The position numbers and the translations under genes were made by a program. Below are positions 1-64,000 of a DNA stretch of 64,000 nt, piece by piece; the first letter of the stretch is position 1, and every line of letters starts with the position of its first letter. The notes beneath the pieces are model-generated. The model worked only from the letters and a program-made list of their open reading frames with translations, ran no database searches and had not been told where the DNA came from. Source of the DNA: Aureococcus anophagefferens (lineage: Eukaryota; Sar; Pelagophyceae; Pelagomonadales; Pelagomonadaceae); assembly GCF_000186865.1 (NCBI RefSeq), contig NW_008705565.1:959839-1023838 (forward strand), in the 5' to 3' direction.

Positions 1-3000
1 GCCAGATCGGCGAGTGGTGCGAGGAGCGCTGGAAGAAGATCCAGGCCGTGCTCGTCATCAACGCGAACGACGCGAGCACGACGGTGGCGCTCGAGACGTT
101 CCTCGCGTGCCTGCCGAATTTCCTGGAGCCGTTGCTCAAGACGGCGACGGACGCCAACGAGCTCGCGCAGCTCTGCGCCCAGTACGGCCGCCCCCTGGAG
201 CTTCTGGCGGGGTTGCAGGTGTCGCGCGCGGCGCTGAGCTGGGCGCCCAGAGTCAGATCCGCCGCGGACCGCGCGGCGACGGAGGCCGCGCGCGCGCGCA
301 AGGAGCACGCGGAGCGGCTCAACGCGCTGCGCGACGCCTACGAGCACCGGCTGGCGGCCTGCGCCGCGCTCGTGCGCACGACGGCGCGCTACACGCCCCA
401 GTTCCGCGGCGAGCGCGAGTTCCTCGGCGCCGCGGAAGAGATCGCGAGCCGCTACCACGACATGCACAAGTGCGACCACCGGCTGCGTTTACTGGTAGAC
501 CAGTTGGTGAGATTGCGCAAAGCCGAAAAAGTCCTGCGCAAGTTCCCCCAGACGCCCAAGGCGCCGCTGCGGGCGCTGCGCATCGCCTTCGAGCCCCACC
601 TCCACGTCGCGCGCGCGTGCGAGCGCCACTTCCAGTTCGCGAACGCGCTGGACGCGCGGAAGCTCGGCGAGCCCGACGACGAGAAGGACTCGGGCGCGAA
701 GCTCATGGCGTCCCTGCCGACGACGGTCAAGTGCGCGCGGCGCGCGCTCGAGCTCTTCGAGCGCCGCGTGGCCAAGCTCGAGGCGCGGAAGAAAGCGAAG
801 AAGAAGGGCGGCTTCGCGAGCGCCATCGGCGGCGGCTCGTCGCCCGACGACGACGTCGACGCCTCCGAGGACGCGTCCCTCGTGGAGGCGGCGCTCAAGT
901 GCGGCGCGCAGACCGTCGCGGAGCTGAGCGACGACGACGACGACCGCGGTAAGAAGAAGAAGCCGAAGAAGAAGGGCGACGAGGAAAAAAAGGCCGCGGA
1001 CGACAGTTACGACCGGGAGAAGGAGTTCCCCGTCTGGGACAAGCTCGAGATCGCGCGCATGGTCGCGCGCATGGGCACGCGGCACCTCCAGCTCTGGGAG
1101 GGCATCGGCGACCTCGAGGTCGGCTGCGCGGACCCGCGGAAGAACGCGGACCGCCCCGCGGCGCTGCCGGAGCTGACCATCGTCCAGTTTTATGATCACG
1201 GCGGCATGACAGCGCCCGACCTGCTCGGCGGGTCCGACGAGGTCTGGCTCACGCGCCAGGACAAGCTCTCGATGATCGAGATCTGGGGCGCGCGGCTCGA
1301 GGCGCGGCTCCAGACGGGCGGCATCGTCCAGAGCCGCAGGATCGGCGAGATCAACCGCTTCGAGGCCATCGTGAAGAACCGCTTCGAGATCGCGTCGCTC
1401 GCCGACGGCGTGCGGCGCGCGCGGCGCGCGCTGGCAGGCGCGCGGCGGCTCTGCGCGTTCTGGACGCGGCAGGCGCTGGAGATCCTACCCCACAAGGTGC
1501 CCAAGCCCCAGGACGACCCGAAGAAGCCGCGGCGCGTCGTCATCGCCGGGCCCAAGGTCGACAACGTCGAGCAGCTCCGGAGCTGCTTCGACGCGACGAT
1601 GCTCGATCTGGAGAGCTTGCGGTGCGAGCCCATGCCCATGGAGGACCCGCGGCGGTCCGCGAGCGCCAAGGCGCTGCGGGAGTTGGACGATCTGCGGAAG
1701 AATCTGAAGTTGGCGGAGACGACGCTCGACACGTGGATGTGCGTCCAGGAGCGGTGGATGAGCCTCTCGGGCGTCTTCGCCGCGGGCGGCGAGGAGCTCG
1801 CGCGGCAGCTGCCCGCGGAGAGTCGGCGCTACGCGCACGTCACGAAGCTGCTCGCCAAGGCCTGCAGCGCGGCGCGGGGCAAGGACGGCCTGGGCGAGCC
1901 CTACGTGATGTCGCTCCACGAGCGCGTGGGGCCCCTCGAGGACGCGCTGCGCGACGCGCTCGTCGACGTCGACGCGGTGACGCACGGCATGCGCGACTTC
2001 GTCGCCGCGCGGCGGTTGAGCTTCGCGCGCCTCTTCTTCATCCCCGAGCGCGAGCTCCTGGATCTGGTGCTCTCGGACAACAGCAGCCAGCCCGCGCTGG
2101 CCATCAAGCAGGCGAACGACTTCGCGGCGCGGTGCTTCCCGGGCGTGGACCGGCTGCGCTTCGACCCGACGAACGACTTCCGCGTCATCGCCATGGTCGG
2201 CGCCCTGCCGGCGCGCAAGGCCGTGCCGGCGGCGCAGCCCATGGACTACAAGGACGACGCGGAGATGCGCCTCGACGCGGCGCCGTCCGGGCGGCGCCTC
2301 GCCGACGACGACGGCGACTCGCTCGACGGCCACCTGGAGCAGGTCGGGTCGACGCAGTACGGCCGGGGGCGCCGCGGCGACGGGGCGCCCTTCGTCGACG
2401 AATTGGTGCTCCGCGACGAGTCGGACGTGACCATCGCGGGCCGGCCGGAGATCTGGCTCGCGGAGCTCGAGAAGCACATGCGCTTCGCCATGCGCGACGC
2501 GACGAAGCACGCGGCGCGGAGTCTGGACGCCATGCCCCGGGGCCAGTGGGCGCTGACCCACGCGCTCGCGCCGGGGTTGCTCGCCGCGCGCTGCGCGTTC
2601 AGCGCGGAGGCGGAGGCGCTGTTCCGCGACAAGGGCATCGTCGGGCCCCGGGAGCTGAAGCGGCGCCAGCTTTTACGCGTCGCGTCGCTGACGTTGGTAT
2701 TGCGCGACGCCGAGCTGCCGTTGGACCGCCTCGCGGCCGTCGCGTCGTTCGTGTCGCTCGAGCTCCACGGCCGCGACGTCGCGGAGGATCTCGTGGCCTC
2801 CGTGGCCGTCATGGCGTCGGACTTCACCTGGGCGCGCCACCTGCGCTTCTACTACGAGTCGCCGGAGGGCATTGTGCACGACGGCGGCCTGAACGGCGGC
2901 AAGGTCACCGCGGAGGCCGCGGTCGCGCGGCGCGTCTGCGGCGACGAGTACCGCGGCGGCGCGCCGCTCGCGCACGCGCACCTCGTCATCACGCCGACGG

Positions 3001-6000
3001 CGGAGCGCTGCCTCCTGGGCTTGATGGCGGCGCTGCGGGGCGCCGGGGGCTGCGGCCTGCTCTACGGGCCGCCGGGCGGCGGCAAGTCGACGCTCGCCGC
3101 GGAGCTGGCGGTGGCGCTCGCCGCGCCGAGCTACCGCCTGGACGTCGCGGCCCGCGGCGCCGCGTCGCGGTCGTTGGAGCCCAAGAGCATGGGCCACATC
3201 TTTAGAGGCGCGTTGGAGAGCGGCGCGTGGCTCCTGCTCGACGGTCTGGGCGCGGCGAGCCAGGACACGCTCAGCGCGTTGGGCCACCACCTCGGCGAGC
3301 TCCAGGCCGCGGTCCGCGTCCACGAGGGCGTCGACGCCGCCGCGACGGAGGACGGCGCGACGATGATGACGAACACGGGCCGCATGACCGTCGTCGCGCC
3401 GCGCGGCCGGGGAGCCCCGACGGGCGACGAGATCGACAAGGAGACGCAGCGCCAAAGCCTCGTGCCCCTCGAGCGGCGGCCGCCGCCGGGCTACGGCGAC
3501 GAGGGGGCCTGCGTCATCGGCGTCCTCGACAGCGACCCGTCCGGGCGCCAGGTCCCGCTGCCGGCGTCGCTCGGCGACCGGTTCCGGAGCGTGCACGCGC
3601 CGAAACCGCCGCTGGCCCTCGTCTGCGAACTGCTATTAGCGGCCAACGGCTTCACGCCCGGCGGCGCCAAGGAGGGCGGCCGCCGCTGCGCGACGGCCAT
3701 CGAGCTCCTCGGCGACTTGGACGACTTCGACACGACGTGGGCGTGCGCGGCCATCGGGAGCGACGCGGACCACTTCAAGACGCTCCAGGAGTCGGCGCCG
3801 GACGCCCACGCGCGGGGGCGCGCCAAGTGGGTCGCGGGCGCGTCCGCGGCGCGCGACAAGCCCCTGCGCATCGCGACGGCCTGCGCGCGCGTCGCCGCGA
3901 AGAGGCGCCACCGCATGGACGACGACGGCCTCGCGCTCGCGGGCGACGGGCCCCTGCTGCTCGACGCCTTCTACAAGGTCGCGCTGCCCTTGGTCGCCAC
4001 GGTGCCCCAGCGGCCGAACCGCAAGGGCCGGCGGCCCCAGGGGCCCGCGGCCGCGGACTACGACGAGCGCCGCGCGGCGATCGCGCTCTTGGAGGGCATC
4101 GTCCGCGACGCCTTCGGGGAGGAGTGGATGTTCAAGACGTCGCTGACGACGGAGGGCGCCGTCATCGCCGCGGCGCCGCCGCGGCTCGAGCGGCCCTACG
4201 TCGTCGAGCGCGCGCGGCGCGGCTTCGCGCTCGCGGGCTTCGACCCGAGGCCCGACGCGGTGGACCTGTTCGTCGAGGCGGACGCGGCGCTGGCGTCGCG
4301 CAACGCCTGCGCGATTCTAGGCCCGCCGGGCGTCGGCAAGTCGGCCACCGTCGAGGCCTTGTTTCGCGAGCACGAGGCGTCCTTCTCCGGCCGGCGGACG
4401 CGGGCCGCGCGGCTCTACCGCGTCTATCCGCGGGCGCTGGACACGTCGGAGCTCTTCGGCGCGTTGGACCACCACGAGGTCTGGCAGCCCGGCGCCTTCG
4501 CGCGCGTCTTCGAGCTCCCCAAGGACGCGACGGACCGCCCGCGGCGCGCCCCGGCGGGGCAGGGCAACGAGGAGCGCGAGCCCGAGGCGCCGCCGGCGCT
4601 GGTCGTCCTCGACGGCCCGCTCCACTCGTCCTGGGCCGACGGCCTCTGCGCCGCCATCGACGCCCGCGTCGCCGAGGGCGGGCCCCACGCGACGGGCCGG
4701 TCCCTGTCGGCGTCGCAGCTGCCGGAGGTGCGGCCCCGGAGCTGCCCGCGCGTCGTCCTCGAGAGCGACGGCCTCGCGTCCGCGTCGCCCGCGCTCTGCG
4801 CGCGGCTCCACGTCGCACTCGCGCGGCGCCAGGACACGGGCTGCCAGATGCTGACGACCTTCGAGCGATTTTTGGGCGCCAAGACCATCGACTACGCGCC
4901 GAAGCTCGCGCCGAAGCTGGCCGCGGCGCTCGCGTTCCACGTGCCGTACGCGCGGAAGCTCCGGCGCGCGGTGACGGGAAGGCCCGCGCCGGGCGGCCGC
5001 GAGCGCCTCGACGGCGCCGCGGAGTGGTGCTGCGTGTCGACGGCCTTCGCCATCCTCGACGGACTGCTCGTCGCGCCGCTGCGGCCGCGCCACGGCACGC
5101 CGATCCCGCCGGAGGACGCGTGCGAGCTCGCGCCGCAGGTCGCCGAGGCCGCGACGTGCTGGGCCGTGCTCTGGGCGTTCACGTCGTCGCTGGACGCGAA
5201 GCAGCGGCGCACCTTCGCCGCGTCCTACCACGCCACCATCACGGGCCGCGGGGAGCTCGTGGACCCCGCGCCGCCCGCGGGCGCGAGCCTCCTCGACTAC
5301 TGCCTCGACGTGGGCCGCAAGCGCTGGGTGCCCTGGCTCGACTGCCTGCCGGAGCGCGCGCGCAAGCCCGCGCGGCGGCCCAACGACCCCCTGGAGCTGC
5401 CCGCGGCGCCGCCGGGCCTCGCGGACCTCGTGCTGCCGACGCCCGCGGCCGTCGCGGCCGCGCGCCTCGGGCGATTGTGCGCGGTCGCGGCGCGGCGGCC
5501 GACGCTGCTCGTCGGCTCCTGCCACGACGGCGACGCCGTCGCCGGCGCCGGGGCGGCCCTCGCGGGCGCGCTGGGCTGCATCGAGGGCCCGGCGACGCTC
5601 TTCGACAAGGCCGAGCTCAAGCTGGAGGAGGAAGACGCCGAGGGCGACAAGGAGGGCGGGAGCCGCCCGGGGTCGACGCGCGCGTCGAGCCGGCCCGGGT
5701 CCACGGAGGCCAAGGCGCGGCCCATCGAGAAGAAGCAGAAGCCCAAGGAGGTGCCAACCCAACAAAAGGGCGACATGTGCCCGCCCGCGCTGCGGGACCT
5801 GCACGTCGCCGTCGTCGACGCGAGCCCGGCGACGGCCGCGGGCGACGCGCGCTGCGCGGTCGAGAGCCGCCTGGAGCGGAAGCAGCGCAACTGCTTCGGC
5901 GCCGCGCCGGAGACGCGATTGCTCATCCGCATGGACGACATGAGTTTGCTGCCGAGCGACGACGCCGTCGCCGCGCGGTCGACGTGGGTCCCGGGCCTCG

Positions 6001-9000
6001 CGTCGGAGCTGCTGCGCCAGCTCGTCGACGACGGCACGTGGACCGCGGGCGAGCTGAGCCCCATGGCGCTCGACGACTCGGAGACGCGGCCGGGCGACGT
6101 CGTCGAGGTCGAGGACGTGGGGATCTTGGCCACGGCCACCGACGGCAAGGCGCTCGACCGCGTCTGGGCGAACGCGGCGGACCGCGACGGCTGCTGCCTG
6201 GACCGCGTGGCGCCGCGGCTGCTGCGCCACTTCGCCGTCGTGCGCGTGGAGGACGCCGACGCGAACGCGCTGTCGACGGCCTTCGCGTCCATACTCAGAG
6301 ACCACGTCGGCGGCGCGGGTTTAGGCGGGCGGTCCGTGCCCATCATCGGCAAGGCGACGACGCGCCTCGTCAACGCCTGCGCGGCGGCGGCGCGCAACGA
6401 CCTCATGGCGCGCGCGTCGGCGACGACGCCCGTGACGGCCGCGGCGCCGCGCGCGCTGCTCCTCGCGGGCGCGCTCGCGTACGGCCGCGCGGACGTCGTC
6501 CGGGTGCTGCAGGGCTTTCTAGGCGCCCAGCCGGAGGACCTGGGCAACGACGCCGCGGCCATGACGCGGCTCTGGGCCCACGAGGCGCGGCGCACGCTCG
6601 GCGACCGGCTGCCGGACCACGACGAGGGCCTGGACCGCCTGAAGTTCGAGGACCTCCTGAAGGACGCGGCCGCGGGCGCGTCCGGCTCGAACCCGTTGGG
6701 CGGCGACATGTGGGAGAACGTCGTCCCCCCGGACGAGGAGCTCGATTATGCCGACCTGCCGAGCGTGCGCCTCCTGGGCGACCGCAAGGACGACGACGGG
6801 AACACGGTCGCGACGGACGGCGCGCAGACGTTCGCGCCGGGCGGCCACCGCGACAGCGGCGTCTTCGACGGCGAGCTCGGCGCCGCGCCGGACAGGATCG
6901 AGGACGGCGTCGACGACATCGGCAAGGACGAACACGCGGAGGAGCTCCCGGAGGAGGGCGAGGTCAGGAGCCGGCGCACGCAGGTCATGGACGACGCGAC
7001 GCACGAGCACAGCCACAGCGTCGACGTCGCGGACCACCACGACGACGAGGCCATGCGGAGCCACAAGACGCGGTCGACCGTGGGCGCCATCGTGACGCCG
7101 TCGCCCGAGCGCGTCGCCTACGCGCGCCTCGAGGGCGGCGACCGCGCGCGGCGCCAGCTCGTGCGCGAGGCGCGGTCCGTCGAGGCCGCGTTCGCGATCA
7201 CGCAGTCCATGGTGCCCCCGGCGCTCTTCGAGACGGGCGTCGTCGACGTGTTGCGGATTGCGAGGGCTTTACGGCGGGCCGCGGGCCACGTGGTCCTCCT
7301 GGGCCCCGGCGCGTCGGGGCGGCGCACGCTCGCGCGGCTCGCGGCGCGCGTCGTCGGCGGCGAGATCTCGCAGACGTCCGAGCTCATCTGCGGCCAGACG
7401 TTGAGCCGGGCGCGGGGCGGCGCGGGCATGGGGCCCAAGGACATGAACGGGTCCTTCTGCATCGCCCTGGCGCGGTTCCTCGGGCGGCTCGGCGAGGTCT
7501 GGCGGCCGCCCGCGCGCAAGGTCGACAACGCGGCCGAGGACCGCAAGGCCGTCGAGGCGCACAAGAAGTACGTCGAGGCCATGGCCGCCAAGGGCCAGTG
7601 GCTCGCGGACAAGTCCGGCGCGCCGGCGCCGGCGCCCATGATGCCCGAGAGCCCGCCGCCGCGGCCCGAGGCGCCCGCGGCGGACCTCTTCGCGCCGGAC
7701 CCCGAGCCGCCGCTCGCGCTTCTGTTAGTGTGCGACGACGAGCTCGGCGACGACGAGGCCGCCTGGCGCGCGCTGGGGTCGGCCATGAACAGCGGCGAGG
7801 CGCCCCTCTTCTTCGACACCAAGGTCGGCGACGGGGCAGCACAAGAGAGCGAAATTCCCAACTTCAAAGGCTCCTATCTCGGCCGTTTTCCACTCATTTT
7901 GGCTGATTTTTGGACGAGCGATCATCTCTCGGAACGGTCTCGCAGCGTGGGCGCTTTTTCCGGAATGCGCGCGCGCGGAACACTCACGTTGAAGCGACGT
8001 TGAATCACCCTTGTGCTGCCCAGGTCGGCGATTCGAAGATGCACGAGTTCGCCGCGGAGGACCGCGCCGCGCGCCTCGGCGGCGGCGGCGACGAGCTCTT
8101 CGACGAGGTCGCCGGCGAGATCACCGACGCCGCCGCCGAGGCGGAGAAGACGGCGCTGGAGGCGTCGCGGACGCGCCGCGGCGACGACGCGAGCGTCGGC
8201 AGCCAGTCGGGCACGTCCGTCGCGTCGTTCAACGAGGCCAAGGCCAAGCGGCTGCTCCAGGAGGCGGTCCAGGGCACGGGCGGGCCCAAGGCGCCCGTCC
8301 GCGCCCTGACGCTGCTGGCGCGGTCCGAGCGCGTGCGCAAGCGCCTGCGCGTCATTTTATGCGCGACGGTCGCGGACCCGGCCGCGTCCGCGGGCTCAGG
8401 CGCGGACGCGCACCACCGCCTCGCGCGCGTCGTGTTGCGGGAGCCGCGCTGCTTCGGGTCCGCGACCTGCGTCATCCGCATCTCGCCCTGGACGCGCGAC
8501 GCCTACCTGGCCATCGCGCGCGCGGCCTTTGCGGGCTGGCTCTCCGCGGAGGACGAGGTCGACGTCAAGCAGGACGAGGACAACGAGCACGCGGAGTCGG
8601 ACCGCGAGGAGGTCGAGCTGCGGAAAGTGCTGTGCTTCGCCTCCGCCGACGCCGCCGTCGACTTCCACCAGGCCGCCGCGCGCGAGTACGCGGCGCTCGC
8701 GCGCGCGACGGGCGGCGCGGCGTTCGTGGCCACGCCCGCGACGTTCGTCGCGTTCGTCCGCGACGCGGCCAAGGCGCGGCGGCGCCAGCTGTCCGAGACG
8801 ACGCAGCGCCTGGACCGGCTGAAGCGGTCGCTGACGACCTGGCGCGCCGCGCGCGTCGCCGCCGCGGAGCTCAAGAAGCTCACGGGCGGCGCCGCGGACA
8901 CCGCGGAGCGGGAGAAGGCCAACTTCGCGAAAGCGAAAGCGGAGCGCGAGTCCATGGAGGACCGCGCCGACGAGCTCCAGGGCCAGCTCCAGCAGGCGCT

Positions 9001-12000
9001 CAAAGACGGCGACACCGACGGCATCGACCGCATCAAGGCCGAGCTCGGCGCGCAGTCGAAGCGCATGGACGACCTCGACGCGGCCGCGAAGCAGGCCAAG
9101 GAGACCGCGCGGCAGCAGCAGGAGGGCGGCGGCGTCGCCCAGGCGCGCTGCGCCGCCGCGGAGGCGTTGGCGAACGCCTGCGCCGCCGACGCCATCCGCT
9201 GGAGCGACGAGGAGGCGAAGCTCAAGGCGCAGCGCGCGTCGTCCGCGCGGCACGCGCTCCTCGCGGCCGCGGCGGCCAACTACTGCGCGCAGCTGCCGCG
9301 GCCGCGGCGCGCGACGCTCTGGAAGCATTGGTTGGATGCCTTGGACGAGGCCCTCGTGGAATACCCGGAAGCTTTGGAGCTGAGCCAGCACGCCGCGGAG
9401 GACGACGGCGGCGAGGGCGCGGCGGATTTAGTGGAAGAATTCGCGATGCGCGAGCCGCCGACGCTCAACGAGTCGGAGCTCGCGGAGCAGGACGAGAAGG
9501 CGCTCTTCGTGTTGTCGCGGTCCCACCTGTCCGTGCTCGAGTGGCGCCTCGCGGGGCTCCGCGCGGACGCGCCGGGCTCCGGCGTCAACGCGGCCGCGAT
9601 GATGCTCGGCCGCCGCTGGCCGCTTTTAGTGGACCCGGAGCGCGTCGCGCGGCGCTTTATACTCAGGGCGGGCCGCGTCACGGCGTCGCGGCGCGGCAAG
9701 CGGCCCCAGGACGACGCGCGGCGGCCGGACGCGGGCGTCGTCGCCGCGCGGCTCCGCCACCGCCGCTTCACGGCGGCCTTCGAGGAGTCGGTGCGCACGG
9801 GCACGTGGCTCATCATCGAGGGCCTGGGCGAGCCGACGGAGAGCGACCCGCGGCTCACGGAGAGCGACCGCCTCGAGCTCCACGGCGCGGCGCTGCCGAG
9901 CCGCGACGACGGCTGGGCTTTGCCGCCCGAGGTCGCGTACGCGGTCGCCGCGGGCCGGTCCTTGGTGGAGCGCGGGGCCCACGCGGCGCTCGCCACGGTC
10001 CCGCTCCTCGGCGAGCCCGTGCCCGTGCCCGTGGACGGCAACTTCCGCGTGTTTTTATCGACGGACGTCACGGACTGCTCGAAGATCCCCACGCGGCTGC
10101 ACGGCGTCTGCGCGGTCGTCGACGCGCGGTGCTCCGCGTCCGCCGCGGGCGCCGAGGACGCCGCGGCCCACCTCCTGTGGGACGTGCTCGTGCCGTCGGA
10201 GCTCCCGCAGGTCGCGCGGTCCATCGCGCGGCTCGCGGGGAACGGGGCAGCACAAGAGAGCGAACTTCCCAACTTCAAAGGCTCCGATCTCGGCCGTTTT
10301 CCACTCGTTTCGGCTGATTTTTGGACGAGCGATCATCTCTCGGAACGATCTCGAAGCACGAATGCTATTTCGGGAACGCGCGCGCGCGGCACACTCACGT
10401 TGAAGCGACGTTGAATCACTCTTTTGCCGCCCAGGCGGGGAAGCGCGCGGCGCACACGCGGCAGTGCATCACGAAGGAGAACACGCTCTTCTGCGTGCTC
10501 ATCGCCTACGCGCCGCAGAAGGACGAGGAGCGCTTCGGCGGCGATTTGAGCGACGCGGCGACCTTCGCCATCAAGGACGAGCTGCGGAAGACCATGGGCG
10601 CGCCGCGGACGCCCGTGACGCTCGTCGCGAATCGCAAGGAGGCGCACCTCCTCGGCATCGCCGCGCGGGGCACGCGGGGGCTGGGCGTGTCCGCGGCGCT
10701 GCTCGACAACCGGGACCTCATCGCCATGGCGGAGCAGGCGAGCGCCGACGCGGCGACGAAGCGCCAGGAGCTGCGGGAACTGAACGCGAAGGACTTCGAG
10801 GGCCGCCGCGCGTGCGAGCCGCTCCGCGACGTCGCGAGCCACGCGACGACGCTCTTCGGCGCGCTCGCGGCCCTGGAGCAGGCGCGGGCCCAGGGCTGCT
10901 ACCACGTGGGCCTCGGCGCCTTCGCGCGGCGCCTCCGGCGCGTGTCCAAGGAGATGCGCGAGCCGAAGCGGCTGCCTCCGCAGCCGCGGCCGCGCGACGT
11001 CGAGGCCGAGGGGCCGGACCCGGACACGCAGGCGCGCGTCAAGGCGCTCAAGGCGGCCATGTCCCTCGGCGCCTACGACCAGTCGAAGCGCTCCATCTTC
11101 TCCCAGGACCACCTCGTGCTCGGCGTGCACCTCGTCGTCGCGTTGCGGCGCGACAAGCAGGGCAAGGCCGTGCGCAACACGCTCGACGACGGCGACACGG
11201 CGACCGTCGGCGACGCGTTAACGGTCGAGGGCGACGCGACGCTGTCGCCGCGGTCCCAGGACAGCGGCGCGCGCGAGAGCGGCGACGACGACGACGAGGG
11301 CTCCGTCGGCACGAAGTCGACGTGGCGCAAGCGGCTCCCCTGGAAGTGGGACGAGGACGAGTGGCGCTACGTCGTCACGGGCGAGACGCCGTCGACGGCG
11401 GACCCCATGGAGAGCGCCTGGGTCGGCTTCGCGGACAAGCGCGGCGACAAGGGCGCGGCGAAGTCGCGCAAGGACGAGGCGCGGCGGCGGACGCGCATGT
11501 CCGTCGCGAACCGGGGCCAGGACGCCGGCGCCGGGTCGTCGGCGAACCTGGGCGCGACGGGCGCCGCGGAGGTGGGCTGGTGGGTCTTCTCCGGGGATTT
11601 AAGGGAGCGCGCGAACGACGCGTCCACGCTGCCGGCGCTGGAGGAGCTGCCCGACTCCCTCGAGAGCGCGTCGAGCTTGCTCGAGTGGAACCGGGTCATC
11701 GAGTCCAAGTTCCCCCACAAGGAGGACTTCCCGCCGGCGTTCCGCGAGCTGACGCCGCTCCAGCGGCTCTGCGTGATCCGCGCGCTCCGCTTCGACGCGC
11801 TCACGGTGGCCCTGCGGGACTTCGTGAACGAGGAGCTGCGGGGCCACGACGCGGCGGTGACGCAGATCGCGGGCGACCGGGGGAGGTTGGCCCTCGAGGA
11901 CGCGCACGAGGACGCGGCGCCGAACGACGGCGACCGCGACTTCGACAAGCTCGCGGGCAGCGGCGACGTGCCGCCGCCGATCCTGCTCAACCTCGCGGCG

Positions 12001-14003
12001 GACGCGTCGGACCCGGCGGAGACGCTCCAGGCCATGGCGAAGAGCGCGGGCGTGGCGCTCATCTCCGCGGGCGCGAACGGCGTCGACGCGGCCGCGGCGC
12101 TGCGGCTGATCTCGAACTGCGCCGCGGACGGCAGCTGGGTCCTGCTCCAGCAGTGCGAGCTCGCGGGCGCCGACTTTCTGCGCCAGCTCGCCTGGCACGT
12201 CTGCGACCAGCCGTCCGTGGGGCGGGGCATCGGCGGGCGCTGCGAGGACACGGCGCCGACGTTCCGGCTCTGGCTCACGGCGCGCCTGCCGGGCGGCGGC
12301 GCCGCGAAGCGCGACTCGCTCGCGGCGCTGTGCCTGCGGGCGCCCTTCGCCGACGGGACGCTGCGGCTGCCCGGGGCGCTGGCGAGAGAAGCGATCACGG
12401 TCGTCGTCGAGCCGCCGCGCGGCTGCCGCGGCGCGATCGCCGTCGCGTCGGAATCGGGTTTTCTGGACCGCGAGGCGCTGGGCGGGAGCGACGGCAACCG
12501 GGCGCGCCTGTTCCTGAAATGCGTTTTGGCCTTTGGGATCATCCAGGAGCGGCGCGCGCGGCTCGGCGCGCTCGGCTGGGTCGGCGGCGGCGGCCCGCGG
12601 CCCGCGCCCGGGTCCGTCGACGAGCTGCGGGCCGCCGCGTTCCACTTCGCGGCGGTCTGGCCCTTCACGGGCTTCGCGCCCAAGGCCGTCGTCGTCGTGC
12701 CCAAGGGCGGCAAGAAGCAAAGGGGGAGCCTGCTCAAGGCCGCGGGCCGCGTCGCGCGCGAGACGCGCGGGGGGCCCGGCGGCGGCGGCGCGCTCGCGGC
12801 CGTCGGTCTCGGCGGGCCCGCGGCGAACCCGCATCTGGCCGCGCTCGCGGACTGCGTCGCCGGCCCGGCCGTCGCCGGAAGCTCCGTGGCGGGCAACGAG
12901 GGCGACGCGCGCGTCTTCGCGGCCGTCGTCCGCGCGCAGCTTTTGGGCGACGGCGGCTACGAGCCTAGGAAGCCCTTGTTCGCCCTGCCGCCGGGCACGA
13001 CGGACGTGCGCTGCCGCGAGTGGAAGACGCCCGAGGACCGCACGGGGCCCGGGCGGCCGCCGGACCGGTGCGCGGCGCGCGTCTTCGCGGCGGCCGCCGC
13101 GGTCGTGCCCGACGCGCTCGAGGGCGACGCCGTCGGCGGCAACGCGGCGATGAAGGTCGTGTCCAACGCTCTGGTGGCCGAGGACGTCTGCACGGCCATC
13201 GCGCGCCTCGAGGAGATCCTGGGCAACGCGGGCGCGGACGCGCTCCTGCTCAACGACACGCGGCTCGCGGCGATCTTGGACGAGCTCGAGGAGACGGTCG
13301 GCCGCGACTTCGGGTCCTGGTTGGACGCGGGGCACCACCGCGTGCGCGAGGACATGAAGGCGCTGACGGACGCGCGGCGGCGGCGGGACTACGACGCCGC
13401 GCTGGCCTACGCGCGGCGCACCAAAACCAAGAAGCCGCCGCCGCCGGAGTACGGCACGCCGCTCGACGACTGCTCGCCCTGGGACGTCATTTTGTTAAAC
13501 GAGCGCCAGCTGCTCCGGCGGACGCTCGTGCGGGCGACGCGCGACGTCGCCGACGTGCGCGCGGCGCTGGCCGGCGTCGTCGTCCCCGGCGCGGACCGCG
13601 GCCGCCTGGGGGCCGTCGTCGGCGACCTGCGCGCGCTGAGCATCCCCGAGGCCTGGCGCGCCATGTCGGCGACGGTCTTGGTCGCCGACATCCAGGGCTG
13701 GCTCCGGGAGATGCAGCAGCGCTGCGCGACCTTCGACGCGTGGCTCGAGAACTGCGACCCGCCGGCGCCCTTGCACCTGCCGCACGTCGCGCGGCCGCGG
13801 CAGCTGTTCCTCGCGACGCGGAAGCGCGCGGCGGCGCTCTGGACGCTGCCCCTCGACGACGTCTGGCTCGACTCTTACGTGCCCCGGGACGGCGAGGACG
13901 CTGACTCCTTCGCCATCGACGAGGAGGAGCTCAACGCGCAGTTCGTGTCCTTCGAGGACGGCGACGGCGAGGTGCAGACCGCCGAGGCCGACGACGGCGA
14001 CGG

Positions 14004-14042
<39 letters not shown>

Positions 14043-14607
14043 GGGCGAATCGGGGCCGTCGCGGCCGCAGACCGCGGGCAGCGGCGCGGAGAAGAACAAG
14101 AGCGACAAGGGGTCGCGGCCGTCGACGGCGGCGGACACGACGCGGCCGTCGACGGCGGCGGAGCCCATGCCCCTCGAGAAGGCCAATTTGACGCTGCACG
14201 TCGCGGGCGTCGTCCTCGAGGGCGCGCGCTGGGACGCGGACGCGCGGGGCCTCGCGGACGTCGACCGGCCGGACCAGCCCTTCTCGAAGCTGCCGCCCTT
14301 GGCCTTTGAGCCTCTCGCGGACGCGAGCTTCTCCGACGTCGACGACGCGCCGTTGCGCCAGTTCCGGCCGGGCGTCTACCGCTGCCCCATCTACGCGACG
14401 ACGCTCCGGTCGCGGCAGCCCCTCTTCTGGGTCTACCTCGACTCGAAGCGGCCGTCGACGCCGCGCGCGCTCCTCCCGAGCGAGGCCGTCACGCGCCAGG
14501 AGCGCGCCGCGACGCACATCCTCGACCAGGAATTCTGGACCCTGCGCGGCGTCGCCGCCGTGCTCGCCGTGCCCGAGGGCGCGAGCGCGCCCGCGGACTA
14601 CGACTAA
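1..14607 (+). CDS. Divergent dynein heavy chain (5' partial, three exons in window)
   Basis: Dynein heavy chains are AAA+ motors that move along microtubules. The frame is open from base 3 at the window edge, so the N-terminal tail is missing. Exons are 3-7823, 8024-10234 and 10435-14607 (about 4,734 residues here), joined across two introners. The linker is recognisable (ARRLSFARLFFIPERELLDL near 2010). AAA1 has a P-loop GPPGGGKS (about 3066), but the usual Walker B FDEFNR reads LDGLGA. AAA2 has GPPGVGKS (about 4320) and the family pattern VLDGPLHSSWADGL. AAA3 has lost its P-loop (about 5510). AAA4 has GPGASGRR (about 7297) and NSGE. AAA5 (9600-9860), AAA6 (LLQQCEL, about 12150) and the C-terminal domain follow. 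The stalk (8770-9260) is far too short to hold a microtubule-binding domain. Long acidic low-complexity inserts separate AAA3 from AAA4 and lie near the C-terminus. The family call is secure. Motor function is doubtful; a DNHD1-like structural role is one possibility. Confidence 0.9.
7824..8023 (+). mobile_element. Introner element 1: 200-nt phase-0 GT-AG intron in the dynein gene
   Basis: A 192-bp element (7832-8023) is flanked by a perfect 8-bp duplication, GTCGGCGA (7824-7831 and 8024-8031). Its ends are inverted repeats: left CGGGGCAGCACAAG, right CTTGTGCTGCCCAG. The intron starts at the GT of the left duplication and ends at the AG that closes the element. Removing 7824-8023 restores ...DTK|VGDSK... 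with no change to the reading frame. About 90% of the body matches two other copies in this window (10243 and 41907). This is the arrangement of DNA-transposon-derived introners, in which the element brings one splice site and the target duplication supplies the other. Confidence 0.93.
10235..10434 (+). mobile_element. Introner element 2: 200-nt phase-0 GC-AG intron in the dynein gene
   Basis: Second copy of the family, in the same orientation as copy 1. The target duplication is GCGGGGAA (10235-10242 and 10435-10442) and the element is 10243-10434. The left end is CGGGGCAGCACAAG; the right end has diverged to CTTTTGCCGCCCAG. Because the duplication begins with GC, the inferred intron is GC-AG. 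Splicing joins ...SIARL|AGKRA... in frame, consistent with the dynein AAA5-AAA6 region. No alternative GT donor nearby keeps the frame as neatly. Confidence 0.9.
13989..14043 (+). repeat. GAC/GGC trinucleotide tract coding poly-Asp in the dynein C-terminal domain
   Basis: A run of GAC codons broken by GGC encodes an Asp/Gly stretch. It is followed by a Ser/Pro/Thr-rich linker containing two near-identical RPSTAA segments. It sits inside the dynein C-terminal domain and looks like an expanded surface loop. Confidence 0.8.
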
Positions 14608-14692
14608 TCCGACCGTTACCGATCCCTGGGGGCTTTTGTCCGAGTCGTCGGAGTCGCCAGCCATGGGGTGTCGTCGGCGCGGCCCCGCGCGC

Positions 14693-16030
14693 TCAGAAGG
14701 GGCGGCCGAGGAGCCGGTCGAGCTCGCCCCAGTCGATGCCGACGAGGCAGGGCCCCGCGCCGGGGTTCGGGTTCGCGTCGAGCGGGTGGTCGATGAAGAC
14801 GTTCTGCGACGGCGGGAGCACGCGGCCCGGGGGCTTGGGCGCCTTCGGGCCGCGGCTCGCCGGCCGGGGCGCCGCCGCCGCCGGCGCGGCGGTCGCGGCC
14901 GCGTCGATGCGCGGCGCGTAGGAGCCCTTGGCGCGCGCGAGGCGGTCCTTCCAGTCCTGGGCGACGGTGAAGCGGGCCTCGCCGAAGCCCTTGCCCGTGC
15001 GCGCGCCGCTCGCCTTCTTCGACGCCTCGCGCGCGTCGACGTGGGGCCGCGGCGCCGCGCGGCGCGGCGGCTGCGACCCGCCGTACTGGCCGAAGTCGCC
15101 GCCGAAGCCGCCGTAGTCCGGCGCGTCGAGGCCGTACTGGGGCCGGCCCTGGGGCTGGCGCGGGGCCTGGCGGCCGTAGTTGGGCTCGTAGAAGCCGCGC
15201 TGCGGCGGCTGCTGGGGCTGCTGGGGCTGCTCGCCGTACTTGGCCTGGACGGCCTCGGCCGCCATGACGTCGAACTCGTCCGCCTTGAACCGGAGGACCT
15301 CGTGCGACGCCGCGAGGAAGTCGTAGAAGGCGTCCTCGCGCAGCGCCATGCCCAGGCCCGTGCGGAGCTGCTTCGCCGAGGACCGCACGGTGCCCGGCGC
15401 CATCGTCGCCGCCGCGGCCTCCAGCAGACGCGGCGTCTGCTCGTCGACCCACTTCTTGCCGCGGCCCCGGCGCGCGCCGACCTTGTCGAAGAGCTTGATG
15501 ATGAGCGCCGTCGCGATGGTGCCCGCCGTCGAGCAGCAGTTCCAGAGCGTCGCCGCCGTCTCCTGGAGCGCCATGAACGAGCTCGCGAACTCCGCGTCCT
15601 CGGCCTCGGCCTTGAGCCGCGCCTCGCGCTGCGCGTCCGTCTCCGCGGGCTCCTCGGGCTCGCCCTTGCTCTCCTCGAAGCCGTAGTCGTCGTCGTAGTC
15701 GTCGCCGCCCTTGGACTCCTCGACGCCGCCCTTGGGCCGCGGGGGCGGCCGCTCGGGTTCCGGGAAGTACTCGTCGTCGCTGCCGTCGTCGTACGCGTAG
15801 CCGTCGTCGCTGCCGTCGTCGCTGCCGCCGCCGCCGTCGTCGCTGCCCCGGCAGTCGAGCATGGCCCGGGCGAGGGCCAGGCCCTCGGCGTCGCAGGTCG
15901 ACAGGTCGCTGAGCTGCTGCAGGAACTCGTCGGCCGTGCCCTGGGCGCTGATGGTCGTGAGCATCTCGATGCGCGCGTCCGTGTCCCGGCACACGGCGAA
16001 GTCGACGGGCGCGTTCTGGACCATGGTCAT
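14693..16030 (-). CDS. Hypothetical acidic, Gln/Pro-rich protein
   Basis: Not recognised. The protein has 445 residues if the first ATG (at 16030) is used; a second in-frame ATG lies two codons later. Residues about 60-130 are very acidic (Asp/Gly/Ser, then Glu/Pro/Lys). A central, probably helical block (about 145-260, around TLWNCCSTAGTIATALIIKLF) is the only part that looks like an ordered fold. After it comes a Gln-, Pro-, Gly- and Tyr-rich low-complexity segment, a Pro/Ala linker and a conserved-looking end, GIDWGELDRLLGRPF. No signal peptide or clear membrane span is visible. The gene is convergent with the dynein gene (85 bp apart) and divergent from the dynamin gene. The long clean frame and codon bias support a real gene, possibly lineage-specific. 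Confidence 0.7.
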   Translation of the reverse strand: MTMVQNAPVDFAVCRDTDARIEMLTTISAQGTADEFLQQLSDLSTCDAEGLALARAMLDCRGSDDGGGGSDDGSDDGYAYDDGSDDEYFPEPERPPPRPKGGVEESKGGDDYDDDYGFEESKGEPEEPAETDAQREARLKAEAEDAEFASSFMALQETAATLWNCCSTAGTIATALIIKLFDKVGARRGRGKKWVDEQTPRLLEAAAATMAPGTVRSSAKQLRTGLGMALREDAFYDFLAASHEVLRFKADEFDVMAAEAVQAKYGEQPQQPQQPPQRGFYEPNYGRQAPRQPQGRPQYGLDAPDYGGFGGDFGQYGGSQPPRRAAPRPHVDAREASKKASGARTGKGFGEARFTVAQDWKDRLARAKGSYAPRIDAAATAAPAAAAPRPASRGPKAPKPPGRVLPPSQNVFIDHPLDANPNPGAGPCLVGIDWGELDRLLGRPF

Positions 16031-16352
16031 GGTAGGCAACAGTTACTTCTCGTCGCTGGCACGGCACGGCCCGGGCTGCTTGGCCCACAAACTCCGGGCG
16101 AGGGTCGGGGGTCGACGGCCGGCGACGTCGGCCTTTTCGGCGTCGGCGGTAGAGAGAAGTTGTCTATCGTCGTCGCTGGCACGGGCTGCTTGGCAAGCCG
16201 AGGGCAAAGGTGAAGAGGGGTCGGAGGAGCCGTCAACGCGGTGGTCGAGCAAAAAGCTCACGGTTGCAAACCTGTGCCCGCGCCGGCCTGTGCCCGCGCC
16301 GACGTCGCACCGACGCCCGCTCCGACGCGCCAACGCCCGCGCCGAGCTTACG
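16031..16352. promoter_or_regulatory. Divergent intergenic region with a repeated block
   Basis: This 322-bp space separates the start codons of the acidic hypothetical protein (minus) and the dynamin (plus), so it must hold both promoters. A block reading CGTCGCTGGCACGG followed by GGGCTGCTTGG occurs twice in direct orientation, near 16050-16083 and 16169-16193. No clear TATA box was seen. Whether the duplicated block is regulatory is inference. Confidence 0.4.
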
Positions 16353-18635
16353 ATGGGTGTCATCGATGCGTCGGTCGTCGACACGCTGGGCCAGCTCCAG
16401 GCCCTCGCGCTCACGCTCGGGAGCGCCGCCCTCGAGCTCCCGCAGATCGTCGTGCTCGGCTCGCAGTCGTCGGGCAAGTCGAGCGCCATCGAGGCGCTCG
16501 TGGGCCTGAGCTTCCTGCCGCGCGGGTCCGGCATCGTGACGCGGTGCCCCCTGCTGCTCCACCTGCGGCCGCGCGAGGCCGGCGACGGCCGGGGCGACTA
16601 CGCCGTCTTCGGCCACCGGACGGACGTGTTCCACGACTTCGACGCGGTCCGGCGCGAGATCGAGGACCGCACGGCGGCCGTCGCGGGGCCCGGCAAGGGC
16701 ATCTGCGGCACGCCCATCGTGCTCCGCGTCCACGCGTCCGGCGCGCCGGCGCTGACGCTCGTGGACCTGCCCGGCGTCACGAAGGTGCCCGTGCGCGGCC
16801 AGCCCGACGACATCGGCGACACGATCCGCGCGCTCTGCCAGGCCTTCGCGGCGAACCCGCGGTCCATCCTGCTCTGCGTGTCCGCGGCGACGCAGGACCT
16901 CGCGAACTCCGACGCGCTCCTGCTCGCGCGCGAGGCGGACCCCTCGGGCGCGCGGACCATCGGCGTCCTCACCAAGGTCGACGCGATGGAGGACGGCACG
17001 GACTGCGCGCCGACGCTCCGCAACGAGCTGCTGCCGCTCAAACTGGGCTACGTCGCCATCGTCTGCCGCGGCCAGCGGGACCTGGACCGGGGCCTGTCGT
17101 TAAGCGAGAGCCGCGCGAAGGAGCGCGCGTTCTTCGCGGCGAAACCGGCCTACGCCGACGTGCCCGCGGCGTGCGGCGTGCCGCGCCTCGCGGCGAAGCT
17201 GTCCGCGCTCCTCGTCGCGGCGACGGTCGACGCCGTGCCCGCGCTGCGCCGAGAGTGCGGCCGCCACCTCGCCATCGCCGAGGCCGAGGTGGCGCGGCTC
17301 GGGGGCGACGAGCCGGACGGCGGCGGCGACGCGGGCCGCGACTGCCTGGAGGCGGTGCTGGGCTACGCGCAGGCCTACGTGGCCCTCGTGCGCGACGGCG
17401 CCGCCGACGACGCCCTGGGCGCGCCGGGGAGCGCCGGGTCCGGCGCCGCGCGCGTCGCGTTCGTCTTCGAGCGCGTCTTCTCGGCGTCGCTCGAGAAGGT
17501 CGACGCGTTGGACGGCGTGAGCGACGACGACGTCCGCGACGCGCTCGCGGCGACGCGGGGCGCCGCGCCGGCGCTCTTCGCCCCGGAGAAGGCCTTCTAC
17601 TACGTCGTCCGCCAGCAGATCGGGCGCCTGCGGGAGCCGGGGCTCGCGTGCGTGGCGCTCGTCTGCGACGAGCTCGCGGCGTGCGCGCGGCGCGTCGGCG
17701 ACGCGGCGCCGCGGTGCGGCCCGCGGCGCGTCGCGGCGCGGCGCCTCGCGCGCGCGCCGAAGCTCAAGGCCGCGATCCTCGACGCCGTCGCGGGCGTCGT
17801 CGGCGCCGCGCGCGCGCCCGCGCTGGCGAAAGTCGAGGATCTCGTCGACATGGAGCTCGCGCACGTGAACACGCGCCACCCGGACTTCCGCTCGGCCCTC
17901 GGCGACTTCACGGTGTCCATCGGCGCCCTCGTCGGCGGCGGCGGCGGCTTCTCCGACGACGAGGACGAGGAAGCGGTGGAGGCGCCGCCGCCCGCCGCGG
18001 AGAAGACGCCCGACGCGCCGCGCGGCTGGTTCGGCGCGCTCACGGACGCGACGCCGCCCAAGCCGGCGCCGCGCCGCGACCGCCGCGAGTCCTTCGTGCT
18101 CCGCGACGCGCCGCGGCGCGGCGGCGCGCCGAAGCCGCGGCGGCCGAAGAAGCTCGACGCGTCCTCCGAAGTCGACGCCGTCAAGGCGCTCGTCCGCGCG
18201 TACTTCTCCGTCGTCCGCAAGACCTTCTGCGACCTCGTGCCCAAGATCGTCATGACCCACGTCGTCGGTAAGGTCGAGGCGACGCTCCAGACGACGCTCA
18301 TGGCCGACGTCTACGCGGGAGGGGACCACGCCGCGCTCCTCGCGGAGGACGGCGACGCGGCGGCCGCGCGCGCGCGGGCGCTCCAGGAGCGCGCGACGCT
18401 GCGCGGCGCCCTCGCGCTCCTCGACGCCGTCGAGCGCGCGCCGAAGACGCCGAAGCGCACGGAGGACAGCCTCGACGGCCTCGACGACGCGCCGAGCCCC
18501 GCGCTCCGCGAGGACCGGCGCAACACCATCACGGAGCGCCGCCGCAACCGGTCCCCGATGAAGGCCGCGAGCCCGGCGCCCCGCTTCGCGACGAGCCCGA
18601 CGCCCCGCTTCAAGGAGAACGCCCGCAAGTACTAG
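16353..18635 (+). CDS. Dynamin-family large GTPase
   Basis: Dynamins are GTPases that assemble into collars and cut or reshape membranes in vesicle traffic, organelle division and plastid or mitochondrial fission. The 760-residue protein starts at the first ATG giving MGVIDASVV. The GTPase domain has G1 GSQSSGKS (36-43), the G2 Thr in SGIVTRCP (about 63), G3 DLPG (138-141) and G4 TKVD (207-210). A helical middle region follows. An acidic/Pro-rich insert (about 530-600) sits where animal dynamins carry a PH domain, and a GTPase effector domain lies at about 610-700. The tail is basic and Ser/Thr-Pro-rich. Lack of a PH domain fits Vps1/DRP-type dynamins, but the subfamily cannot be assigned by eye. 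Confidence 0.9.
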   Translation: MGVIDASVVDTLGQLQALALTLGSAALELPQIVVLGSQSSGKSSAIEALVGLSFLPRGSGIVTRCPLLLHLRPREAGDGRGDYAVFGHRTDVFHDFDAVRREIEDRTAAVAGPGKGICGTPIVLRVHASGAPALTLVDLPGVTKVPVRGQPDDIGDTIRALCQAFAANPRSILLCVSAATQDLANSDALLLAREADPSGARTIGVLTKVDAMEDGTDCAPTLRNELLPLKLGYVAIVCRGQRDLDRGLSLSESRAKERAFFAAKPAYADVPAACGVPRLAAKLSALLVAATVDAVPALRRECGRHLAIAEAEVARLGGDEPDGGGDAGRDCLEAVLGYAQAYVALVRDGAADDALGAPGSAGSGAARVAFVFERVFSASLEKVDALDGVSDDDVRDALAATRGAAPALFAPEKAFYYVVRQQIGRLREPGLACVALVCDELAACARRVGDAAPRCGPRRVAARRLARAPKLKAAILDAVAGVVGAARAPALAKVEDLVDMELAHVNTRHPDFRSALGDFTVSIGALVGGGGGFSDDEDEEAVEAPPPAAEKTPDAPRGWFGALTDATPPKPAPRRDRRESFVLRDAPRRGGAPKPRRPKKLDASSEVDAVKALVRAYFSVVRKTFCDLVPKIVMTHVVGKVEATLQTTLMADVYAGGDHAALLAEDGDAAAARARALQERATLRGALALLDAVERAPKTPKRTEDSLDGLDDAPSPALREDRRNTITERRRNRSPMKAASPAPRFATSPTPRFKENARKY

Positions 18636-18649
18636 GCGTCTTACATAAC

Positions 18650-19417
18650 TCACGCCTCGCCGGGCTCCGGGTCCGCGTCCGCGCCGTCCAAAAAGTCCGT
18701 GAAGCACTTCATCTCCTCGGACGCGAGGCACGTGGCGAGCATGTAGAGGAAGGCGCCGCGGAAGACGAGCACCCAGAGCACGAACAGGCCCGGCAGCGAC
18801 AGGAACCACCACAGATTCGCGCGCCGCCAGAGCGCGGGCGCGACGGTCCGCTCGAGCTGGTCCTCGAGCTCGCCGACGGTGCCCAGGTTCATGACGGGCA
18901 CGTGCGCCCGCTGGAGCTTCGCGGCGAGGGGCATCTGCGCGTTGATCTTCGCCTTCGCGGCGGCCTCGTCGCAGCCGTCGCGCTCGACCAGACGCGCGAG
19001 CTGCTGGTCGCTGGAAGTACCGACGACGACGTAGCTCGCGCAGATGCTCGAGAGGCCCGCGGTCTCGAAGAGCAGCGGCGCGTCGAGGACGACGAGCCGC
19101 GTGCCCGCGAGGAAGTGGCCGAGGAGCTCGAGGCCCATCGCGCGCAAGATGTGGCCGCGCATCAGGACGTTCAGCTTCCTGCGCTGCGCGGCGTCGTTGA
19201 AGATGAGCGAGCCGAGCTTGCCGCGGTCGAGGCAGCCGTCGGCGTCGACGACGCCGGGGAAGCTGCGCCCGAGCTCGTAGACGACGCGCGTCCGGGGCTT
19301 TTGCAGGCGCCGCACGATCTCGTCGAGGTCCACGACGGCGATCTCCTGCCTGCGCAGCCAGGCGCTCACCGTCGACTTGCCGCAGGCGATGCCGCCGGTC
19401 AAGCCGACTATCTTCAT
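18650..19417 (-). CDS. coaE: Dephospho-CoA kinase with C-terminal membrane segment
   Basis: Dephospho-CoA kinase phosphorylates the 3'-hydroxyl of the ribose in dephospho-CoA, the last step of coenzyme A synthesis. The 255-residue protein starts MKIVGLTGGIACGKSTVSAW, with the P-loop GGIACGKS at the very N-terminus as usual for the family. The substrate Asp region (VVDLDEIV) and the lid segment (RLVERDGCDEAAAKAKINAQ) are present. The catalytic domain ends near residue 200. A strongly hydrophobic stretch follows (about 206-235, around WWFLSLPGLFVLWVLVF), suggesting a C-terminal membrane anchor that bacterial CoaE lacks. The 3' end lies 15 bp from the end of the convergent dynamin gene, so the two transcripts probably overlap in their UTRs. 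Confidence 0.9.
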   Translation of the reverse strand: MKIVGLTGGIACGKSTVSAWLRRQEIAVVDLDEIVRRLQKPRTRVVYELGRSFPGVVDADGCLDRGKLGSLIFNDAAQRRKLNVLMRGHILRAMGLELLGHFLAGTRLVVLDAPLLFETAGLSSICASYVVVGTSSDQQLARLVERDGCDEAAAKAKINAQMPLAAKLQRAHVPVMNLGTVGELEDQLERTVAPALWRRANLWWFLSLPGLFVLWVLVFRGAFLYMLATCLASEEMKCFTDFLDGADADPEPGEA

Positions 19418-19590
19418 TGCGGTGTTGTGCGCGGCGGCGACGGCACAGTGTGTCGAGCTTGCGATGCTGTGGCAAAAATTGGCAAAATGTTTCGAGGTGA
19501 ACCATAAATAAGCAGCCCAAGTTTACCTGGGTCGGCCTCGTCCTGGACGCTGTACACTGCGCCGAGGGTCCGCTACCGGGGCTCGAATCG
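19418..19590. promoter_or_regulatory. Divergent promoter region with TATA-like AT patch
   Basis: A short space between the divergent CoaE and MYND genes. A patch near 19470-19510 is AT-rich against its surroundings. It contains ATTGGCAAAATG after a similar GGCAAAAATTGG, and CCATAAATAAGC about 85 bp before the MYND ATG, a plausible TATA-like element for that gene. No functional evidence beyond position and composition. Confidence 0.35.
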
Positions 19591-20316
19591 ATGGCGATTC
19601 CCCTGGGCGACATTACCAAGGCCATGGAGAAGTCCCTCGAGCGGCGCGCGTGCGATTTGTGCGCGCAGCAATCGCCGCTCACGGTCAAACCGCTCCAACT
19701 CTGCGGTCGCTGCGGCGGTCGTCGATATTGCTCTGTCGAGTGTCAACGCATGGATTGGCCGCGGCACAAAGCCCGGTGCGCCAAGCGCCCCTCGGCTGGC
19801 CCGAACAAGGAGCCCCTGCGCACGAAGGCCGACCGTGACCACGACGCGAAGGTGCGCGCCGACGAACAGGCGATGGCGATGGAAAGTCTGCGCTCTAAGC
19901 GGCCCAGTGACGTCAACCATCTAGGATGCCTAGCGACCAACAATATGGCAGCATATATCAGCGACGAGAATCCGACGCCCATGGGGATTAAGGCCCTGGC
20001 CGGGACTGGCCTCCGCGAACGAGTCGCGTCAGGCGAGCTGAGCAGCGCTGGGCTTGGCGCCCATCTTTACTGTGCTCGATCGAGGTTTGTCCATGAGACT
20101 TTCATCGGTGTCGTGCAGTTGATGGATCAGCATCGCGCAGGCGCGCACGTGACCTTTTACCTCATGATGTTTGCCCGCAACGAACCCAGTTGGACCCGGG
20201 AGTACGCCGCTTTGACGGCTCTCTTCAATCGCGCGATGGCGGGGGAGGTACCGGGGTGCCGCGAGTTGGTTTTGCAACTCTTGCGCTCTCGCGTACGCAC
20301 GCCTCCCGCCCCCTAA
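19591..20316 (+). CDS. MYND zinc-finger protein
   Basis: MYND fingers bind two zinc ions and usually mediate protein-protein contact. The 241-residue protein has the full ligand set near its N-terminus: C21, C24, C38, C41, C47, C51, H59 and C63, in the order CDLC...CGRC...YCSVEC...H...C. The rest (about 75-241) shows no domain I recognise; it has short helices and no SET motifs, so it is not an obvious SMYD methyltransferase. Codon usage and GC content are clearly lower than in the flanking genes (for example the AT-containing stretch 19915-19975), which could mean a younger or transferred gene or one under different expression constraint. The ATG at 19591 precedes the finger by 20 codons and is the natural start. 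Confidence 0.8.
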   Translation: MAIPLGDITKAMEKSLERRACDLCAQQSPLTVKPLQLCGRCGGRRYCSVECQRMDWPRHKARCAKRPSAGPNKEPLRTKADRDHDAKVRADEQAMAMESLRSKRPSDVNHLGCLATNNMAAYISDENPTPMGIKALAGTGLRERVASGELSSAGLGAHLYCARSRFVHETFIGVVQLMDQHRAGAHVTFYLMMFARNEPSWTREYAALTALFNRAMAGEVPGCRELVLQLLRSRVRTPPAP

Positions 20317-20416
20317 CACCCGAGGTCTCCTGTACAGTTAAGCTGGGGGAGCGCGCGGCGGCCCGGGGCGTCCGGCGCGCGGTCCCGCGGTCGATGGTCG
20401 ATCGGAGGGCGCGGAA

Positions 20417-22003
20417 TCACCGGGCCTTGACCTGCTCCGCCGCGGCCTTGTCGATGTTGCACTTGTCCATGAAGAAGCAGTCGTGGATGAGCTTCAGCGC
20501 GCGGTCGGCGTCCGCGTCGAGGAGCACGAGCGAGATGTTGACCTTCGACGCGCCCTGGCTGAGCATCTCCACGGCGATGCCGTTGGAGAAGAGGACCATG
20601 AAGACCTTGGCCAGCAGCTCCGTGGACCGCGTGACGTCGGCGATGAAGGAGACGATGGCGCGGTCGCGCTTGACGTCGACGTAGGCGATCTCCTCGAGCT
20701 GCGCGCGGCCGTCGCGCGACAGGTCGCCGCCCTTGCGCTCGAGCGTCAGGGACACGGAGACCTCGGACGTCGCGACGACGTCGACGGAGACGCCGTCGGC
20801 CTCGAAGACGTCGAAGATGCGCTTGAGGAAGCCCGCCTGGCCGAGCATGCGCGTGGAGGAGACGTCGACGAGCGTCACGGACCGCTTCGACGTGAGCGCG
20901 GTGAGGAGCGGCGCCTCGGCGCCGGCCTTGCGCCGCGCGGCGGCGATGGTCGCCTCGTCGCCGATGAGCGTGCCCTCGTGGGCCGGGTTGTAGGAGTTCT
21001 TGACGCGCACGGGCACGCAGGCCTTGGACGCCGGCAGCATCGAGATCGGGTGGAGCACCTGCGCGCCAAAGTAGGCGAGCTCCGCCGCCTCCTCGTAGGT
21101 CACGTAGGGCACGGGCACGGCCTCGGGGATGACGCGCGGGTCCGCGGACATCATGCCGTCGACGTCCTTCCAGACCTGGACCTCGGCGTAGAAGTCGCGC
21201 TCGGGCTCGTGCCGGAAGCACGCGCCGAGCACCGTCGCCGTCAGGTCCGAGCCGCCGCGGCCCAGGGTCGTCACGCGGCCCTCGGCGTCCTTGCCGATGT
21301 AGCCCGTGACCACGGGCACCTCGTCGCGGTCCCGGACCATGGACCGCAGGCATTTCGCCATGTCGGGGTAGCAGCCCTCGTCGACGGTCGCCTCGCCGAA
21401 GGCGCCCGTGGTCCGCAGCCCGAGCTTCCAGGACTCGCAGGGCACGGCCTTGATGCCGTGGGCCTCGACGAGCTGCGCCGCCAAAATCCGCGAGCTCATG
21501 CGCTCGCCGTACGACACGAGCAAATCCTTCGTCCGCGGCGTGAGCTCGCGGACCATGGACACGCCGTCGAGCAGGGACTCGAGCTCGCGGAGCAGGGCGC
21601 GCACCTCGTAGCCGCAGGACGCCGGCAGCGCCAACGCGTCGAGCGTCTCGAGGTGGAGCGCGCGCAGGTGGTCGATGCGCACGCGGCCCTCCGCGAGCGC
21701 CTGCCGCCCGGCGGCCTCGATCTCGTTCGTCGTCTTCCCCATGGCGCTGAGCACGATCGTCGGCACGATGCCCTCGTCCATGCGATCTGCGATGAGCTTC
21801 GCCACGTGCTCGATGCGCTCCGCGTTGGGGACGCTGGACCCGCCAAATTTCATAACGACCCGATTCTTGCTCGCCGCGGCGGCGGCGGCGCGGGCTTCGG
21901 CCCAGTCCCCGGCGGCATTTAAAACACGGTTCGTCCGGATGGACGTCACGGGACCGCGCAGCGCGCTGGCGACCCCGACGAGGAGGATTTTAAGTCGCCA
22001 CAT
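20417..22003 (-). CDS. lysC: Aspartate kinase (monofunctional, probably plastid)
   Basis: Aspartate kinase converts L-aspartate and ATP to 4-aspartyl phosphate, the entry step to lysine, threonine and methionine. The 528-residue protein has KFGGSS at 52-57, the substrate-binding SYGERMSS region, the GRGGSDLTAT motif and, at the C-terminus, two ACT domains (about 380-525; SVTLVDVSS and KVNISLVLLD) that normally bind inhibitory lysine. No homoserine dehydrogenase is fused. The N-terminus (MWRLKILLVGVASALRG) looks like a signal peptide ending in an ASAL-type site, the pattern of heterokont plastid presequences, so plastid import is likely. LL-diaminopimelate aminotransferase, a later step toward lysine, lies 2.4 kb beyond its 5' end. 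Feedback control by lysine through the ACT pair is expected from the family. Confidence 0.94.
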   Translation of the reverse strand: MWRLKILLVGVASALRGPVTSIRTNRVLNAAGDWAEARAAAAAASKNRVVMKFGGSSVPNAERIEHVAKLIADRMDEGIVPTIVLSAMGKTTNEIEAAGRQALAEGRVRIDHLRALHLETLDALALPASCGYEVRALLRELESLLDGVSMVRELTPRTKDLLVSYGERMSSRILAAQLVEAHGIKAVPCESWKLGLRTTGAFGEATVDEGCYPDMAKCLRSMVRDRDEVPVVTGYIGKDAEGRVTTLGRGGSDLTATVLGACFRHEPERDFYAEVQVWKDVDGMMSADPRVIPEAVPVPYVTYEEAAELAYFGAQVLHPISMLPASKACVPVRVKNSYNPAHEGTLIGDEATIAAARRKAGAEAPLLTALTSKRSVTLVDVSSTRMLGQAGFLKRIFDVFEADGVSVDVVATSEVSVSLTLERKGGDLSRDGRAQLEEIAYVDVKRDRAIVSFIADVTRSTELLAKVFMVLFSNGIAVEMLSQGASKVNISLVLLDADADRALKLIHDCFFMDKCNIDKAAAEQVKAR

Positions 22004-22181
22004 CTCCTGCCACAGAGGAAGTCGTCGTTGAACCGTCTAGCCTCCCTCTTCGCTATTCGAGTTATTCGCATCATCGTGTCCGCCGTACGCGTCCGCGGCG
22101 CCCCTAAGCCTGGTTCCTCCCTAGCGCCCTCGCATCGCAGTCCTATCCGAATCAGCGCCCAAAAAACAGGAGCACCAGACC

Positions 22182-22874
22182 TTAGCCCGGCGGCGGCGGC
22201 GGCGCGTTCGCGCGGAGCGCCTTCGCGAGGCGCTCGAGGTCCGCCATGAGGTCCGTCGTCGCCTTGAGCACCGCCGGCGGCGGCGCCTGGCCCTTGGTCT
22301 CGAGGACCTTGAGGTAGGCGACGAACGCGTCGGCCGCGTCGGCCGTGAGCACGAACTTGGGCCAGTCGTCCGCCGCGGCCTCGGCCGCGCTCCGCGACGC
22401 GACGGCGCGCGGCAGGAGCGGGTAGTCCGCGCGCGCCATGGCCACGAGCGCCCGGCGCCGCATGTTTCCGTCGCAGGCGTCGTCGTCGACGGACGGCCGC
22501 GCGAGCGTCGCGCGGACGTCGCGCATGCGGTCGACGTAGTAGGCCATGGCCTGCACGGTGCGCCGCCGCGCGTCGCCCGGCGGCACGGCCTCGCCCTCGA
22601 GGGCCTCGGCGAAGCCGAAGACCGCGCGCTCGTAGTACTTGAGCACCGCGCGCCTCCCCGCGCCGTCCGTCTCGAGCGTCTGCGCGTCGAGCTTCGACGC
22701 GATCTGCGCGTGGCGGTTCGCCTCCATGGCCTTGCCGCGCGCCTCGGACCGCGCCGCGAGCGCCGACCGCCGCGCCGCCTCCTCGTCCGCCGCCTTGGAC
22801 TCGTCGGCGGCGCCCGCGAGCACCTCGGCCAGCGCCGCCTCGGCGGCGGCGTCGTCGACCTCCATGTTGCTCAT
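22182..22874 (-). CDS. Small helical protein, possibly with a MIT-like domain
   Basis: No firm identity. The 230-residue protein starts at the first true ATG (MSNMEVDD). An acidic, Ala-rich N-terminus is followed by residues about 40-125, whose spacing (EANRHAQIASKLDAQ..., YYERAVFGFAEALEG..., YYVDRMRDVRATL) resembles a MIT three-helix bundle, as found in ESCRT-III-binding proteins such as VPS4. The C-terminal half is helical and ends in a poly-Pro tail. No enzyme motif, signal peptide or membrane span is visible. It lies between aspartate kinase and PACRG on the same strand, 178 bp downstream of the former's start codon. The MIT suggestion is weak and rests on helix pattern only. Confidence 0.6.
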   Translation of the reverse strand: MSNMEVDDAAAEAALAEVLAGAADESKAADEEAARRSALAARSEARGKAMEANRHAQIASKLDAQTLETDGAGRRAVLKYYERAVFGFAEALEGEAVPPGDARRRTVQAMAYYVDRMRDVRATLARPSVDDDACDGNMRRRALVAMARADYPLLPRAVASRSAAEAAADDWPKFVLTADAADAFVAYLKVLETKGQAPPPAVLKATTDLMADLERLAKALRANAPPPPPG

Positions 22875-23116
22875 GGCCACGCCGCTGGCCGATGGGGGCC
22901 AGGAGCTCGTCCATCGCGTCCTTGTCCATTCTGACGGCCACGAACGCAGGCTCGGACGGCCGCGAACGACGGGCCCAGACGCGCCTCAGGCTCTCCTTCT
23001 CATTGATCGCATCGATCATGCAGTGCAAGGTCCGGGATATTGAAGGCAAAGTCGATTCCGCCAACACACCTCGAGGCTGTTATCGCGCCCCGCGGCGCCG
23101 CGCGGTGCGTGCGCGG

Positions 23117-24109
23117 TCACTGGACGCAGGACTCGTAGGCGGGGACCATGTACTTGATGTTGACGAACGCGTTGGGCCCGCCCGTCTTCTCGAGGAGCTC
23201 GAGCGTCTCGAGGACGGCCGTGCCCAGGTCCGTGCCCTTGCGCTGGCCGTAGAAGATGGCGTCGCCTAAATTCTGGCGCTTCGTGAAGAACAGATTCATG
23301 ACGGAGAGGAGCTGGCGGTAGAAGGGCACGAGCGCCTCGCCGACGCCGTAGTTCGAGAGCACGATCTTCTGGAGCGCGCGGAGCGCGGCGTGGACGATGT
23401 CCGGGTCCTTCGTGTTCAGCGCGAGGCGGATGGGCTTGATGAGGTCCGGCAGGCAGGGCAGCACGCAGTCCGGGAAGCCCTTGGCCTCCTCGATGAGCTC
23501 GTCGAAGCCCTGGCGCGCGACGAACTGGTACGGCGACTCCGTGCACCGGATGCCGTCCAAGAAGATGGGCAGGTAGTGCTCGTAGTCGAGCTGGAGGAGC
23601 GGGCAGATCCAGGACAGGTTGTTCCCGGAGCCCCGGTGCTCGATGGAGCAGGGCAGCTCGCCGCGGCGGTAGCGGATCGGGAACATGGTGGCTTCGACCT
23701 TCGTTTTTCGGAAGACGCCCGCGACGGGGCCCTTGAAGGGCCGCCGCTCGCGCACGGCCTCCTCGAATTCCTGGGACTTGACCGTCTTCCTCAGGAGCTG
23801 GCGCATGCGCAGGCTCTCGGCCTCGCCGCCGCGCTTGAGCCGCGGGTTCACGATGGAGCTCGGGAGCTCCGCGCGGTGGAACGTCGTCGGCCGCTCGCGG
23901 CGCCGCCGCGGCGCCGCGTAGGTCTCGCCCGCGGCGGCGGGTTGCGGCTCGGGCGCCGCGAGGGACCGCGACTTGGACGCGCGCATCTTCTTCGCGAGGA
24001 GCGACGACGTGCTCGAGCAGCGCTCATCCAGCAGGGCCATCTGCTGGAGCAGGAGCTGCTTCCGCTGCGCGAGCTCCTGCGCGTCCCCGTGCGCGGGCAG
24101 GGACCGCAT
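23117..24109 (-). CDS. PACRG: PACRG (parkin co-regulated) axonemal protein
   Basis: PACRG is a microtubule inner-junction protein that helps join the A and B tubules of ciliary doublets. The 330-residue protein has a variable N-terminus and a strongly conserved C-terminal 200 residues. These include FPIRYRRGELPCSIEHRGSG, WICPLLQLDYEHYLPIFLDG, ALVPFYRQLLSVMNLF and the end AFVNIKYMVPAYESC, which match the family closely and in order. The start is the ATG at 24109 (MRSLPAHG); the longer upstream frame has no ATG. Its presence implies that the species or a recent ancestor builds a flagellar axoneme. The gene is divergent from LL-DAP aminotransferase, with about 340 bp between the start codons. 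Confidence 0.95.
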   Translation of the reverse strand: MRSLPAHGDAQELAQRKQLLLQQMALLDERCSSTSSLLAKKMRASKSRSLAAPEPQPAAAGETYAAPRRRRERPTTFHRAELPSSIVNPRLKRGGEAESLRMRQLLRKTVKSQEFEEAVRERRPFKGPVAGVFRKTKVEATMFPIRYRRGELPCSIEHRGSGNNLSWICPLLQLDYEHYLPIFLDGIRCTESPYQFVARQGFDELIEEAKGFPDCVLPCLPDLIKPIRLALNTKDPDIVHAALRALQKIVLSNYGVGEALVPFYRQLLSVMNLFFTKRQNLGDAIFYGQRKGTDLGTAVLETLELLEKTGGPNAFVNIKYMVPAYESCVQ

Positions 24110-24451
24110 GGTTCCCAGGGACGGCGCCGCGAAGGCGCTTTCAACGAGGCGAACTTCGAGAAGGCGACGGCGCGGCTTGCGGTCCGCGACGATCCGTCGG
24201 CGCCGAAGTCCGCGCAGTCCGGCCCGGCGAAGAAGAGGGGCGGCAACAGCAAGCAGCAGGACGGCGGCCGCGGGCGCCGCAGGGCAGCCCGGAGGAGCAC
24301 GGACCGCCGGGAGCCCCAGCGCAGCGCGTATCGGTACGAGGAGAAGATGGATACCACACCTCAAGATGCAGTCTCAGTCGCGGCATCGCCGCCTCTGCGT
24401 CGACAAGAGCGTGCTGCTTCCTGCTTCGCCTGCAAGCCCTGTAGCAGTGCC
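24110..24451. other. Divergent intergenic region, no gene seen
   Basis: About 340 bp between the PACRG and LL-DAP aminotransferase start codons. It must contain both promoters. I see no TATA box, RNA gene or repeat. The open frames crossing it lack ATG codons and are extensions of the flanking genes. Confidence 0.5.
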
Positions 24452-25741
24452 ATGGCGCCCCGGTCCCTGCTCGCCCTGCTGGCCCTCGCGGCCAGCGCCG
24501 GCGCGCTCAACGTCGTGCGCAACAAGAACTTCGGCAAGCTCCAGGGCGGCTACCTCTTCCCCGAGATCGGCCGGCGCCGCACGGCCTTCGCCGAGAAGAA
24601 CCCGGAGCTCGCGGAGAAGATCATCAGCCTGGGCATCGGCGACACGACGAAGCCCATCCCCGAGCACATCCTGTCGGGCCTCGTCAACGGCGCGAAGAAG
24701 CTCGGCACCGTCGAGGGCTACAGCGGCTACGGCGCGGAGCAGGGCAAGGGCGACCTCCGCGAGAAGATCGCCGCGTCGTGCTACGGCGACCGCGTCAAGG
24801 CGTCCGAGGTCTTCGTGTCCGACGGCGCCAAGTGCGACATCAGCCGCCTCCAGCTCATGTTCGGCTCCGATGTCGTCTCCGCCGTGCAGGACCCCTCGTA
24901 TCCCGTCTACGTCGACACGTCCGTCATGATGGGCCAGACGGGCGAGGTCAACAAGGAGACGGGCCAGTTCGACAAGCTCGTCTACATGCCCTGCGCCGCC
25001 GCCGACGACTTCTTCCCGGACCTCGCCAAGGTGCCGCGCGCGGACGTCTACTACTTCTGCAGCCCCAACAACCCGACGGGCGCGGTCGCGACGCGCGCGC
25101 AGCTCGAGGCCCTCGTGGCCCGCGCGCTGAAGGACGGGTCCATCCTCGTCTTCGACGCCGCCTACGCGCCCTTCATCCGCTCCGAGGGCACGCCGACGTC
25201 CATCTTCGAGATCGAGGGCAGCCGCCAGTGCGCGATCGAGGTCAACTCGTTCTCCAAGTACGCGGGCTTCACGGGCGCGCGCCTCGGCTGGACCGTCGTG
25301 CCCGACGAGCTCACCTACTCCGACGGGTCCTCGGTCCGCGACGACTTCAACCGCGTCATGACGACGGGCTTCAACGGCGCGTCGAACATCGTCCAGGAGG
25401 GCGGCATGGCGTGCCTCGACCCCGAGGGCAAGAAGGAGATCGACACGCTCATCGACTACTACCTCGGCAACGCGGAGATCCTCCGCGGCCTCGCCGACGA
25501 CCTCGGCCTCGACCACTACGGCGGCGTCGACTCGCCCTACGTCTTCGTCGACCTCAAGGGCCACAGCTCCTGGGACACGTTCTCGACGATCCTCGAGGAG
25601 GCGCAGGTCGTCACGATCCCCGGCGCGGGCTTCGGCCCGGGCGGCGAGGGCTACCTCCGCTTCTCCGCCTTCGCGCCCCGCGAGGCCTGCCTGGAGGCCC
25701 GCGAGCGCATCTCCAAGATCGACATCTTCAAGGGCCAATAG
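24452..25741 (+). CDS. dapL: LL-diaminopimelate aminotransferase
   Basis: This PLP enzyme converts tetrahydrodipicolinate and glutamate directly to LL-2,6-diaminopimelate in the plant/algal lysine pathway. The 429-residue protein shows class I aminotransferase features: the N-terminal NKNFGKLQGGYLFPEI, SGYGAEQGKGDLREKIA, CSPNNPTGA (204-212) and the PLP lysine in SFSKYAGFTGARLGW (K269). Length and sequence fit DapL rather than generic aspartate aminotransferases. The first about 19 residues (MAPRSLLALLALAASAGAL) form a signal peptide, consistent with delivery to a complex plastid. It ends 66 bp before the stop codon of the convergent MFS gene. With the nearby aspartate kinase it gives two steps of one pathway in a small region, though on separate transcripts. 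Confidence 0.95.
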   Translation: MAPRSLLALLALAASAGALNVVRNKNFGKLQGGYLFPEIGRRRTAFAEKNPELAEKIISLGIGDTTKPIPEHILSGLVNGAKKLGTVEGYSGYGAEQGKGDLREKIAASCYGDRVKASEVFVSDGAKCDISRLQLMFGSDVVSAVQDPSYPVYVDTSVMMGQTGEVNKETGQFDKLVYMPCAAADDFFPDLAKVPRADVYYFCSPNNPTGAVATRAQLEALVARALKDGSILVFDAAYAPFIRSEGTPTSIFEIEGSRQCAIEVNSFSKYAGFTGARLGWTVVPDELTYSDGSSVRDDFNRVMTTGFNGASNIVQEGGMACLDPEGKKEIDTLIDYYLGNAEILRGLADDLGLDHYGGVDSPYVFVDLKGHSSWDTFSTILEEAQVVTIPGAGFGPGGEGYLRFSAFAPREACLEARERISKIDIFKGQ

Positions 25742-25806
25742 GCGCGCGGCCTCGCCGGCGCGCCGCCCCAAGCAGCCCGAGCAGCGCCGCGGCCCCGCGT
25801 AAGACC

Positions 25807-27255
25807 TTAGACGAAGCGCGCCGCGACGTCGTCGGGCGCGTCCTTCGTCTCCTCGTCGTCCGCGGCGACGGCCGCGCGCGACGGCGGCGCCGCCGCCCGC
25901 CGGTTCACCTCCGCGACGGCGAGCGACGCCGCGACGGCCGTCGCGACGACGATGCCCGCGAGGGCCTCCATGGTCGCGGCCCAGGCGCCGTAGGCGTCGT
26001 CGCCGTGGTCGTGGGCGATCTTCCCCGCGCCCAGGGCCCAGAGGGACGACGCGACGAGGCCGAACGTGTCGAGGATGGACGACGCCGTCGCGCAGTCGTC
26101 GCGGCCGCCGACGTCGAGCGCGAAGACGTTCGGCGTGATGTAGAAGGTCACGGCGACGCCGACGGCGAGGCAGAAGAGGCAGGGCAGCACGAGCGCCGGC
26201 GGCGCCCCCGCGCCGTGCCGCGCGAGCGCGGCGAGGACGAGCGCGGCGGCGAGCGAGACCGACAGCAGGGCCAGCTCCGCGAGGAGGCGCCGCCGCCGCT
26301 TCGCCGCCGGGTCCGCGGCCGAGGCCTCGAGCCTCGCGAGGAGGGGCGGGGCCGAGAGCACGCAGGAGAAGAGGCCCAGCGGGAAGATCGTCGCGGCCAT
26401 CGTTACCTCCGCCGGGCTCAGGTCCGTGAGGTCCGTCAGCAGCAGCGGCACGAGCGAGTCGAAGGCCGACACGCAGGTCGCGCCGGCCATGACGACGCAG
26501 TAGAGCAGCAGCGCGCGGTCGCAGGCGAGGCGCGCGACGCGCGACCGCGCGCTCTCGCGCGCCGCGGGCTTCTCGGGGCCCGGCGGCTCGAGGAGCGCGC
26601 CGCCGTCGTCGCCCGGCGCCGCGCGCCGCTTGCCGTCGAGCGGGAGCAGGAGCCCCACGGCGCCGCAGAGGCCCAACCCCACGCCCGCGGCCGCAAAGGC
26701 CACGGCCTGCCAGTCGAGCGCCGCGAGGAGCGCGCCCAAACCCAACTTCGACGCGATGGAGCCGACGCGCGACGCCGCGGAGAGGATGGCGAAGCAGGAC
26801 GTCCAGGCCCGCTTCCCGAAGGCGTCGTGGATCACGCGGCACCCCACGAGCCAGCCGGCGCTCGCCGCGTACTGCAAAACGACGAACGCCGCGAACATGA
26901 CCGCCGGCCGCGTCGTCGCCGCGAACGCCGCGCACGCCGCGACGCCGACGGCCAGGAAGACGCGCGCGCACCGCCGCGCGCCGTGGGCGTCCACGAGCAG
27001 GCCGTTGCCCAGCTTCCCGAGGGCGTTCGCCGCCGTGCCCGCGGAGAAGGCGACGTTGAGCGACGCGTTGCCGAGGCCGCGCACGCGGCCGTCGGCGAGG
27101 AGCGCGGGCACGACGGCCGTCGGCACGGCGAGCAGGAACTGGAGGCTCCCGTGGGGCACGAAGTAGGCCCCGTGCGCCAGCACGCGCCGCAGCTTCAGGC
27201 GCAGGAGCCGCCCGCCCCGGCCGCCGCCCGACGGCTCCGCCTCCCGGCCCCCCAT
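25807..27255 (-). CDS. Major facilitator superfamily transporter
   Basis: A 482-residue polytopic membrane protein with about twelve hydrophobic segments in two halves, separated by a hydrophilic loop (about 225-265) rich in Pro, Gly and Lys. The first half contains GKLGNGLLVDAHGARR between TM2 and TM3, the usual MFS loop signature, and VGCRVIHDAFGKRAWTSCFA, which resembles the organophosphate:phosphate antiporter (SLC37/GlpT-like) group. The second half has long Ala/Leu-rich helices and an acidic cytosolic tail. The start is the ATG at 27255 (MGGREAEPS); the upstream extension begins with GTG. Substrate is unknown; a phosphorylated sugar or other small anion is only a guess. The gene diverges from the kinesin gene. 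Confidence 0.85.
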   Translation of the reverse strand: MGGREAEPSGGGRGGRLLRLKLRRVLAHGAYFVPHGSLQFLLAVPTAVVPALLADGRVRGLGNASLNVAFSAGTAANALGKLGNGLLVDAHGARRCARVFLAVGVAACAAFAATTRPAVMFAAFVVLQYAASAGWLVGCRVIHDAFGKRAWTSCFAILSAASRVGSIASKLGLGALLAALDWQAVAFAAAGVGLGLCGAVGLLLPLDGKRRAAPGDDGGALLEPPGPEKPAARESARSRVARLACDRALLLYCVVMAGATCVSAFDSLVPLLLTDLTDLSPAEVTMAATIFPLGLFSCVLSAPPLLARLEASAADPAAKRRRRLLAELALLSVSLAAALVLAALARHGAGAPPALVLPCLFCLAVGVAVTFYITPNVFALDVGGRDDCATASSILDTFGLVASSLWALGAGKIAHDHGDDAYGAWAATMEALAGIVVATAVAASLAVAEVNRRAAAPPSRAAVAADDEETKDAPDDVAARFV

Positions 27256-27488
27256 GGCCTCCTCCGGCCCGTCCAGGGTCCGCTTCTTCCACAGGCCTCG
27301 CGGGCTCAGGCGCGCGTCGCGGTGCACTGGGCTCCCGGCCGGGCTCCCCCGCGCCGGCGACGGCGCCAGCGTACGACACGCGCGGGCAGCCCCGAAGGAG
27401 TGGCGCTCTCAAGCCTTCAAATTGGCTGCAATAGCCCATCAACATCGGCCAGACCGGTGGATTATGAGCGCTTGAAACCCCGAAGCCA
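27256..27488. promoter_or_regulatory. Divergent promoter space between MFS and kinesin genes
   Basis: A 233-bp gap between two start codons on opposite strands. GC content falls toward the kinesin side (27410-27470, including CAAATTGGCTGCAATAGCCC, whose ATTGG/CAAT pair resembles CCAAT boxes in both orientations). No clear TATA element. Confidence 0.35.
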
Positions 27489-28979
27489 ATGAGCCCGCTC
27501 AAGGGCCTGAAAGCGCGTTTGCAGGAGCGCGATTCGCCGTCGAAGCCGCCCGCGCCGGCGCCAGCGCTCGATGCGGACTTGCCGGCGGCGCCGACCAAGG
27601 CGCCGGAAGCGCCCGCGCCGCCCGCGCCCAGCGCGGCGGCCTCCGTGACCGTCGCCGCCCACGTGCGGCCCTGGGTCGAGGCCGTCGACGGGCCCGACGG
27701 CGGCGACCGCGGCTGCAGAGTCGTGAGCGCCACGGGCGTGCGCGTCTTCGCCGGCGGCGGCGGGCCCGGCCGCGGCTTCCGGCTGCACGCGGCCGTCGAC
27801 GCCGCGGCGGCCGACGACTTCTACGACCGCGTCTGCCGCGGCGTCGCCGCCGTCGCGGCGTCGGGCGGCCGGGGCGCGCTGGTCCTCTACGGGGCCACGG
27901 GCTCCGGGAAGACGCACTGCGCGAGGGCCGCGCAGACGCGCGCCGCGCGGCAGCTGATCGCCGAGACCGGCGGCGCCGTGGGCGTGTCCTTCCTGGAGAC
28001 CTGCGGCGAGCGCTGCGGCGACCTGCTGCGGCACCGCGCCGCGGTGCCCCTGCGCGCGGACGAGGCCGGCGACATCCAAGCCGCGGGTCTGAAGGTCGCC
28101 GAGTGCGCCGACGGCGACGCCTTCGACGCCGCGCTGGCCGAGGCGAACGCGCTCCGCGCGACGGCGGCGACGGAGCGCCACGCGGAGAGCTCGCGGTCCC
28201 ACGCGGTCTGCGACCTGATCTGCGCGAACGGCGGCCGCCTCCGCGTCGTCGACCTCGCCGGGAGCGAGCGGCTGCGGGCCGGCGCCGCGGGCACGGACGA
28301 CGCGCGCCTCCGCGAGGCGCGGGACATCAACGCGTCCCTCGCGTGCCTCACGGAGTGCCTGCGCGCGCGCCTGCTGCGGGCGTCGGGCGGAAAGGCGACG
28401 CACGTGCCCTACCGCCGGTCCAAGCTCACGATGCTGCTGAAGGACTGCTTCGACGGCGACGGCGCGACGGCGTTCGTGGCCGTCGCGTCGCCGGCGCCGG
28501 CCCGCGCGGCCGAGTCGAAGCGCACGCTCGACTACGCCGCGGCGACGCTCGAGGCGTCGCAGCTCGACAAGGAGCGCGAGACCTTCAAAGGCCCGGAGAG
28601 GTGGTCGCCCGCCGCCTGCGAGAAGTGGTGCGCGGCGCTGGACGGCGGGAAATACGCGCACCTCGCGCCGGCCTTCGCGAAGAGCGGCAAGACGCTCGCG
28701 ACGATCTACCGCGGCGACCTGCTGCGCCAGGTCGAGGCTCTCGGCGGCTCCGAGCGCGACTGCGAGCACCTCTACGACACCTTCAAGGCCCTCGTCAAGG
28801 ACGCCAAGCGCAAGAAGCCCGCGCGGTCCGCGCTCGGCAAGGCCGCGGACCGCGACGCCGCTCTCCTGGAGAAGAACAAGGACCGGGCGACGGCGTCCGA
28901 CATCTACGGCGCGGCGACGGGCGAGCTCGACTTCCTCGCCGCCAAGCACGCGGCCCTCGACCTGAAGGAGGGCGCGTAA
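27489..28979 (+). CDS. Short kinesin motor protein with C-terminal SAM domain
   Basis: Kinesins hydrolyse ATP to walk on or depolymerise microtubules. The 496-residue protein has a Pro/Ala-rich leader, then a motor domain (about 52-355) with P-loop GATGSGKT (135-142), switch I SSRSH (234-238), switch II DLAGSE (255-260) and the microtubule-binding HVPYRRSKLTMLLKDCFDG. The motor is compact, with shortened loops. A SAM domain (about 371-437, WSPAACEKWCAAL...LYDTFKAL) and a basic, charged tail follow; no long coiled coil is seen. A SAM domain with a short motor recalls some kinesin-13/KIF24-like proteins, but subfamily assignment is uncertain. The start ATG lies 51 codons before the motor. The 3' end is 165 bp from the convergent protein kinase gene. 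Confidence 0.9.
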   Translation: MSPLKGLKARLQERDSPSKPPAPAPALDADLPAAPTKAPEAPAPPAPSAAASVTVAAHVRPWVEAVDGPDGGDRGCRVVSATGVRVFAGGGGPGRGFRLHAAVDAAAADDFYDRVCRGVAAVAASGGRGALVLYGATGSGKTHCARAAQTRAARQLIAETGGAVGVSFLETCGERCGDLLRHRAAVPLRADEAGDIQAAGLKVAECADGDAFDAALAEANALRATAATERHAESSRSHAVCDLICANGGRLRVVDLAGSERLRAGAAGTDDARLREARDINASLACLTECLRARLLRASGGKATHVPYRRSKLTMLLKDCFDGDGATAFVAVASPAPARAAESKRTLDYAAATLEASQLDKERETFKGPERWSPAACEKWCAALDGGKYAHLAPAFAKSGKTLATIYRGDLLRQVEALGGSERDCEHLYDTFKALVKDAKRKKPARSALGKAADRDAALLEKNKDRATASDIYGAATGELDFLAAKHAALDLKEGA

Positions 28980-29144
28980 ATTTCTTCGTTTTGATGAACA
29001 TGCCCCGCCGGTGATGAGCACTTTTTGACCCCGATTGGTTAGCAGCAGGGTGCTGGGGCGCGTTCCGCTGGTGCTGTTTTCCTTGTTGCTTGCCTTCCGG
29101 GCGCTGCTTTCCTTGTTGACGTACAAGGCCAGAGGAAAATGTCA

Positions 29145-30497
29145 TTACGGCGACCCCGGCTCGCGTTGCGCGGGCGGCGGCGGCGCGACGTCGAGCACGT
29201 CCACGAGGTCCGCTTCCACGGCCCGGGGCCGGTCGGCCCGGGGCCGCAGGCACAGGCGGCAGGCGCTCTCGAGCACGGGCGACGCGTGGACCACGGCCGC
29301 CGCCGGCCGGTCGCCCGCGCGCGCGCGCGCGGCGATCGCGTCCGCGCCGAGGCCGCGCCAGGGCGCCTCGCCCGTGCGCAGCTCGAAGAGGCAGACCCCG
29401 AAGGAGTAGACGTCGCAGCGCGTCCAGTCGTCCAGGGCCATGCGGCTCGGCGACCGCGGCGACCCCGGCGGCGGCGGCGGCAGCCGCGGGTCCTCCTCGG
29501 GCGGCGCCGCGTCGCCGCGCGGCGGCGGCCTCCGCCCGTGGAGCTCCGGCGCCATCCAGGCGAGCGTGCCCACGGGCCGCTGGTAGCGGTCCCCGGCCTT
29601 GTCCCCACAAAAGGACGCCGCGAGGCCGAAGTCGCAGAGCTTGGCCGCGCCGCCGGGCGCGAGGAGCACGTTGTCCGACTTGACGTCCCGATGCGCGACG
29701 CGCCGCGCGTGCAAAAAGGCAACAGCCGACGCGACGTCGCGGGCGATGCCGAGCACGTCCGACGGGTCCCGGGCCGCCCAGGCCTCCCGCGGCCGGCCCG
29801 CGTCGTCGTGAATAGCCTCGAAGAGGCTGCCGAGCCCCAGCTCCAAGACGATGCCCGGGTGCTCCGGGCCGTCGCGCCAGCCGAAGACCTCGGCGACGCG
29901 CGGGTGCCGCAGGCCCGCCATGAGCTCCGCCTCGCGCCGCAGGTCCCGCAGCTCGCGCTCGCCCGCGGTCCGCGGCGACTTGATCGCGACGTCCGCGCCG
30001 TGGAACGCGCCGCGGTAGACGACGTTCGCGCCGCCCTCGCCCAGCAGCGACGACGTCGCGTGGACGGCCGTCGCGCCCGCCGCCAGGGTCTCGATCTCCT
30101 CAAACCCCAGGAGCGCCGACGCGCTGCCGGCCGACGACCAGACCGACCGCGACGCCCCGGTCCCCCAGGGCTGCACGGACGCCGTCGCGCCGTCCGACCG
30201 GTCGTCCGGCGGCGCGTCGACCTCGTCGGCGACCTGCTCCGGCTCGCGGAAGACGTGGACGTAGCAGGCCGCGGCGACGAGCGCCGCCCAGGTCACGTAG
30301 AAGAGGCTGCGCTGGCGCTTCTCCCACTTCCAGTCGTTTTCCGACGCTCGCAGGATTGCGGGTGTCGCGAGCGGCGTCGAGATGCCCGTCTGGAGCTGCC
30401 GGTGCCGCGGCCATAACGCGGAAGCGGGCGCAAAAATGCAGACGACGACGCAGAGGCGCGCCATCAATCCGAGTTTCGGCTGCACACCTCGCCACAT
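29145..30497 (-). CDS. Membrane-associated protein kinase (TKL-like)
   Basis: A 450-residue protein with an N-terminal hydrophobic leader (LCVVVCIFAPASA), a second hydrophobic span (about 65-85, FYVTWAALVAAACYVHVF) and a kinase domain (about 150-440). Catalytic motifs are intact: Gly-loop LGEGGANVVYRG, VAIK lysine, HRDVKSDN catalytic loop, DFG and APE. A Pro-rich insert of about 35 residues follows APE, before the DVYSFGVCLFEL segment. The sequence style (HRDVKSDN, GTLAWMAPEL) fits the tyrosine-kinase-like group, although most members phosphorylate Ser/Thr. Topology suggests the kinase sits on one face of a membrane after leader cleavage or as a double-span anchor. The start is the first ATG (MWRGVQPK); an internal ATG at 30464 would give a tighter signal peptide. 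Confidence 0.88.
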   Translation of the reverse strand: MWRGVQPKLGLMARLCVVVCIFAPASALWPRHRQLQTGISTPLATPAILRASENDWKWEKRQRSLFYVTWAALVAAACYVHVFREPEQVADEVDAPPDDRSDGATASVQPWGTGASRSVWSSAGSASALLGFEEIETLAAGATAVHATSSLLGEGGANVVYRGAFHGADVAIKSPRTAGERELRDLRREAELMAGLRHPRVAEVFGWRDGPEHPGIVLELGLGSLFEAIHDDAGRPREAWAARDPSDVLGIARDVASAVAFLHARRVAHRDVKSDNVLLAPGGAAKLCDFGLAASFCGDKAGDRYQRPVGTLAWMAPELHGRRPPPRGDAAPPEEDPRLPPPPPGSPRSPSRMALDDWTRCDVYSFGVCLFELRTGEAPWRGLGADAIAARARAGDRPAAAVVHASPVLESACRLCLRPRADRPRAVEADLVDVLDVAPPPPAQREPGSP

Positions 30498-30604
30498 CGG
30501 CTCGTGACCGAGAGATGACCGAGCCAAATTTAATCGAGCCGTGCTGCCGGGGGTCTTTTCCCCCGGCCAAGAAGTCTGCCCTCTCCGTCCAACAAAACAC
30601 GCCA

Positions 30605-31276
30605 TTACCTCCGGCTGCTCGGCACGCTCCCGACGAAGTCGAGGATGGCGGCCTCGCGCTTGGACAGCTTCGCCGCGGCGATGAGCGGCGCGCGCGGCGC
30701 CTCGGGCCGCGGCCGCCGCGGCTCCGCGGGCCAGGGGTGGTCCGGGCCGAGCTTCCGCTTCTTTTTTTGCTTCTCCTCCGGCTTGGCCTCCTCCGCCGCG
30801 GGCTTCTTCGCCTTCTTCCGCTTGCTCGGCTTGAGGTCGTCGGGGAGGTCCGCGCCCGGCGCGAGACCCCGCAACCGCCAGAGCCGCGCGGCGCGCTCCT
30901 TGAGGCTGCCGCCGGCCTTGGCGCCGCGGCGCGCCAGCGCGCGCTTGAGCGCGTCCAAGCCCAGGTCCTCGAGCGCCTCGGCCGACGCGAACGCCGCGAG
31001 GTCGATCGCGCGCGGCGGCGGCGCCGCGGCCTCGGCCTCGGGCGCGGCGCGCCACCGCGCGCCGATGGTGAAGCTGCCGCCGCCCTCGTCGCGCGCCGCG
31101 ACGTGGCCGCCGCGCAAGCCGGCGATGGAGTGGAGCTCCGCCTCGTCGGCCTCGGCGTCGCCGCGGATCGCCGCCTCGATGTCGGCCGGCGTCAGCGGAT
31201 CGACGGGCTCCGGCGCATAGTTGTCGAGTCCGTGCGCTATTGCTTGTTCCCGCAGCAGGCGCTCCGTCGCGTCCAT
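30605..31276 (-). CDS. SAP-domain protein of the SDE2/SF3A3 type
   Basis: A 223-residue protein. Residues about 92-150 match the SAP-like module shared by SDE2 and splicing factor SF3A3: LAAFASAEALEDLGLDALKR followed by a GGSLKERAARLWRLRGL helix pair. Human relatives read LGLDRLK...GLKCGGTLEERAQRLF, so the spacing is the same. A highly basic, Lys-rich linker and an AAKLSKREAAILDFVG end follow. The SDE2 ubiquitin-like fold and the SF3A3 zinc finger are both absent, so this is not a full orthologue of either. A role in splicing or genome maintenance is inferred from the module only. The start is the ATG at 31276 (MDATERLL); the longer open frame begins without ATG. Confidence 0.75.
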   Translation of the reverse strand: MDATERLLREQAIAHGLDNYAPEPVDPLTPADIEAAIRGDAEADEAELHSIAGLRGGHVAARDEGGGSFTIGARWRAAPEAEAAAPPPRAIDLAAFASAEALEDLGLDALKRALARRGAKAGGSLKERAARLWRLRGLAPGADLPDDLKPSKRKKAKKPAAEEAKPEEKQKKKRKLGPDHPWPAEPRRPRPEAPRAPLIAAAKLSKREAAILDFVGSVPSSRR

Positions 31277-31508
31277 GACACACAGGCCCGCGGAGCGGCG
31301 TCTCCTCGAGGAGCACGAGGAGGCGCCCTGCGGCCAAGGCCTCGAGGTCGGGAGTGCGGCAAGCCAGCCCCTTGGTCCGTTGAGGCCGTCTCGAAGATCA
31401 GCCCGGCTCGACCCCCGGGGGGCTGGCGGCAAGCCCTCTGGTTGCCGCAAAGATGCCGTGCGCAGCGCGTACTACACGGGCCGCCTACCAGAAGACCAAA
31501 GAGCGTCG

Positions 31509-33410
31509 TTAGCGCGCCGCCGAGGGCTGGGCGAACCCCCGGAAGTTGCCCCGCGCGCGGGCCTTCGCGTAGTCCGCGCCGCGGTCGCCGCGCGTGCGCT
31601 GCTCGAAGGCGACGTACTCGCGCCAGATCTTCGGGTCGCCCCCGCAGGTGCGGATGCCGTCCTCGAGCAGGGCCCGCGCGCGGTCCGCCTCGCCGAGGTT
31701 CGCCTCGAAGCGGGCCCAGGCCGCGAAGGTCGCCGCGTTCGCGGACGCGTCCAACGCTTTGCGGAACGACGCGCGCGCGCCGTCCGCGGCGGCGTCCCAG
31801 GGCGCCGCGGGCAGCAGGTCGTCGTCGGTCAGCGCGGCCGCGCCGTCGGGGTGCACCCAGGCGTCCTGCTTGAGCGCCAGCGTCGCGTTCGCCTCGAGCT
31901 CGCCCTTGGCGCGGTGGAGCTTGGCCACGTCGTCGGGACGCGCGACGCCGGAGCAGCCCCAGATGCCCTGCTGCAACAAGTCCGACGCGAGTTCGACGTC
32001 GCCGCGCCGCGCCTCCATGGTCGCCCACTTGTAGTAGGCCGGCGCGTGCGCGCGGTCCACGGCGACGGCGCGCCGGAACGCGTCCGCGGCCCGGTCGCAG
32101 TCCAGGAGGTCCCGCTGGAGCACGTCGCCGAGCGTCGCGTAGACGTTGCCGTCGCGGCAGCCCCCGGGGCTCAGCCCGCCGGCGCGCGTCGCCATTGCCA
32201 AGAGCTTCGTCGCGCCCGTCGCGTTGCCCGCGCGCGCCTCCGCCGCGGCCCACGCGGTGAAGACGCGCGTGTTCGACCGGTGCGCCCTGCGGGCGACCTC
32301 GTAGAGCTCGCGGGCCCGCGGGAGACCGAGGCCCCGGCGCTCCTCGAGCTGGGCCCAGGCGACCCAGGAGCCCGCGTTCCGCGGGTTCGCCGCGCACGAC
32401 GCGTTCAGGAGGGCGCGCGCCTCTTCGACGTTGCCGAGCCGCGCCTCCAGATCCCCAAAGGCCGACAGCGCGAAGTAGGACCGCGGCTGGGCCTCCAGCG
32501 CCTTCGCGTAGCACCGGCGCGCCTCCTCGACGCGCGCGAGGTCGCCGCGCCGCGGGCCCTCGGCGAGCGAGTTCCAGTTGGCGCCCGCGAGCCAGTCCTC
32601 GTCGTCGCGGCCCCGGCGCCGCCGGTCCCGGCCGTCGAGCGGCAGGGGCGCGTCGCGCACGTCCCGCGTGAGGAGGCGCGCCATGGCGACCCAGGACGCG
32701 CCGTGGCCCGGGTCGTAGTCCACCGCGAGCTTGAGCTCCGCGAGTGCGTCGTCGCGCCGGCCGCGCCGCTCCAAAAGCACCGCGTAGGCCTGGCGCACGT
32801 AGGCGTTGGACGGGTCGAGCTTCAGCGCTTCCGAGAGCAACGCCCCGGCGCCCGCGGCGTCGCGCTTGCGGAACTCGAGGTCGCGGCTTAAAGCGATGTA
32901 CGCGCGTCCGTCGTAGCGGTCGACGTCGACGCACCGGCGCCAGAGCGCGCGCGCCTCGCGGAGCTGGCCCCGCCGCAGGGCCCGCTTCGCGCGCCAGTTC
33001 AGCAGGTCGGCGTTGATGGGCAGGGCCCGGGGCCGCCGCTTGCCGCCCTCGAAGAACGCGCCCTCCCTTTTGGCGCCGGGCCCGGGCACCTGGATCTCGA
33101 GCGAGTTCGCGAGGAGCGACTGCTGGACCTTCTTCGTGAGCGTCTCGAGGTAGCCGCCGTCGGCGCCCTCGGCGGCGGACCCGCGCGGCGCCGTCCACTG
33201 GGTCAGCATGGGCGGCCGGGCCCGCGTCCGCCGCGCCTTTGAGGTTGGCGGGTTGGGCGCCTCGACGCCCCGCACGCCGAGCAGGCGCCGCGGATGCTTC
33301 GCCGCGCTGTGCTGCGGCGCCCAGCCGGAGGCGACCGCGAATGTCAGGAGGGCCAGCAGCGCCCGGCGGCGGCCGAGGAATGGCCGCATTGAAAACAGCT
33401 CAGGTCGCAT
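31509..33410 (-). CDS. Plastid-targeted HAT/TPR-repeat RNA-processing-like protein
   Basis: A 633-residue protein made mainly of half-a-TPR (HAT) and TPR repeats from about residue 135 to 610. The repeats look like ALWRRCVDVDRYDGRAYIAL, AVLLERRGRRDDALAELKLA, GSWVAWAQLEERRG and AAAFAAWARFEANLGEADRA-type units. This architecture is typical of HCF107/Mbb1-type proteins that protect or process plastid transcripts; the function here is inferred. The N-terminus carries a signal peptide (LLALLTFAVASGW) ending in ASGWAP, a close variant of the heterokont ASAFAP plastid signal with the aromatic residue at +1. Two candidate ATGs exist (33410 and 33389); both retain the leader. It is followed downstream by the SAP protein on the same strand. 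Confidence 0.82.
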   Translation of the reverse strand: MRPELFSMRPFLGRRRALLALLTFAVASGWAPQHSAAKHPRRLLGVRGVEAPNPPTSKARRTRARPPMLTQWTAPRGSAAEGADGGYLETLTKKVQQSLLANSLEIQVPGPGAKREGAFFEGGKRRPRALPINADLLNWRAKRALRRGQLREARALWRRCVDVDRYDGRAYIALSRDLEFRKRDAAGAGALLSEALKLDPSNAYVRQAYAVLLERRGRRDDALAELKLAVDYDPGHGASWVAMARLLTRDVRDAPLPLDGRDRRRRGRDDEDWLAGANWNSLAEGPRRGDLARVEEARRCYAKALEAQPRSYFALSAFGDLEARLGNVEEARALLNASCAANPRNAGSWVAWAQLEERRGLGLPRARELYEVARRAHRSNTRVFTAWAAAEARAGNATGATKLLAMATRAGGLSPGGCRDGNVYATLGDVLQRDLLDCDRAADAFRRAVAVDRAHAPAYYKWATMEARRGDVELASDLLQQGIWGCSGVARPDDVAKLHRAKGELEANATLALKQDAWVHPDGAAALTDDDLLPAAPWDAAADGARASFRKALDASANAATFAAWARFEANLGEADRARALLEDGIRTCGGDPKIWREYVAFEQRTRGDRGADYAKARARGNFRGFAQPSAAR

Positions 33411-33563
33411 CGCTTCAGCCCGATCCACCCTGCAACTCCACGAGCGAGGTAAAGGTGCCGTCTTGTCCTGCGCGTGCAGTTTTTGGATGCCTCAGGTTCA
33501 CACAGCTGCCCCATCTGCAGTGGGCAGATCTTCGGGCGTATGCGTGACCTTTTTTGAGAAACC

Positions 33564-34769
33564 ATGGTGGTGTCCGGCTGGGCCTCGACGGTCTTCGGCG
33601 CCGCGCGGGCGTCGCCGGTGAAAGCAACGCCCCCACCACCCAAAGAGCCCGACTGGGATCGGTATTTTCGCGCCCTGGGCGACGTCGACGAGCCGATGCC
33701 CTGCCGCCTCATGCGGGCGCCGTCGGTTGAGAGCGAGCCGCGGACGACGTCGGTCGAGAGCGAGCCGCGGACGACGACGATCCTGCTGGACGACGGCGCG
33801 CTCGAGGGCTTCTCCGAGGCCGGCTCGGACACGTCCTGCGGCGCCGAGGTCTTCGCGCCGAGCCCGCGGGGCCTGGGCGCCAGAAAGACGGCGCCGCCGG
33901 CGCGGTCGGACGCGGTCTTCGCGCCGAGCCCGCGCGCGCTGGGCGCCGCGAGGCCGTCGCCGCGCAGGGAGGCGCCCCGCGGCTCCTTCGACGAGGTGAA
34001 CGCGGCCCGCGACCGACTCGAGGTCCACGACGTGAAGACGCGGGACGAGGCGGAGGACGCCTTCGCGCACTGCGGGCCGACGATCTTCGAGGAGGACGAC
34101 GCGTTCGCCGTCCCCCAGAACTGCGCGTCGCCGCTCTTCGGGCGGCTCCTCTCGGACGCGGGCCTCTCGGACGACGGCGACGCCGCGGCCGCTCCGGAGC
34201 TCGACGGGCGGGCCTCGCCGCTCTTCGAACGGCTCTTCTCGGACGACGGCGACGGCGCGCGACGGCCGGAGGTCGACGGGCGGGCCTCGATCGGCTGCCT
34301 CGGCGCGGCGCCGCCGAGTCCGCCCCGCGACGACCTCCTCTTCGAGGAGTCGGGCTGCAGCTTCGCCAAGGACGACGAGGGGCTGCCAAACGTGGGCTGC
34401 CTGTCGCGGTCGCCGCGGCCCGCGTCGCCGCCCGCGCCGCCGGACGCGCGCGAGTACGCCGCGACGCCGCCGCCGATCCGCAAGGGCGGCCTCTCGTGGT
34501 CCGCGCCCGCGCTCGGCCGCGGCGAGCCGGCACCGGAGCTGGACCTGAGCCAGCCCCTGGAGCAGCTGCTCGAGTCGTCGAAGCGGCGGGCCGAGGCGTC
34601 CCAGCTCGACGCCTGGCTCGAGCGCCGCGGTCTAGGCAAGTACCGCGCGGCCATCGCGGAGCTCGGCGCGCGCAAGGTGTCGGACCTCGCGCACCTCGAG
34701 CAGGGCGACCTCGACGACATGGGCATGACGCCCTACGAGCGCGCGGACGTGCGCATCTCCGTCGGGTGA
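33564..34769 (+). CDS. SAM-domain protein with short internal repeats
   Basis: A 401-residue protein, largely disordered and acidic, with a C-terminal SAM domain (about 345-400, LDAWLERRGLGKYRAAIAEL ... DMGMTPYERADVRI). The disordered part contains paired repeats: SVESEPRTT twice in a row, VFAPSPRGLGA / VFAPSPRALGA, and ASPLFGRLLSDAG / ASPLFERLFSDDG. Such repeats could be docking motifs, with the SAM domain supplying oligomerisation; neither is demonstrated. No enzyme motif, signal peptide or membrane span is present. The start is the ATG at 33564. It is divergent from the HAT-repeat gene and its stop codon lies 14 bp from that of the convergent dioxygenase gene. Confidence 0.75.
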   Translation: MVVSGWASTVFGAARASPVKATPPPPKEPDWDRYFRALGDVDEPMPCRLMRAPSVESEPRTTSVESEPRTTTILLDDGALEGFSEAGSDTSCGAEVFAPSPRGLGARKTAPPARSDAVFAPSPRALGAARPSPRREAPRGSFDEVNAARDRLEVHDVKTRDEAEDAFAHCGPTIFEEDDAFAVPQNCASPLFGRLLSDAGLSDDGDAAAAPELDGRASPLFERLFSDDGDGARRPEVDGRASIGCLGAAPPSPPRDDLLFEESGCSFAKDDEGLPNVGCLSRSPRPASPPAPPDAREYAATPPPIRKGGLSWSAPALGRGEPAPELDLSQPLEQLLESSKRRAEASQLDAWLERRGLGKYRAAIAELGARKVSDLAHLEQGDLDDMGMTPYERADVRISVG

Positions 34770-34783
34770 TTAAAAGTGGGCTC

Positions 34784-36316
34784 TTAAAAGTTCGCGTCGT
34801 CCGTCGCGCCCGGCGGCGCGAGCGTCGCGTAGAAGACGGGGCGGTCGATTTGTCCCGCGTTCGGCCGGCCCCGGTGGACCATGTCGTAGCCGAAGAGGAC
34901 GACGTCGCCGCGTTTCAGGGTCGGCGCGACCTTGACGTAGGTGTCGTCCCAGTCGAGCGTCGGCGCGCGCGTCGCCGCGTGCGCGTCGTCGTGACTGCCG
35001 AGAGCGAACTCCGTCGGGCCGAGCGCCGCGTCGACGTCGCAGAGTGGAATGAAGATGTTCCAGAAATCCGCCTGGTTCCCGTCGCCGTGCCAGAGCTGCG
35101 CGTCGCTCCCCGGCCGCGAGACGACGACGCCCACCGTCGCGGGGGGCCTGGGCCCGCCGCCGGGGAGCAGGTCCTCGGCGAGCGCGGCGACGGCACCCGC
35201 GAGGCGCCGCCACGCGCCGTCGCCGTCCGTCTTCGGGTCGTCGAGGCGCAGGTCGAAGCGCCGGTCCGCGCGCCGCACGAGCAGCCGCGTCGCGAAGCCG
35301 TCCGCGTCGACGTCCGCGCCCGCGGCCTCGGCGTCGAGCAGCGCGGAGACGCGCGCCGCGGCGCCGCCGTCGACGTCGACGACGGGCGGCGCGCCGGGGA
35401 GCAGCGACGACAGCACGACGACCCCGTGCTCCCGGAGCACGCGCCGCGCCTCGGCGCGCTGGGCGGGCGTCGGCGGCGACGAGCACGCGACGACGACGGC
35501 GCGCGCGGGGTCCTCACCTAGCGCGCTTCTCGCGAACGCGGCATCCGCGGCCCGTCGCCGTCGTTCCAGCGCGCCGTCGCCGGCGGCCCGGAAGACGCAG
35601 GGCCGGCCCTCGCGCCGCAGCCGCCGCCGCACGCGGCGCAGCTGCGCCACGCGGCCGAGGTCGCGCGCGCTCGCGAACGGCGCGCCGTCGTCGACGGCGC
35701 CGTCGTCGACGCCGACGAAGCCGACGACGAGGACGCGCGTGCCCCGCGTCGTTCGGCGCCCGCGGTGCAGCAGCTGACCGGGGTGGAGCACGCCGTCGCC
35801 CGCGTCCGCGGCGTCCATAACGTCGTCGTCGCCGCCGTCGTCGAAGACCGTCGCGCCGCCGTCGAAGGCCGCGGCGTCCGAGAGGAGCACGTTGAACGAC
35901 AGGAGCGACGAGTCGCGGTGCGGCGAGAGCCGGTCCGCGCCCGCGCCGTCCGGCGCGGCGTCGTAGCGCGCGACGAAGCAGTCCTCGAGGGACAGCGCGG
36001 CCTCGTCCAAACCGTAGGCCGCCGCGAGCGCCGGCCGCAGGCGCCGCGCCCAGATCGCGTCGTCGAAGTCGTCGCAGACGACCTCCACGGGCACGTCGCG
36101 CGTGGGGAAGGACACGTGCCGGTCCGTTTCCCAGGCGCCCAGGGGCAGCGCCAGCGCGCGCCGCTCGAGGTCGAGCGCGTCCTGCCTCGGGATGAGCTCA
36201 CCGACGCGGTGGTAGACGCCGAGGCGCCCGGGAAAGACGTGGTGAGACGAGAGGATGCGGATGGCATTGCAGGCGGTCGATAGGAGCAGACATTGCAGCA
36301 TCTTTGAGCCCGACAT
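34784..36316 (-). CDS. Tandem Fe(II)/2-oxoglutarate dioxygenase (two fused domains)
   Basis: A 510-residue protein with two distinct double-stranded beta-helix oxygenase domains. The N-terminal one resembles prolyl 4-hydroxylase-like enzymes: iron ligands H133-x-D135 (SPHRDSSLLSFNVLLS) and H184 (HPGQLLHRG), then R194 for 2-oxoglutarate. The C-terminal one resembles phytanoyl-CoA dioxygenase-type enzymes: H410-x-D412 (LWHGDGNQADFWNIFIPL), H481 (DMVHRGRPN) and R492 (IDRPVFYATL). Both metal triads look intact, so both domains may be active. A hydrophobic N-terminus (MLQCLLLSTACNAIRIL) suggests a secretory or plastid leader. Substrates are unknown; peptides for the first and small hydrophobic molecules for the second would be family-typical guesses. 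The start is the ATG at 36316. Confidence 0.85.
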   Translation of the reverse strand: MSGSKMLQCLLLSTACNAIRILSSHHVFPGRLGVYHRVGELIPRQDALDLERRALALPLGAWETDRHVSFPTRDVPVEVVCDDFDDAIWARRLRPALAAAYGLDEAALSLEDCFVARYDAAPDGAGADRLSPHRDSSLLSFNVLLSDAAAFDGGATVFDDGGDDDVMDAADAGDGVLHPGQLLHRGRRTTRGTRVLVVGFVGVDDGAVDDGAPFASARDLGRVAQLRRVRRRLRREGRPCVFRAAGDGALERRRRAADAAFARSALGEDPARAVVVACSSPPTPAQRAEARRVLREHGVVVLSSLLPGAPPVVDVDGGAAARVSALLDAEAAGADVDADGFATRLLVRRADRRFDLRLDDPKTDGDGAWRRLAGAVAALAEDLLPGGGPRPPATVGVVVSRPGSDAQLWHGDGNQADFWNIFIPLCDVDAALGPTEFALGSHDDAHAATRAPTLDWDDTYVKVAPTLKRGDVVLFGYDMVHRGRPNAGQIDRPVFYATLAPPGATDDANF

Positions 36317-36387
36317 GAGCTCCGAAGGGCTAGCTCATCGCGACAGGGTTCATTGTGACTTAGCACTTCTTCAACATGCAGGGTAAG

Positions 36388-38011
36388 CTAGACGACCTCC
36401 TTGGCCGGCGCCTCCGGACTTGCCTCCGGGGCGCCGACGGCCGCGCCGACGCTCGGGCGGGCCAGCTCGACGTCCTTGGCGCGGACCTCCAAAGGGGGCC
36501 TCCGGCCGTAGAACTCGAAGAGGAAGTCCGCGAGCATGACGGCCGCGGCCACCAACACGATGTCCATGGCGTGGACGGCGTCCGGGAGCCAGACGAGGCC
36601 GGCGATGATGCCGGCGCCCGCCAAGCGCACGGCGATGCGGAGCTCGCCGCGGACGCGGCGGCGCGCCGCGCCGCGGCCCAGGTGCGTCATCTGGATGGCC
36701 GCGAGGGTGACGAGCGTCGCGGCGAGGAAGCCGCAAAATAATCGCCGCTCCCGCGGCCGCCAGTCGTTGCCGCGGTCGCCGGACGCGAGGTGGAGCGACG
36801 CGCCGACGCCCGCGATGCCCGTCCAGAGGGGCAGGTGGAGCAGGCCGAAGGCCGTCCCGCGGAGCACGCCCGCGCGGAGCGCGTGCTCGCCGATGTGGCC
36901 CTGGAGCTCGAAGTACATGAGCTTTAGCAGCAGGCCGCAGAGCATCGCGGCGACGGCCGTCGCGGTGAGGCGCTCGCTGCCCGCCGCGCGCCCGAGGATC
37001 GCGCTCGCGGCGTTGATGGCCTCGCCGCAGGTGACGATCACGAGCAGGCCGTCCCGCTCGGAGACGAAGGAGACGTTCAGCGGCAGGAGGACCCACGCCG
37101 AGGGCGCGCCCTTGCGCAGGACGGCCCGAACGACGTGGACGAGCGCGTGGCCCATGAAGAAGAAGGGCGCGCAGACCCCCCAGGCGACGTAGATCCCCGA
37201 CGTCGCGTCCCAGTCGAGGCCCCAGGGCGCGAGCGCCGCGGCGAAGGCGAGGGAGACGACGCCGGACGCGCCCGACGCGACGCTCAGGTTCAGCGCGTTC
37301 GAGGTCCGCGTGTACCGGAGGATGACGAGGCCCTGGACGAGCCCGACGACGTTGTAGCACGCGTAGGAGGCGAAGACGTTGTGGAGCCGCTCGGCGCCGA
37401 GGCCCGCCTCCGCGCCGATCGCCAAGACGCAGCACGCGCGGACGAACAAGCTCAGGACCATCGTGAGGTCCTTCGATTTCACGGTGGCGTTCTGCACCGT
37501 CGCCTTGACGAAGCAGCTCGTGATCATGCCCGTCACGAGGCCTACCAAGCACGTCGGTAACGATTTTTCATCGTTTTCCCACCCCAAATCTCTCGAAAAT
37601 CGTCACGGCCGCAGGACGCTGCACGAGGCAAAAGTGCGCGATGCTCGCGCCGAAGGGCATTGTCGCGCCCGCGTGTCCCGACAGGAGCCGGTGGTGGTCG
37701 TCGTCGTGGCCGCCGTGGTCGTCGTGGCCGCCGTCGTCGTGGTGGCCGCCGTCGTCGTGCGCCCCGTGGTGCTGCCAGAAGTCGAGCGACGTCGACGCGG
37801 AGGCGATCGCCGCGACGAGGGACAGGTCGAAGAAGAGCTCGTCCCAGGTCACGGCGTGCTCGATCTCGCCGTGGGCCCGCTTGTGCTCCCACGTCTGCAG
37901 GATCCGCGGCGCCTCCCAGAACATTGTCAAGCACTCCTCCGACTCGCGAGCCTCCGACTCGCGAGCCTCCGACTGGCGCTTCGATTCCGACTCGCGGACC
38001 TCGTCGGCCAT
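36388..38011 (-). CDS. LtrA-like multi-pass membrane protein with His/Asp-rich loop (two exons)
   Basis: LtrA (low temperature requirement A) family proteins are polytopic membrane proteins of poorly known function. Inferred exons are 37618-38011 and 36388-37541, giving 515 residues. Exon 1 holds the family signature VTWDELFFDLSLVAAIAS, preceded by an acidic leader with three near-copies of ESEAR. It is followed by an extraordinary loop of His, Asp and Gly (HHGAHDDGGHHDDGGHDDHG and more). Exon 2 holds further membrane helices and the second family motif SERDGLLVIVTCGEAI. The join is my inference: the two frames differ, both carry LtrA motifs, and a 76-nt GT-AG intron reconciles them. A frameshift in the assembly would be the alternative. 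The first true ATG gives MADEVRESE. Confidence 0.78.
37542..37617 (-). other. Inferred 76-nt intron in the LtrA-like gene
   Basis: On the minus strand the intron would start GTCCTGCGGCC and end TTGGTAG, phase 1. It restores one frame across SIAHFCLVQ|RLVTGMITS. The donor is not a strong consensus, so the exact boundary could differ by a few codons. Confidence 0.5.
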
Positions 38012-38119
38012 GGTTTCTGGACCCGAACGACGATGTCGAATCGGCTGGCCCAGGTCGAGTCCAGGCGGGCTGCCCACATTGAACCATCGTTGAACATCAA
38101 GTTGCACCTCTAAGGCAGC
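38012..38119. other. Short divergent spacer with a possible introner-like relic
   Basis: The 108-bp space between the LtrA-like and SnoaL-like start codons contains GCCCACATTGAACCATCGTT followed by GAACATCAAG (38077-38106). This resembles the 3' sub-terminal part of the introners here (CACATTGAAGCGACGTTGAATCACC). No flanking duplication or terminal repeat was found, so the relation is only suggestive. Confidence 0.25.
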
Positions 38120-38902
38120 ATGATCATGCGTGGCTCTCGCAGCATGCGAGCTCTCGCCCTAGCCATGGCGCTGCGCCACGCAAAAGCCTTGGCGCCAGCC
38201 GCGCCGCTCGGCGCGACGTCGCGCGGCGCCGCGCTGCGCGCGACGGTCGAGACAGCAACGACCGCAGCACCTCCGAAGATGGACCTCGTCGCGAAGACGC
38301 GCGCCTTCCTCGAGAGCGGCACGGGCTTCTACAGCGCGCCCGACGCGTCCATGCTCGCGCCCGACTTCATCTTCCGCGGCGGCGTCGTGGGACCGTTAAA
38401 CAAGGCCGACTACCTCGACACGATGGAGAAGCTCGGCGTCTACCGCGCGTTCGACCTCGACGCGAACGCCTACGGCTTCGTCGAGGACCCGCGCGACCCC
38501 CGCTGCGTGCGCTTCTTCCTGCGCAACACGGGCGAGCACGTCGACGCGTGGCAGCCCTGGGGCAACGTCCCGCCGCTGCCGATCAGGCCCGCGGCCGGGC
38601 GCACGGCGGTCCGCGGGCCGACGGAGACGGGCCGCCTCGTCTTCGACGACGACGGCAGGGTCCGCCACTTCGCGACGGGCCTCGTCGTCGGGAAATGCGA
38701 GCCGGCGCGGGGGGACTGCAACACGAGCGGCCTCGGCGCGGTCCTCGGGCTCTTCCACGCCGTGGGCTTCGGCTGGGTCGGCAATCTCGCGCTGATCAGC
38801 GGCTTCCGGAAGCTCGCGAACGTCCTCGCGGCGTCGCTGGACCCGAGCGTGCCCAAGACGAAGTCCGAGGCGGACGTCGTCCCCGCGTGGTGGATCGAGT
38901 AA
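38120..38902 (+). CDS. Plastid-targeted SnoaL/NTF2-like protein
   Basis: A 260-residue protein with a leader (MRALALAMALRHAKALAP) that reads as a signal peptide ending in an AKALAP site, plausible for heterokont plastid import. The body (about 55-215) has the pattern of the cone-shaped NTF2/SnoaL fold: TRAFLESGTGFYSAPDASML, ADYLDTMEKLGVYRAF, then beta strands with RFFLRNTGEH and GRLVFDDDGRVRHFATGLVV. It ends with a hydrophobic, Trp-containing tail (VVPAWWIE). SnoaL-like proteins may be small enzymes or binding proteins; no catalytic residues can be named here. The first ATG (38120) gives MIMRGSRSM; an internal Met (MRALALAM) is an equally good start for the leader. It lies 62 bp upstream of the PLC-like gene on the same strand. 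Confidence 0.7.
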   Translation: MIMRGSRSMRALALAMALRHAKALAPAAPLGATSRGAALRATVETATTAAPPKMDLVAKTRAFLESGTGFYSAPDASMLAPDFIFRGGVVGPLNKADYLDTMEKLGVYRAFDLDANAYGFVEDPRDPRCVRFFLRNTGEHVDAWQPWGNVPPLPIRPAAGRTAVRGPTETGRLVFDDDGRVRHFATGLVVGKCEPARGDCNTSGLGAVLGLFHAVGFGWVGNLALISGFRKLANVLAASLDPSVPKTKSEADVVPAWWIE

Positions 38903-38964
38903 CTTAATGGAAAGGACCTTCAACATATATCGCTTGAAGTCTTCCTGAAGCAGAAGACTTCATT

Positions 38965-39150
38965 ATGATGTGGATTCTGCTCCTCGGGGCAGCACCGCGC
39001 GTGGCGACGGCCTGGCAGACGACGTGGATGGGCGGCAACGCGGCGGTCCTCAACTCTATGATGTGGATTCTGGGGGCGGTGCTGCCATGGACGGCGACGG
39101 CCTGGCAGGCCAACTGGATGGGCGGCAACGCGGCGGTCCTCGGGGGATCG
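38965..39150 (+). repeat. 93-bp tandem duplication of the signal-peptide coding region
   Basis: Copy 1 is 38965-39057 and copy 2 is 39058-39150, both in frame and both starting ATGATGTGGATTCTG. They share GCGACGGCCTGGCAG and GGATGGGCGGCAACGCGGCG. In the middle, copy 1 has GGCAGCACCGC (38988-38998) where copy 2 has its reverse complement GCGGTGCTGCC (39076-39086). Confidence 0.85.
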
Positions 39151-40563
39151 ACGCTGCTGGACCTGTCGCTGCCCGGCACGCACGACGCCTTGACCTACGA
39201 CCTGTCGACGACGGTGAGCGAGGCGGGCATCGACGACCACCCGGCCCTGGCGGCGGTGCTCCACGCGGCGTCGGCCGCCGGGGTCGTGCCGGAGGCCGTG
39301 GGCGCTTTCGTCCGGGGCCAGGCCCAGACCCAGGCCCTGAACGTGTCCGCGCAGCTCGACGCGGGCGTCCGCTTCGTCGACTTCCGGGTCATGTACACGA
39401 GCGGCGACTGGTACGGGCTCCACCTGCTGCAGACGCGGCGACCGGCGGCGGCCTACCTGAGCGAGCTCCGGGCCTGGGTCGACGCGCACCCCACGGAGGT
39501 CGTCGCGATCTGGCTGTCGCGGCACGGCTCGACGTCCGCCGTCGGCGACGACCAGTTCCCCGGCGTCGACGTCGCCGCGAAGCGGGCCCTCTGGGCTTCG
39601 GTGCTCCGAATCTTCGACGGCGTCCTCGTCGACGTCGGCGGCCGCAATCCGCTCAACGCCACGACCCTCGCGGAGCTCGTCGCGTCGAACGCGCGCGTCG
39701 TCGTCTTCGCGAGCGACCACGAGGAGCTCACGGGCAACTCGACATTCGCCGTCGACGCGCGCGCGCGGCTCGAGAACCCGCTCCCCTTCTCGCCCGTCTA
39801 CGCCAAGGACCTCGCGCGCGACGCCGCGGTCTTCGCGAGCACGCGCGCGGCCGCGGAGGCCGCGAAGCGCCGCGACGCGTTCCTGCTCTACTCCATGGCC
39901 AACGCGCCCCCGGACGCGGCCATCGAAGGCGCGGCGCGCGGCGCCTTCGAGGCCGGCGCCGGCGTCGCCGACTGCGCCGCCGCCTACCACGTGCCCAACG
40001 CGACGGCGTGGTGCCCTCGGACGCTCCTCGACGTCGGCCAGCTCGCGAACTTCTACGGGCAGACGGCCGTCGAGGCCGCCTACGCCGACGGCCGCGGCTT
40101 CCCGCACGCCTTCTACGTCGACGCCTACGACGCGCGCGGCGGCCTCCGCACGGGGACCCGCGTCCTCTCGCGCGATGGCGACGACGCGCCGATCTGCGAC
40201 GTCTTCGCCTGGACCCACTGCGCCTCCGCCCACCCGGGCTGCGACGGAGCCTACTCGCCGGGCGCCGCGACCGCCCACTGGGGCGCCCACGACAGCGACG
40301 GCGCGAGCCGCGCCGCCTGCGCTTTGCCCCGGCGGGACCGCTTCCAGTGCTGCCGCGACGCGGACGGCGACCGCGCGCGAGACGCGTACCCGTTCGTCGC
40401 GACCGTCGTCGCCTACAACGTGCGGACCGCCTGCGCCGGCGACGCCGGCAACCCCGCCTGCGCCGGCCTCCTCGCCGCCGCCGAGGCCCGCCGCGGAGCC
40501 GATCCGCGCCGGGTCTGGGAGGACCCGGCGACCGCGCGCCTCGCGCGCTGGCCCCCACAGTAA
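38965..40563 (+). CDS. Secreted PI-PLC X-domain phosphodiesterase-like protein
   Basis: A 532-residue protein of the PLC-like phosphodiesterase (X-domain) superfamily, which cleaves phosphodiester bonds of phosphoinositides or related lipids by a two-histidine mechanism. The first catalytic His is in LDLSLPGTHDALTYDLS and the second in WYGLHLLQTRRPAAAYLSEL, followed by EVVAIWLSRHG. The C-terminal third is Cys-rich (CDVFAWTHCASAHPGC, CCRD, CAGDAGNPAC), as expected for a secreted protein with disulfides. The N-terminus is unusual: a 31-residue signal-peptide-like block is present twice in tandem (MMWIL...ATAWQ), so a second signal sequence follows the first. Translation could start at either copy. 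No Y or C2 domain is present, so it is closer to bacterial and secreted eukaryotic X-only enzymes than to signalling PLCs. Confidence 0.85.
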   Translation: MMWILLLGAAPRVATAWQTTWMGGNAAVLNSMMWILGAVLPWTATAWQANWMGGNAAVLGGSTLLDLSLPGTHDALTYDLSTTVSEAGIDDHPALAAVLHAASAAGVVPEAVGAFVRGQAQTQALNVSAQLDAGVRFVDFRVMYTSGDWYGLHLLQTRRPAAAYLSELRAWVDAHPTEVVAIWLSRHGSTSAVGDDQFPGVDVAAKRALWASVLRIFDGVLVDVGGRNPLNATTLAELVASNARVVVFASDHEELTGNSTFAVDARARLENPLPFSPVYAKDLARDAAVFASTRAAAEAAKRRDAFLLYSMANAPPDAAIEGAARGAFEAGAGVADCAAAYHVPNATAWCPRTLLDVGQLANFYGQTAVEAAYADGRGFPHAFYVDAYDARGGLRTGTRVLSRDGDDAPICDVFAWTHCASAHPGCDGAYSPGAATAHWGAHDSDGASRAACALPRRDRFQCCRDADGDRARDAYPFVATVVAYNVRTACAGDAGNPACAGLLAAAEARRGADPRRVWEDPATARLARWPPQ

Positions 40564-40824
40564 AGCCGAGGGAAAATTATTATTATTATTGGTGATTTAG
40601 CGTCGGAGGGGCCGCATGCCCAAGAGCACACACGGCCTGTAGGCCTCGGACGGAAGAAGTTGAAGTAGGTGGGGCAGCTGCCCCCCAGCAGGGGCCGAAG
40701 GCCCACGGGGGGAGGATCGGCCTCCCCGGCGCCACAAGTGGCGAAGCCCCGAAGGGCGAGAAAAAGGGGGGGGGGGGGGGAGAGCCCGAGAGGCAAGGGA
40801 AGGGGGAGGGGGAGGTGGCCGGAA
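40564..40824. repeat. Convergent spacer rich in simple sequence and G runs
   Basis: The 261 bp between the stop codons of the PLC-like and PLD-like genes contain an ATT microsatellite (about 40577-40590), a GGGGCAGCTGCCCC palindrome (about 40672), paired GGGCCGAAGGCCC-like inverted repeats and a run of about 14 G followed by purine-rich sequence (40764-40815). No gene is seen. It may carry transcription ends for both genes or be a decayed small repeat. Confidence 0.5.
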
Positions 40825-42542
40825 TTAGAGCTCCGAGGAGGGCAGGAGCGACGCGATGACGGCCTCGCACTTCGCGCGGCCGTCGGCGTCGCGGCCGCGG
40901 CACGCGGCCTCGCGCTCGTCGCGGAGGAAGTCGTCGAGGGGCACGGCGTAGGACGACGCCCAGTCGCGGTCGAAGGCGCTCTGGAGCGATGCCGTGAAGG
41001 CCGCGTCGCCCGTGTTGAAGGACGCGCCGGCCGTCTCGTACATGTAGCCCCACTGCCAGTTGGACGTGCCGACGTTCGCGCGCCGATCCGTGACGACGAC
41101 CTTGCCGTGGGCGACGCGCGTGTAGGCCGGGTAGGTGCCGTTGAGGCCCGGGCCGTACTTGGACGGGTAGGACGCCAGCGCGTCCCAGCCCGGCAGCGCG
41201 AAGAGCTTGACTTCCAACGTGCCGTTGCACGCGCTGTACTGGAACGCGCACGACCGCGCCGTGCGCCGGAGGCCCGCGAGGTAGGACAGCGACGCCGCGT
41301 CCGTGTTGGGCCACCAGGAGACGAGCAGCTTCGCGTCGACGCCGCGGGCGAAGACGGCCCGCGCCAGCGCGTCGGAGATGGCGGGCCACGAGAAGACGAC
41401 GCCTTTGGCCTCGCCTCGCTGCGCGTAGGCCGACGCGGGCGAAAAGTCCATGACCGCGAGCGACGCCGATGTCGCGGCGTCGTCGATGGTCGCCACGATG
41501 GCCGCTTCGTCGGTCATGCGGCCCGCGTCGCCGACGACCTCCGGAGGGGCGGCGGCGACGAAGACGTCCGGGAACCCCGACCTCTCGATGGGCCGCGTCA
41601 GGTTCCAGGGCGTGCCGAAGCGCGCGAGCGGGTCCGCCGCGCGCTCGCTTTCGGCCACGAGGGCGCTCCAGGCCGGCACGCGGCGGTCGTGGGCCACGCG
41701 CGGGTCGCGCGCGAGCCGCGTGTCGTTCTTCAGCGCCGCCATGGCCCAGAAGCCCTCGAAGAGCGCGCCGAGATCCTCGCCGACGGCGCCGTCCTCGACC
41801 AGCACGCCGAACTCCTTGACCTGCGCCAGCGACGCCCAGTCGAGGTTCGCGCTCCCGACGTAGGCCGACGCGCCGTCCGCGACCCAGAGCTTCATGTGCA
41901 TGATGCCTGGGCAGGAAAAAGGTGCGAAATTCTCAATTTCAAAGGCTCCTTTCTCGGCCGATTTTCACTCGTTTCGGCTGATTTTTGGACGAGCGATCAT
42001 CTCTCGGAGCGCTCTCGAAGCGTGGATGCTTTTTCTAGAACGCGCGCGCGCGAAACACTCACATTGAAGCGACGTTGAATCACCCTTTTCCTGCCCCGCA
42101 TGATGCCGCCGCCGTACCACGCGTCCGGGTCCCACTCGGCGTACGCGAATTTCGCCGGCGTCGCCCGCAGCGCGCGCACGAGGGAGCAGTTCGCCGTGCC
42201 GCCCATGGGCGACGCGAGCACGCGCACGGCGACGCCGCGCCGCTGGGCCGCGACGACGGCCTCGAACACGAGCCGTCCGCGGTCGACGCCGAGCGCCGTG
42301 AGGTCGCGCGAGAACGAGGACGCGTGGGGCGCGTCCGACTCCGCGAGCAGGTTCTCGTACATGAACGTGACGTCGAGCGTCTTCTTCGCCCCGTTGGCCA
42401 GGGCCACCTGGGCCTCCCAGGTGTTGACGGCGCCGGGCGTGAGCTGGATCTCGTCGAGGTCCAGCAGCGGGATCGTCTCCACCAAAGTCATCTTCGACGC
42501 CGCCGCGAGCGGGACGAGGAGCAGGAGGCGGACGGCCATCAT
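40825..42542 (-). CDS. Secreted PLD3-like phospholipase D family protein (two exons)
   Basis: PLD-family enzymes use two HKD motifs to cleave phosphodiesters; PLD3/PLD4-type members act on lipids or as lysosomal 5' exonucleases. Exons are 42107-42542 and 40825-41906, giving 505 residues. A signal peptide (MMAVRLLLLVPLAAASK) opens the protein. HKD1 is created across the splice: GGGIM|HMKLWVAD with GSANLDWASLAQVKEFGVLV, which is very PLD3-like. HKD2 is AHGKVVVTD with VGTSNWQWGYMYETAG. Both His, Lys and Asp sets are intact, so activity is expected. The intron is an introner whose removal restores the frame exactly in phase 1. Lipid or nucleic acid specificity cannot be told from sequence alone. 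The gene faces the PLC-like gene tail to tail. Confidence 0.92.
41907..42106 (-). mobile_element. Introner element 3: 200-nt phase-1 GC-AG intron in the PLD gene, reversed body
   Basis: Target duplication CATGATGC on the plus strand (41899-41906 and 42099-42106) flanks a 192-bp element (41907-42098). The ends are inverted repeats (CTGGGCAGGAAAAAGG and CCTTTTCCTGCCCCG). The body runs in the same plus-strand direction as copies 1 and 2, but the host gene is on the minus strand, so here it is spliced from its other strand. The terminal AG needed for splicing sits at the opposite end of the body compared with copies 1 and 2. The donor is GC, from the duplicated target. Confidence 0.92.
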
Positions 42543-42675
42543 CGATGTAATATGGCGCAGTTCGATCGAACTCCGCCCGTCTCGCTTGTTGTGGCAATCA
42601 ATCAAAATTAGCGACTGCGACAATCGAGGTAAACTCGGTTTACTTGAAGGGGGAGGGGGGAAGTATGCCCGGATC

Positions 42676-44908
42676 TCAGAGCACGAGGCCCTTGAGGCCG
42701 TGGGGCGTCGTCGGCGGCGCCTTCTGGGCGCGGTCGCGGGCCTCGGCGATGGCCATGAGCTCGTCGGAGATCGCGCGGACCTCCGCGAGCTCGGCCTGGA
42801 CGCGCGCGCACTTGGCGTCCGCGGCGACCGCGCGCGTGCTCGCGAGGTTCGCGGCGGCCTGGGCGTCCGTGGCCCGCGACTCCGCGTCGCGGGCCGCCTT
42901 GCGCGCGGCGTCGAGGGCCGTCTTGTGGGCCCCGCGCTCCGCGGCGGCGCGCGCGTCCGCGGCGGCGTCCGCGTCCGCGCGGATCTTCGCGGCCGCGGCG
43001 GCCGCGGCGCGCTCGGTTTCGGCCGCGGCGCGCGCGACCGACGCCTCGGCGGCCGCCGCGCGGCCGTCGGCGGCGTCGCGCGCGCGCTCCGCGGCGCCGA
43101 GCTCGTCGCGGAGCCGCGCGTACTCGGCCTTGGCCTCGGCGAACTGCGCCTTGGCCTTGTCGACGACGGCGTCGCGCGCGGCGTCGACGTCCGCGGCGCG
43201 GCGCACGCGCTCGCGGTCCAGGGCACCGAGGGCCTCGTCGCGCGCCGCGTGCGCGGCGGCGGCCGCCGCGAGGCGGCCGCTCGCGGCGCGCGCGGCCTCG
43301 GCGGCCGCGCGGCGCGCGTGCGCGTCGCGGTCGCGCCGGGCCGCGGCGAGCTCGGCGGCGAGGCCCGCGGCGTCGTCGCCCGCCGGCGGCGCGGCGGCGT
43401 CGCGCGCGGCGACGGTCTCGCGCCGGAGCGCGCCGACCTCGGCCTCGAGCGCGGCGAACGCGGCGTCGCGGCCCCGGAGCGACGCGCGGAGCGCGTCGAC
43501 CTCGGCGCCGNNNNNNNNNNNNNNNNNNNNNNNNNNNNNNNNNNNNNNNNNNNNNNNNNNNNNNNNNNNNNNNNNNNNNNNNNNNNNNNNNNNNNNNNNN
43601 NNNNNNNNNNNNNNNNNNNNNNNNNNNNNNNNNNNNNNNNNNNNNNNNNNNNNNNNNNNNNNNNNNNNNNNNNNNNNNNNNNNNNNNNNNNNNNNNNNNN
43701 NNNNNNNNNNNNNNNNNNNNNNNNNNNNNNNNNNNNNNNNNNNNNNNNNNNNNNNNNNNNNNNNNNNNNNNNNNNNNNNNNNNNNNNNNNNNNNNNNNNN
43801 NNNNNNNNNNNNNNNNNNNNNNNNNNNNNNNNNNNNNNNNNNNNNNNNNNNNNNNNNNNNNNNNNNNNNNNNNNNNNNNNNNNNNNNNNNNNNNNNNNNN
43901 NNNNNNNNNNNNNNNNNNNNNNNNNNNNNNNNNNNNNNNNNNNNNNNNNNNNNNNNNNNNNNNNNNNNNNNNNNNNNNNNNNNNNNNNNNNNNNNNNNNN
44001 NNNNNNNNNNNNNNNNNNNNNNNNNACGGGCTGCGGGCCAGCTTCGGCCGGCTCGCGAAGGCGGGCGACACCGCGGGCGGCGTCCCGGGCGCCGACGGCG
44101 CGGCCGCGGGCGACGCCGCCGCGAGCGACGCCGCGGGCGACGCGAGGCGGTCGCCGCTCGCCGGCGACGGGCTCCGGGGCAGCTTGGGGCGGCTCGCGAA
44201 CGCGGCGACCTCGGCCGCGGGCGGCGTCGTCTGCGCGGCCTCGGCGGCGGCCTCGGGCGTCGTCTCGACGGCGTTTTCGGCCGGCGGCGGCGGCGTCGAC
44301 GCGGCGACCGCCTCGACGACAAGCGGCGGCGTCGTCGCCTCGGCGGCGGCCTCGGGCGCCGCCGGCGGCGTCAACGCCTCGGCGGCGGCCTCGGGCGCCG
44401 CCGGCGGCGTCGACGCGAAGAGCGCCGCGACGGCCTCGGCCGGCGGCGTCGACGCGGCGGCCGCGGGGCTCGCGGCCTCGGGCGTCGACGCCGTCGGGCT
44501 CGCCACGGGCGCGCCGGGGCTCATGACGACGAAGGACGTCCGCTTGGCGTTCGGGCTCCGGATCTCCTCGTCCCCGGACCGCGACGGCGACGGATACAGC
44601 GTCCCGCCGAGCGACCGCCGCAGGCCCGGCAGCGCGTCGGCGCCGACCATGAGGCTCGCGTCCAGGGGCGGCGGCTTCGTGATGGACTGGCGCGACATGG
44701 ACGACCGGCGCTTCGACACGTACGACCCCGTCGACGAGCGCGCCGAGGCGACGTTCGCGACGTTGCCGAAGGGGACGCGCTTGGACGACTCGGCCTTCTT
44801 CGACCACTCCGTCTTCAGATTCTCGAACGAATAGTCGCGCCCGCTGTTCTCTGCGCTCAAGCGGCGCTTGGGGGCCTCAGAAGGGAGCGACATAGGCAGT
44901 GGCTCCAT
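42676..44908 (-). CDS. Coiled-coil protein with Pro/Ala repeats, interrupted by an assembly gap
   Basis: One gene read on both sides of the N run. The 5' part (44908 down to 44026) encodes a Ser/Pro/Ala-rich N-terminus with repeated units such as STPPAAPEAAAEAL, PPAAPEAAAEATT and FASRPKLPRSPSP / FASRPKLARSP. The 3' part (43510 down to 42676) encodes about 275 residues of Ala/Arg/Glu-rich coiled coil ending in CARVQAELAEVRAISDELMA and a short tail, GLKGLVL. The parts are in different nominal frames only because the gap length is arbitrary. No catalytic domain is visible. The sequence suggests a cytoskeletal or scaffold protein, but nothing specific can be claimed. The start is the ATG at 44908 (MEPLPMSLP). 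Confidence 0.65.
43511..44025. other. Assembly gap (N run)
   Basis: 515 undetermined bases inside the coiled-coil gene. The flanking sequence is GC-rich and repetitive (Ala/Pro codons), which probably defeated assembly. The true length is unknown. Confidence 0.99.
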
Positions 44909-45046
44909 CGCACTGGGCGCGGGCGCGGGCGGGCGACGGCGCGGAGTCGGAGGCGACGCTCTGCGACCAGATCACAACGTCGATGTGCACCGTCGGCCCA
45001 GAAGTTCACTCAAACCCCTGACACGTCGCCTAGTCGTCATTACGTC

Positions 45047-47722
45047 TTACGCAACCCGCGGCCGCTTGCGTTTTCGCTCCCTCGTGAGCCCGGGGAGGGC
45101 CTCCTCGTCGTCGGCGCGCTCCCTGGTCACTTTGCGGCAGATGGGGCACGAGATCGTCGGCTTCCGCGGGCTCCGCCGCGCGGATGTCGCCTTGACCTCG
45201 AACCAGCGCGACGCGGCGTACTGCCGCAGGCACGCGGCGTGCATGTGGTGGCCGCACTCGAGCGCCGTCGCGTCGCCGAGGTCCTCCAAGCAGACCGGGC
45301 AGGCGAGCTGCGGCTCGTCCGCCTCCGCCGGGGACGTCCCGCGCGGGCCCCGGCGGACCAGGGCCTCGGGCACGTGCGACTCGACGTCGCCGTCGTCGTA
45401 CTTGACGGCGTAGGTCGGGCCGCGCCGGGACGTCCTCGAGGGCGCCGCGGACAGGACCGTGCCCGAATAGTAGCGCGAGCCGCCCTTCCAACGGGCCTCG
45501 ACGCGGTCTCCCGCCGCGAAGCGCAGCGCGGGCTGCTCCTCGTCCGATGCCGCGATCGCGGCCCCCGGCGAGTCGTCCACGCGCGGCGCGGACGCGGCGA
45601 GCCGGGGCGGCGCGCGCGGCCCGCGCGCGGCGCCGTCCGCGAGCGCGACCGTCGACGGCCGCGTGTTGACCGTCTGCTCGTCGCCGTCCCACAGAATCTT
45701 CCACCAGCCTTTCGTGCCCTTGCCCATGAGCGTGCCCTCCTTCGTGCCGTCCTTCTTGCGGAGCCGCGAGCCCACCTCGACGTGCTTGAAGGGCGAAAAC
45801 GGCTGCGGCGGCTCCGTCGCCACGGCGTCGAGCGACGACGGCCGCGCGGACGTCCATCGGTCGTCGCCGTCCCACTGAACTTTCCACCAGCCGCGCTTGC
45901 CCTTGTCCTGGAACGTGCACTCCCTCGTGCCGTCCTTTTCGCGGAACCGCGAGCCTTGCTCGACGAGTCGTCGAGCGAGGGCGCGGATGCTCTCGGACTC
46001 TGGCGGCGCGGAGTCGGGCGCGGGCTCGGGCGGCGCGGGCTCGGGCGGCGCGGGCTCGGGCGTGGGCGTGGGCTCGGGCGTCGGCTCGGGCGTCGCGGGC
46101 TCGGGCGTCGCGGGCTCGGGCATGGGCTCGGGCATGGGCTCGGGCGTGGGCGCGGGCGTCGGCGCGGGCGTCGCGGGCGCGGGCGTCGCGGGCTCGGGCG
46201 CGGGCTCGAAGGTGCCCATGTCCTCGAGGGTGACCATGTCCTCGATGGTGACCATGTCCGGCGCTCGCGCGAAACTCGGGAGTTCGGGAGTCGCGCGGGA
46301 CCCCATCACCATTCGCGCCTTCTTTCCGTGCGGCCGCGGGACCGGCAGCGACTCGTTCCACGCGTTGTAGTCGTCGACGAGCGCGGCGAGGCGGGCCCGG
46401 TCCTCGGCGGGCAGCGCGTCGAGGTTTTCGATGTCCTCGAGGGACGTCACGACCTTGGACTTCCGCGCGCACAGTCGAAACGCCTCGAACGCGCAGTCCA
46501 GATGGTACCACGTCGTCTTCTTGGACGAGCCGTGGCGGAGCGACGGCGGAATCTTGCCGAGGCGCGCGTCGCCGGGCCGGAGCTCGCAGCTCGCGCAGCC
46601 GCCGAACTGGCACCGGGACCGCGAGTCCTTGGTCACGGCCGCGACGAATCGGTTGTCGCCGAGGCGGCCGGCGCAGCGCCCGCCGATGCTGCCGAGCTGC
46701 GCCTGCGTCAGCTGGTCCCCCGCCGCGGCCTCCTCCTCATCATCGTCGTCGTGGCGGCGGCGGTGCTTTCTGGGTCTGGGGGGGGGAGGGTTGGATAAGA
46801 AGAGCTCGCACGCCTCGTACGACACCAGCGGAGCGTCGTCGTCGTCGTCGTCGTCCCCCCGGGACGGCCGCGTCTCCCGCGGCGCGTCCGTCGAGACCGT
46901 CCGCCGCGGAGGCCGGAGCGTCATCGTGCACGTCCTGACGAGCTCGCACGCCTCGGGCGCGCGATTCGGCTCCGGCGTCGTCGGCTCCGTCGCCGCGCGC
47001 TCCGCCGCCGCCCGCCGCGGCGCCGCGGCGGCCGGGGGCGCGCCTTCGGCCGGCGGTGCGGGCGCCGCGGCGGTCCCCCGGACGGCGGCGCCGCGAAGCT
47101 CGTCGAGGTTCGCGCCGTTGTAGGTCACCGCTTTCAGGCCCTTGCGGACGCTTTTCCCGATGACCGCCGTCGCGAAGGCCGTGGGGCTCGCGTAGGTCGC
47201 GGCGCCGTGGCGGATGGCCCCGCCGTCCAGCAGGTCCGCGACGACGTCGGGCCGCCGCGCCAGCGAGATGACGCCGGCGCCGGGCGCGACGAGGCCGCGG
47301 GCGACCATCTCGCCGAGGGTCAACGCCTTGGCCGCGCGCGCGCCCTTGCCGGGCTCCGGCGCTCCCGCGGCGGCGTCCGCGACGGGCGCTCCCGCGGCGT
47401 CCGCGACGGGCGCTTCCGCGGCGTCCGCGACCGGCGCTTCCGCGGCGGCGGCCGCCAGGGCATCGAGCGCCGCGCGCTCGGCGCCCTGCGCTCGCGTCCG
47501 CTCCGCGCTGACCCGAGCGAGCTGCTCTCGGAGCGAGGCGACCTCCGTGGCGAGGGATTGCTCGAGCGCCGCGTCCCGCTCGGCGGTGACCCCAGCGAGC
47601 TGCCCTCGGAGCGAGGCGACCTCCGCGGCGAGCCGCTGCGCCTCGGAATATGTCTCAATACCCACCCAGTACCAACAGGGCCATTCCCACCCGGGAAAGA
47701 GGGCCGGCGGCGCGTTGGCCAT
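45047..47722 (-). CDS. RAMA / PARP-type zinc finger / Tudor-like / RING-H2 protein
   Basis: An 891-residue multidomain protein, apparently a nuclear reader with E3 ubiquitin-ligase potential. In order: a short coiled coil (28-80) of two similar heptad blocks; a RAMA domain (about 134-210, LTLGEMVARGLVAPGAGVIS ... YASPTAFATAVIGKSV ... NLDELR), a module linked to modified-DNA recognition; an acidic/basic linker; a PARP-type zinc finger (C376, C379, H407, C410); a Pro/Glu/Thr repeat (506-572); two Tudor/Agenet-like repeats (589-630 and 649-690, each with KGWWK-type cores and WDGD); a third Tudor-like domain (735-790, RFAAGDRVEARW...VKYDDGD); and a complete RING-H2 finger (C808, C811, C823, H825, H828, C831, C859, C862). 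A Lys/Arg-rich end could be a nuclear signal. The start is the ATG at 47722 (MANAPPALF). Domain calls are by pattern; RAMA and RING are the most certain. Confidence 0.85.
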   Translation of the reverse strand: MANAPPALFPGWEWPCWYWVGIETYSEAQRLAAEVASLRGQLAGVTAERDAALEQSLATEVASLREQLARVSAERTRAQGAERAALDALAAAAAEAPVADAAEAPVADAAGAPVADAAAGAPEPGKGARAAKALTLGEMVARGLVAPGAGVISLARRPDVVADLLDGGAIRHGAATYASPTAFATAVIGKSVRKGLKAVTYNGANLDELRGAAVRGTAAAPAPPAEGAPPAAAAPRRAAAERAATEPTTPEPNRAPEACELVRTCTMTLRPPRRTVSTDAPRETRPSRGDDDDDDDAPLVSYEACELFLSNPPPPRPRKHRRRHDDDDEEEAAAGDQLTQAQLGSIGGRCAGRLGDNRFVAAVTKDSRSRCQFGGCASCELRPGDARLGKIPPSLRHGSSKKTTWYHLDCAFEAFRLCARKSKVVTSLEDIENLDALPAEDRARLAALVDDYNAWNESLPVPRPHGKKARMVMGSRATPELPSFARAPDMVTIEDMVTLEDMGTFEPAPEPATPAPATPAPTPAPTPEPMPEPMPEPATPEPATPEPTPEPTPTPEPAPPEPAPPEPAPDSAPPESESIRALARRLVEQGSRFREKDGTRECTFQDKGKRGWWKVQWDGDDRWTSARPSSLDAVATEPPQPFSPFKHVEVGSRLRKKDGTKEGTLMGKGTKGWWKILWDGDEQTVNTRPSTVALADGAARGPRAPPRLAASAPRVDDSPGAAIAASDEEQPALRFAAGDRVEARWKGGSRYYSGTVLSAAPSRTSRRGPTYAVKYDDGDVESHVPEALVRRGPRGTSPAEADEPQLACPVCLEDLGDATALECGHHMHAACLRQYAASRWFEVKATSARRSPRKPTISCPICRKVTRERADDEEALPGLTRERKRKRPRVA
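46012..46210 (-). repeat. Coding minisatellite encoding Pro-Glu-Pro/Ala-Thr repeats
   Basis: Short tandem variants of GGGCTCGGGCG and GGGCGTCGGC encode PEPATPEPTPEPTP-like sequence between the PARP-type finger and the Tudor-like repeats. It is probably a length-variable linker. Confidence 0.75.
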
Positions 47723-48727
47723 GCCCCCGGGGCAGCGCGAAGCGCGGGTTGTTGCCGACGCTCTCCGCCGGGGCAAGCGAGACGAATCGTATTATGACGG
47801 CTCCTGCACGACAACGACAACGGCACTGCTCCTTTGGCATCGCGCCGCTCCGGAGCGCCGCGAACAAGGGGATATAAATCTAGATGGGGTGGCAGGCGAA
47901 ACGCGAGGTCCTCGTACTACTCGGGGCCGCCGCTAGCGTTTTCTTTCTTCTTCCACGCCGCAGCGCGCGGGCTGAGTGCAACGATGGCGGGTCGCGCGGC
48001 GCGGCGCGGCTGCGGAACCCTTCGACGGGGCGGGGCAGCGAATTTGGGCTGCTGAGATCATTGCGTTGGCTCGCGAGCGCGACGGTTGTTCGGCGGCGGG
48101 ACGAGAGGGCGGCGGTGTGAGTCGAGTGTGCGATATTTTCTTGTCCTTAGAGGTTGGAGGCGCCCTATGGGTACCCGCGGGGGGCTCGAAACCTTCAGGA
48201 CACACTTTTCCCACGATCTCAGAGCCTGCGCAGCCCCGGCGCCGACGGTGTCGCAACACAGTTTCTCGGGCAGCGTGCGGGCATTCGAGGTCGAGAACTT
48301 TTCGTGTCCTGAGATGCTCGAGCCCATCCATAGGTACCAACGAAGGGCTCTGCAGCGCCAGCAGACGGTCCACGACCATCATCATCGCGAACACGTCCAA
48401 GAGCTGCCCCAAAACCCCCTTCCTCGCGTGGCGCCAAACCGGACACGGTGCCCTCCAGCGCGCCTCGGTTTCCTTCCACCGGACCCGAACCGCCCGGACG
48501 CGTAAGTCTTGTCGCGGGCGCCTTCGCGGGGGAGCGAATACCGCTGCGGTCCGTCTGGGGCCGCGTCGACGACGGCGGCGTCGAAAAGTCCCCGGCCAAA
48601 AGTCGTCAACATTGCCCCAAAACGATGGGTTGCAGTACGAGGAGCTCGCGCAACATAATCTCGTTGAGCTGCCACCCCATACTATTTATTACCCCTTGCC
48701 GCGAAGACGCTGGCTGAGTCGGCGCCG
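47723..48727. promoter_or_regulatory. 1-kb divergent intergenic region with TATA-like element and a hairpin
   Basis: This space separates the RAMA/RING gene (minus) and the WLM protease gene (plus). GGGATATAAATCTAG near 47869-47883 is TATA-like. Around 48142-48202 a long imperfect inverted repeat pairs TGTCCT with AGGACA and AGGTT with AACCT, enclosing a GGGTACCC palindrome. A further GTGTCCTGA lies near 48303. Several open frames cross the region, but none has a recognisable domain or convincing codon bias, so I call no gene. A small structured RNA is possible but unsupported. Confidence 0.4.
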
Positions 48728-50590
48728 ATGTCGGCGCCTGACATGGTTCCGGCCGCTGGTTCGCCGCCCGACATGGTTCCGGCCGCCGTGGCGCCGCCCA
48801 GCACACAACCTGTCACCCTCGCGGTCCGCGGAAAGACCAGAACCGTCGACGTGCCACCGAACGCCACCGTCGCGGCGCTCTTCGCGGCCGTCGAAGACGA
48901 ATTGGAGCCGTCGACGATCAAGATGCTCTGCCGCGGCAAGCGCCTCGCGCCCGGCGACGCCATCCCCGCCGACGCGAAGATCATGGTCCTGGGCACGACG
49001 CGCGCGGAGAAGGAGACCGTCCGCAGCGCCAAGTCGGACCCGCTGCTCCGCGGCTTCGCCGCGGAAGAGGCCAAGGAGGCCGCGCGGCGCGGCGGCGGCG
49101 GCCCCGCGCAGGACGCGGAGTTCAAGTTCTGCCGCTTCAAGGCCTGCGACCGCTTCGACGGCACGGACGGCGCGCCGCACCACTACGACGCGGAAAAACT
49201 GCTGCGGTCGCTCGCCGCGGAGGTGAGCCCGATCATGGTCCGCCACGAGTGGGTCGTGGGGGGTTTGCTCGAGATGGACCCGCGCGACGACCGCCTGCTC
49301 AAGCAGAAGGAGCAGGAGGGCGGCTGCCTCCTGGGCTACAACGAGAACGGCGGCGCGCGCATCTACGTGCGGCTCCGCCTGCCGGACGGCGCGTTCCGGG
49401 AACGCGACGACCTGGCGAAGACGCTCCTCCACGAGCTCTGCCACAACGTCGTCGGCCCCCACAACGCGGCCTTCTTCGCCCTCTACGCGCAGCTCCGCAC
49501 GGAGTACCTGGACCTCCGGCGCGGCGCGGCGCCCGCGCGGCCCAAGGCCGCGTCGCTCGCCGACCTGTCGGACCCGTCCAAGGCGCCCGTCGAGGACGTC
49601 GTCGCCGCGGAGCTCCGCCGCGAGGCGGGCAACGGCGCCATCAACGCCGGCGAGCGCATGTCCGCGGCCATGATCGCGCACGCCGTCGCGAACGCGCCGC
49701 CCGCGCCCGCGGCGGCCGCGCCCGCGCCCGCGCCCGCGCCGCCCGCGGACGCGCGCGCGGCGGCGGCCGCCGCGGCCGAGCGGCGCCTGGGCGCGAGCGC
49801 CGCGCCGCCGCCCGCGCCGAAGCCGAAGCCGGACCGGAGCATGGACGCCGTCGGCGCGTTCGCGCACGGCGAGTGCGACTGCGAGGACTGCGCGGCCGGC
49901 GCGGCGGCGGACGGCGCGGCGGCTGACGGCGCGGCGGTGAATTCGGACGGCGCGGCGGCGGCGGCGGACGGCGACGCGCCCATGACCGACGCGCCGCCCC
50001 TGGCCGACGACGCGCCGGCGCCGGCGGCGGACGACGCGCCGCCCCTGGCCGACGACGCGCCGGCGCCGGAGGACGACGCGGCGGACACGCCCATGGAGGA
50101 CGCGCCGGCGGCGGCCCCCGCCGCGCCGTCCCCGGAGGTCCTGTCGCTCGAGGCCATGGGCTTCGGCCGCGGCGCGGCCGAGACCGCGCTCGCGGCGGCC
50201 GGCGGCGACGCGACGGTCGCGCTCGAGGCGCTGCTCACGGGCGCCCCGCCGGCGCCCGCGGACGCGGGCAGCCGCCAGGCGCGCATCCTCTCCGCGTCCG
50301 CGTCCCTCAAGCGCGTCGGCGCGGCGGCGGCCGCCGAGGCGGCGACGACGCTCCAGGTCATCCTGAGCAACGCGGAGCGCGACGACGCCAAGTTCAAGCG
50401 CGTCAAGCTCGCGAACAAGCGCTTCCTGCGCACCGTGGGCAAGTTCCCCGCGGGGCTCGCGTTCCTCGAGGCCTGCGGCTTCGAGCGGGAGACGTCCGGC
50501 GACGACGGCGACGTCCTCGTGCTCAAGCGCAACGACCCGGGGCTGCTCTGGCTCGGCCGGTCGGCGCTGACCGACATCTGCGCGCCGTAA
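48728..50590 (+). CDS. Ubl-WLM-UBA-PUB metalloprotease (Wss1-like)
   Basis: WLM proteases (Wss1 relatives) cut proteins crosslinked to DNA and work with ubiquitin/SUMO and the Cdc48/p97 segregase. The 620-residue protein has a ubiquitin-like fold (about 28-90, VTLAVRGKTRTVDVPPNATV ... MLCRGKRLAPGD), then the WLM domain with zinc site HELCHNVVGPH (H235, E236, H239, H245), followed by FFALYAQLRTEY, typical for the family. A long Ala/Pro/Asp linker contains near-repeats of DAPPLADDAPAPA. A UBA-like domain (about 455-495, LSLEAMGFGRGAAETALAAA) and a C-terminal PUB/PUG domain (about 525-610, VGKFPAGLAFLEACGF) follow. This order matches plant and fungal Ubl-WLM-PUB proteins. Catalytic residues are all present. 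The start is the first ATG, MSAPDMVP. Confidence 0.92.
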   Translation: MSAPDMVPAAGSPPDMVPAAVAPPSTQPVTLAVRGKTRTVDVPPNATVAALFAAVEDELEPSTIKMLCRGKRLAPGDAIPADAKIMVLGTTRAEKETVRSAKSDPLLRGFAAEEAKEAARRGGGGPAQDAEFKFCRFKACDRFDGTDGAPHHYDAEKLLRSLAAEVSPIMVRHEWVVGGLLEMDPRDDRLLKQKEQEGGCLLGYNENGGARIYVRLRLPDGAFRERDDLAKTLLHELCHNVVGPHNAAFFALYAQLRTEYLDLRRGAAPARPKAASLADLSDPSKAPVEDVVAAELRREAGNGAINAGERMSAAMIAHAVANAPPAPAAAAPAPAPAPPADARAAAAAAAERRLGASAAPPPAPKPKPDRSMDAVGAFAHGECDCEDCAAGAAADGAAADGAAVNSDGAAAAADGDAPMTDAPPLADDAPAPAADDAPPLADDAPAPEDDAADTPMEDAPAAAPAAPSPEVLSLEAMGFGRGAAETALAAAGGDATVALEALLTGAPPAPADAGSRQARILSASASLKRVGAAAAAEAATTLQVILSNAERDDAKFKRVKLANKRFLRTVGKFPAGLAFLEACGFERETSGDDGDVLVLKRNDPGLLWLGRSALTDICAP

Positions 50591-50730
50591 GTGATCCTTG
50601 TTTGTTCTCTACTTGTAGTTCAACGAGCTCTCGTTTGCTTCACGTTGCGAAACTGAAGCGCGCTCGGAGCGTTCGAGTTCCGAGTCGCTCTGTGTGGCCG
50701 CGATCCAGCCACCATCCGTGTGCAGCCAGC

Positions 50731-52056
50731 ATGAAGAACCTGGATGTGGAAGGCGGCGGCGCGACGATGCGAAAGAAACCCGAGACTGGCCCGAGCCTGC
50801 GGGGCTTCCTCATCGCCTTTGTCGTAGTAGCTGCCCTGGTGGGCTCCATCGCTGCCGTCGTCAAGCAGTACGACGAGGGCCACGGCAGCAGCCGGGACGA
50901 CGCGCTCTCGACGTACCAGGTCGCTTCCATCGGCGCCTATCCGGGTTACACCGGCGACATCGCGGTCTCGGGCGTCGTCGTCGTCTCCGAGACGGACGAC
51001 GACGGCATCACGATGATGGGCACGCTGACGGGCCTCGAGGCGTCCGTCACCGGCGGCTACCACATCCACAGCGGCACGACCTGCGCGAGCGCCGACGACG
51101 TCGGGGGTCACTACTACGAGGGCATGGCGACGGATCCGTGGACGACGAACTACGAGAGCGACTCCGTGGGCGTGTCGCAGACAAGCCTCTCGCTCGACGA
51201 CTTCACCCTGCACGGCGCCTACCCCGTCGCGGGCCGCGCCGTGGTGATCCACGCCGCAGACGGCACGCGCATCGGCTGCGGCGTCCTGGAGGACGCGGTC
51301 TACGCCTCCATAGGGCCGTACCCGGGCTACGCGATGATGCAGAGCGCGACGCTGGGGCCCTACCCGGGCTACGACGGCGACCTCGCCGTGACGGGGTCCG
51401 TGATGGTCATGCAGACGGACGCGGGCATCGAGCTCACGGGCACGCTCGGCGGGCTCGAGGCCTCGGCGACGGGCGGCTTCCACATCCACTCCGGCACGAC
51501 CTGCGCGAGCGCCGACGACGTCGGGGGCCACTACTACGAGGGCATGGACGCGGATCCGTGGACGACGAACTACGACAGCGACGCCTCGGGGGACGCGTCC
51601 GTGTCCCTCGCGCTCGACAGCTTCACGATCTCCGGCGCCTACCCCGTCGCGGGCCGCGCCGTCGTCGTCCACGCCGAGGACGGCACGCGGATCGCCTGCG
51701 GCCTCCTCGCCGTCATCTCGGGCCACGTCATGGTCGCCCAGGCCGGCGACGACATCGCCGTGTCCGTCGCCATCGCCGACGGGCCCCTCGGTCCCGCCGC
51801 GGGCGGCGCGCACGTGCACAGCGGCGAGACGTGCGCCGACGCGGACGCCGTCGGCGGCCACTACTACGAAGGCATGAGCTCGGACCCCTGGACGACGACC
51901 TACGACGCCTACGACTCGACGACCGCCGGCGCCGCGACCTTCGACGTCGCCGGCGGCTTCACGCTGGACGGCGACTACCCCGTCGAGGGCCGCGCGTTCG
52001 TCATCCACAACGAGGCCGGCACGCGCGTGGGCTGCGGCCTCCTCTCCACCGTCTGA
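50731..52056 (+). CDS. Membrane-anchored triple Cu-only SOD-like repeat protein
   Basis: A 441-residue type II membrane protein: a short basic N-terminus, one transmembrane helix (about 24-45, RGFLIAFVVVAALVGSIAAV), then three SOD_Cu-like repeats. Each repeat keeps the copper ligands: HIH or HVH (GFHIHSGTTC), the bridging-type His (GGHYYEG) and the last His (RAVVIHAADG, RAVVVHAEDG, RAFVIHNEAG), plus the disulfide pair (TC ... GCG or ACG). The zinc loop with its His/His/Asp ligands is missing, being replaced by a short DPWTTNYDSD-type segment. This is the layout of copper-only SOD-repeat proteins. They may dismutate superoxide outside the cell or bind copper; which applies is unknown. The start is the ATG at 50731, since the longer frame begins with TTG. 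It lies 140 bp after the WLM gene on the same strand. Confidence 0.88.
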   Translation: MKNLDVEGGGATMRKKPETGPSLRGFLIAFVVVAALVGSIAAVVKQYDEGHGSSRDDALSTYQVASIGAYPGYTGDIAVSGVVVVSETDDDGITMMGTLTGLEASVTGGYHIHSGTTCASADDVGGHYYEGMATDPWTTNYESDSVGVSQTSLSLDDFTLHGAYPVAGRAVVIHAADGTRIGCGVLEDAVYASIGPYPGYAMMQSATLGPYPGYDGDLAVTGSVMVMQTDAGIELTGTLGGLEASATGGFHIHSGTTCASADDVGGHYYEGMDADPWTTNYDSDASGDASVSLALDSFTISGAYPVAGRAVVVHAEDGTRIACGLLAVISGHVMVAQAGDDIAVSVAIADGPLGPAAGGAHVHSGETCADADAVGGHYYEGMSSDPWTTTYDAYDSTTAGAATFDVAGGFTLDGDYPVEGRAFVIHNEAGTRVGCGLLSTV

Positions 52057-52072
52057 GCAACGAACGCACCCG

Positions 52073-52119
52073 CCGAAAAGACTCACGTTAGATCGACTAC
52101 ACCGAAAAGACCCACGTTA
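52073..52119 (+). repeat. Two-copy tandem repeat at a convergent 3' junction
   Basis: CCGAAAAGACTCACGTTA (52073-52090) recurs as CCGAAAAGACCCACGTTA (52102-52119), period 29. It lies between the stop codons of the SOD-repeat gene and the YHS gene. Possibly part of a 3' processing signal; no proof. Confidence 0.6.
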
Positions 52120-52126
52120 CCTAGGC

Positions 52127-52921
52127 CTACATGCAGTAGATGTTCACGGCCGTCTCGTTGAGGCTGGCGGTCTCGCGGTACTCTTTGCACTCGGCGTGCT
52201 CGAGGATGGCCAGGCCGTGGGTCTCGAGGCACTCGCGGCAGGGCTTCATGCCGTCGATGGTCGTGCTCCCGTTCTCGCCCTGCTGGTGGTCGAAGCAGTA
52301 GGTGTCGATGACGGCGATGCACGCGTCGCTCAACGGCCGCGCGGCGTTCGCGATGCCCTCGTTGTACTGCGGCGTCCACGTGCAGGTGTCGCCCCACCAC
52401 GTGTCCGCGTCGCAGCCGTAGTTCAGCGGGCCGTAACTCGCCCCGCCGAACCAGCCCGCCCACCGCTCGTCGGCGACGGATTTCACGTCCGAGAAATTCG
52501 CGAGCAGGTCCGGCGTCATGAAGCGGAAGAAGGTGAGGTACAGGACCCCGTCGACGATGAACCAGCCGTCGCGCGCGCCGCCGGGCGCGCCGAGGTAGTC
52601 GCGCGCCCAGGGCCACGCGGGGCCCCACTCCTTCGACATGCCCCAGGTGCAGAAGCCGCCGTAGGCCGGGAGGTATTTCTCCGGCGCCTCGGCGAACATG
52701 GCGCGGTTCGACGCGTTGGCGAAGCGCAGCTCGTAGGTCCACGTCTGGCCCGTCGGCTTGTCCTCGCGCGTGTAGTTGAGCGCAAAGTCGGCGCTGCCCA
52801 GGACGCCCTCGCTCGCCGGATCCAGGGAGAAGTAGGCCACGACGTCGTAGCCCGCCAGCGGCAGGGTCTGGCGCGTCGCGGCGGCCACGGCGAGCGATGC
52901 GAGCAGCGCGCGGGTGCACAT
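52127..52921 (-). CDS. Secreted YHS-domain protein
   Basis: A 264-residue protein with a signal peptide (MCTRALLASLAVAAATRQ) and a YHS-type domain straight after it: LPLAGYDVVAYFSLDPASEG, GSADFALNY, then FANASNRAMFAEAPEKYLPA and YGGFCTWGMS. YHS domains are short, often metal-associated folds found alone or with heavy-metal transporters; those in secreted proteins have no assigned reaction. The C-terminal half is unusual, rich in Trp and Cys (CDADTWWGDTCTW, CIAVIDTYCFDHQQG, MKPCRECLETHG, and ending YCM), and probably forms several disulfides. No known domain fits it. The start is the ATG at 52921. It is convergent with the SOD-repeat gene, and the two proteins share an extracytoplasmic location and possible metal link, but a functional tie is speculation. 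Confidence 0.75.
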   Translation of the reverse strand: MCTRALLASLAVAAATRQTLPLAGYDVVAYFSLDPASEGVLGSADFALNYTREDKPTGQTWTYELRFANASNRAMFAEAPEKYLPAYGGFCTWGMSKEWGPAWPWARDYLGAPGGARDGWFIVDGVLYLTFFRFMTPDLLANFSDVKSVADERWAGWFGGASYGPLNYGCDADTWWGDTCTWTPQYNEGIANAARPLSDACIAVIDTYCFDHQQGENGSTTIDGMKPCRECLETHGLAILEHAECKEYRETASLNETAVNIYCM

Positions 52922-52990
52922 GGCGACTGACGAGCTTTTCTGCAGCTCGAGCGCGAGCGAGGCTTTAGGCTGCCCAATTAGCGCGGCATC

Positions 52991-54256
52991 ATGCCCCTGT
53001 TGTTGAACCGTTTCCGTTTGGCAGCCCATCACGCGGCTGCGATGCCCGACGACGGGGACTCGGCGGACGCCGTCGTCGCGCGGCTCCAGGCGGCCGCCGA
53101 GGAGACGCCGGACCTCTTCTCCTTCGGCGCCCTGGGCGAGTGCCTCATGGGCCGCGGGGGCAACGGCATGGACGCGGCCCAGGCCTTCGAGCGGGCGCTG
53201 TCGAGCTGCGCGGCGCCGCCGGAGACGCCGGCCCACCTCGCCCGGGCCTACGCCCACTACTGCGGGTCCTACGCGTCGCTCTGCGAGCAGCAGGGCAACG
53301 TGCCCAAAGCCGGCGAGCTCTACGAGGCCGGCCTGCGCGCGCGCGCCGACTGCCCGCTCTGCGTCGGCAACCACCCGCTCTACCTCCAGGTCGCGCGGAG
53401 GCCCCTCGAGGACATCGAGGCGGCCTACGAGCGCGCCCTGGAGATCGAGCCGCCGCTCATCAACGTCATGGTCAAGTACGCGAACTTCCTCCGCCACGGC
53501 CGCCGCGCGCCGGACCGCGCCGAGGCCATGCTCGAGCGCGCGCTCGCCGCGGACGGCGAGTCGCCGGAGGCCCTCGGCGCCTACGGCGTGCTCCTCCACG
53601 CCATCCGCCCCGAGGACCCGCGCTGCGAGGACTTCTACCGGAAGGCCGTGAAGCGCGACCCGACGGCCGTCAACACGATGTCGAACTACGGCCTCTACCT
53701 GTCGGAGGTGCAGCGCGACTACGACCGGGCGCGCAAGGTCTACGAGAAGGCCCTCGCCGTGGACCCGACGCACGCCAACTCCTGCTACAACTACGCGGTC
53801 ATGCTCGACGCGGCGCTCAAGGACGTGCCCGCGGCCGCGGCGCTCTACGAGCGCGCCATCGACGCCAAGCCGACGCACGCCTACGCGCTCTACAACCTCG
53901 CCGTGCTCTGCGAGGAGAAGCTCCAGGACCCGGACCGCGCGGGCGCGCTCTACCGGCGCGCCGTCGCGGCCGCGCCGAACGACGCGCTCGCCATCGCGGA
54001 CCTCGGCCGCTTCCTCGCCCAGCGGGCCCTCGCCGCGGGCGACCCGGGCGCCGTCAAGGAGGGCGAGGCGCTCCTGAGCCGCGCCCTCGCCCTGGACCCG
54101 CGGTCCGCGACGGCCCACGCGGCCCTCGGCGAGGTCCGCCTCTTCGACGGCGACGCCAAGGCCGCCAAGGCCCACCTCGCCCAGGCGACGGCGAGCGACC
54201 CCAACGCCAGCGGCGTCCGGCGCCTCGCGGACCTCCTCGCCCGCGGTAAGAGGTAG
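52991..54256 (+). CDS. TPR-repeat protein
   Basis: A 421-residue protein consisting almost entirely of tetratricopeptide repeats from about residue 60 to 410. Clear units include AGELYEAGLRARADCPLC, IEAAYERALEIEPPLINVMV, ARKVYEKALAVDPTHANSCY, AAALYERAIDAKPTHAYALY and AGALYRRAVAAAPNDALAIA. TPR superhelices bind peptides; the partner is unknown. No signal peptide is certain: the N-terminus (MPLLLNRFRLAAHHAAAM) could be a weak organelle leader or untranslated if the second ATG, giving MPDDGDSAD, is used. It is divergent from the YHS gene with 69 bp between the start codons, so the two likely share a promoter. The 3' end is 117 bp before the CFAP97-like gene on the same strand. Confidence 0.85.
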   Translation: MPLLLNRFRLAAHHAAAMPDDGDSADAVVARLQAAAEETPDLFSFGALGECLMGRGGNGMDAAQAFERALSSCAAPPETPAHLARAYAHYCGSYASLCEQQGNVPKAGELYEAGLRARADCPLCVGNHPLYLQVARRPLEDIEAAYERALEIEPPLINVMVKYANFLRHGRRAPDRAEAMLERALAADGESPEALGAYGVLLHAIRPEDPRCEDFYRKAVKRDPTAVNTMSNYGLYLSEVQRDYDRARKVYEKALAVDPTHANSCYNYAVMLDAALKDVPAAAALYERAIDAKPTHAYALYNLAVLCEEKLQDPDRAGALYRRAVAAAPNDALAIADLGRFLAQRALAAGDPGAVKEGEALLSRALALDPRSATAHAALGEVRLFDGDAKAAKAHLAQATASDPNASGVRRLADLLARGKR

Positions 54257-54373
54257 CTTCACTTGTAGCGGCGCGGGGGCGCGCCGCGCGAGATACGCCC
54301 AGATACGAGGTTTCATGTTGGCGCCGCTCTCCTCGAGGGGCAGCCCATCAGCGCCCGCGGGGCCGCGGCGGCC

Positions 54374-54985
54374 ATGTCGGTCCTATCCAAGAAGTGGGAC
54401 CTCCAGCGGCAGCACCGGGACCAGAAGAAGGCCCTGAAGACCATCAAGCAGCGCAAGCCGCACAGCGACTACCACATCGACCACAGCACGCCGACGGTCT
54501 GGAAGCACATCGTCGACCAGTCGAAGAAGAAGCAGCTCAAGGCCGACAACAAGCGGCGCATCGCGTCGCTGAACATGAACACGTACCACCAGATCCACAA
54601 CGCCAAGCACAAGCTCGACTGCGGGCCGACCTACAGCGGCCACATGGTCCGCGTCTACCACAGCAACCGCATGGCGAAGATGCACGAGCTCGAGCGCCTC
54701 GCGTTCGACAACGTGCGCAAGTGCCGGGCGAAGGTGCGCGCGGCCAAGGCCCACGAGGCCCACAGCCGGTCCAACCTCCAGAAGGACTTCCTCATGCACC
54801 AGGAGCACCGAAAGAACATGAAGCAGAGCGCGCTGCTGCTCCTGTCCGCGCAGGACGGCACGTTCACGACGGGGCCCAACGCGTCCATCTTCAACTCGCT
54901 CCGGACGCCGTCCATGGACTCCGTCGCGTCCATCCCGCTGGGGGTCCAGTCCCTCCCGTCCATCACGGGCAACGTCGACTTCTAG
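54374..54985 (+). CDS. Small basic helical protein, possibly CFAP97/Hemingway-like
   Basis: A 203-residue, Lys/Arg/His-rich protein, probably mostly helical. The segment TPTVWKHIVDQSKKKQLKAD, followed by NKRRIASLNMNTYHQIHNAK and HKLDC, resembles the core of CFAP97-domain proteins, which have a conserved helix with E/D-N-xx-L-xx-R spacing before a basic DC segment. CFAP97 proteins are found in cilia and sperm tails. A later segment (MVRVYHSNRMAKMHELERLA) is a second helix, and the last 50 residues are Ser/Thr-rich. No enzyme motif is present. The similarity is remembered, not computed, so treat the name as tentative; the gene itself is convincing (clean frame, ATG at 54374, codon bias like its neighbours). 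Confidence 0.7.
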   Translation: MSVLSKKWDLQRQHRDQKKALKTIKQRKPHSDYHIDHSTPTVWKHIVDQSKKKQLKADNKRRIASLNMNTYHQIHNAKHKLDCGPTYSGHMVRVYHSNRMAKMHELERLAFDNVRKCRAKVRAAKAHEAHSRSNLQKDFLMHQEHRKNMKQSALLLLSAQDGTFTTGPNASIFNSLRTPSMDSVASIPLGVQSLPSITGNVDF

Positions 54986-55144
54986 CCCGAGCCGCGCCGC
55001 GCGCGAGGTAACCTGTTGTTGTTGTGTTCGGCGCGTGTGTCGTCGCGCGGGAGGCCCAGCCCCGCCCGGTGCGGGAGCCTCGGACGCCCGTCGCGATCTC
55101 GGGAGCGTCGACCTTAGAACACGCGGCCCCCCGCTCGCCGCGCC

Positions 55145-55750
55145 TCAGACCTCGTCGCGGCCCTCGTCGCAGAGGCAGTACCAGCAGGCGATGGCGCTCT
55201 TGATCTCCGTCTTCCCGATGCCGACCTCCGCGCCCGCCTCGGCCTGCTTGAGGACGTACTGGAGGTCCGCCTCCGTGGGCTCCTCGCCCTCGTTGATCTC
55301 CGCGAGGAGGGGCTTGAGCTGCGCGTAGGGCAACGCGCCGGACGCGTCGGTGTCGTACTTCTTGAAGAGCTCGCCGACCTCGGCGTTCTTCTCGTTGATG
55401 GCCTCGATGACCGAGAGCGCCATCGGGATGTCGCGCAGCGTGATCTCCGCCTTGCAGTTGCTGCCGCCGATCTTCATGATCTCGTCGATGTCCTCGTCGG
55501 AGACGACGACGGCCGCGTCGCCCGCCGTGGACTTGAGGATGTGGCCCGTCAGCGCCTTGACCTCCTCCCGGTTCAGGGCGCCCGTCTTCGTCGCGTCGAA
55601 GTGTTGCACCAGGGCATACTCGTAGGCCTTCTGCCGCTGCTTCTTGCGCGCCCTCCGCCGCTGCAGCGCGGCGTTGGAGAAAGTCACGCGCGGGCTGTTG
55701 GTCTCCTTGGGCGGCTCGGGGGCTTTTGCAGTGGATGCACCGCCGCCCAT
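55145..55750 (-). CDS. EF-hand calcium-binding protein, probably N-myristoylated
   Basis: A 201-residue protein. Starting at the ATG at 55750 gives MGGGASTAK, a good N-myristoylation sequence (Gly2, Ser6), which argues for this start over the longer frame. A basic helical segment (RRRARKKQRQKAYEYALV) leads into EF-hand-like units. The first loop is DATKTGALNREE and another is DTDASGALPYAQ; both have most of the calcium ligands. Two further helix-loop-helix units (around SDEDIDEIMKIGG and GAEVGIGKTEIKSA) have degenerate loops. A Cys/Trp-containing tail (ACWYCLCDEG) closes the protein. It is likely a calcium sensor on membranes; the partner is unknown. It is convergent with the CFAP97-like gene. 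Confidence 0.83.
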   Translation of the reverse strand: MGGGASTAKAPEPPKETNSPRVTFSNAALQRRRARKKQRQKAYEYALVQHFDATKTGALNREEVKALTGHILKSTAGDAAVVVSDEDIDEIMKIGGSNCKAEITLRDIPMALSVIEAINEKNAEVGELFKKYDTDASGALPYAQLKPLLAEINEGEEPTEADLQYVLKQAEAGAEVGIGKTEIKSAIACWYCLCDEGRDEV

Positions 55751-55963
55751 CGTGCCCGGCGCTATCGGAGAGCACGGCACCGTGCGGACGTATCCTCGCA
55801 CGTTGACGTCGTTTGGGACGCTTGGAGCAACCGCGCCTGCTCCACTCCGGCCGCGCCGACGCTCGTCGACCGGCGCCTCGCGCCGCGCGTGCCCGACGGC
55901 GCCCTCTGGAGCGTCCTGGCGCGCGACGGACGAGCCCCCCCGTAAAACAACACGGCAAGAGGC

Positions 55964-57124
55964 CTAGTGCCCCTCCTCCTCGTCGAGGTCGCGACTCCGG
56001 ACGTTGGCCGCCGCGGGGCCGAGGCCGTCGCGCCACGTCGCGCCGCCGTCGTGGCTGTGGAGCCAGCCGCCGGCGTGGTTCTGGATCGTCGCCGGGTCGA
56101 CGTGGAGGATGTGGGCCGGGGGCGCGAAGGCGTCGTGGACGACGTGGACGTGCGTGTTGGCGAGGCCGAGGATGCCGCCGTGGGCGTCGGGCGACGCCGC
56201 GCGCGCGGCGGAGCGCGCGGCGGCGACGTCGTCCGCGCGGCGGTCCGGCGGCCGCGCGCGGGGCGCCAGGCTCAGCTCGGCGACGGTCGGCTCGAGGTTC
56301 CAGGGCCGGGGCGTGGGGTCGCGCGCCTCGAGGAAGCGGGCGATCTGGCGGTTCGCCTCGACGAGCGACTGCGCGCGCCACCGCGCGCCCTGCGGCGCGA
56401 CCTCGGTGCAGGCCATCCAGTTCACGCGGTCCGGCGACCAGACCCAGCGGCCGCCCGTGCGCCGGTAGTGGATGGGCGTCGCCCGCGCGGCGCCGAAGGT
56501 GAAGACGCCGCCGGGCTCGCCGCGCCAGTGGCGCCCGGCGACGCCGGCGACGAAGTCGCGCGCCGCCGCGTCCTCGACGTCGAGCGCCGCGGCCGCGCGC
56601 CACCACTGCTCGCCGTGGCGCCGCAGGGGCGTGCACCGGTCCCGGCGCACGGCCGTCTGGTTCGTCCGGTGCGCGCCCACGCGCACGCTGTAGACGCGCT
56701 CGCCGTCCCTCAAACCCGGCGCGTCGCCCAGGACCTCGCCGACGGCGCCGTCCGCGAGCGCCACGAGGTCCCCCGGCGCCAGCGCGCCGTCGCCGAGCGG
56801 CGGCGCCTCGCCCCGGAGCTCGCGGCTCAGCTCGCCGAGGCACTCGACGCAGACGCGGCGCCAGGAAGCGATCGTGAAGTAGCGCGCCAAGGGGCCCCGG
56901 CACGCGATCGCGACGCCGCTCGCGCTCGCGAGCTGCTCCCAGACGTCCTCGGCCTGGAGGAGCCAGGACCGCCAGGGCTTACTCGTCCGCTCCAGCACGA
57001 GCGCGTCCGCGATGCTGATGCAGAACAGCACGGGGCCGATCCACCCGGCGCAGGAGTTCGGCGGCAGGCACAGGGCGTCGACGAGGCCCGGCTCGCGCCG
57101 CGGGCTCTCCGGCGACGACGCCAT
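55964..57124 (-). CDS. Hypothetical protein, 386 residues
   Basis: Not recognised. The start is the ATG at 57124 (MASSPESPRR). An N-terminal hydrophobic stretch (about 25-42, GWIGPVLFCISIADALVL) could be a membrane segment or buried helix. Residues about 75-110 are Cys-containing and helical (WRRVCVECLGELSREL). Then a beta-rich part with LAPGDLVALADGAVGEVLGD and VYSVRVGAHRTNQTAVRRD suggests an SH3-like barrel. The middle carries several Trp residues (HYRRTGGRWVWSPDRVNWMA). The end contains ANTHVHVVHDAFAPPAHILH and a cluster of His. No catalytic motif can be assigned. Codon bias and the uninterrupted frame support a gene. It lies 257 bp downstream of the Ariadne gene on the same strand. Confidence 0.65.
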   Translation of the reverse strand: MASSPESPRREPGLVDALCLPPNSCAGWIGPVLFCISIADALVLERTSKPWRSWLLQAEDVWEQLASASGVAIACRGPLARYFTIASWRRVCVECLGELSRELRGEAPPLGDGALAPGDLVALADGAVGEVLGDAPGLRDGERVYSVRVGAHRTNQTAVRRDRCTPLRRHGEQWWRAAAALDVEDAAARDFVAGVAGRHWRGEPGGVFTFGAARATPIHYRRTGGRWVWSPDRVNWMACTEVAPQGARWRAQSLVEANRQIARFLEARDPTPRPWNLEPTVAELSLAPRARPPDRRADDVAAARSAARAASPDAHGGILGLANTHVHVVHDAFAPPAHILHVDPATIQNHAGGWLHSHDGGATWRDGLGPAAANVRSRDLDEEEGH

Positions 57125-57381
57125 GCGTCTCGAGCGACGCCGCGCGGGGTGGTCGCCGCGCGCCCGACGATGCCAGAGGCGGCCTCGAGGTTGCTCGTGA
57201 GCTCGAGGCTCTCGATGCGGCTGCTGCCCACACGCCGCCGACAGGGCCGTCGTCCGCGGCAGCCGTCGACGACGCCGCCGCCCGATGAGGAGACGTCCTC
57301 GGGTCGTATCTCTGTACGTATTGGCGCCCGGCGCGGCGCGGGGGAAAGGGGCAGGACGAGCGACGAAGGGGCGGGGGCGCG

Positions 57382-59025
57382 TCAGGCCGCCGCGGCCGCG
57401 GCGGGCGCGGCGTCGTCGTCCGGGACGTCGAGGCCGGCCTCCGCGCCCTGGATGAGGTTCGCGAGGAAGGACTCGGTGACGCGCGTGACGTTGACGATCT
57501 CGGAGCGGTCCATCTGGTCGAGGGGCAGCTCCGTCATCTCGGAGAGCGTCTCCGTGAAGCGCTCGAGGTGCTCCTGGAGGTTCTCGAAGAGCTCGCGCTG
57601 GCGCTTCGCGGGCGTCGGGAGGTAGTAGCCGAAGACGTAGGTGTTCTTCAACACGCGGCGGCAGTCGATGACCATCTCGTTGGCCGTCTTGAGGAACTGG
57701 ACGTCGATCCACGAGCCGTGCGTCGACTCCTGGAGCTCGACCATGCGCTTCTCCGTCGACTCGAGCTGCTTCGTCGCGAAGGCCTGGGACTGGTCGTGGC
57801 CGTGGAAGCGCTTGTAGTAGTGGAGGTAGCGGTCGAGCTCGCGCTTCGCGCGCGCCTGGTCGTCCATGGCGCCGTCGTCGGCCTCGGCCTTGAGGGGGTC
57901 GTACTTGTTGCACTTGTAGAAGCCGCCCGTCGTCGCGCCGTGGTCCGCCCAGTCGCCCATGCACATCCAGCAGAACTCGTACTTGCACTGGGAGCAGTTC
58001 ATGTGGTTGCAGCCCTGGTTCTTCTCGATGCGCGTCTGGCACTTTGGGCACCGCTTCGTGTTCGCGAGGATCCAGTTCGCGGTCTCCGACTCGTTCTGGC
58101 ACTTCTCCGTCCACTGGGCGATGAGGCCGCAGGACGCGGGGCTGTGGGCCTCCTCGCCGCAGCGCATGCAGAAGTTGCAGCCGCAGCCGTTCGGCGCGCA
58201 CTTGACACTGCCGACGCCCGCGCCCGCGCGCGCGACGCGGCCGCAGCCCTTGCCCGGGCACCAGCGCAGGTCCTTGGAGAAGGACACGAAGTTCTCCAGC
58301 CGGAAGGACCGGCGCCGGTCGACGCGCTTCGCGTCCACGAGCGCCGCGAAGAGCGCGCCGGGCACACGCGTCGCGCAGCCCCGCTCCGGGCACGTCGCCA
58401 TGACGCAGCTCGCGCCCTCGTCGACGGCGTTGGCGAGGTAGCCGCCGTAGCAGTCCTCGCAGAAGAAGTGGCCGCAGGGGGCGCTCCGGCCGCTCGACGC
58501 GGGCACGTCGTCGAAGCAGATGCGGCACGTGACCGTGCCCTCGGCGCTCGGCAGCGCGACGGCGGCGGCCGCCGCGTCGCCGCCGTCCGCGGCCCACGTG
58601 TCCACGCCCGCGGCGCCCGTCAGGCGCTCGCCGTCGCTCCAAAACGCCTCCATGAGCCGCTCCGCCGACCAGCCCACGTGCCGCAGGAGCACCTCGGCGG
58701 ACTCGGGCGGGACCTGCGGGAAGGGGCGGCGGTTGGAAAAAAATGGGGGGGGGGTGCGGGGGGCGCCGGGGCGCGCGTCCAGCGTCTCCGACACCTCCCG
58801 GGCCTTGGCGACCAACATGCGCTCGACGTCCGCCGGCTCCATGAGCGCGTACGCGCCGTCGCCGAGCCGCGACGGCGCGCCGTCGTCCTTCGACCCCGTG
58901 CTCCCGGACTTCCGCGCCCGCGGGGCCGCGGGGGCGTCGGCGTCGGACATCTCCGCGTCCTCGTCGTCGTTGTAGTCGTCCTCATCCTCGCTGTAGACGT
59001 ACTCTTGGTCGCTGTCGTCCGACAT
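57382..59025 (-). CDS. Ariadne-type RBR E3 ubiquitin ligase
   Basis: RBR ligases pass ubiquitin through a thioester on a RING2 cysteine; Ariadne members work with cullin-RING ligases. The protein has an acidic N-terminus (MSDDSDQEYVYSEDEDD), a UBA-like segment, RING1 (CRICFDDVPASSGRSAPCGH ...), an in-between-RING domain (WCPGKGCGRVARAG ... CMRCGEEAHSPASCG), RING2 (CPKCQTRIEKNQGCNHMNC, the third Cys being the acceptor) and the C-terminal Ariadne helical domain (YYKRFHGHDQSQAFATKQLE ... VFGYYLPT). The start is the ATG at 59025. The continuous frame gives 547 residues, but 58714-58776 is probably a 63-nt in-frame intron: removing it restores EVSETLD|VPPESAEVLL with the same spacing as other Ariadnes, giving 526 residues. 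Confidence 0.95.
   Translation of the reverse strand: MSDDSDQEYVYSEDEDDYNDDEDAEMSDADAPAAPRARKSGSTGSKDDGAPSRLGDGAYALMEPADVERMLVAKAREVSETLDARPGAPRTPPPFFSNRRPFPQVPPESAEVLLRHVGWSAERLMEAFWSDGERLTGAAGVDTWAADGGDAAAAAVALPSAEGTVTCRICFDDVPASSGRSAPCGHFFCEDCYGGYLANAVDEGASCVMATCPERGCATRVPGALFAALVDAKRVDRRRSFRLENFVSFSKDLRWCPGKGCGRVARAGAGVGSVKCAPNGCGCNFCMRCGEEAHSPASCGLIAQWTEKCQNESETANWILANTKRCPKCQTRIEKNQGCNHMNCSQCKYEFCWMCMGDWADHGATTGGFYKCNKYDPLKAEADDGAMDDQARAKRELDRYLHYYKRFHGHDQSQAFATKQLESTEKRMVELQESTHGSWIDVQFLKTANEMVIDCRRVLKNTYVFGYYLPTPAKRQRELFENLQEHLERFTETLSEMTELPLDQMDRSEIVNVTRVTESFLANLIQGAEAGLDVPDDDAAPAAAAAA
58714..58776 (-). other. Inferred 63-nt GC-AG intron in the Ariadne gene
   Basis: On the minus strand it starts GAC|GCGCGCCCC and ends TTCCCGCAG|GTC, with a strong run of C then T before the acceptor (read on the plus strand as AAAAAAATGGGGGGGGGG). 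It is a multiple of three and lacks stops, so it hides in the open frame. The family alignment argues that these 21 codons are not translated. Confidence 0.65.
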
Positions 59026-60327
59026 TTTCGTATTTAAGACGCTTGGCGAACGCGGGCGTCGAAAAAAAGGCGGGCGCGCGTTTCGACGGCGTGCGCGTCG
59101 GCCCCCGCTGGTCCGCTGGGCTGTGTGGGTCGTCGAGACAGCGGGGTGCCGATCGGGAGTCGTGGAAACGCGCCTCCGCGCAGAATGCGAGCGCGAGTGC
59201 AGACGGACCCGTCGCGCTCGCGCGAGGTGCTCGAGTGACGAAGCCAACAACCGTGCACCGTCGGCCTACGGCGCCTTCATCGCGCGCGCCGCGCCGACCA
59301 GGCCTCCGGCCGGACCGCTGCTCTTCTCCTGCTTGGCCCCAACGTGGCCCTGCGACGCGGCCCGCGCCGTCGGCCGCGCCCGGCCTCGGCGGCAGAAGAC
59401 CGTAGCCTAGGTCGGGACGCGCGCGCGAGGTCGGCCACCCTCGCACGCGCGTAGTAGAACGCGATCTCGCGGACTGCTGTGTCGTACGACTGGACGTAGT
59501 AGTGCCGGTCGTTCGGGTGGGTCGGGTGAAGTGGCTGAACGCGTCCTGGGTGACCTGGATCGTCTGCAGGGGGACCATCAAGGGCTACACCAATTTCATA
59601 GGGCCCGCAGGGCGGCTTCAAGCGCGTGATGGAGGCGAGTCGCGAATCGCCCTGCATCACGCTGCCGCTTCAGTGCACCGATCAAAACTCAGATTCTGAT
59701 AGCCTGGATTTAAAAGTCAACATTTTTGTTGAACTCCAGCACTTTTGTTGAAGTTAAATCTTGCGATTTCGCGACCCGAACCAGCGACCGCGCGCAAAAA
59801 GCCATCGCAAACGTGCAATTAACGCGCGAATATCATCAAACTTGCTTTGATACGACCATAACCCAATTTTGGCCGTGATTTCAGCCCGCGGACCGCCGCG
59901 ACACCGCGCCCGCGCGCGCGGTCGACGTACAGCCTCTATGGACGACTAATGACTCTGGCTCCGCCGGCCGGAATTCGATGATTGATCTTTATTAATATTT
60001 CGTACGGGTGCACCTAGATGTACGTTGATCGGGGCACTGTGCCGCTTTCTCCAGCGCGACATCTGCTACTTCAACTAGAACAAATTATGCGGAGGAGGAG
60101 TGGGAGCAGTGTGGACCGACAACGACCGCCTTCAACTCCACGCTATCGAGTCTGTGGTCGATGTCCGGAACGATCCAGGCGATCCGTAGCGCGTCGGCCG
60201 AGGCGTGTGCGCCGCTCGCGAGATCCCGGCGATCCGTAGCGCGTCGGCCGAGGCGTGCGCCGCAGGTCTCACAGCCCGGTCGGCATGTTGATATCGCATC
60301 CGTGATTGAGCTTGCAGGCGAGCAGAG
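59026..60327. other. 1.3-kb intergenic region with AT-rich island and hairpins; no confident gene
   Basis: The GC-rich left part (59026-59690) carries open frames on both strands without ATG support or known domains. One on the minus strand (59277-59660) contains DRHYYVQSYDTAVREIAFYY, which looks protein-like and could be a gene remnant or an exon. The right part (59690-60060) is much richer in AT. It contains the perfect hairpin TCAACATTTTTGTTGA (59717-59732), a direct repeat TTTTGTTGAA (59724 and 59743), another hairpin ATCAAA/TTTGAT (59835-59851) and TTTATTAATATTTC (59987-60000). It may hold the HemE promoter. I see no tRNA or snRNA. Confidence 0.45.
60178..60257 (+). repeat. Two-copy 30-bp direct repeat, period 50
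   Basis: A 30-bp unit beginning GGCGATCCGTAGCGCGTCGG and ending CCGAGGCGTG occurs at 60178-60207 and 60228-60257 without mismatch. It lies 70-150 bp upstream of the HemE start, so it could be promoter-associated. Confidence 0.85.
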
Positions 60328-61494
60328 ATGAGCATGATCGCAGCCTTACTCTTCGCCTGCGCGTTGCCGACCGCATCGGCGCTCTCCGTCACGACGAAAC
60401 CGACGCCCGCGAAGCCCGTCGTCGCGTCGGCCGGCGATGCGGACCTCCTCGTGCGCGCGGCGCGCGGCGAGGACGTGGAGCGCACGCCGGTGTGGCTCAT
60501 GCGGCAGGCGGGCCGCTACATGGCGGACTTCCGCAAGTACAGCGACAAGATCCCCTTCCGGGAGCGCAGCGAGTCGCCGGACATCGCCACGGAGCTGAGC
60601 CTCCAGTGCTGGCGCGCCTTCGGCGTCGACGGCGTCATCATGTTCTCGGACATCCTCACGCCGCTGCCCGCGCTCGGCGTCGACTTCGACGTCGTCAAGG
60701 GCAAGGGCCCCCTCATCACGGACACGCTCGGCGACGCCAAGCGCATCGCGGCCTTCGTCGAGGCCTGCGGCGGCTTCGACCCGGGCGCGCAGCTGCCGTT
60801 CGTCGGCGAGACGCTCCGTAATTTGCGGAAGGAGACGGAGGGCAAGACGTCGCTCGTGGGCTTCGTCGGCGCGCCCTGGACGCTGTGCGCCTACGCGACG
60901 GAGGGCGGCGCGAGCCGCCACGCGCTCAAGATCAAGGCTTTGATGCACGACGAGCCGGCCTTGGCGCACGCGGCGCTCGACGCGATGGCCGACGCCGTCG
61001 CGGCGTACGCGATCCACCAGATCGACGAGGGCGCCCAGATGGTCCAGGTCTTCGAGTCCTGGGCCCACCAGCTCAACCCGGCGGACTTTGCCGCCTTCTC
61101 CAAGCCCTACGCGCTCCGCGTCGCGGCGGCCGTCCGCGAGGCCCACCCGGGCGTGCCCGTGCTCTTCTTCGCCAACGGCGGCTCGTCCTACCTCGGCCTC
61201 CAGCGCGACATGGCCGGCGACGCCCACTACAGCGCCCTGAGCCTCGACTGGGCCGTCGACATGGCCGACGCGCGCGCGCAGCTCGGGCCGTCCGTGCCCG
61301 TGCAGGGCAACGTCGACCCGTCGCTCCTCCTCGGCTCCGTCGCCGACATCGACGACGCCGTCAAGAAGTGCATCGACGGCGCCGGCGGCCCGGGCAAGCA
61401 CATCCTCAACCTCGGCCACGGCGTCCTCCAGCCCACGCCCGAGGCCAACGTCGCCGCGTTCGTCGACGCCGCGCGCAAACACGGCACGAAGTAG
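60328..61494 (+). CDS. hemE: Uroporphyrinogen decarboxylase
   Basis: HemE removes four carboxyl groups from uroporphyrinogen III to give coproporphyrinogen III in heme and chlorophyll synthesis. The 388-residue protein has the family N-terminal signature TPVWLMRQAGRYMADFR, then FSDILTPLPALGVDFD (catalytic Asp region), GFVGAPWTLCAYATEGG, VQVFESWAHQL and the C-terminal VQGNVDPSLLLG and HILNLGHGVLQPTPEANV. Its length is normal for the mature enzyme plus a leader. The first about 20 residues (MSMIAALLFACALPTASALS) form a signal peptide, and the TASALS site fits heterokont plastid targeting. The start is the ATG at 60328. It is convergent with LSM8, with 128 bp between the stop codons. Confidence 0.96.
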   Translation: MSMIAALLFACALPTASALSVTTKPTPAKPVVASAGDADLLVRAARGEDVERTPVWLMRQAGRYMADFRKYSDKIPFRERSESPDIATELSLQCWRAFGVDGVIMFSDILTPLPALGVDFDVVKGKGPLITDTLGDAKRIAAFVEACGGFDPGAQLPFVGETLRNLRKETEGKTSLVGFVGAPWTLCAYATEGGASRHALKIKALMHDEPALAHAALDAMADAVAAYAIHQIDEGAQMVQVFESWAHQLNPADFAAFSKPYALRVAAAVREAHPGVPVLFFANGGSSYLGLQRDMAGDAHYSALSLDWAVDMADARAQLGPSVPVQGNVDPSLLLGSVADIDDAVKKCIDGAGGPGKHILNLGHGVLQPTPEANVAAFVDAARKHGTK

Positions 61495-61622
61495 GCGGCG
61501 CCACGCGGGGACCGTTCGTAAGGCGCGCACGGACGACACGACGCGCCGTAAGCCGAGTACGTACTACGGACGAAACAACATCACAGGGGCGGCGCGCGCG
61601 GCGCGGGGCGGGCCGGCCCCTC

Positions 61623-62064
61623 CTAGGTGTGCGTCACGGGCTTCAGCGCGTCGGCGCGCAGCTCCGAGAAGTCCGTCTGCGCGTCGAGCTCGATGTCGAC
61701 CTCGCCGATGACGGCGATGTTGTCGCCTGCGCGGCGTCGCCGCGGTCCCGCGCGCGATCGAGCGACGCGCGCGCGTCCGACGGCGGCGTATGCGGGCGCG
61801 GCGCGGCGCGCCTCGGATGATGTAGAGGCCGAGGACCACCTGCTCGACGCCGGCGTCGAGGGAGAAGACGCGCTCGTGGCACTCGTCGAGGATGACGTTC
61901 GTCACCTGCGGCGCGCGCGCCGCGGTCGCGCCGGGCGTTCCTCGCGCGGTGCGGCGCGTCGCGCGCACCTGGTCGTAGCCGCGGAGCTGGCCGACGATGT
62001 TGCGGCCGTCGCAGGTGATCACGGAGATCTGCTTGCCCATCATCTCCTTGAGCGCCGTCGCCAT
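61623..62064 (-). CDS. LSM8: LSM8 U6 snRNA-associated Sm-like protein (three exons)
   Basis: LSM8 is the subunit that defines the nuclear LSM2-8 ring, which binds the 3' end of U6 snRNA for splicing. Inferred exons are 61969-62064, 61812-61905 and 61623-61726, encoding 97 residues, the usual length. The Sm1 motif is in KQISVITCDGRNIVGQLRGY and the Sm2 motif in QVVLGLYIIRGDN. The joined protein follows known LSM8 proteins without gaps (DGRNIVGQLRGYDQ|VTNVILDECHERVFS; IIRG|DNIAVIGEVDIELDA), ending ALKPVTHT. Unspliced, the frame would read a basic Arg-rich sequence, so the introns are well supported. The first intron is 63 nt (GT-AG) and the second is 85 nt with a GC donor. Confidence 0.94.
61727..61811 (-). 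other. LSM8: LSM8 intron 2, 85 nt, GC-AG
   Basis: On the minus strand the donor is CCGAG|GCGCGC and the acceptor GCGCAG|GCGAC, phase 1. There is no GT in the first 20 or so bases that would keep the LSM8 sequence, so a GC donor is needed. Confidence 0.85.
61906..61968 (-). other. LSM8: LSM8 intron 1, 63 nt, GT-AG
   Basis: On the minus strand it is CAG|GTGCGCGCG to GCCGCAG|GTGACG, phase 0. It is a multiple of three with no stop, so it is hidden inside the open frame. Its removal joins GYDQ to VTNVILDE as in LSM8 of other eukaryotes. Confidence 0.92.
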
Positions 62065-62319
62065 GGTATGGCCGCGGCGGCCGCGGGCGCGGCGGAGGCG
62101 CGCGCAGCCGGCGACGCGATGTAGGCAGCGACGCGAGCGCCAGCGGACGCGCTGCACGGCTGCGACGCGCTGCACACGACTCGCGGCTGAGAGTGGCGCC
62201 TCGCCTCAGCTCAGATCGAGAGGAGGCGAGTGGTCGAGCGAAGTTGAAGACTACGCCGCGTGGAGCGCGACGCGCGCCGAGGTTTGCGCGGCCGCACGCA
62301 GCCGCGGCGCGCGAGAGAA

Positions 62320-62326
62320 TTATATA
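62320..62326 (-). promoter_or_regulatory. TATA-like element upstream of LSM8
   Basis: The minus strand reads CTATATAATTCTC here, about 255 bp before the LSM8 ATG and just beyond the stop of the upstream gene. It is the only strong TATA-like match in an otherwise GC-rich spacer (62065-62354). The distance implies a long 5' leader or another use. Confidence 0.3.
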
Positions 62327-62354
62327 GCCCAACACCTCGAGCCAAAACGGCATC

Positions 62355-63109
62355 CTAGACTGATAGCTGCAAATAGGGGGCCTTACCACGTGCGCCGTCG
62401 AGGCGCTCGGCGACGAAGACGGAGCGTCGGTCGTCGGCGAACCAGCCCGCGGCCGACGCGTCGTCCTCGAGCGAGCAGCGCGGCGTCGCCACGCCCTCGG
62501 GCCACGCGCGCGCCTCCGGCGGGTCGTCGTCGAGGCGCGCCGGCGCGCCCTGGTCGCGCCCGCCGCCCCCGGAGCCGCGCGCAGCGGCCAGGCGACCTCC
62601 TTGGCGAGGACGACGAAGACGCGGTCGCCGGGCTCGATCGCGCCCGTCGCCGGCGCCTCGTCGAGGAACGACGCGAGGACCGGCGTCGCCTCGCGCGTGG
62701 CGTACCAGCCGGCGCCCGACGGCCCGTCGTAGCCGTCGAGGAAGCCCGGGGGCGAGCCGATGCACGTCCGCACGAGCGCCGCCATGTCCGGCGACACCTC
62801 GTCGTCTAAATCCGTCGCGAAGGCCTCGGCGTTGGGCCGCCCCTTGGCCGACGACGACGACCCCGGCGCGGGCGCGGCCCGCAGGCCCGACGCGTCGACC
62901 CAGCCGCCCCGGAAGAGGCGCGCGTAGGCGCCGGCGCCGGCGACCTCGGACTCGACGACGAAGACGCGCTCGCGGGCGGCGAGAAACACGCCCGTCGGGT
63001 CGCCGCCGGGCCGCGCGACGACCGGCGCGCGGGCGTCGACGACGTACCAGCCCTCGTCGACCGGGGCCGGCGCCGCGGTGGCGCACACGAGCGTGTTTAT
63101 AAAGTCCAT
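62355..63109 (-). CDS. Small repeat protein with possible SH3-like units (frame change inside)
   Basis: Not recognised. From the ATG at 63109 (MDFINTLVCATAAP) the frame runs 171 codons to 62597. A second frame (62549 to 62355) continues in the same style, so I infer a 47-nt intron at 62550-62596 (AAGGAG|GTCGCC ... GACCAG|GGCGCG) or else an assembly frameshift; the product would be 235 residues. Three units share a pattern: GWYVVDARAPVVARPGGDPT ... RVFVVESEV; GWYATREATPVLASF ... DRVFVVLAKE; and AAGWFADDRRSVFVAERLDG. Such GW(Y/F)...VFV repeats suggest small beta barrels of the SH3 type. A consensus-like GTAAGG donor also occurs near 62385, so the 3' end may be more complex. No signal peptide is certain. 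Confidence 0.5.
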
Positions 63110-64000
63110 CGGGGGGCAGCCCTGGGATGGGCTCAACGAAAGGATTCTTGATGTTGAGCACATGTTGGGGACCGGGGCGAGGACTTGGCCGAATCGCAAC
63201 GACCTGTGACGGCGGCAGCTGCCGATGACGACCCCGTCGCCCCGCGCCGAGTCCTCGTTCTTCTGGGTCGGGATGGGCATCACGCGAGTGTCGTCCCGCC
63301 TCCAGTCCAAGCCTGTCCCTCGGGCGGGAAGGGGGATGGCAGCCCGCAGCCTCATGGGGCAGCGGTCGCGGGACATCGGCCGCCGAGGCCGAGGAGGCGG
63401 GCATGATCCGCGTCCGCGCCCCGCGGCGGCGCACGATCGCGCCGCCGCCGCTGTGCTTTCGCGACGACGGGCGGCGCGACCGCGACCATGTCGTGACGTC
63501 GGCGCCGCGACGCCCCATGCCCGACGCCCGACGGCGGCGACCGCGGAGCCGCCGTGAGCTGCTGCTGCGCCCTCGCGACGGCGGCGACGACGCCGACGAG
63601 GCGCATACTACGAGATGAAGTTTCTCGATGCGACAGGCAGTCATGCTGCTCAAACATCGGCAGTTTGAGCTGTTGTTTTTGCGCTTTGAATCAAGAGGAG
63701 TTCAGGGCTCAGAGCAATCCGTTTGCGATCTCTCAACCCGTCGGTGTGACGACGCCTGCACGAACACTCGTCGGGTACATCGCGCGCGCCTCCCCCAGCT
63801 CCCTGCGCACCTCCTGAGCCTTTCTTTTTAGAGAGAGCCATGTTGTGGTCTGCTTGAAGAAGAAGAAAAGCGGCAGGCCGAAATGGCCGACCAGGTGCGC
63901 CCCGCCCCTCCCCACACCCCTCCCCACAAATCCCGACCCTTGCGCGTACCCCGCGCGTACCCAGAAAACGTCCGATCCCGCAGGTGGGGCCCGCGGGCGC
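63110..64000. other. Window-end region without a confident gene
   Basis: About 890 bp upstream of the small repeat protein gene. Open frames are short, Arg-rich and without known domains. GC content drops at 63610-63860. A pyrimidine run with AG (CTTTCTTTTTAG, about 63820-63832) and ATGGCCGACCAG|GTGCGC at 63883 could be the first coding exon (MADQ) and donor of a plus-strand gene running off the window, but this rests on one splice-like site. Confidence 0.35.

What the first reader, a model, noticed from the sequence alone, without database searches (positions are those of the whole stretch)
7824..8023. Introner family generating introns of exactly 200 nt
Three dispersed copies (7824-8023, 10235-10434, 41907-42106) each equal 8 bp of duplicated target plus a 192-bp element with inverted terminal repeats. 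Each removal restores a known protein exactly. The donor comes from the duplicated target and the acceptor AG from the element end. This shows recent intron gain by a cut-and-paste-like element. Introners of this kind are known from some algae, including pelagophytes; whether this sequence family is described I cannot check.
Basis: partly seen in the sequence, partly recalled or inferred. Interest (0 to 1): 0.9.

Follow-up and report, generated by a model that had tools for sequence, protein, structure and literature searches.

The report
Transposon-made introns in a pelagophyte alga
Three 200-base segments in this algal DNA are copies of a small jumping element that turns itself into a removable intron where it lands in a gene; such "introners" were already reported from what is most likely this same alga, but the copies show an unexpected rule linking their ends and orientation that is worth a follow-up.

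Summary
Each segment is an 8-bp target duplication plus a 192-bp element with inverted ends. Removing copy 3 restores a phospholipase-D-like protein exactly; copies 1 and 2 interrupt a dynein heavy chain gene in frame. The genome is most likely Aureococcus anophagefferens; it holds 976 exact 3' body ends of this family (606 + 370). These are introners, already reported from that species (Huff 2016, not held; seen through passages of PMC10228655 and PMC7789003). Sharper points: (1) copy 3's body is reversed, so both orientations make introns; (2) in all 108 distinct resolved copies (15 hits unresolved) the sense 3' end is AG and the other end CA, CG, CC or AA, never CT, even where forward and reverse bodies are 99.4% identical; (3) of 62 copies drawn without regard to context, 59 were resolved and all 59 are sense to the better coding strand with GT or GC donors (24 and 35), whereas random insertion with purging only in genes predicts about 78% noncoding copies. 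No autonomous partner was found. Verdict: known kind, correctly read; the end/orientation rule is the interesting part.

The parts
7824..8023 (+). Introner copy 1 as an intron (200 nt, phase 0): TSD copy plus 192-bp element in forward (F) body orientation; donor GT, acceptor AG
7824..7831 (+). TSD GTCGGCGA, first copy (holds the GT donor); second copy 8024-8031
7832..8023 (+). Element body 1, ends CGGGGCAG...CTGCCCAG
10235..10434 (+). Introner copy 2 as an intron (200 nt, phase 0), F body; GC donor
10235..10242 (+). TSD GCGGGGAA, first copy; second copy 10435-10442
41907..42106 (-). Introner copy 3 as an intron (200 nt, phase 1) in a PLD3/4-like gene; element body reversed (R) relative to the gene; GC donor, AG acceptor
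42099..42106 (-). TSD GCATCATG (sense), donor-side copy; second copy 41899-41906
8024..10234 (+). Exon of the dynein heavy chain gene between copies 1 and 2 (Pfam AAA_9)
10435..14604 (+). Exon stretch of the same gene after copy 2 (Pfam Dynein_heavy, Dynein_C)

Best explanation
A family of short non-autonomous DNA transposons (MITE-like introners) of a pelagophyte, most likely Aureococcus anophagefferens. Insertion duplicates 8 bp of target. If the target begins G-T or G-C on the coding strand, that becomes the 5' splice site; the element end supplies a pyrimidine-rich stretch and the AG, so the new intron (8 + about 192 nt) can be removed without changing the protein. Both inverted repeats carry much the same outward stretch (CTTNTNCTGCCC); the second base of the terminal repeat decides which end can serve as acceptor: CT at an end reads AG outward, CA, CG or CC does not. 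The body in between can lie either way. Shown: TSDs, ends, both orientations, coding-strand concordance, donor dinucleotides, copy numbers. Inferred: cut-and-paste mobilisation by an unseen transposase, splicing in vivo, and exchange between the two inverted repeats that flips the body and evens out repeat positions 9 and 11.
For: 606 F and 471 R acceptor-end matches genome-wide, reversed controls 0. 109 of 124 hits of 120 bp or more resolved with TSD at least 7/8 (108 distinct; L001 repeats window copy 1): each has exactly one CT end, and the better coding strand agrees with it in all. Donors in the 109: 57 GT, 52 GC, 0 other. Uninterrupted homologues P0001, P0003, P0004 and P0005 run across the copy 3 site. 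Literature on the species: PMC10228655 (passage), PMC7789003 (passages), PMC9481584 (passages: about 210 bp is the characteristic introner length in A. anophagefferens).
Against: No transposase-bearing relative with these ends was found; PF05699 and PF18758 rang in no control genome, so they say little. 15 of 124 hits were not resolved to a TSD of 7/8 with recognisable ends. The scarcity of noncoding copies is not what random DNA transposition with purging in genes predicts. PMC7789003 says that A. anophagefferens introners show canonical splicing motifs, whereas about half of the donors here are GC. No RNA evidence. Huff 2016 is not held, so identity with its family is not proven.
Confidence: 0.94

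Rival explanations
1. The introns spread at the RNA level (reverse splicing or reverse transcription of spliced introns), which would place every copy sense in transcribed, spliceable sites; the 8-bp repeats would then need another cause.
For: 59 of 59 resolved copies (62 targeted) that were drawn without regard to context agree with the better coding strand and have a GY donor; random sites do so in about 10%, and selection acting only in genes would leave about 78% of copies noncoding. Of 48 body-3' ends lacking AG on contigs C1 and C2, 47 have a CT end on the other side and the last (L115) has an altered end.
Against: The 8-bp duplications that form the 5' part of each intron differ between loci, so the mobile unit excludes the first 8 nt of the intron it came from; terminal inverted repeats; reverse-body copies.
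Confidence: 0.1
2. Random DNA transposition, and natural selection alone leaves only spliceable copies.
For: All resolved copies are spliceable by sequence; PMC9860276 section 10 argues that negative selection purges poorly spliced introners.
Against: Noncoding insertions should be close to neutral and dominate survivors; 26-29% of random positions scored noncoding. That label rests on a codon score trained on two exons of one gene of the window, and 6 of the 60 insertion sites also fell under its threshold.
Confidence: 0.25
3. Two separate element families of opposite orientation, each with its own fixed acceptor end, rather than bodies that flip.
For: F and R are clustered on the body tree: 13 changes against a mean of 28.6 (minimum 22) in 200 shuffles.
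Against: F and R bodies up to 99.4% identical (L104, L101, L095, L090 against L031) with both terminal bases exchanged; 16 of 33 R copies have an F copy as nearest neighbour. The bodies are short (about 156 bases), so the number of switches is soft.
Confidence: 0.15

Closest known systems
Introner elements of Aureococcus anophagefferens (Huff, Zilberman and Roy 2016, Nature; not held, known through other papers and recall)
   Same: Most likely the same species; direct repeats plus terminal inverted repeats of constant length (PMC7789003), insertion in both orientations with co-opted splice sites (PMC10228655), about 210 bp (PMC9481584).
   Different: Whether that paper describes this sequence family, the CT versus CA/CG end rule or the share of GC donors could not be checked; PMC7789003 calls the splicing motifs canonical.
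Aureococcus sp. introner family 4 (TARA_AOS_82_MAG_00129; PMC9860276, Fig. 2F legend and methods passage)
   Same: 8-bp TSD, same genus.
   Different: That family carries both splice sites and adds 12 nt to the mRNA; here only the acceptor is carried and nothing is added.
Symbiodinium microadriaticum introners (PMC9860276 Fig. 2B legend)
   Same: TSD plus TIR; [quoted passage not shown]
   Different: 4-bp TSD and an unrelated host.
hAT-superfamily MITEs (recalled)
   Same: 8-bp TSD; the non-acceptor end reads CAGGGCAG in 66 of 108 copies, like the hAT end CAGGG (recalled).
   Different: No hAT transposase was found (a weak test); the acceptor end reads CTGGGC in 105 of 108.

Membership tests
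Introner (intron-generating element) | Many highly similar copies, each an intron at a different exon position | tested here: met
   606 + 471 acceptor-end matches; in 108 of 108 distinct resolved copies the better coding strand of the flanks agrees with the AG end, and 99 of 108 flanks score 0.1 or more
Introner (intron-generating element) | Exact removal restores the protein | tested here: met
   Copy 3 against P0001, P0003, P0004, P0005; for copies 1 and 2 only the open frame was shown
Introner (intron-generating element) | Spliced in RNA | not testable with these tools
   No RNA reads; P0001 may come from a transcript or an empty site, its source type is not given
Non-autonomous DNA transposon (MITE) | TSD of constant length | tested here: met
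   8 bp; 8/8 in 86 of 108 distinct resolved copies, at least 7/8 in the rest by the way they were chosen; 15 of 124 hits unresolved
Non-autonomous DNA transposon (MITE) | Terminal inverted repeats | tested here: met
   Ends of the form NNGGGCRG at both sides in 98 of 108 copies; repeat positions 9 and 11 match within elements in 83 and 74 of 98 against 49 and 50 expected
Non-autonomous DNA transposon (MITE) | A cognate autonomous transposon | tested here: inconclusive
   Not found by end patterns that exclude the body nor by PF05699, PF10551, PF18758, PF12762; two of the four families rang in no control
hAT superfamily | 8-bp TSD and hAT-type transposase | tested here: inconclusive
   TSD met; transposase not seen in a search that also rang in no control
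Introner family of Huff 2016 | Same sequence family in A. anophagefferens | not tested
   Paper not held

The most novel reading that the evidence does not exclude
In this family the splice polarity of an intron-making transposon is set by one terminal base pair and is independent of the body: the body flips between the two inverted repeats while the sense strand always ends in AG and never begins with CT, and new copies arise almost only at sites already spliceable (coding-sense, GT or GC at the right place). That would mean insertion, or survival of the intermediate, is coupled to transcription or splicing despite a DNA-transposon signature, and that inverted-repeat exchange continually re-orients introns.
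Probability: 0.2. Interest if true: 0.75.

Novelty: already known. Interest (0 to 1): 0.42.

Why it matters
Introners are a leading explanation of mass intron gain. A contiguous genome with about a thousand young copies lets one ask how DNA insertion and splicing are linked. The sample here shows hardly any copy where it could not be spliced, GC donors used about as often as GT with no strong further donor consensus, and orientation and acceptor end that are separable. These points bear on the open question whether such elements are purely DNA transposons filtered by selection or are directed to spliceable sites.

Tried and rejected
Autonomous partner: three end patterns that exclude the normal body gave 31, 8 and 0 matches (reversed controls 1, 22 and 1). 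All 31 and 3 of the 8 were fetched; most are other or degenerate copies of the same element, L059 shows no copy, and not every one was examined by eye; the other 5 of the 8 read like chance coding matches and were not fetched. Four transposase families gave nothing. Viral carriage: two patterns of this family and one of family B gave 0 in IMG/VR; exact patterns miss diverged copies. Two-family reading of F and R: weakened by near-identical F/R pairs. CT at the donor end: 0 of 108 against 5 with C at that base; too few to claim active avoidance. Terminal AG as part of a longer target duplication: rejected, since the two bases upstream of the donors of copies 2 and 3 are TC and CG. The first frame tried for the dynein gene was wrong and was replaced. 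A first table mixed both strands because copy 3 is reversed; replaced, where two rows with CT at both ends (L002, L045) are family B, not this family. Thirteen F/R changes were counted on a FastTree tree and again on a quick IQ-TREE tree.

Full report
Observation. The three segments are present as described. Each is an 8-bp target-site duplication (TSD) plus a 192-bp element, and the second TSD copy follows. Copies 1 and 2 lie in phase 0 in a dynein heavy chain gene: the joined exons stay open and the two exon stretches tested carry AAA_9, Dynein_heavy and Dynein_C matches, though no Pfam match crosses the junctions and exon 2 alone found no homologue. Copy 3 lies in phase 1 in a phospholipase D3/4-like gene on the minus strand. 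Its removal gives YGGGIMHMKLWVADG, with the HxK motif (name recalled); P0001 (98% identical over the whole query), P0003, P0004 and P0005 run straight across that point.

Organism. The genome is 49.05 Mb in 86 contigs and the window 65-75% G+C. P0006, named Aureococcus anophagefferens by its source, matches the window's protein in near-identical blocks broken by gene-model differences. The CCMP1851 assembly is 49.9 Mb and 70.5% G+C (PMC11237714, part 1 of the whole text).

Copy number. The forward acceptor end (GTTGAATCAC..CAG) has 606 exact matches, the same end without AG 370, the reverse acceptor end (TTTCGC..CAG) 471; all reversed controls are 0. The 976 body-3' ends are a lower bound on copies. 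A first look gave 1974 candidates, of which 40 were scored.

Anatomy of a sample. In 108 loci plus the window, 124 hits of at least 120 bp were found; 109 were resolved with a TSD of at least 7/8 and recognisable ends, 15 were not. One of the 109 (L001) repeats window copy 1, leaving 108: forward bodies 75, reverse 33. Intron length is exactly 200 in 61, 198-202 in 84, range 171-206. A codon score trained on two dynein exons of the window puts the coding strand on the side predicted by the AG end in 108 of 108, clearly in 106; 99 of 108 flanks score 0.1 or more. Donors in the 109: GT 57, GC 52. On the coding strand of the flanks GC dinucleotides are 3.4 times as common as GT (9841 against 2855), so GT is favoured about four-fold per site in the whole sample (about two-fold in the copies drawn without regard to context, 35 GC and 24 GT), yet GC is freely used. 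Positions +3 to +8 and the last exon base show no strong consensus. Most loci were drawn by patterns that require AG, so the presence of AG is by ascertainment there; strand, TSD, donor and the far end are not.

An ascertainment check. Body-3' ends lacking AG were listed without regard to the other end. On contigs C1 and C2 there are 48; 35 have an exact reverse acceptor end at the expected distance and the other 13 were fetched. Of the 13, 12 had a TSD of at least 7/8; 11 of these have a CT end and a GY donor, and in all 12 the better coding strand is the expected one. In L115 the end appears shifted by a small deletion and the TSD as called does not start with GY; in L118 no TSD of 7/8 was found, although a CTGGGCAG end is there. 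Among 60 exact reverse acceptor ends on C1 and C2, none has an exact AG forward end as partner. So copies with two AG ends, or clearly with none, were not seen.

End rule. In gene-sense orientation the acceptor-side repeat begins CTG in 108 of 108 (ascertained in most), and the donor-side repeat has A 68, G 35, C 5, T 0 at position 2. Forward and reverse bodies can be 99.4% identical while both terminal bases are exchanged (L104, L101, L095, L090 reverse against L031 forward). On the body tree F and R change at least 13 times, against 28.6 on average and at least 22 in 200 shuffles. So polarity is inherited for a while and then switches. Within elements, repeat positions 9 and 11 agree between the two ends in 83 and 74 of 98 well-formed cases against 49 and 50 expected if independent; positions 15 and 17 show no such excess. 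The simplest account is exchange between the two inverted repeats, inside position 2, which flips the body and evens out the repeats. This is inference.

Confinement to spliceable sites. 62 copies were drawn by end pattern without regard to context: 41 F and 21 R. 59 were resolved (misses: L044, L093, L094); in 59 of 59 the better coding strand agrees and the donor is GT or GC; 54 of 59 flanks score 0.1 or more. One search gives the same for 60, with one older copy added (L033). At random positions of the same loci or of the window the better strand agrees and the donor is GY in about 10% (7.4-7.5% if a score of 0.1 is also asked), and 26-29% score noncoding; if only genic insertions were purged, 78-79% of copies should be noncoding. 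Limits: the noncoding label depends on a small training set, and 6 of the 60 sites score under the same threshold. PMC9860276 reports enrichment of introners in genes in 161 of 175 genomes and discusses insertion bias and negative selection (sections 9 and 10).

A second family. A 203-bp element with CTGTGTGGAAATC ends, alike to the first in its core, is also common: 638 exact matches to its end pattern, 25 sequences aligned. Six of the seven rows called B are such elements (the seventh, L024, looks spurious); five of the six have CT at both ends, and the six occur with the body on either strand of the gene.

Comparison with the literature. Huff et al. 2016 is not held. PMC10228655 (one passage) says that paper reported insertion in both orientations with co-opted splice sites in M. 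pusilla and A. anophagefferens. PMC7789003 (passages) says the A. [quoted passage not shown] it also lists that alga among those with more non-canonical introns. PMC9481584 (passages) gives about 210 bp as their characteristic length. PMC9860276 (passages and sections 7-10) gives GC 5' splice sites at 0-50% per family and an Aureococcus sp. family with 8-bp TSD. Eight searches were seen as listings; no passage opened states the terminal-base rule. Most listed papers were not opened, and subscription papers and supplements were not searched, so its absence from print is not shown.

Verdict. The finding is correct and of a known kind, in all likelihood in the very species where it was described. 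The terminal-base rule, the independent flipping of the body and the near confinement to spliceable sites are the parts worth pursuing.

Noticed in passing
L002:383-515, L007:175-305, L045:2025-2142 and other loci: A second introner-like family (about 203 bp, TIR CTGTGTGGAAATC, 8-bp TSD, mostly AG at both ends) alike to the first in its core; 638 exact end-pattern matches genome-wide.
   Followed up: partly
resolved copies, e.g. window 10235-10236 and 42105-42106: GC donors are about as common as GT (52 of 109; 35 of 59 drawn without regard to context), with no strong consensus beyond +2, unusual for spliceosomal introns.
   Followed up: partly
L070:1498-1829: A composite or duplicated introner with a partly repeated inner segment, about 330 bp long; not resolved.
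   Followed up: no
L108 (C1:2490559 and C1:2490804): Two reverse introner acceptor ends only 245 bp apart.
   Followed up: no
window 50998-52043: Three long direct repeats (173 and 102 nt, spacing 420 and about 330), perhaps protein repeats.
   Followed up: no
window 45972-46214: Long G+C-rich tandem-like stretch (D2), perhaps low-complexity coding sequence.
   Followed up: no
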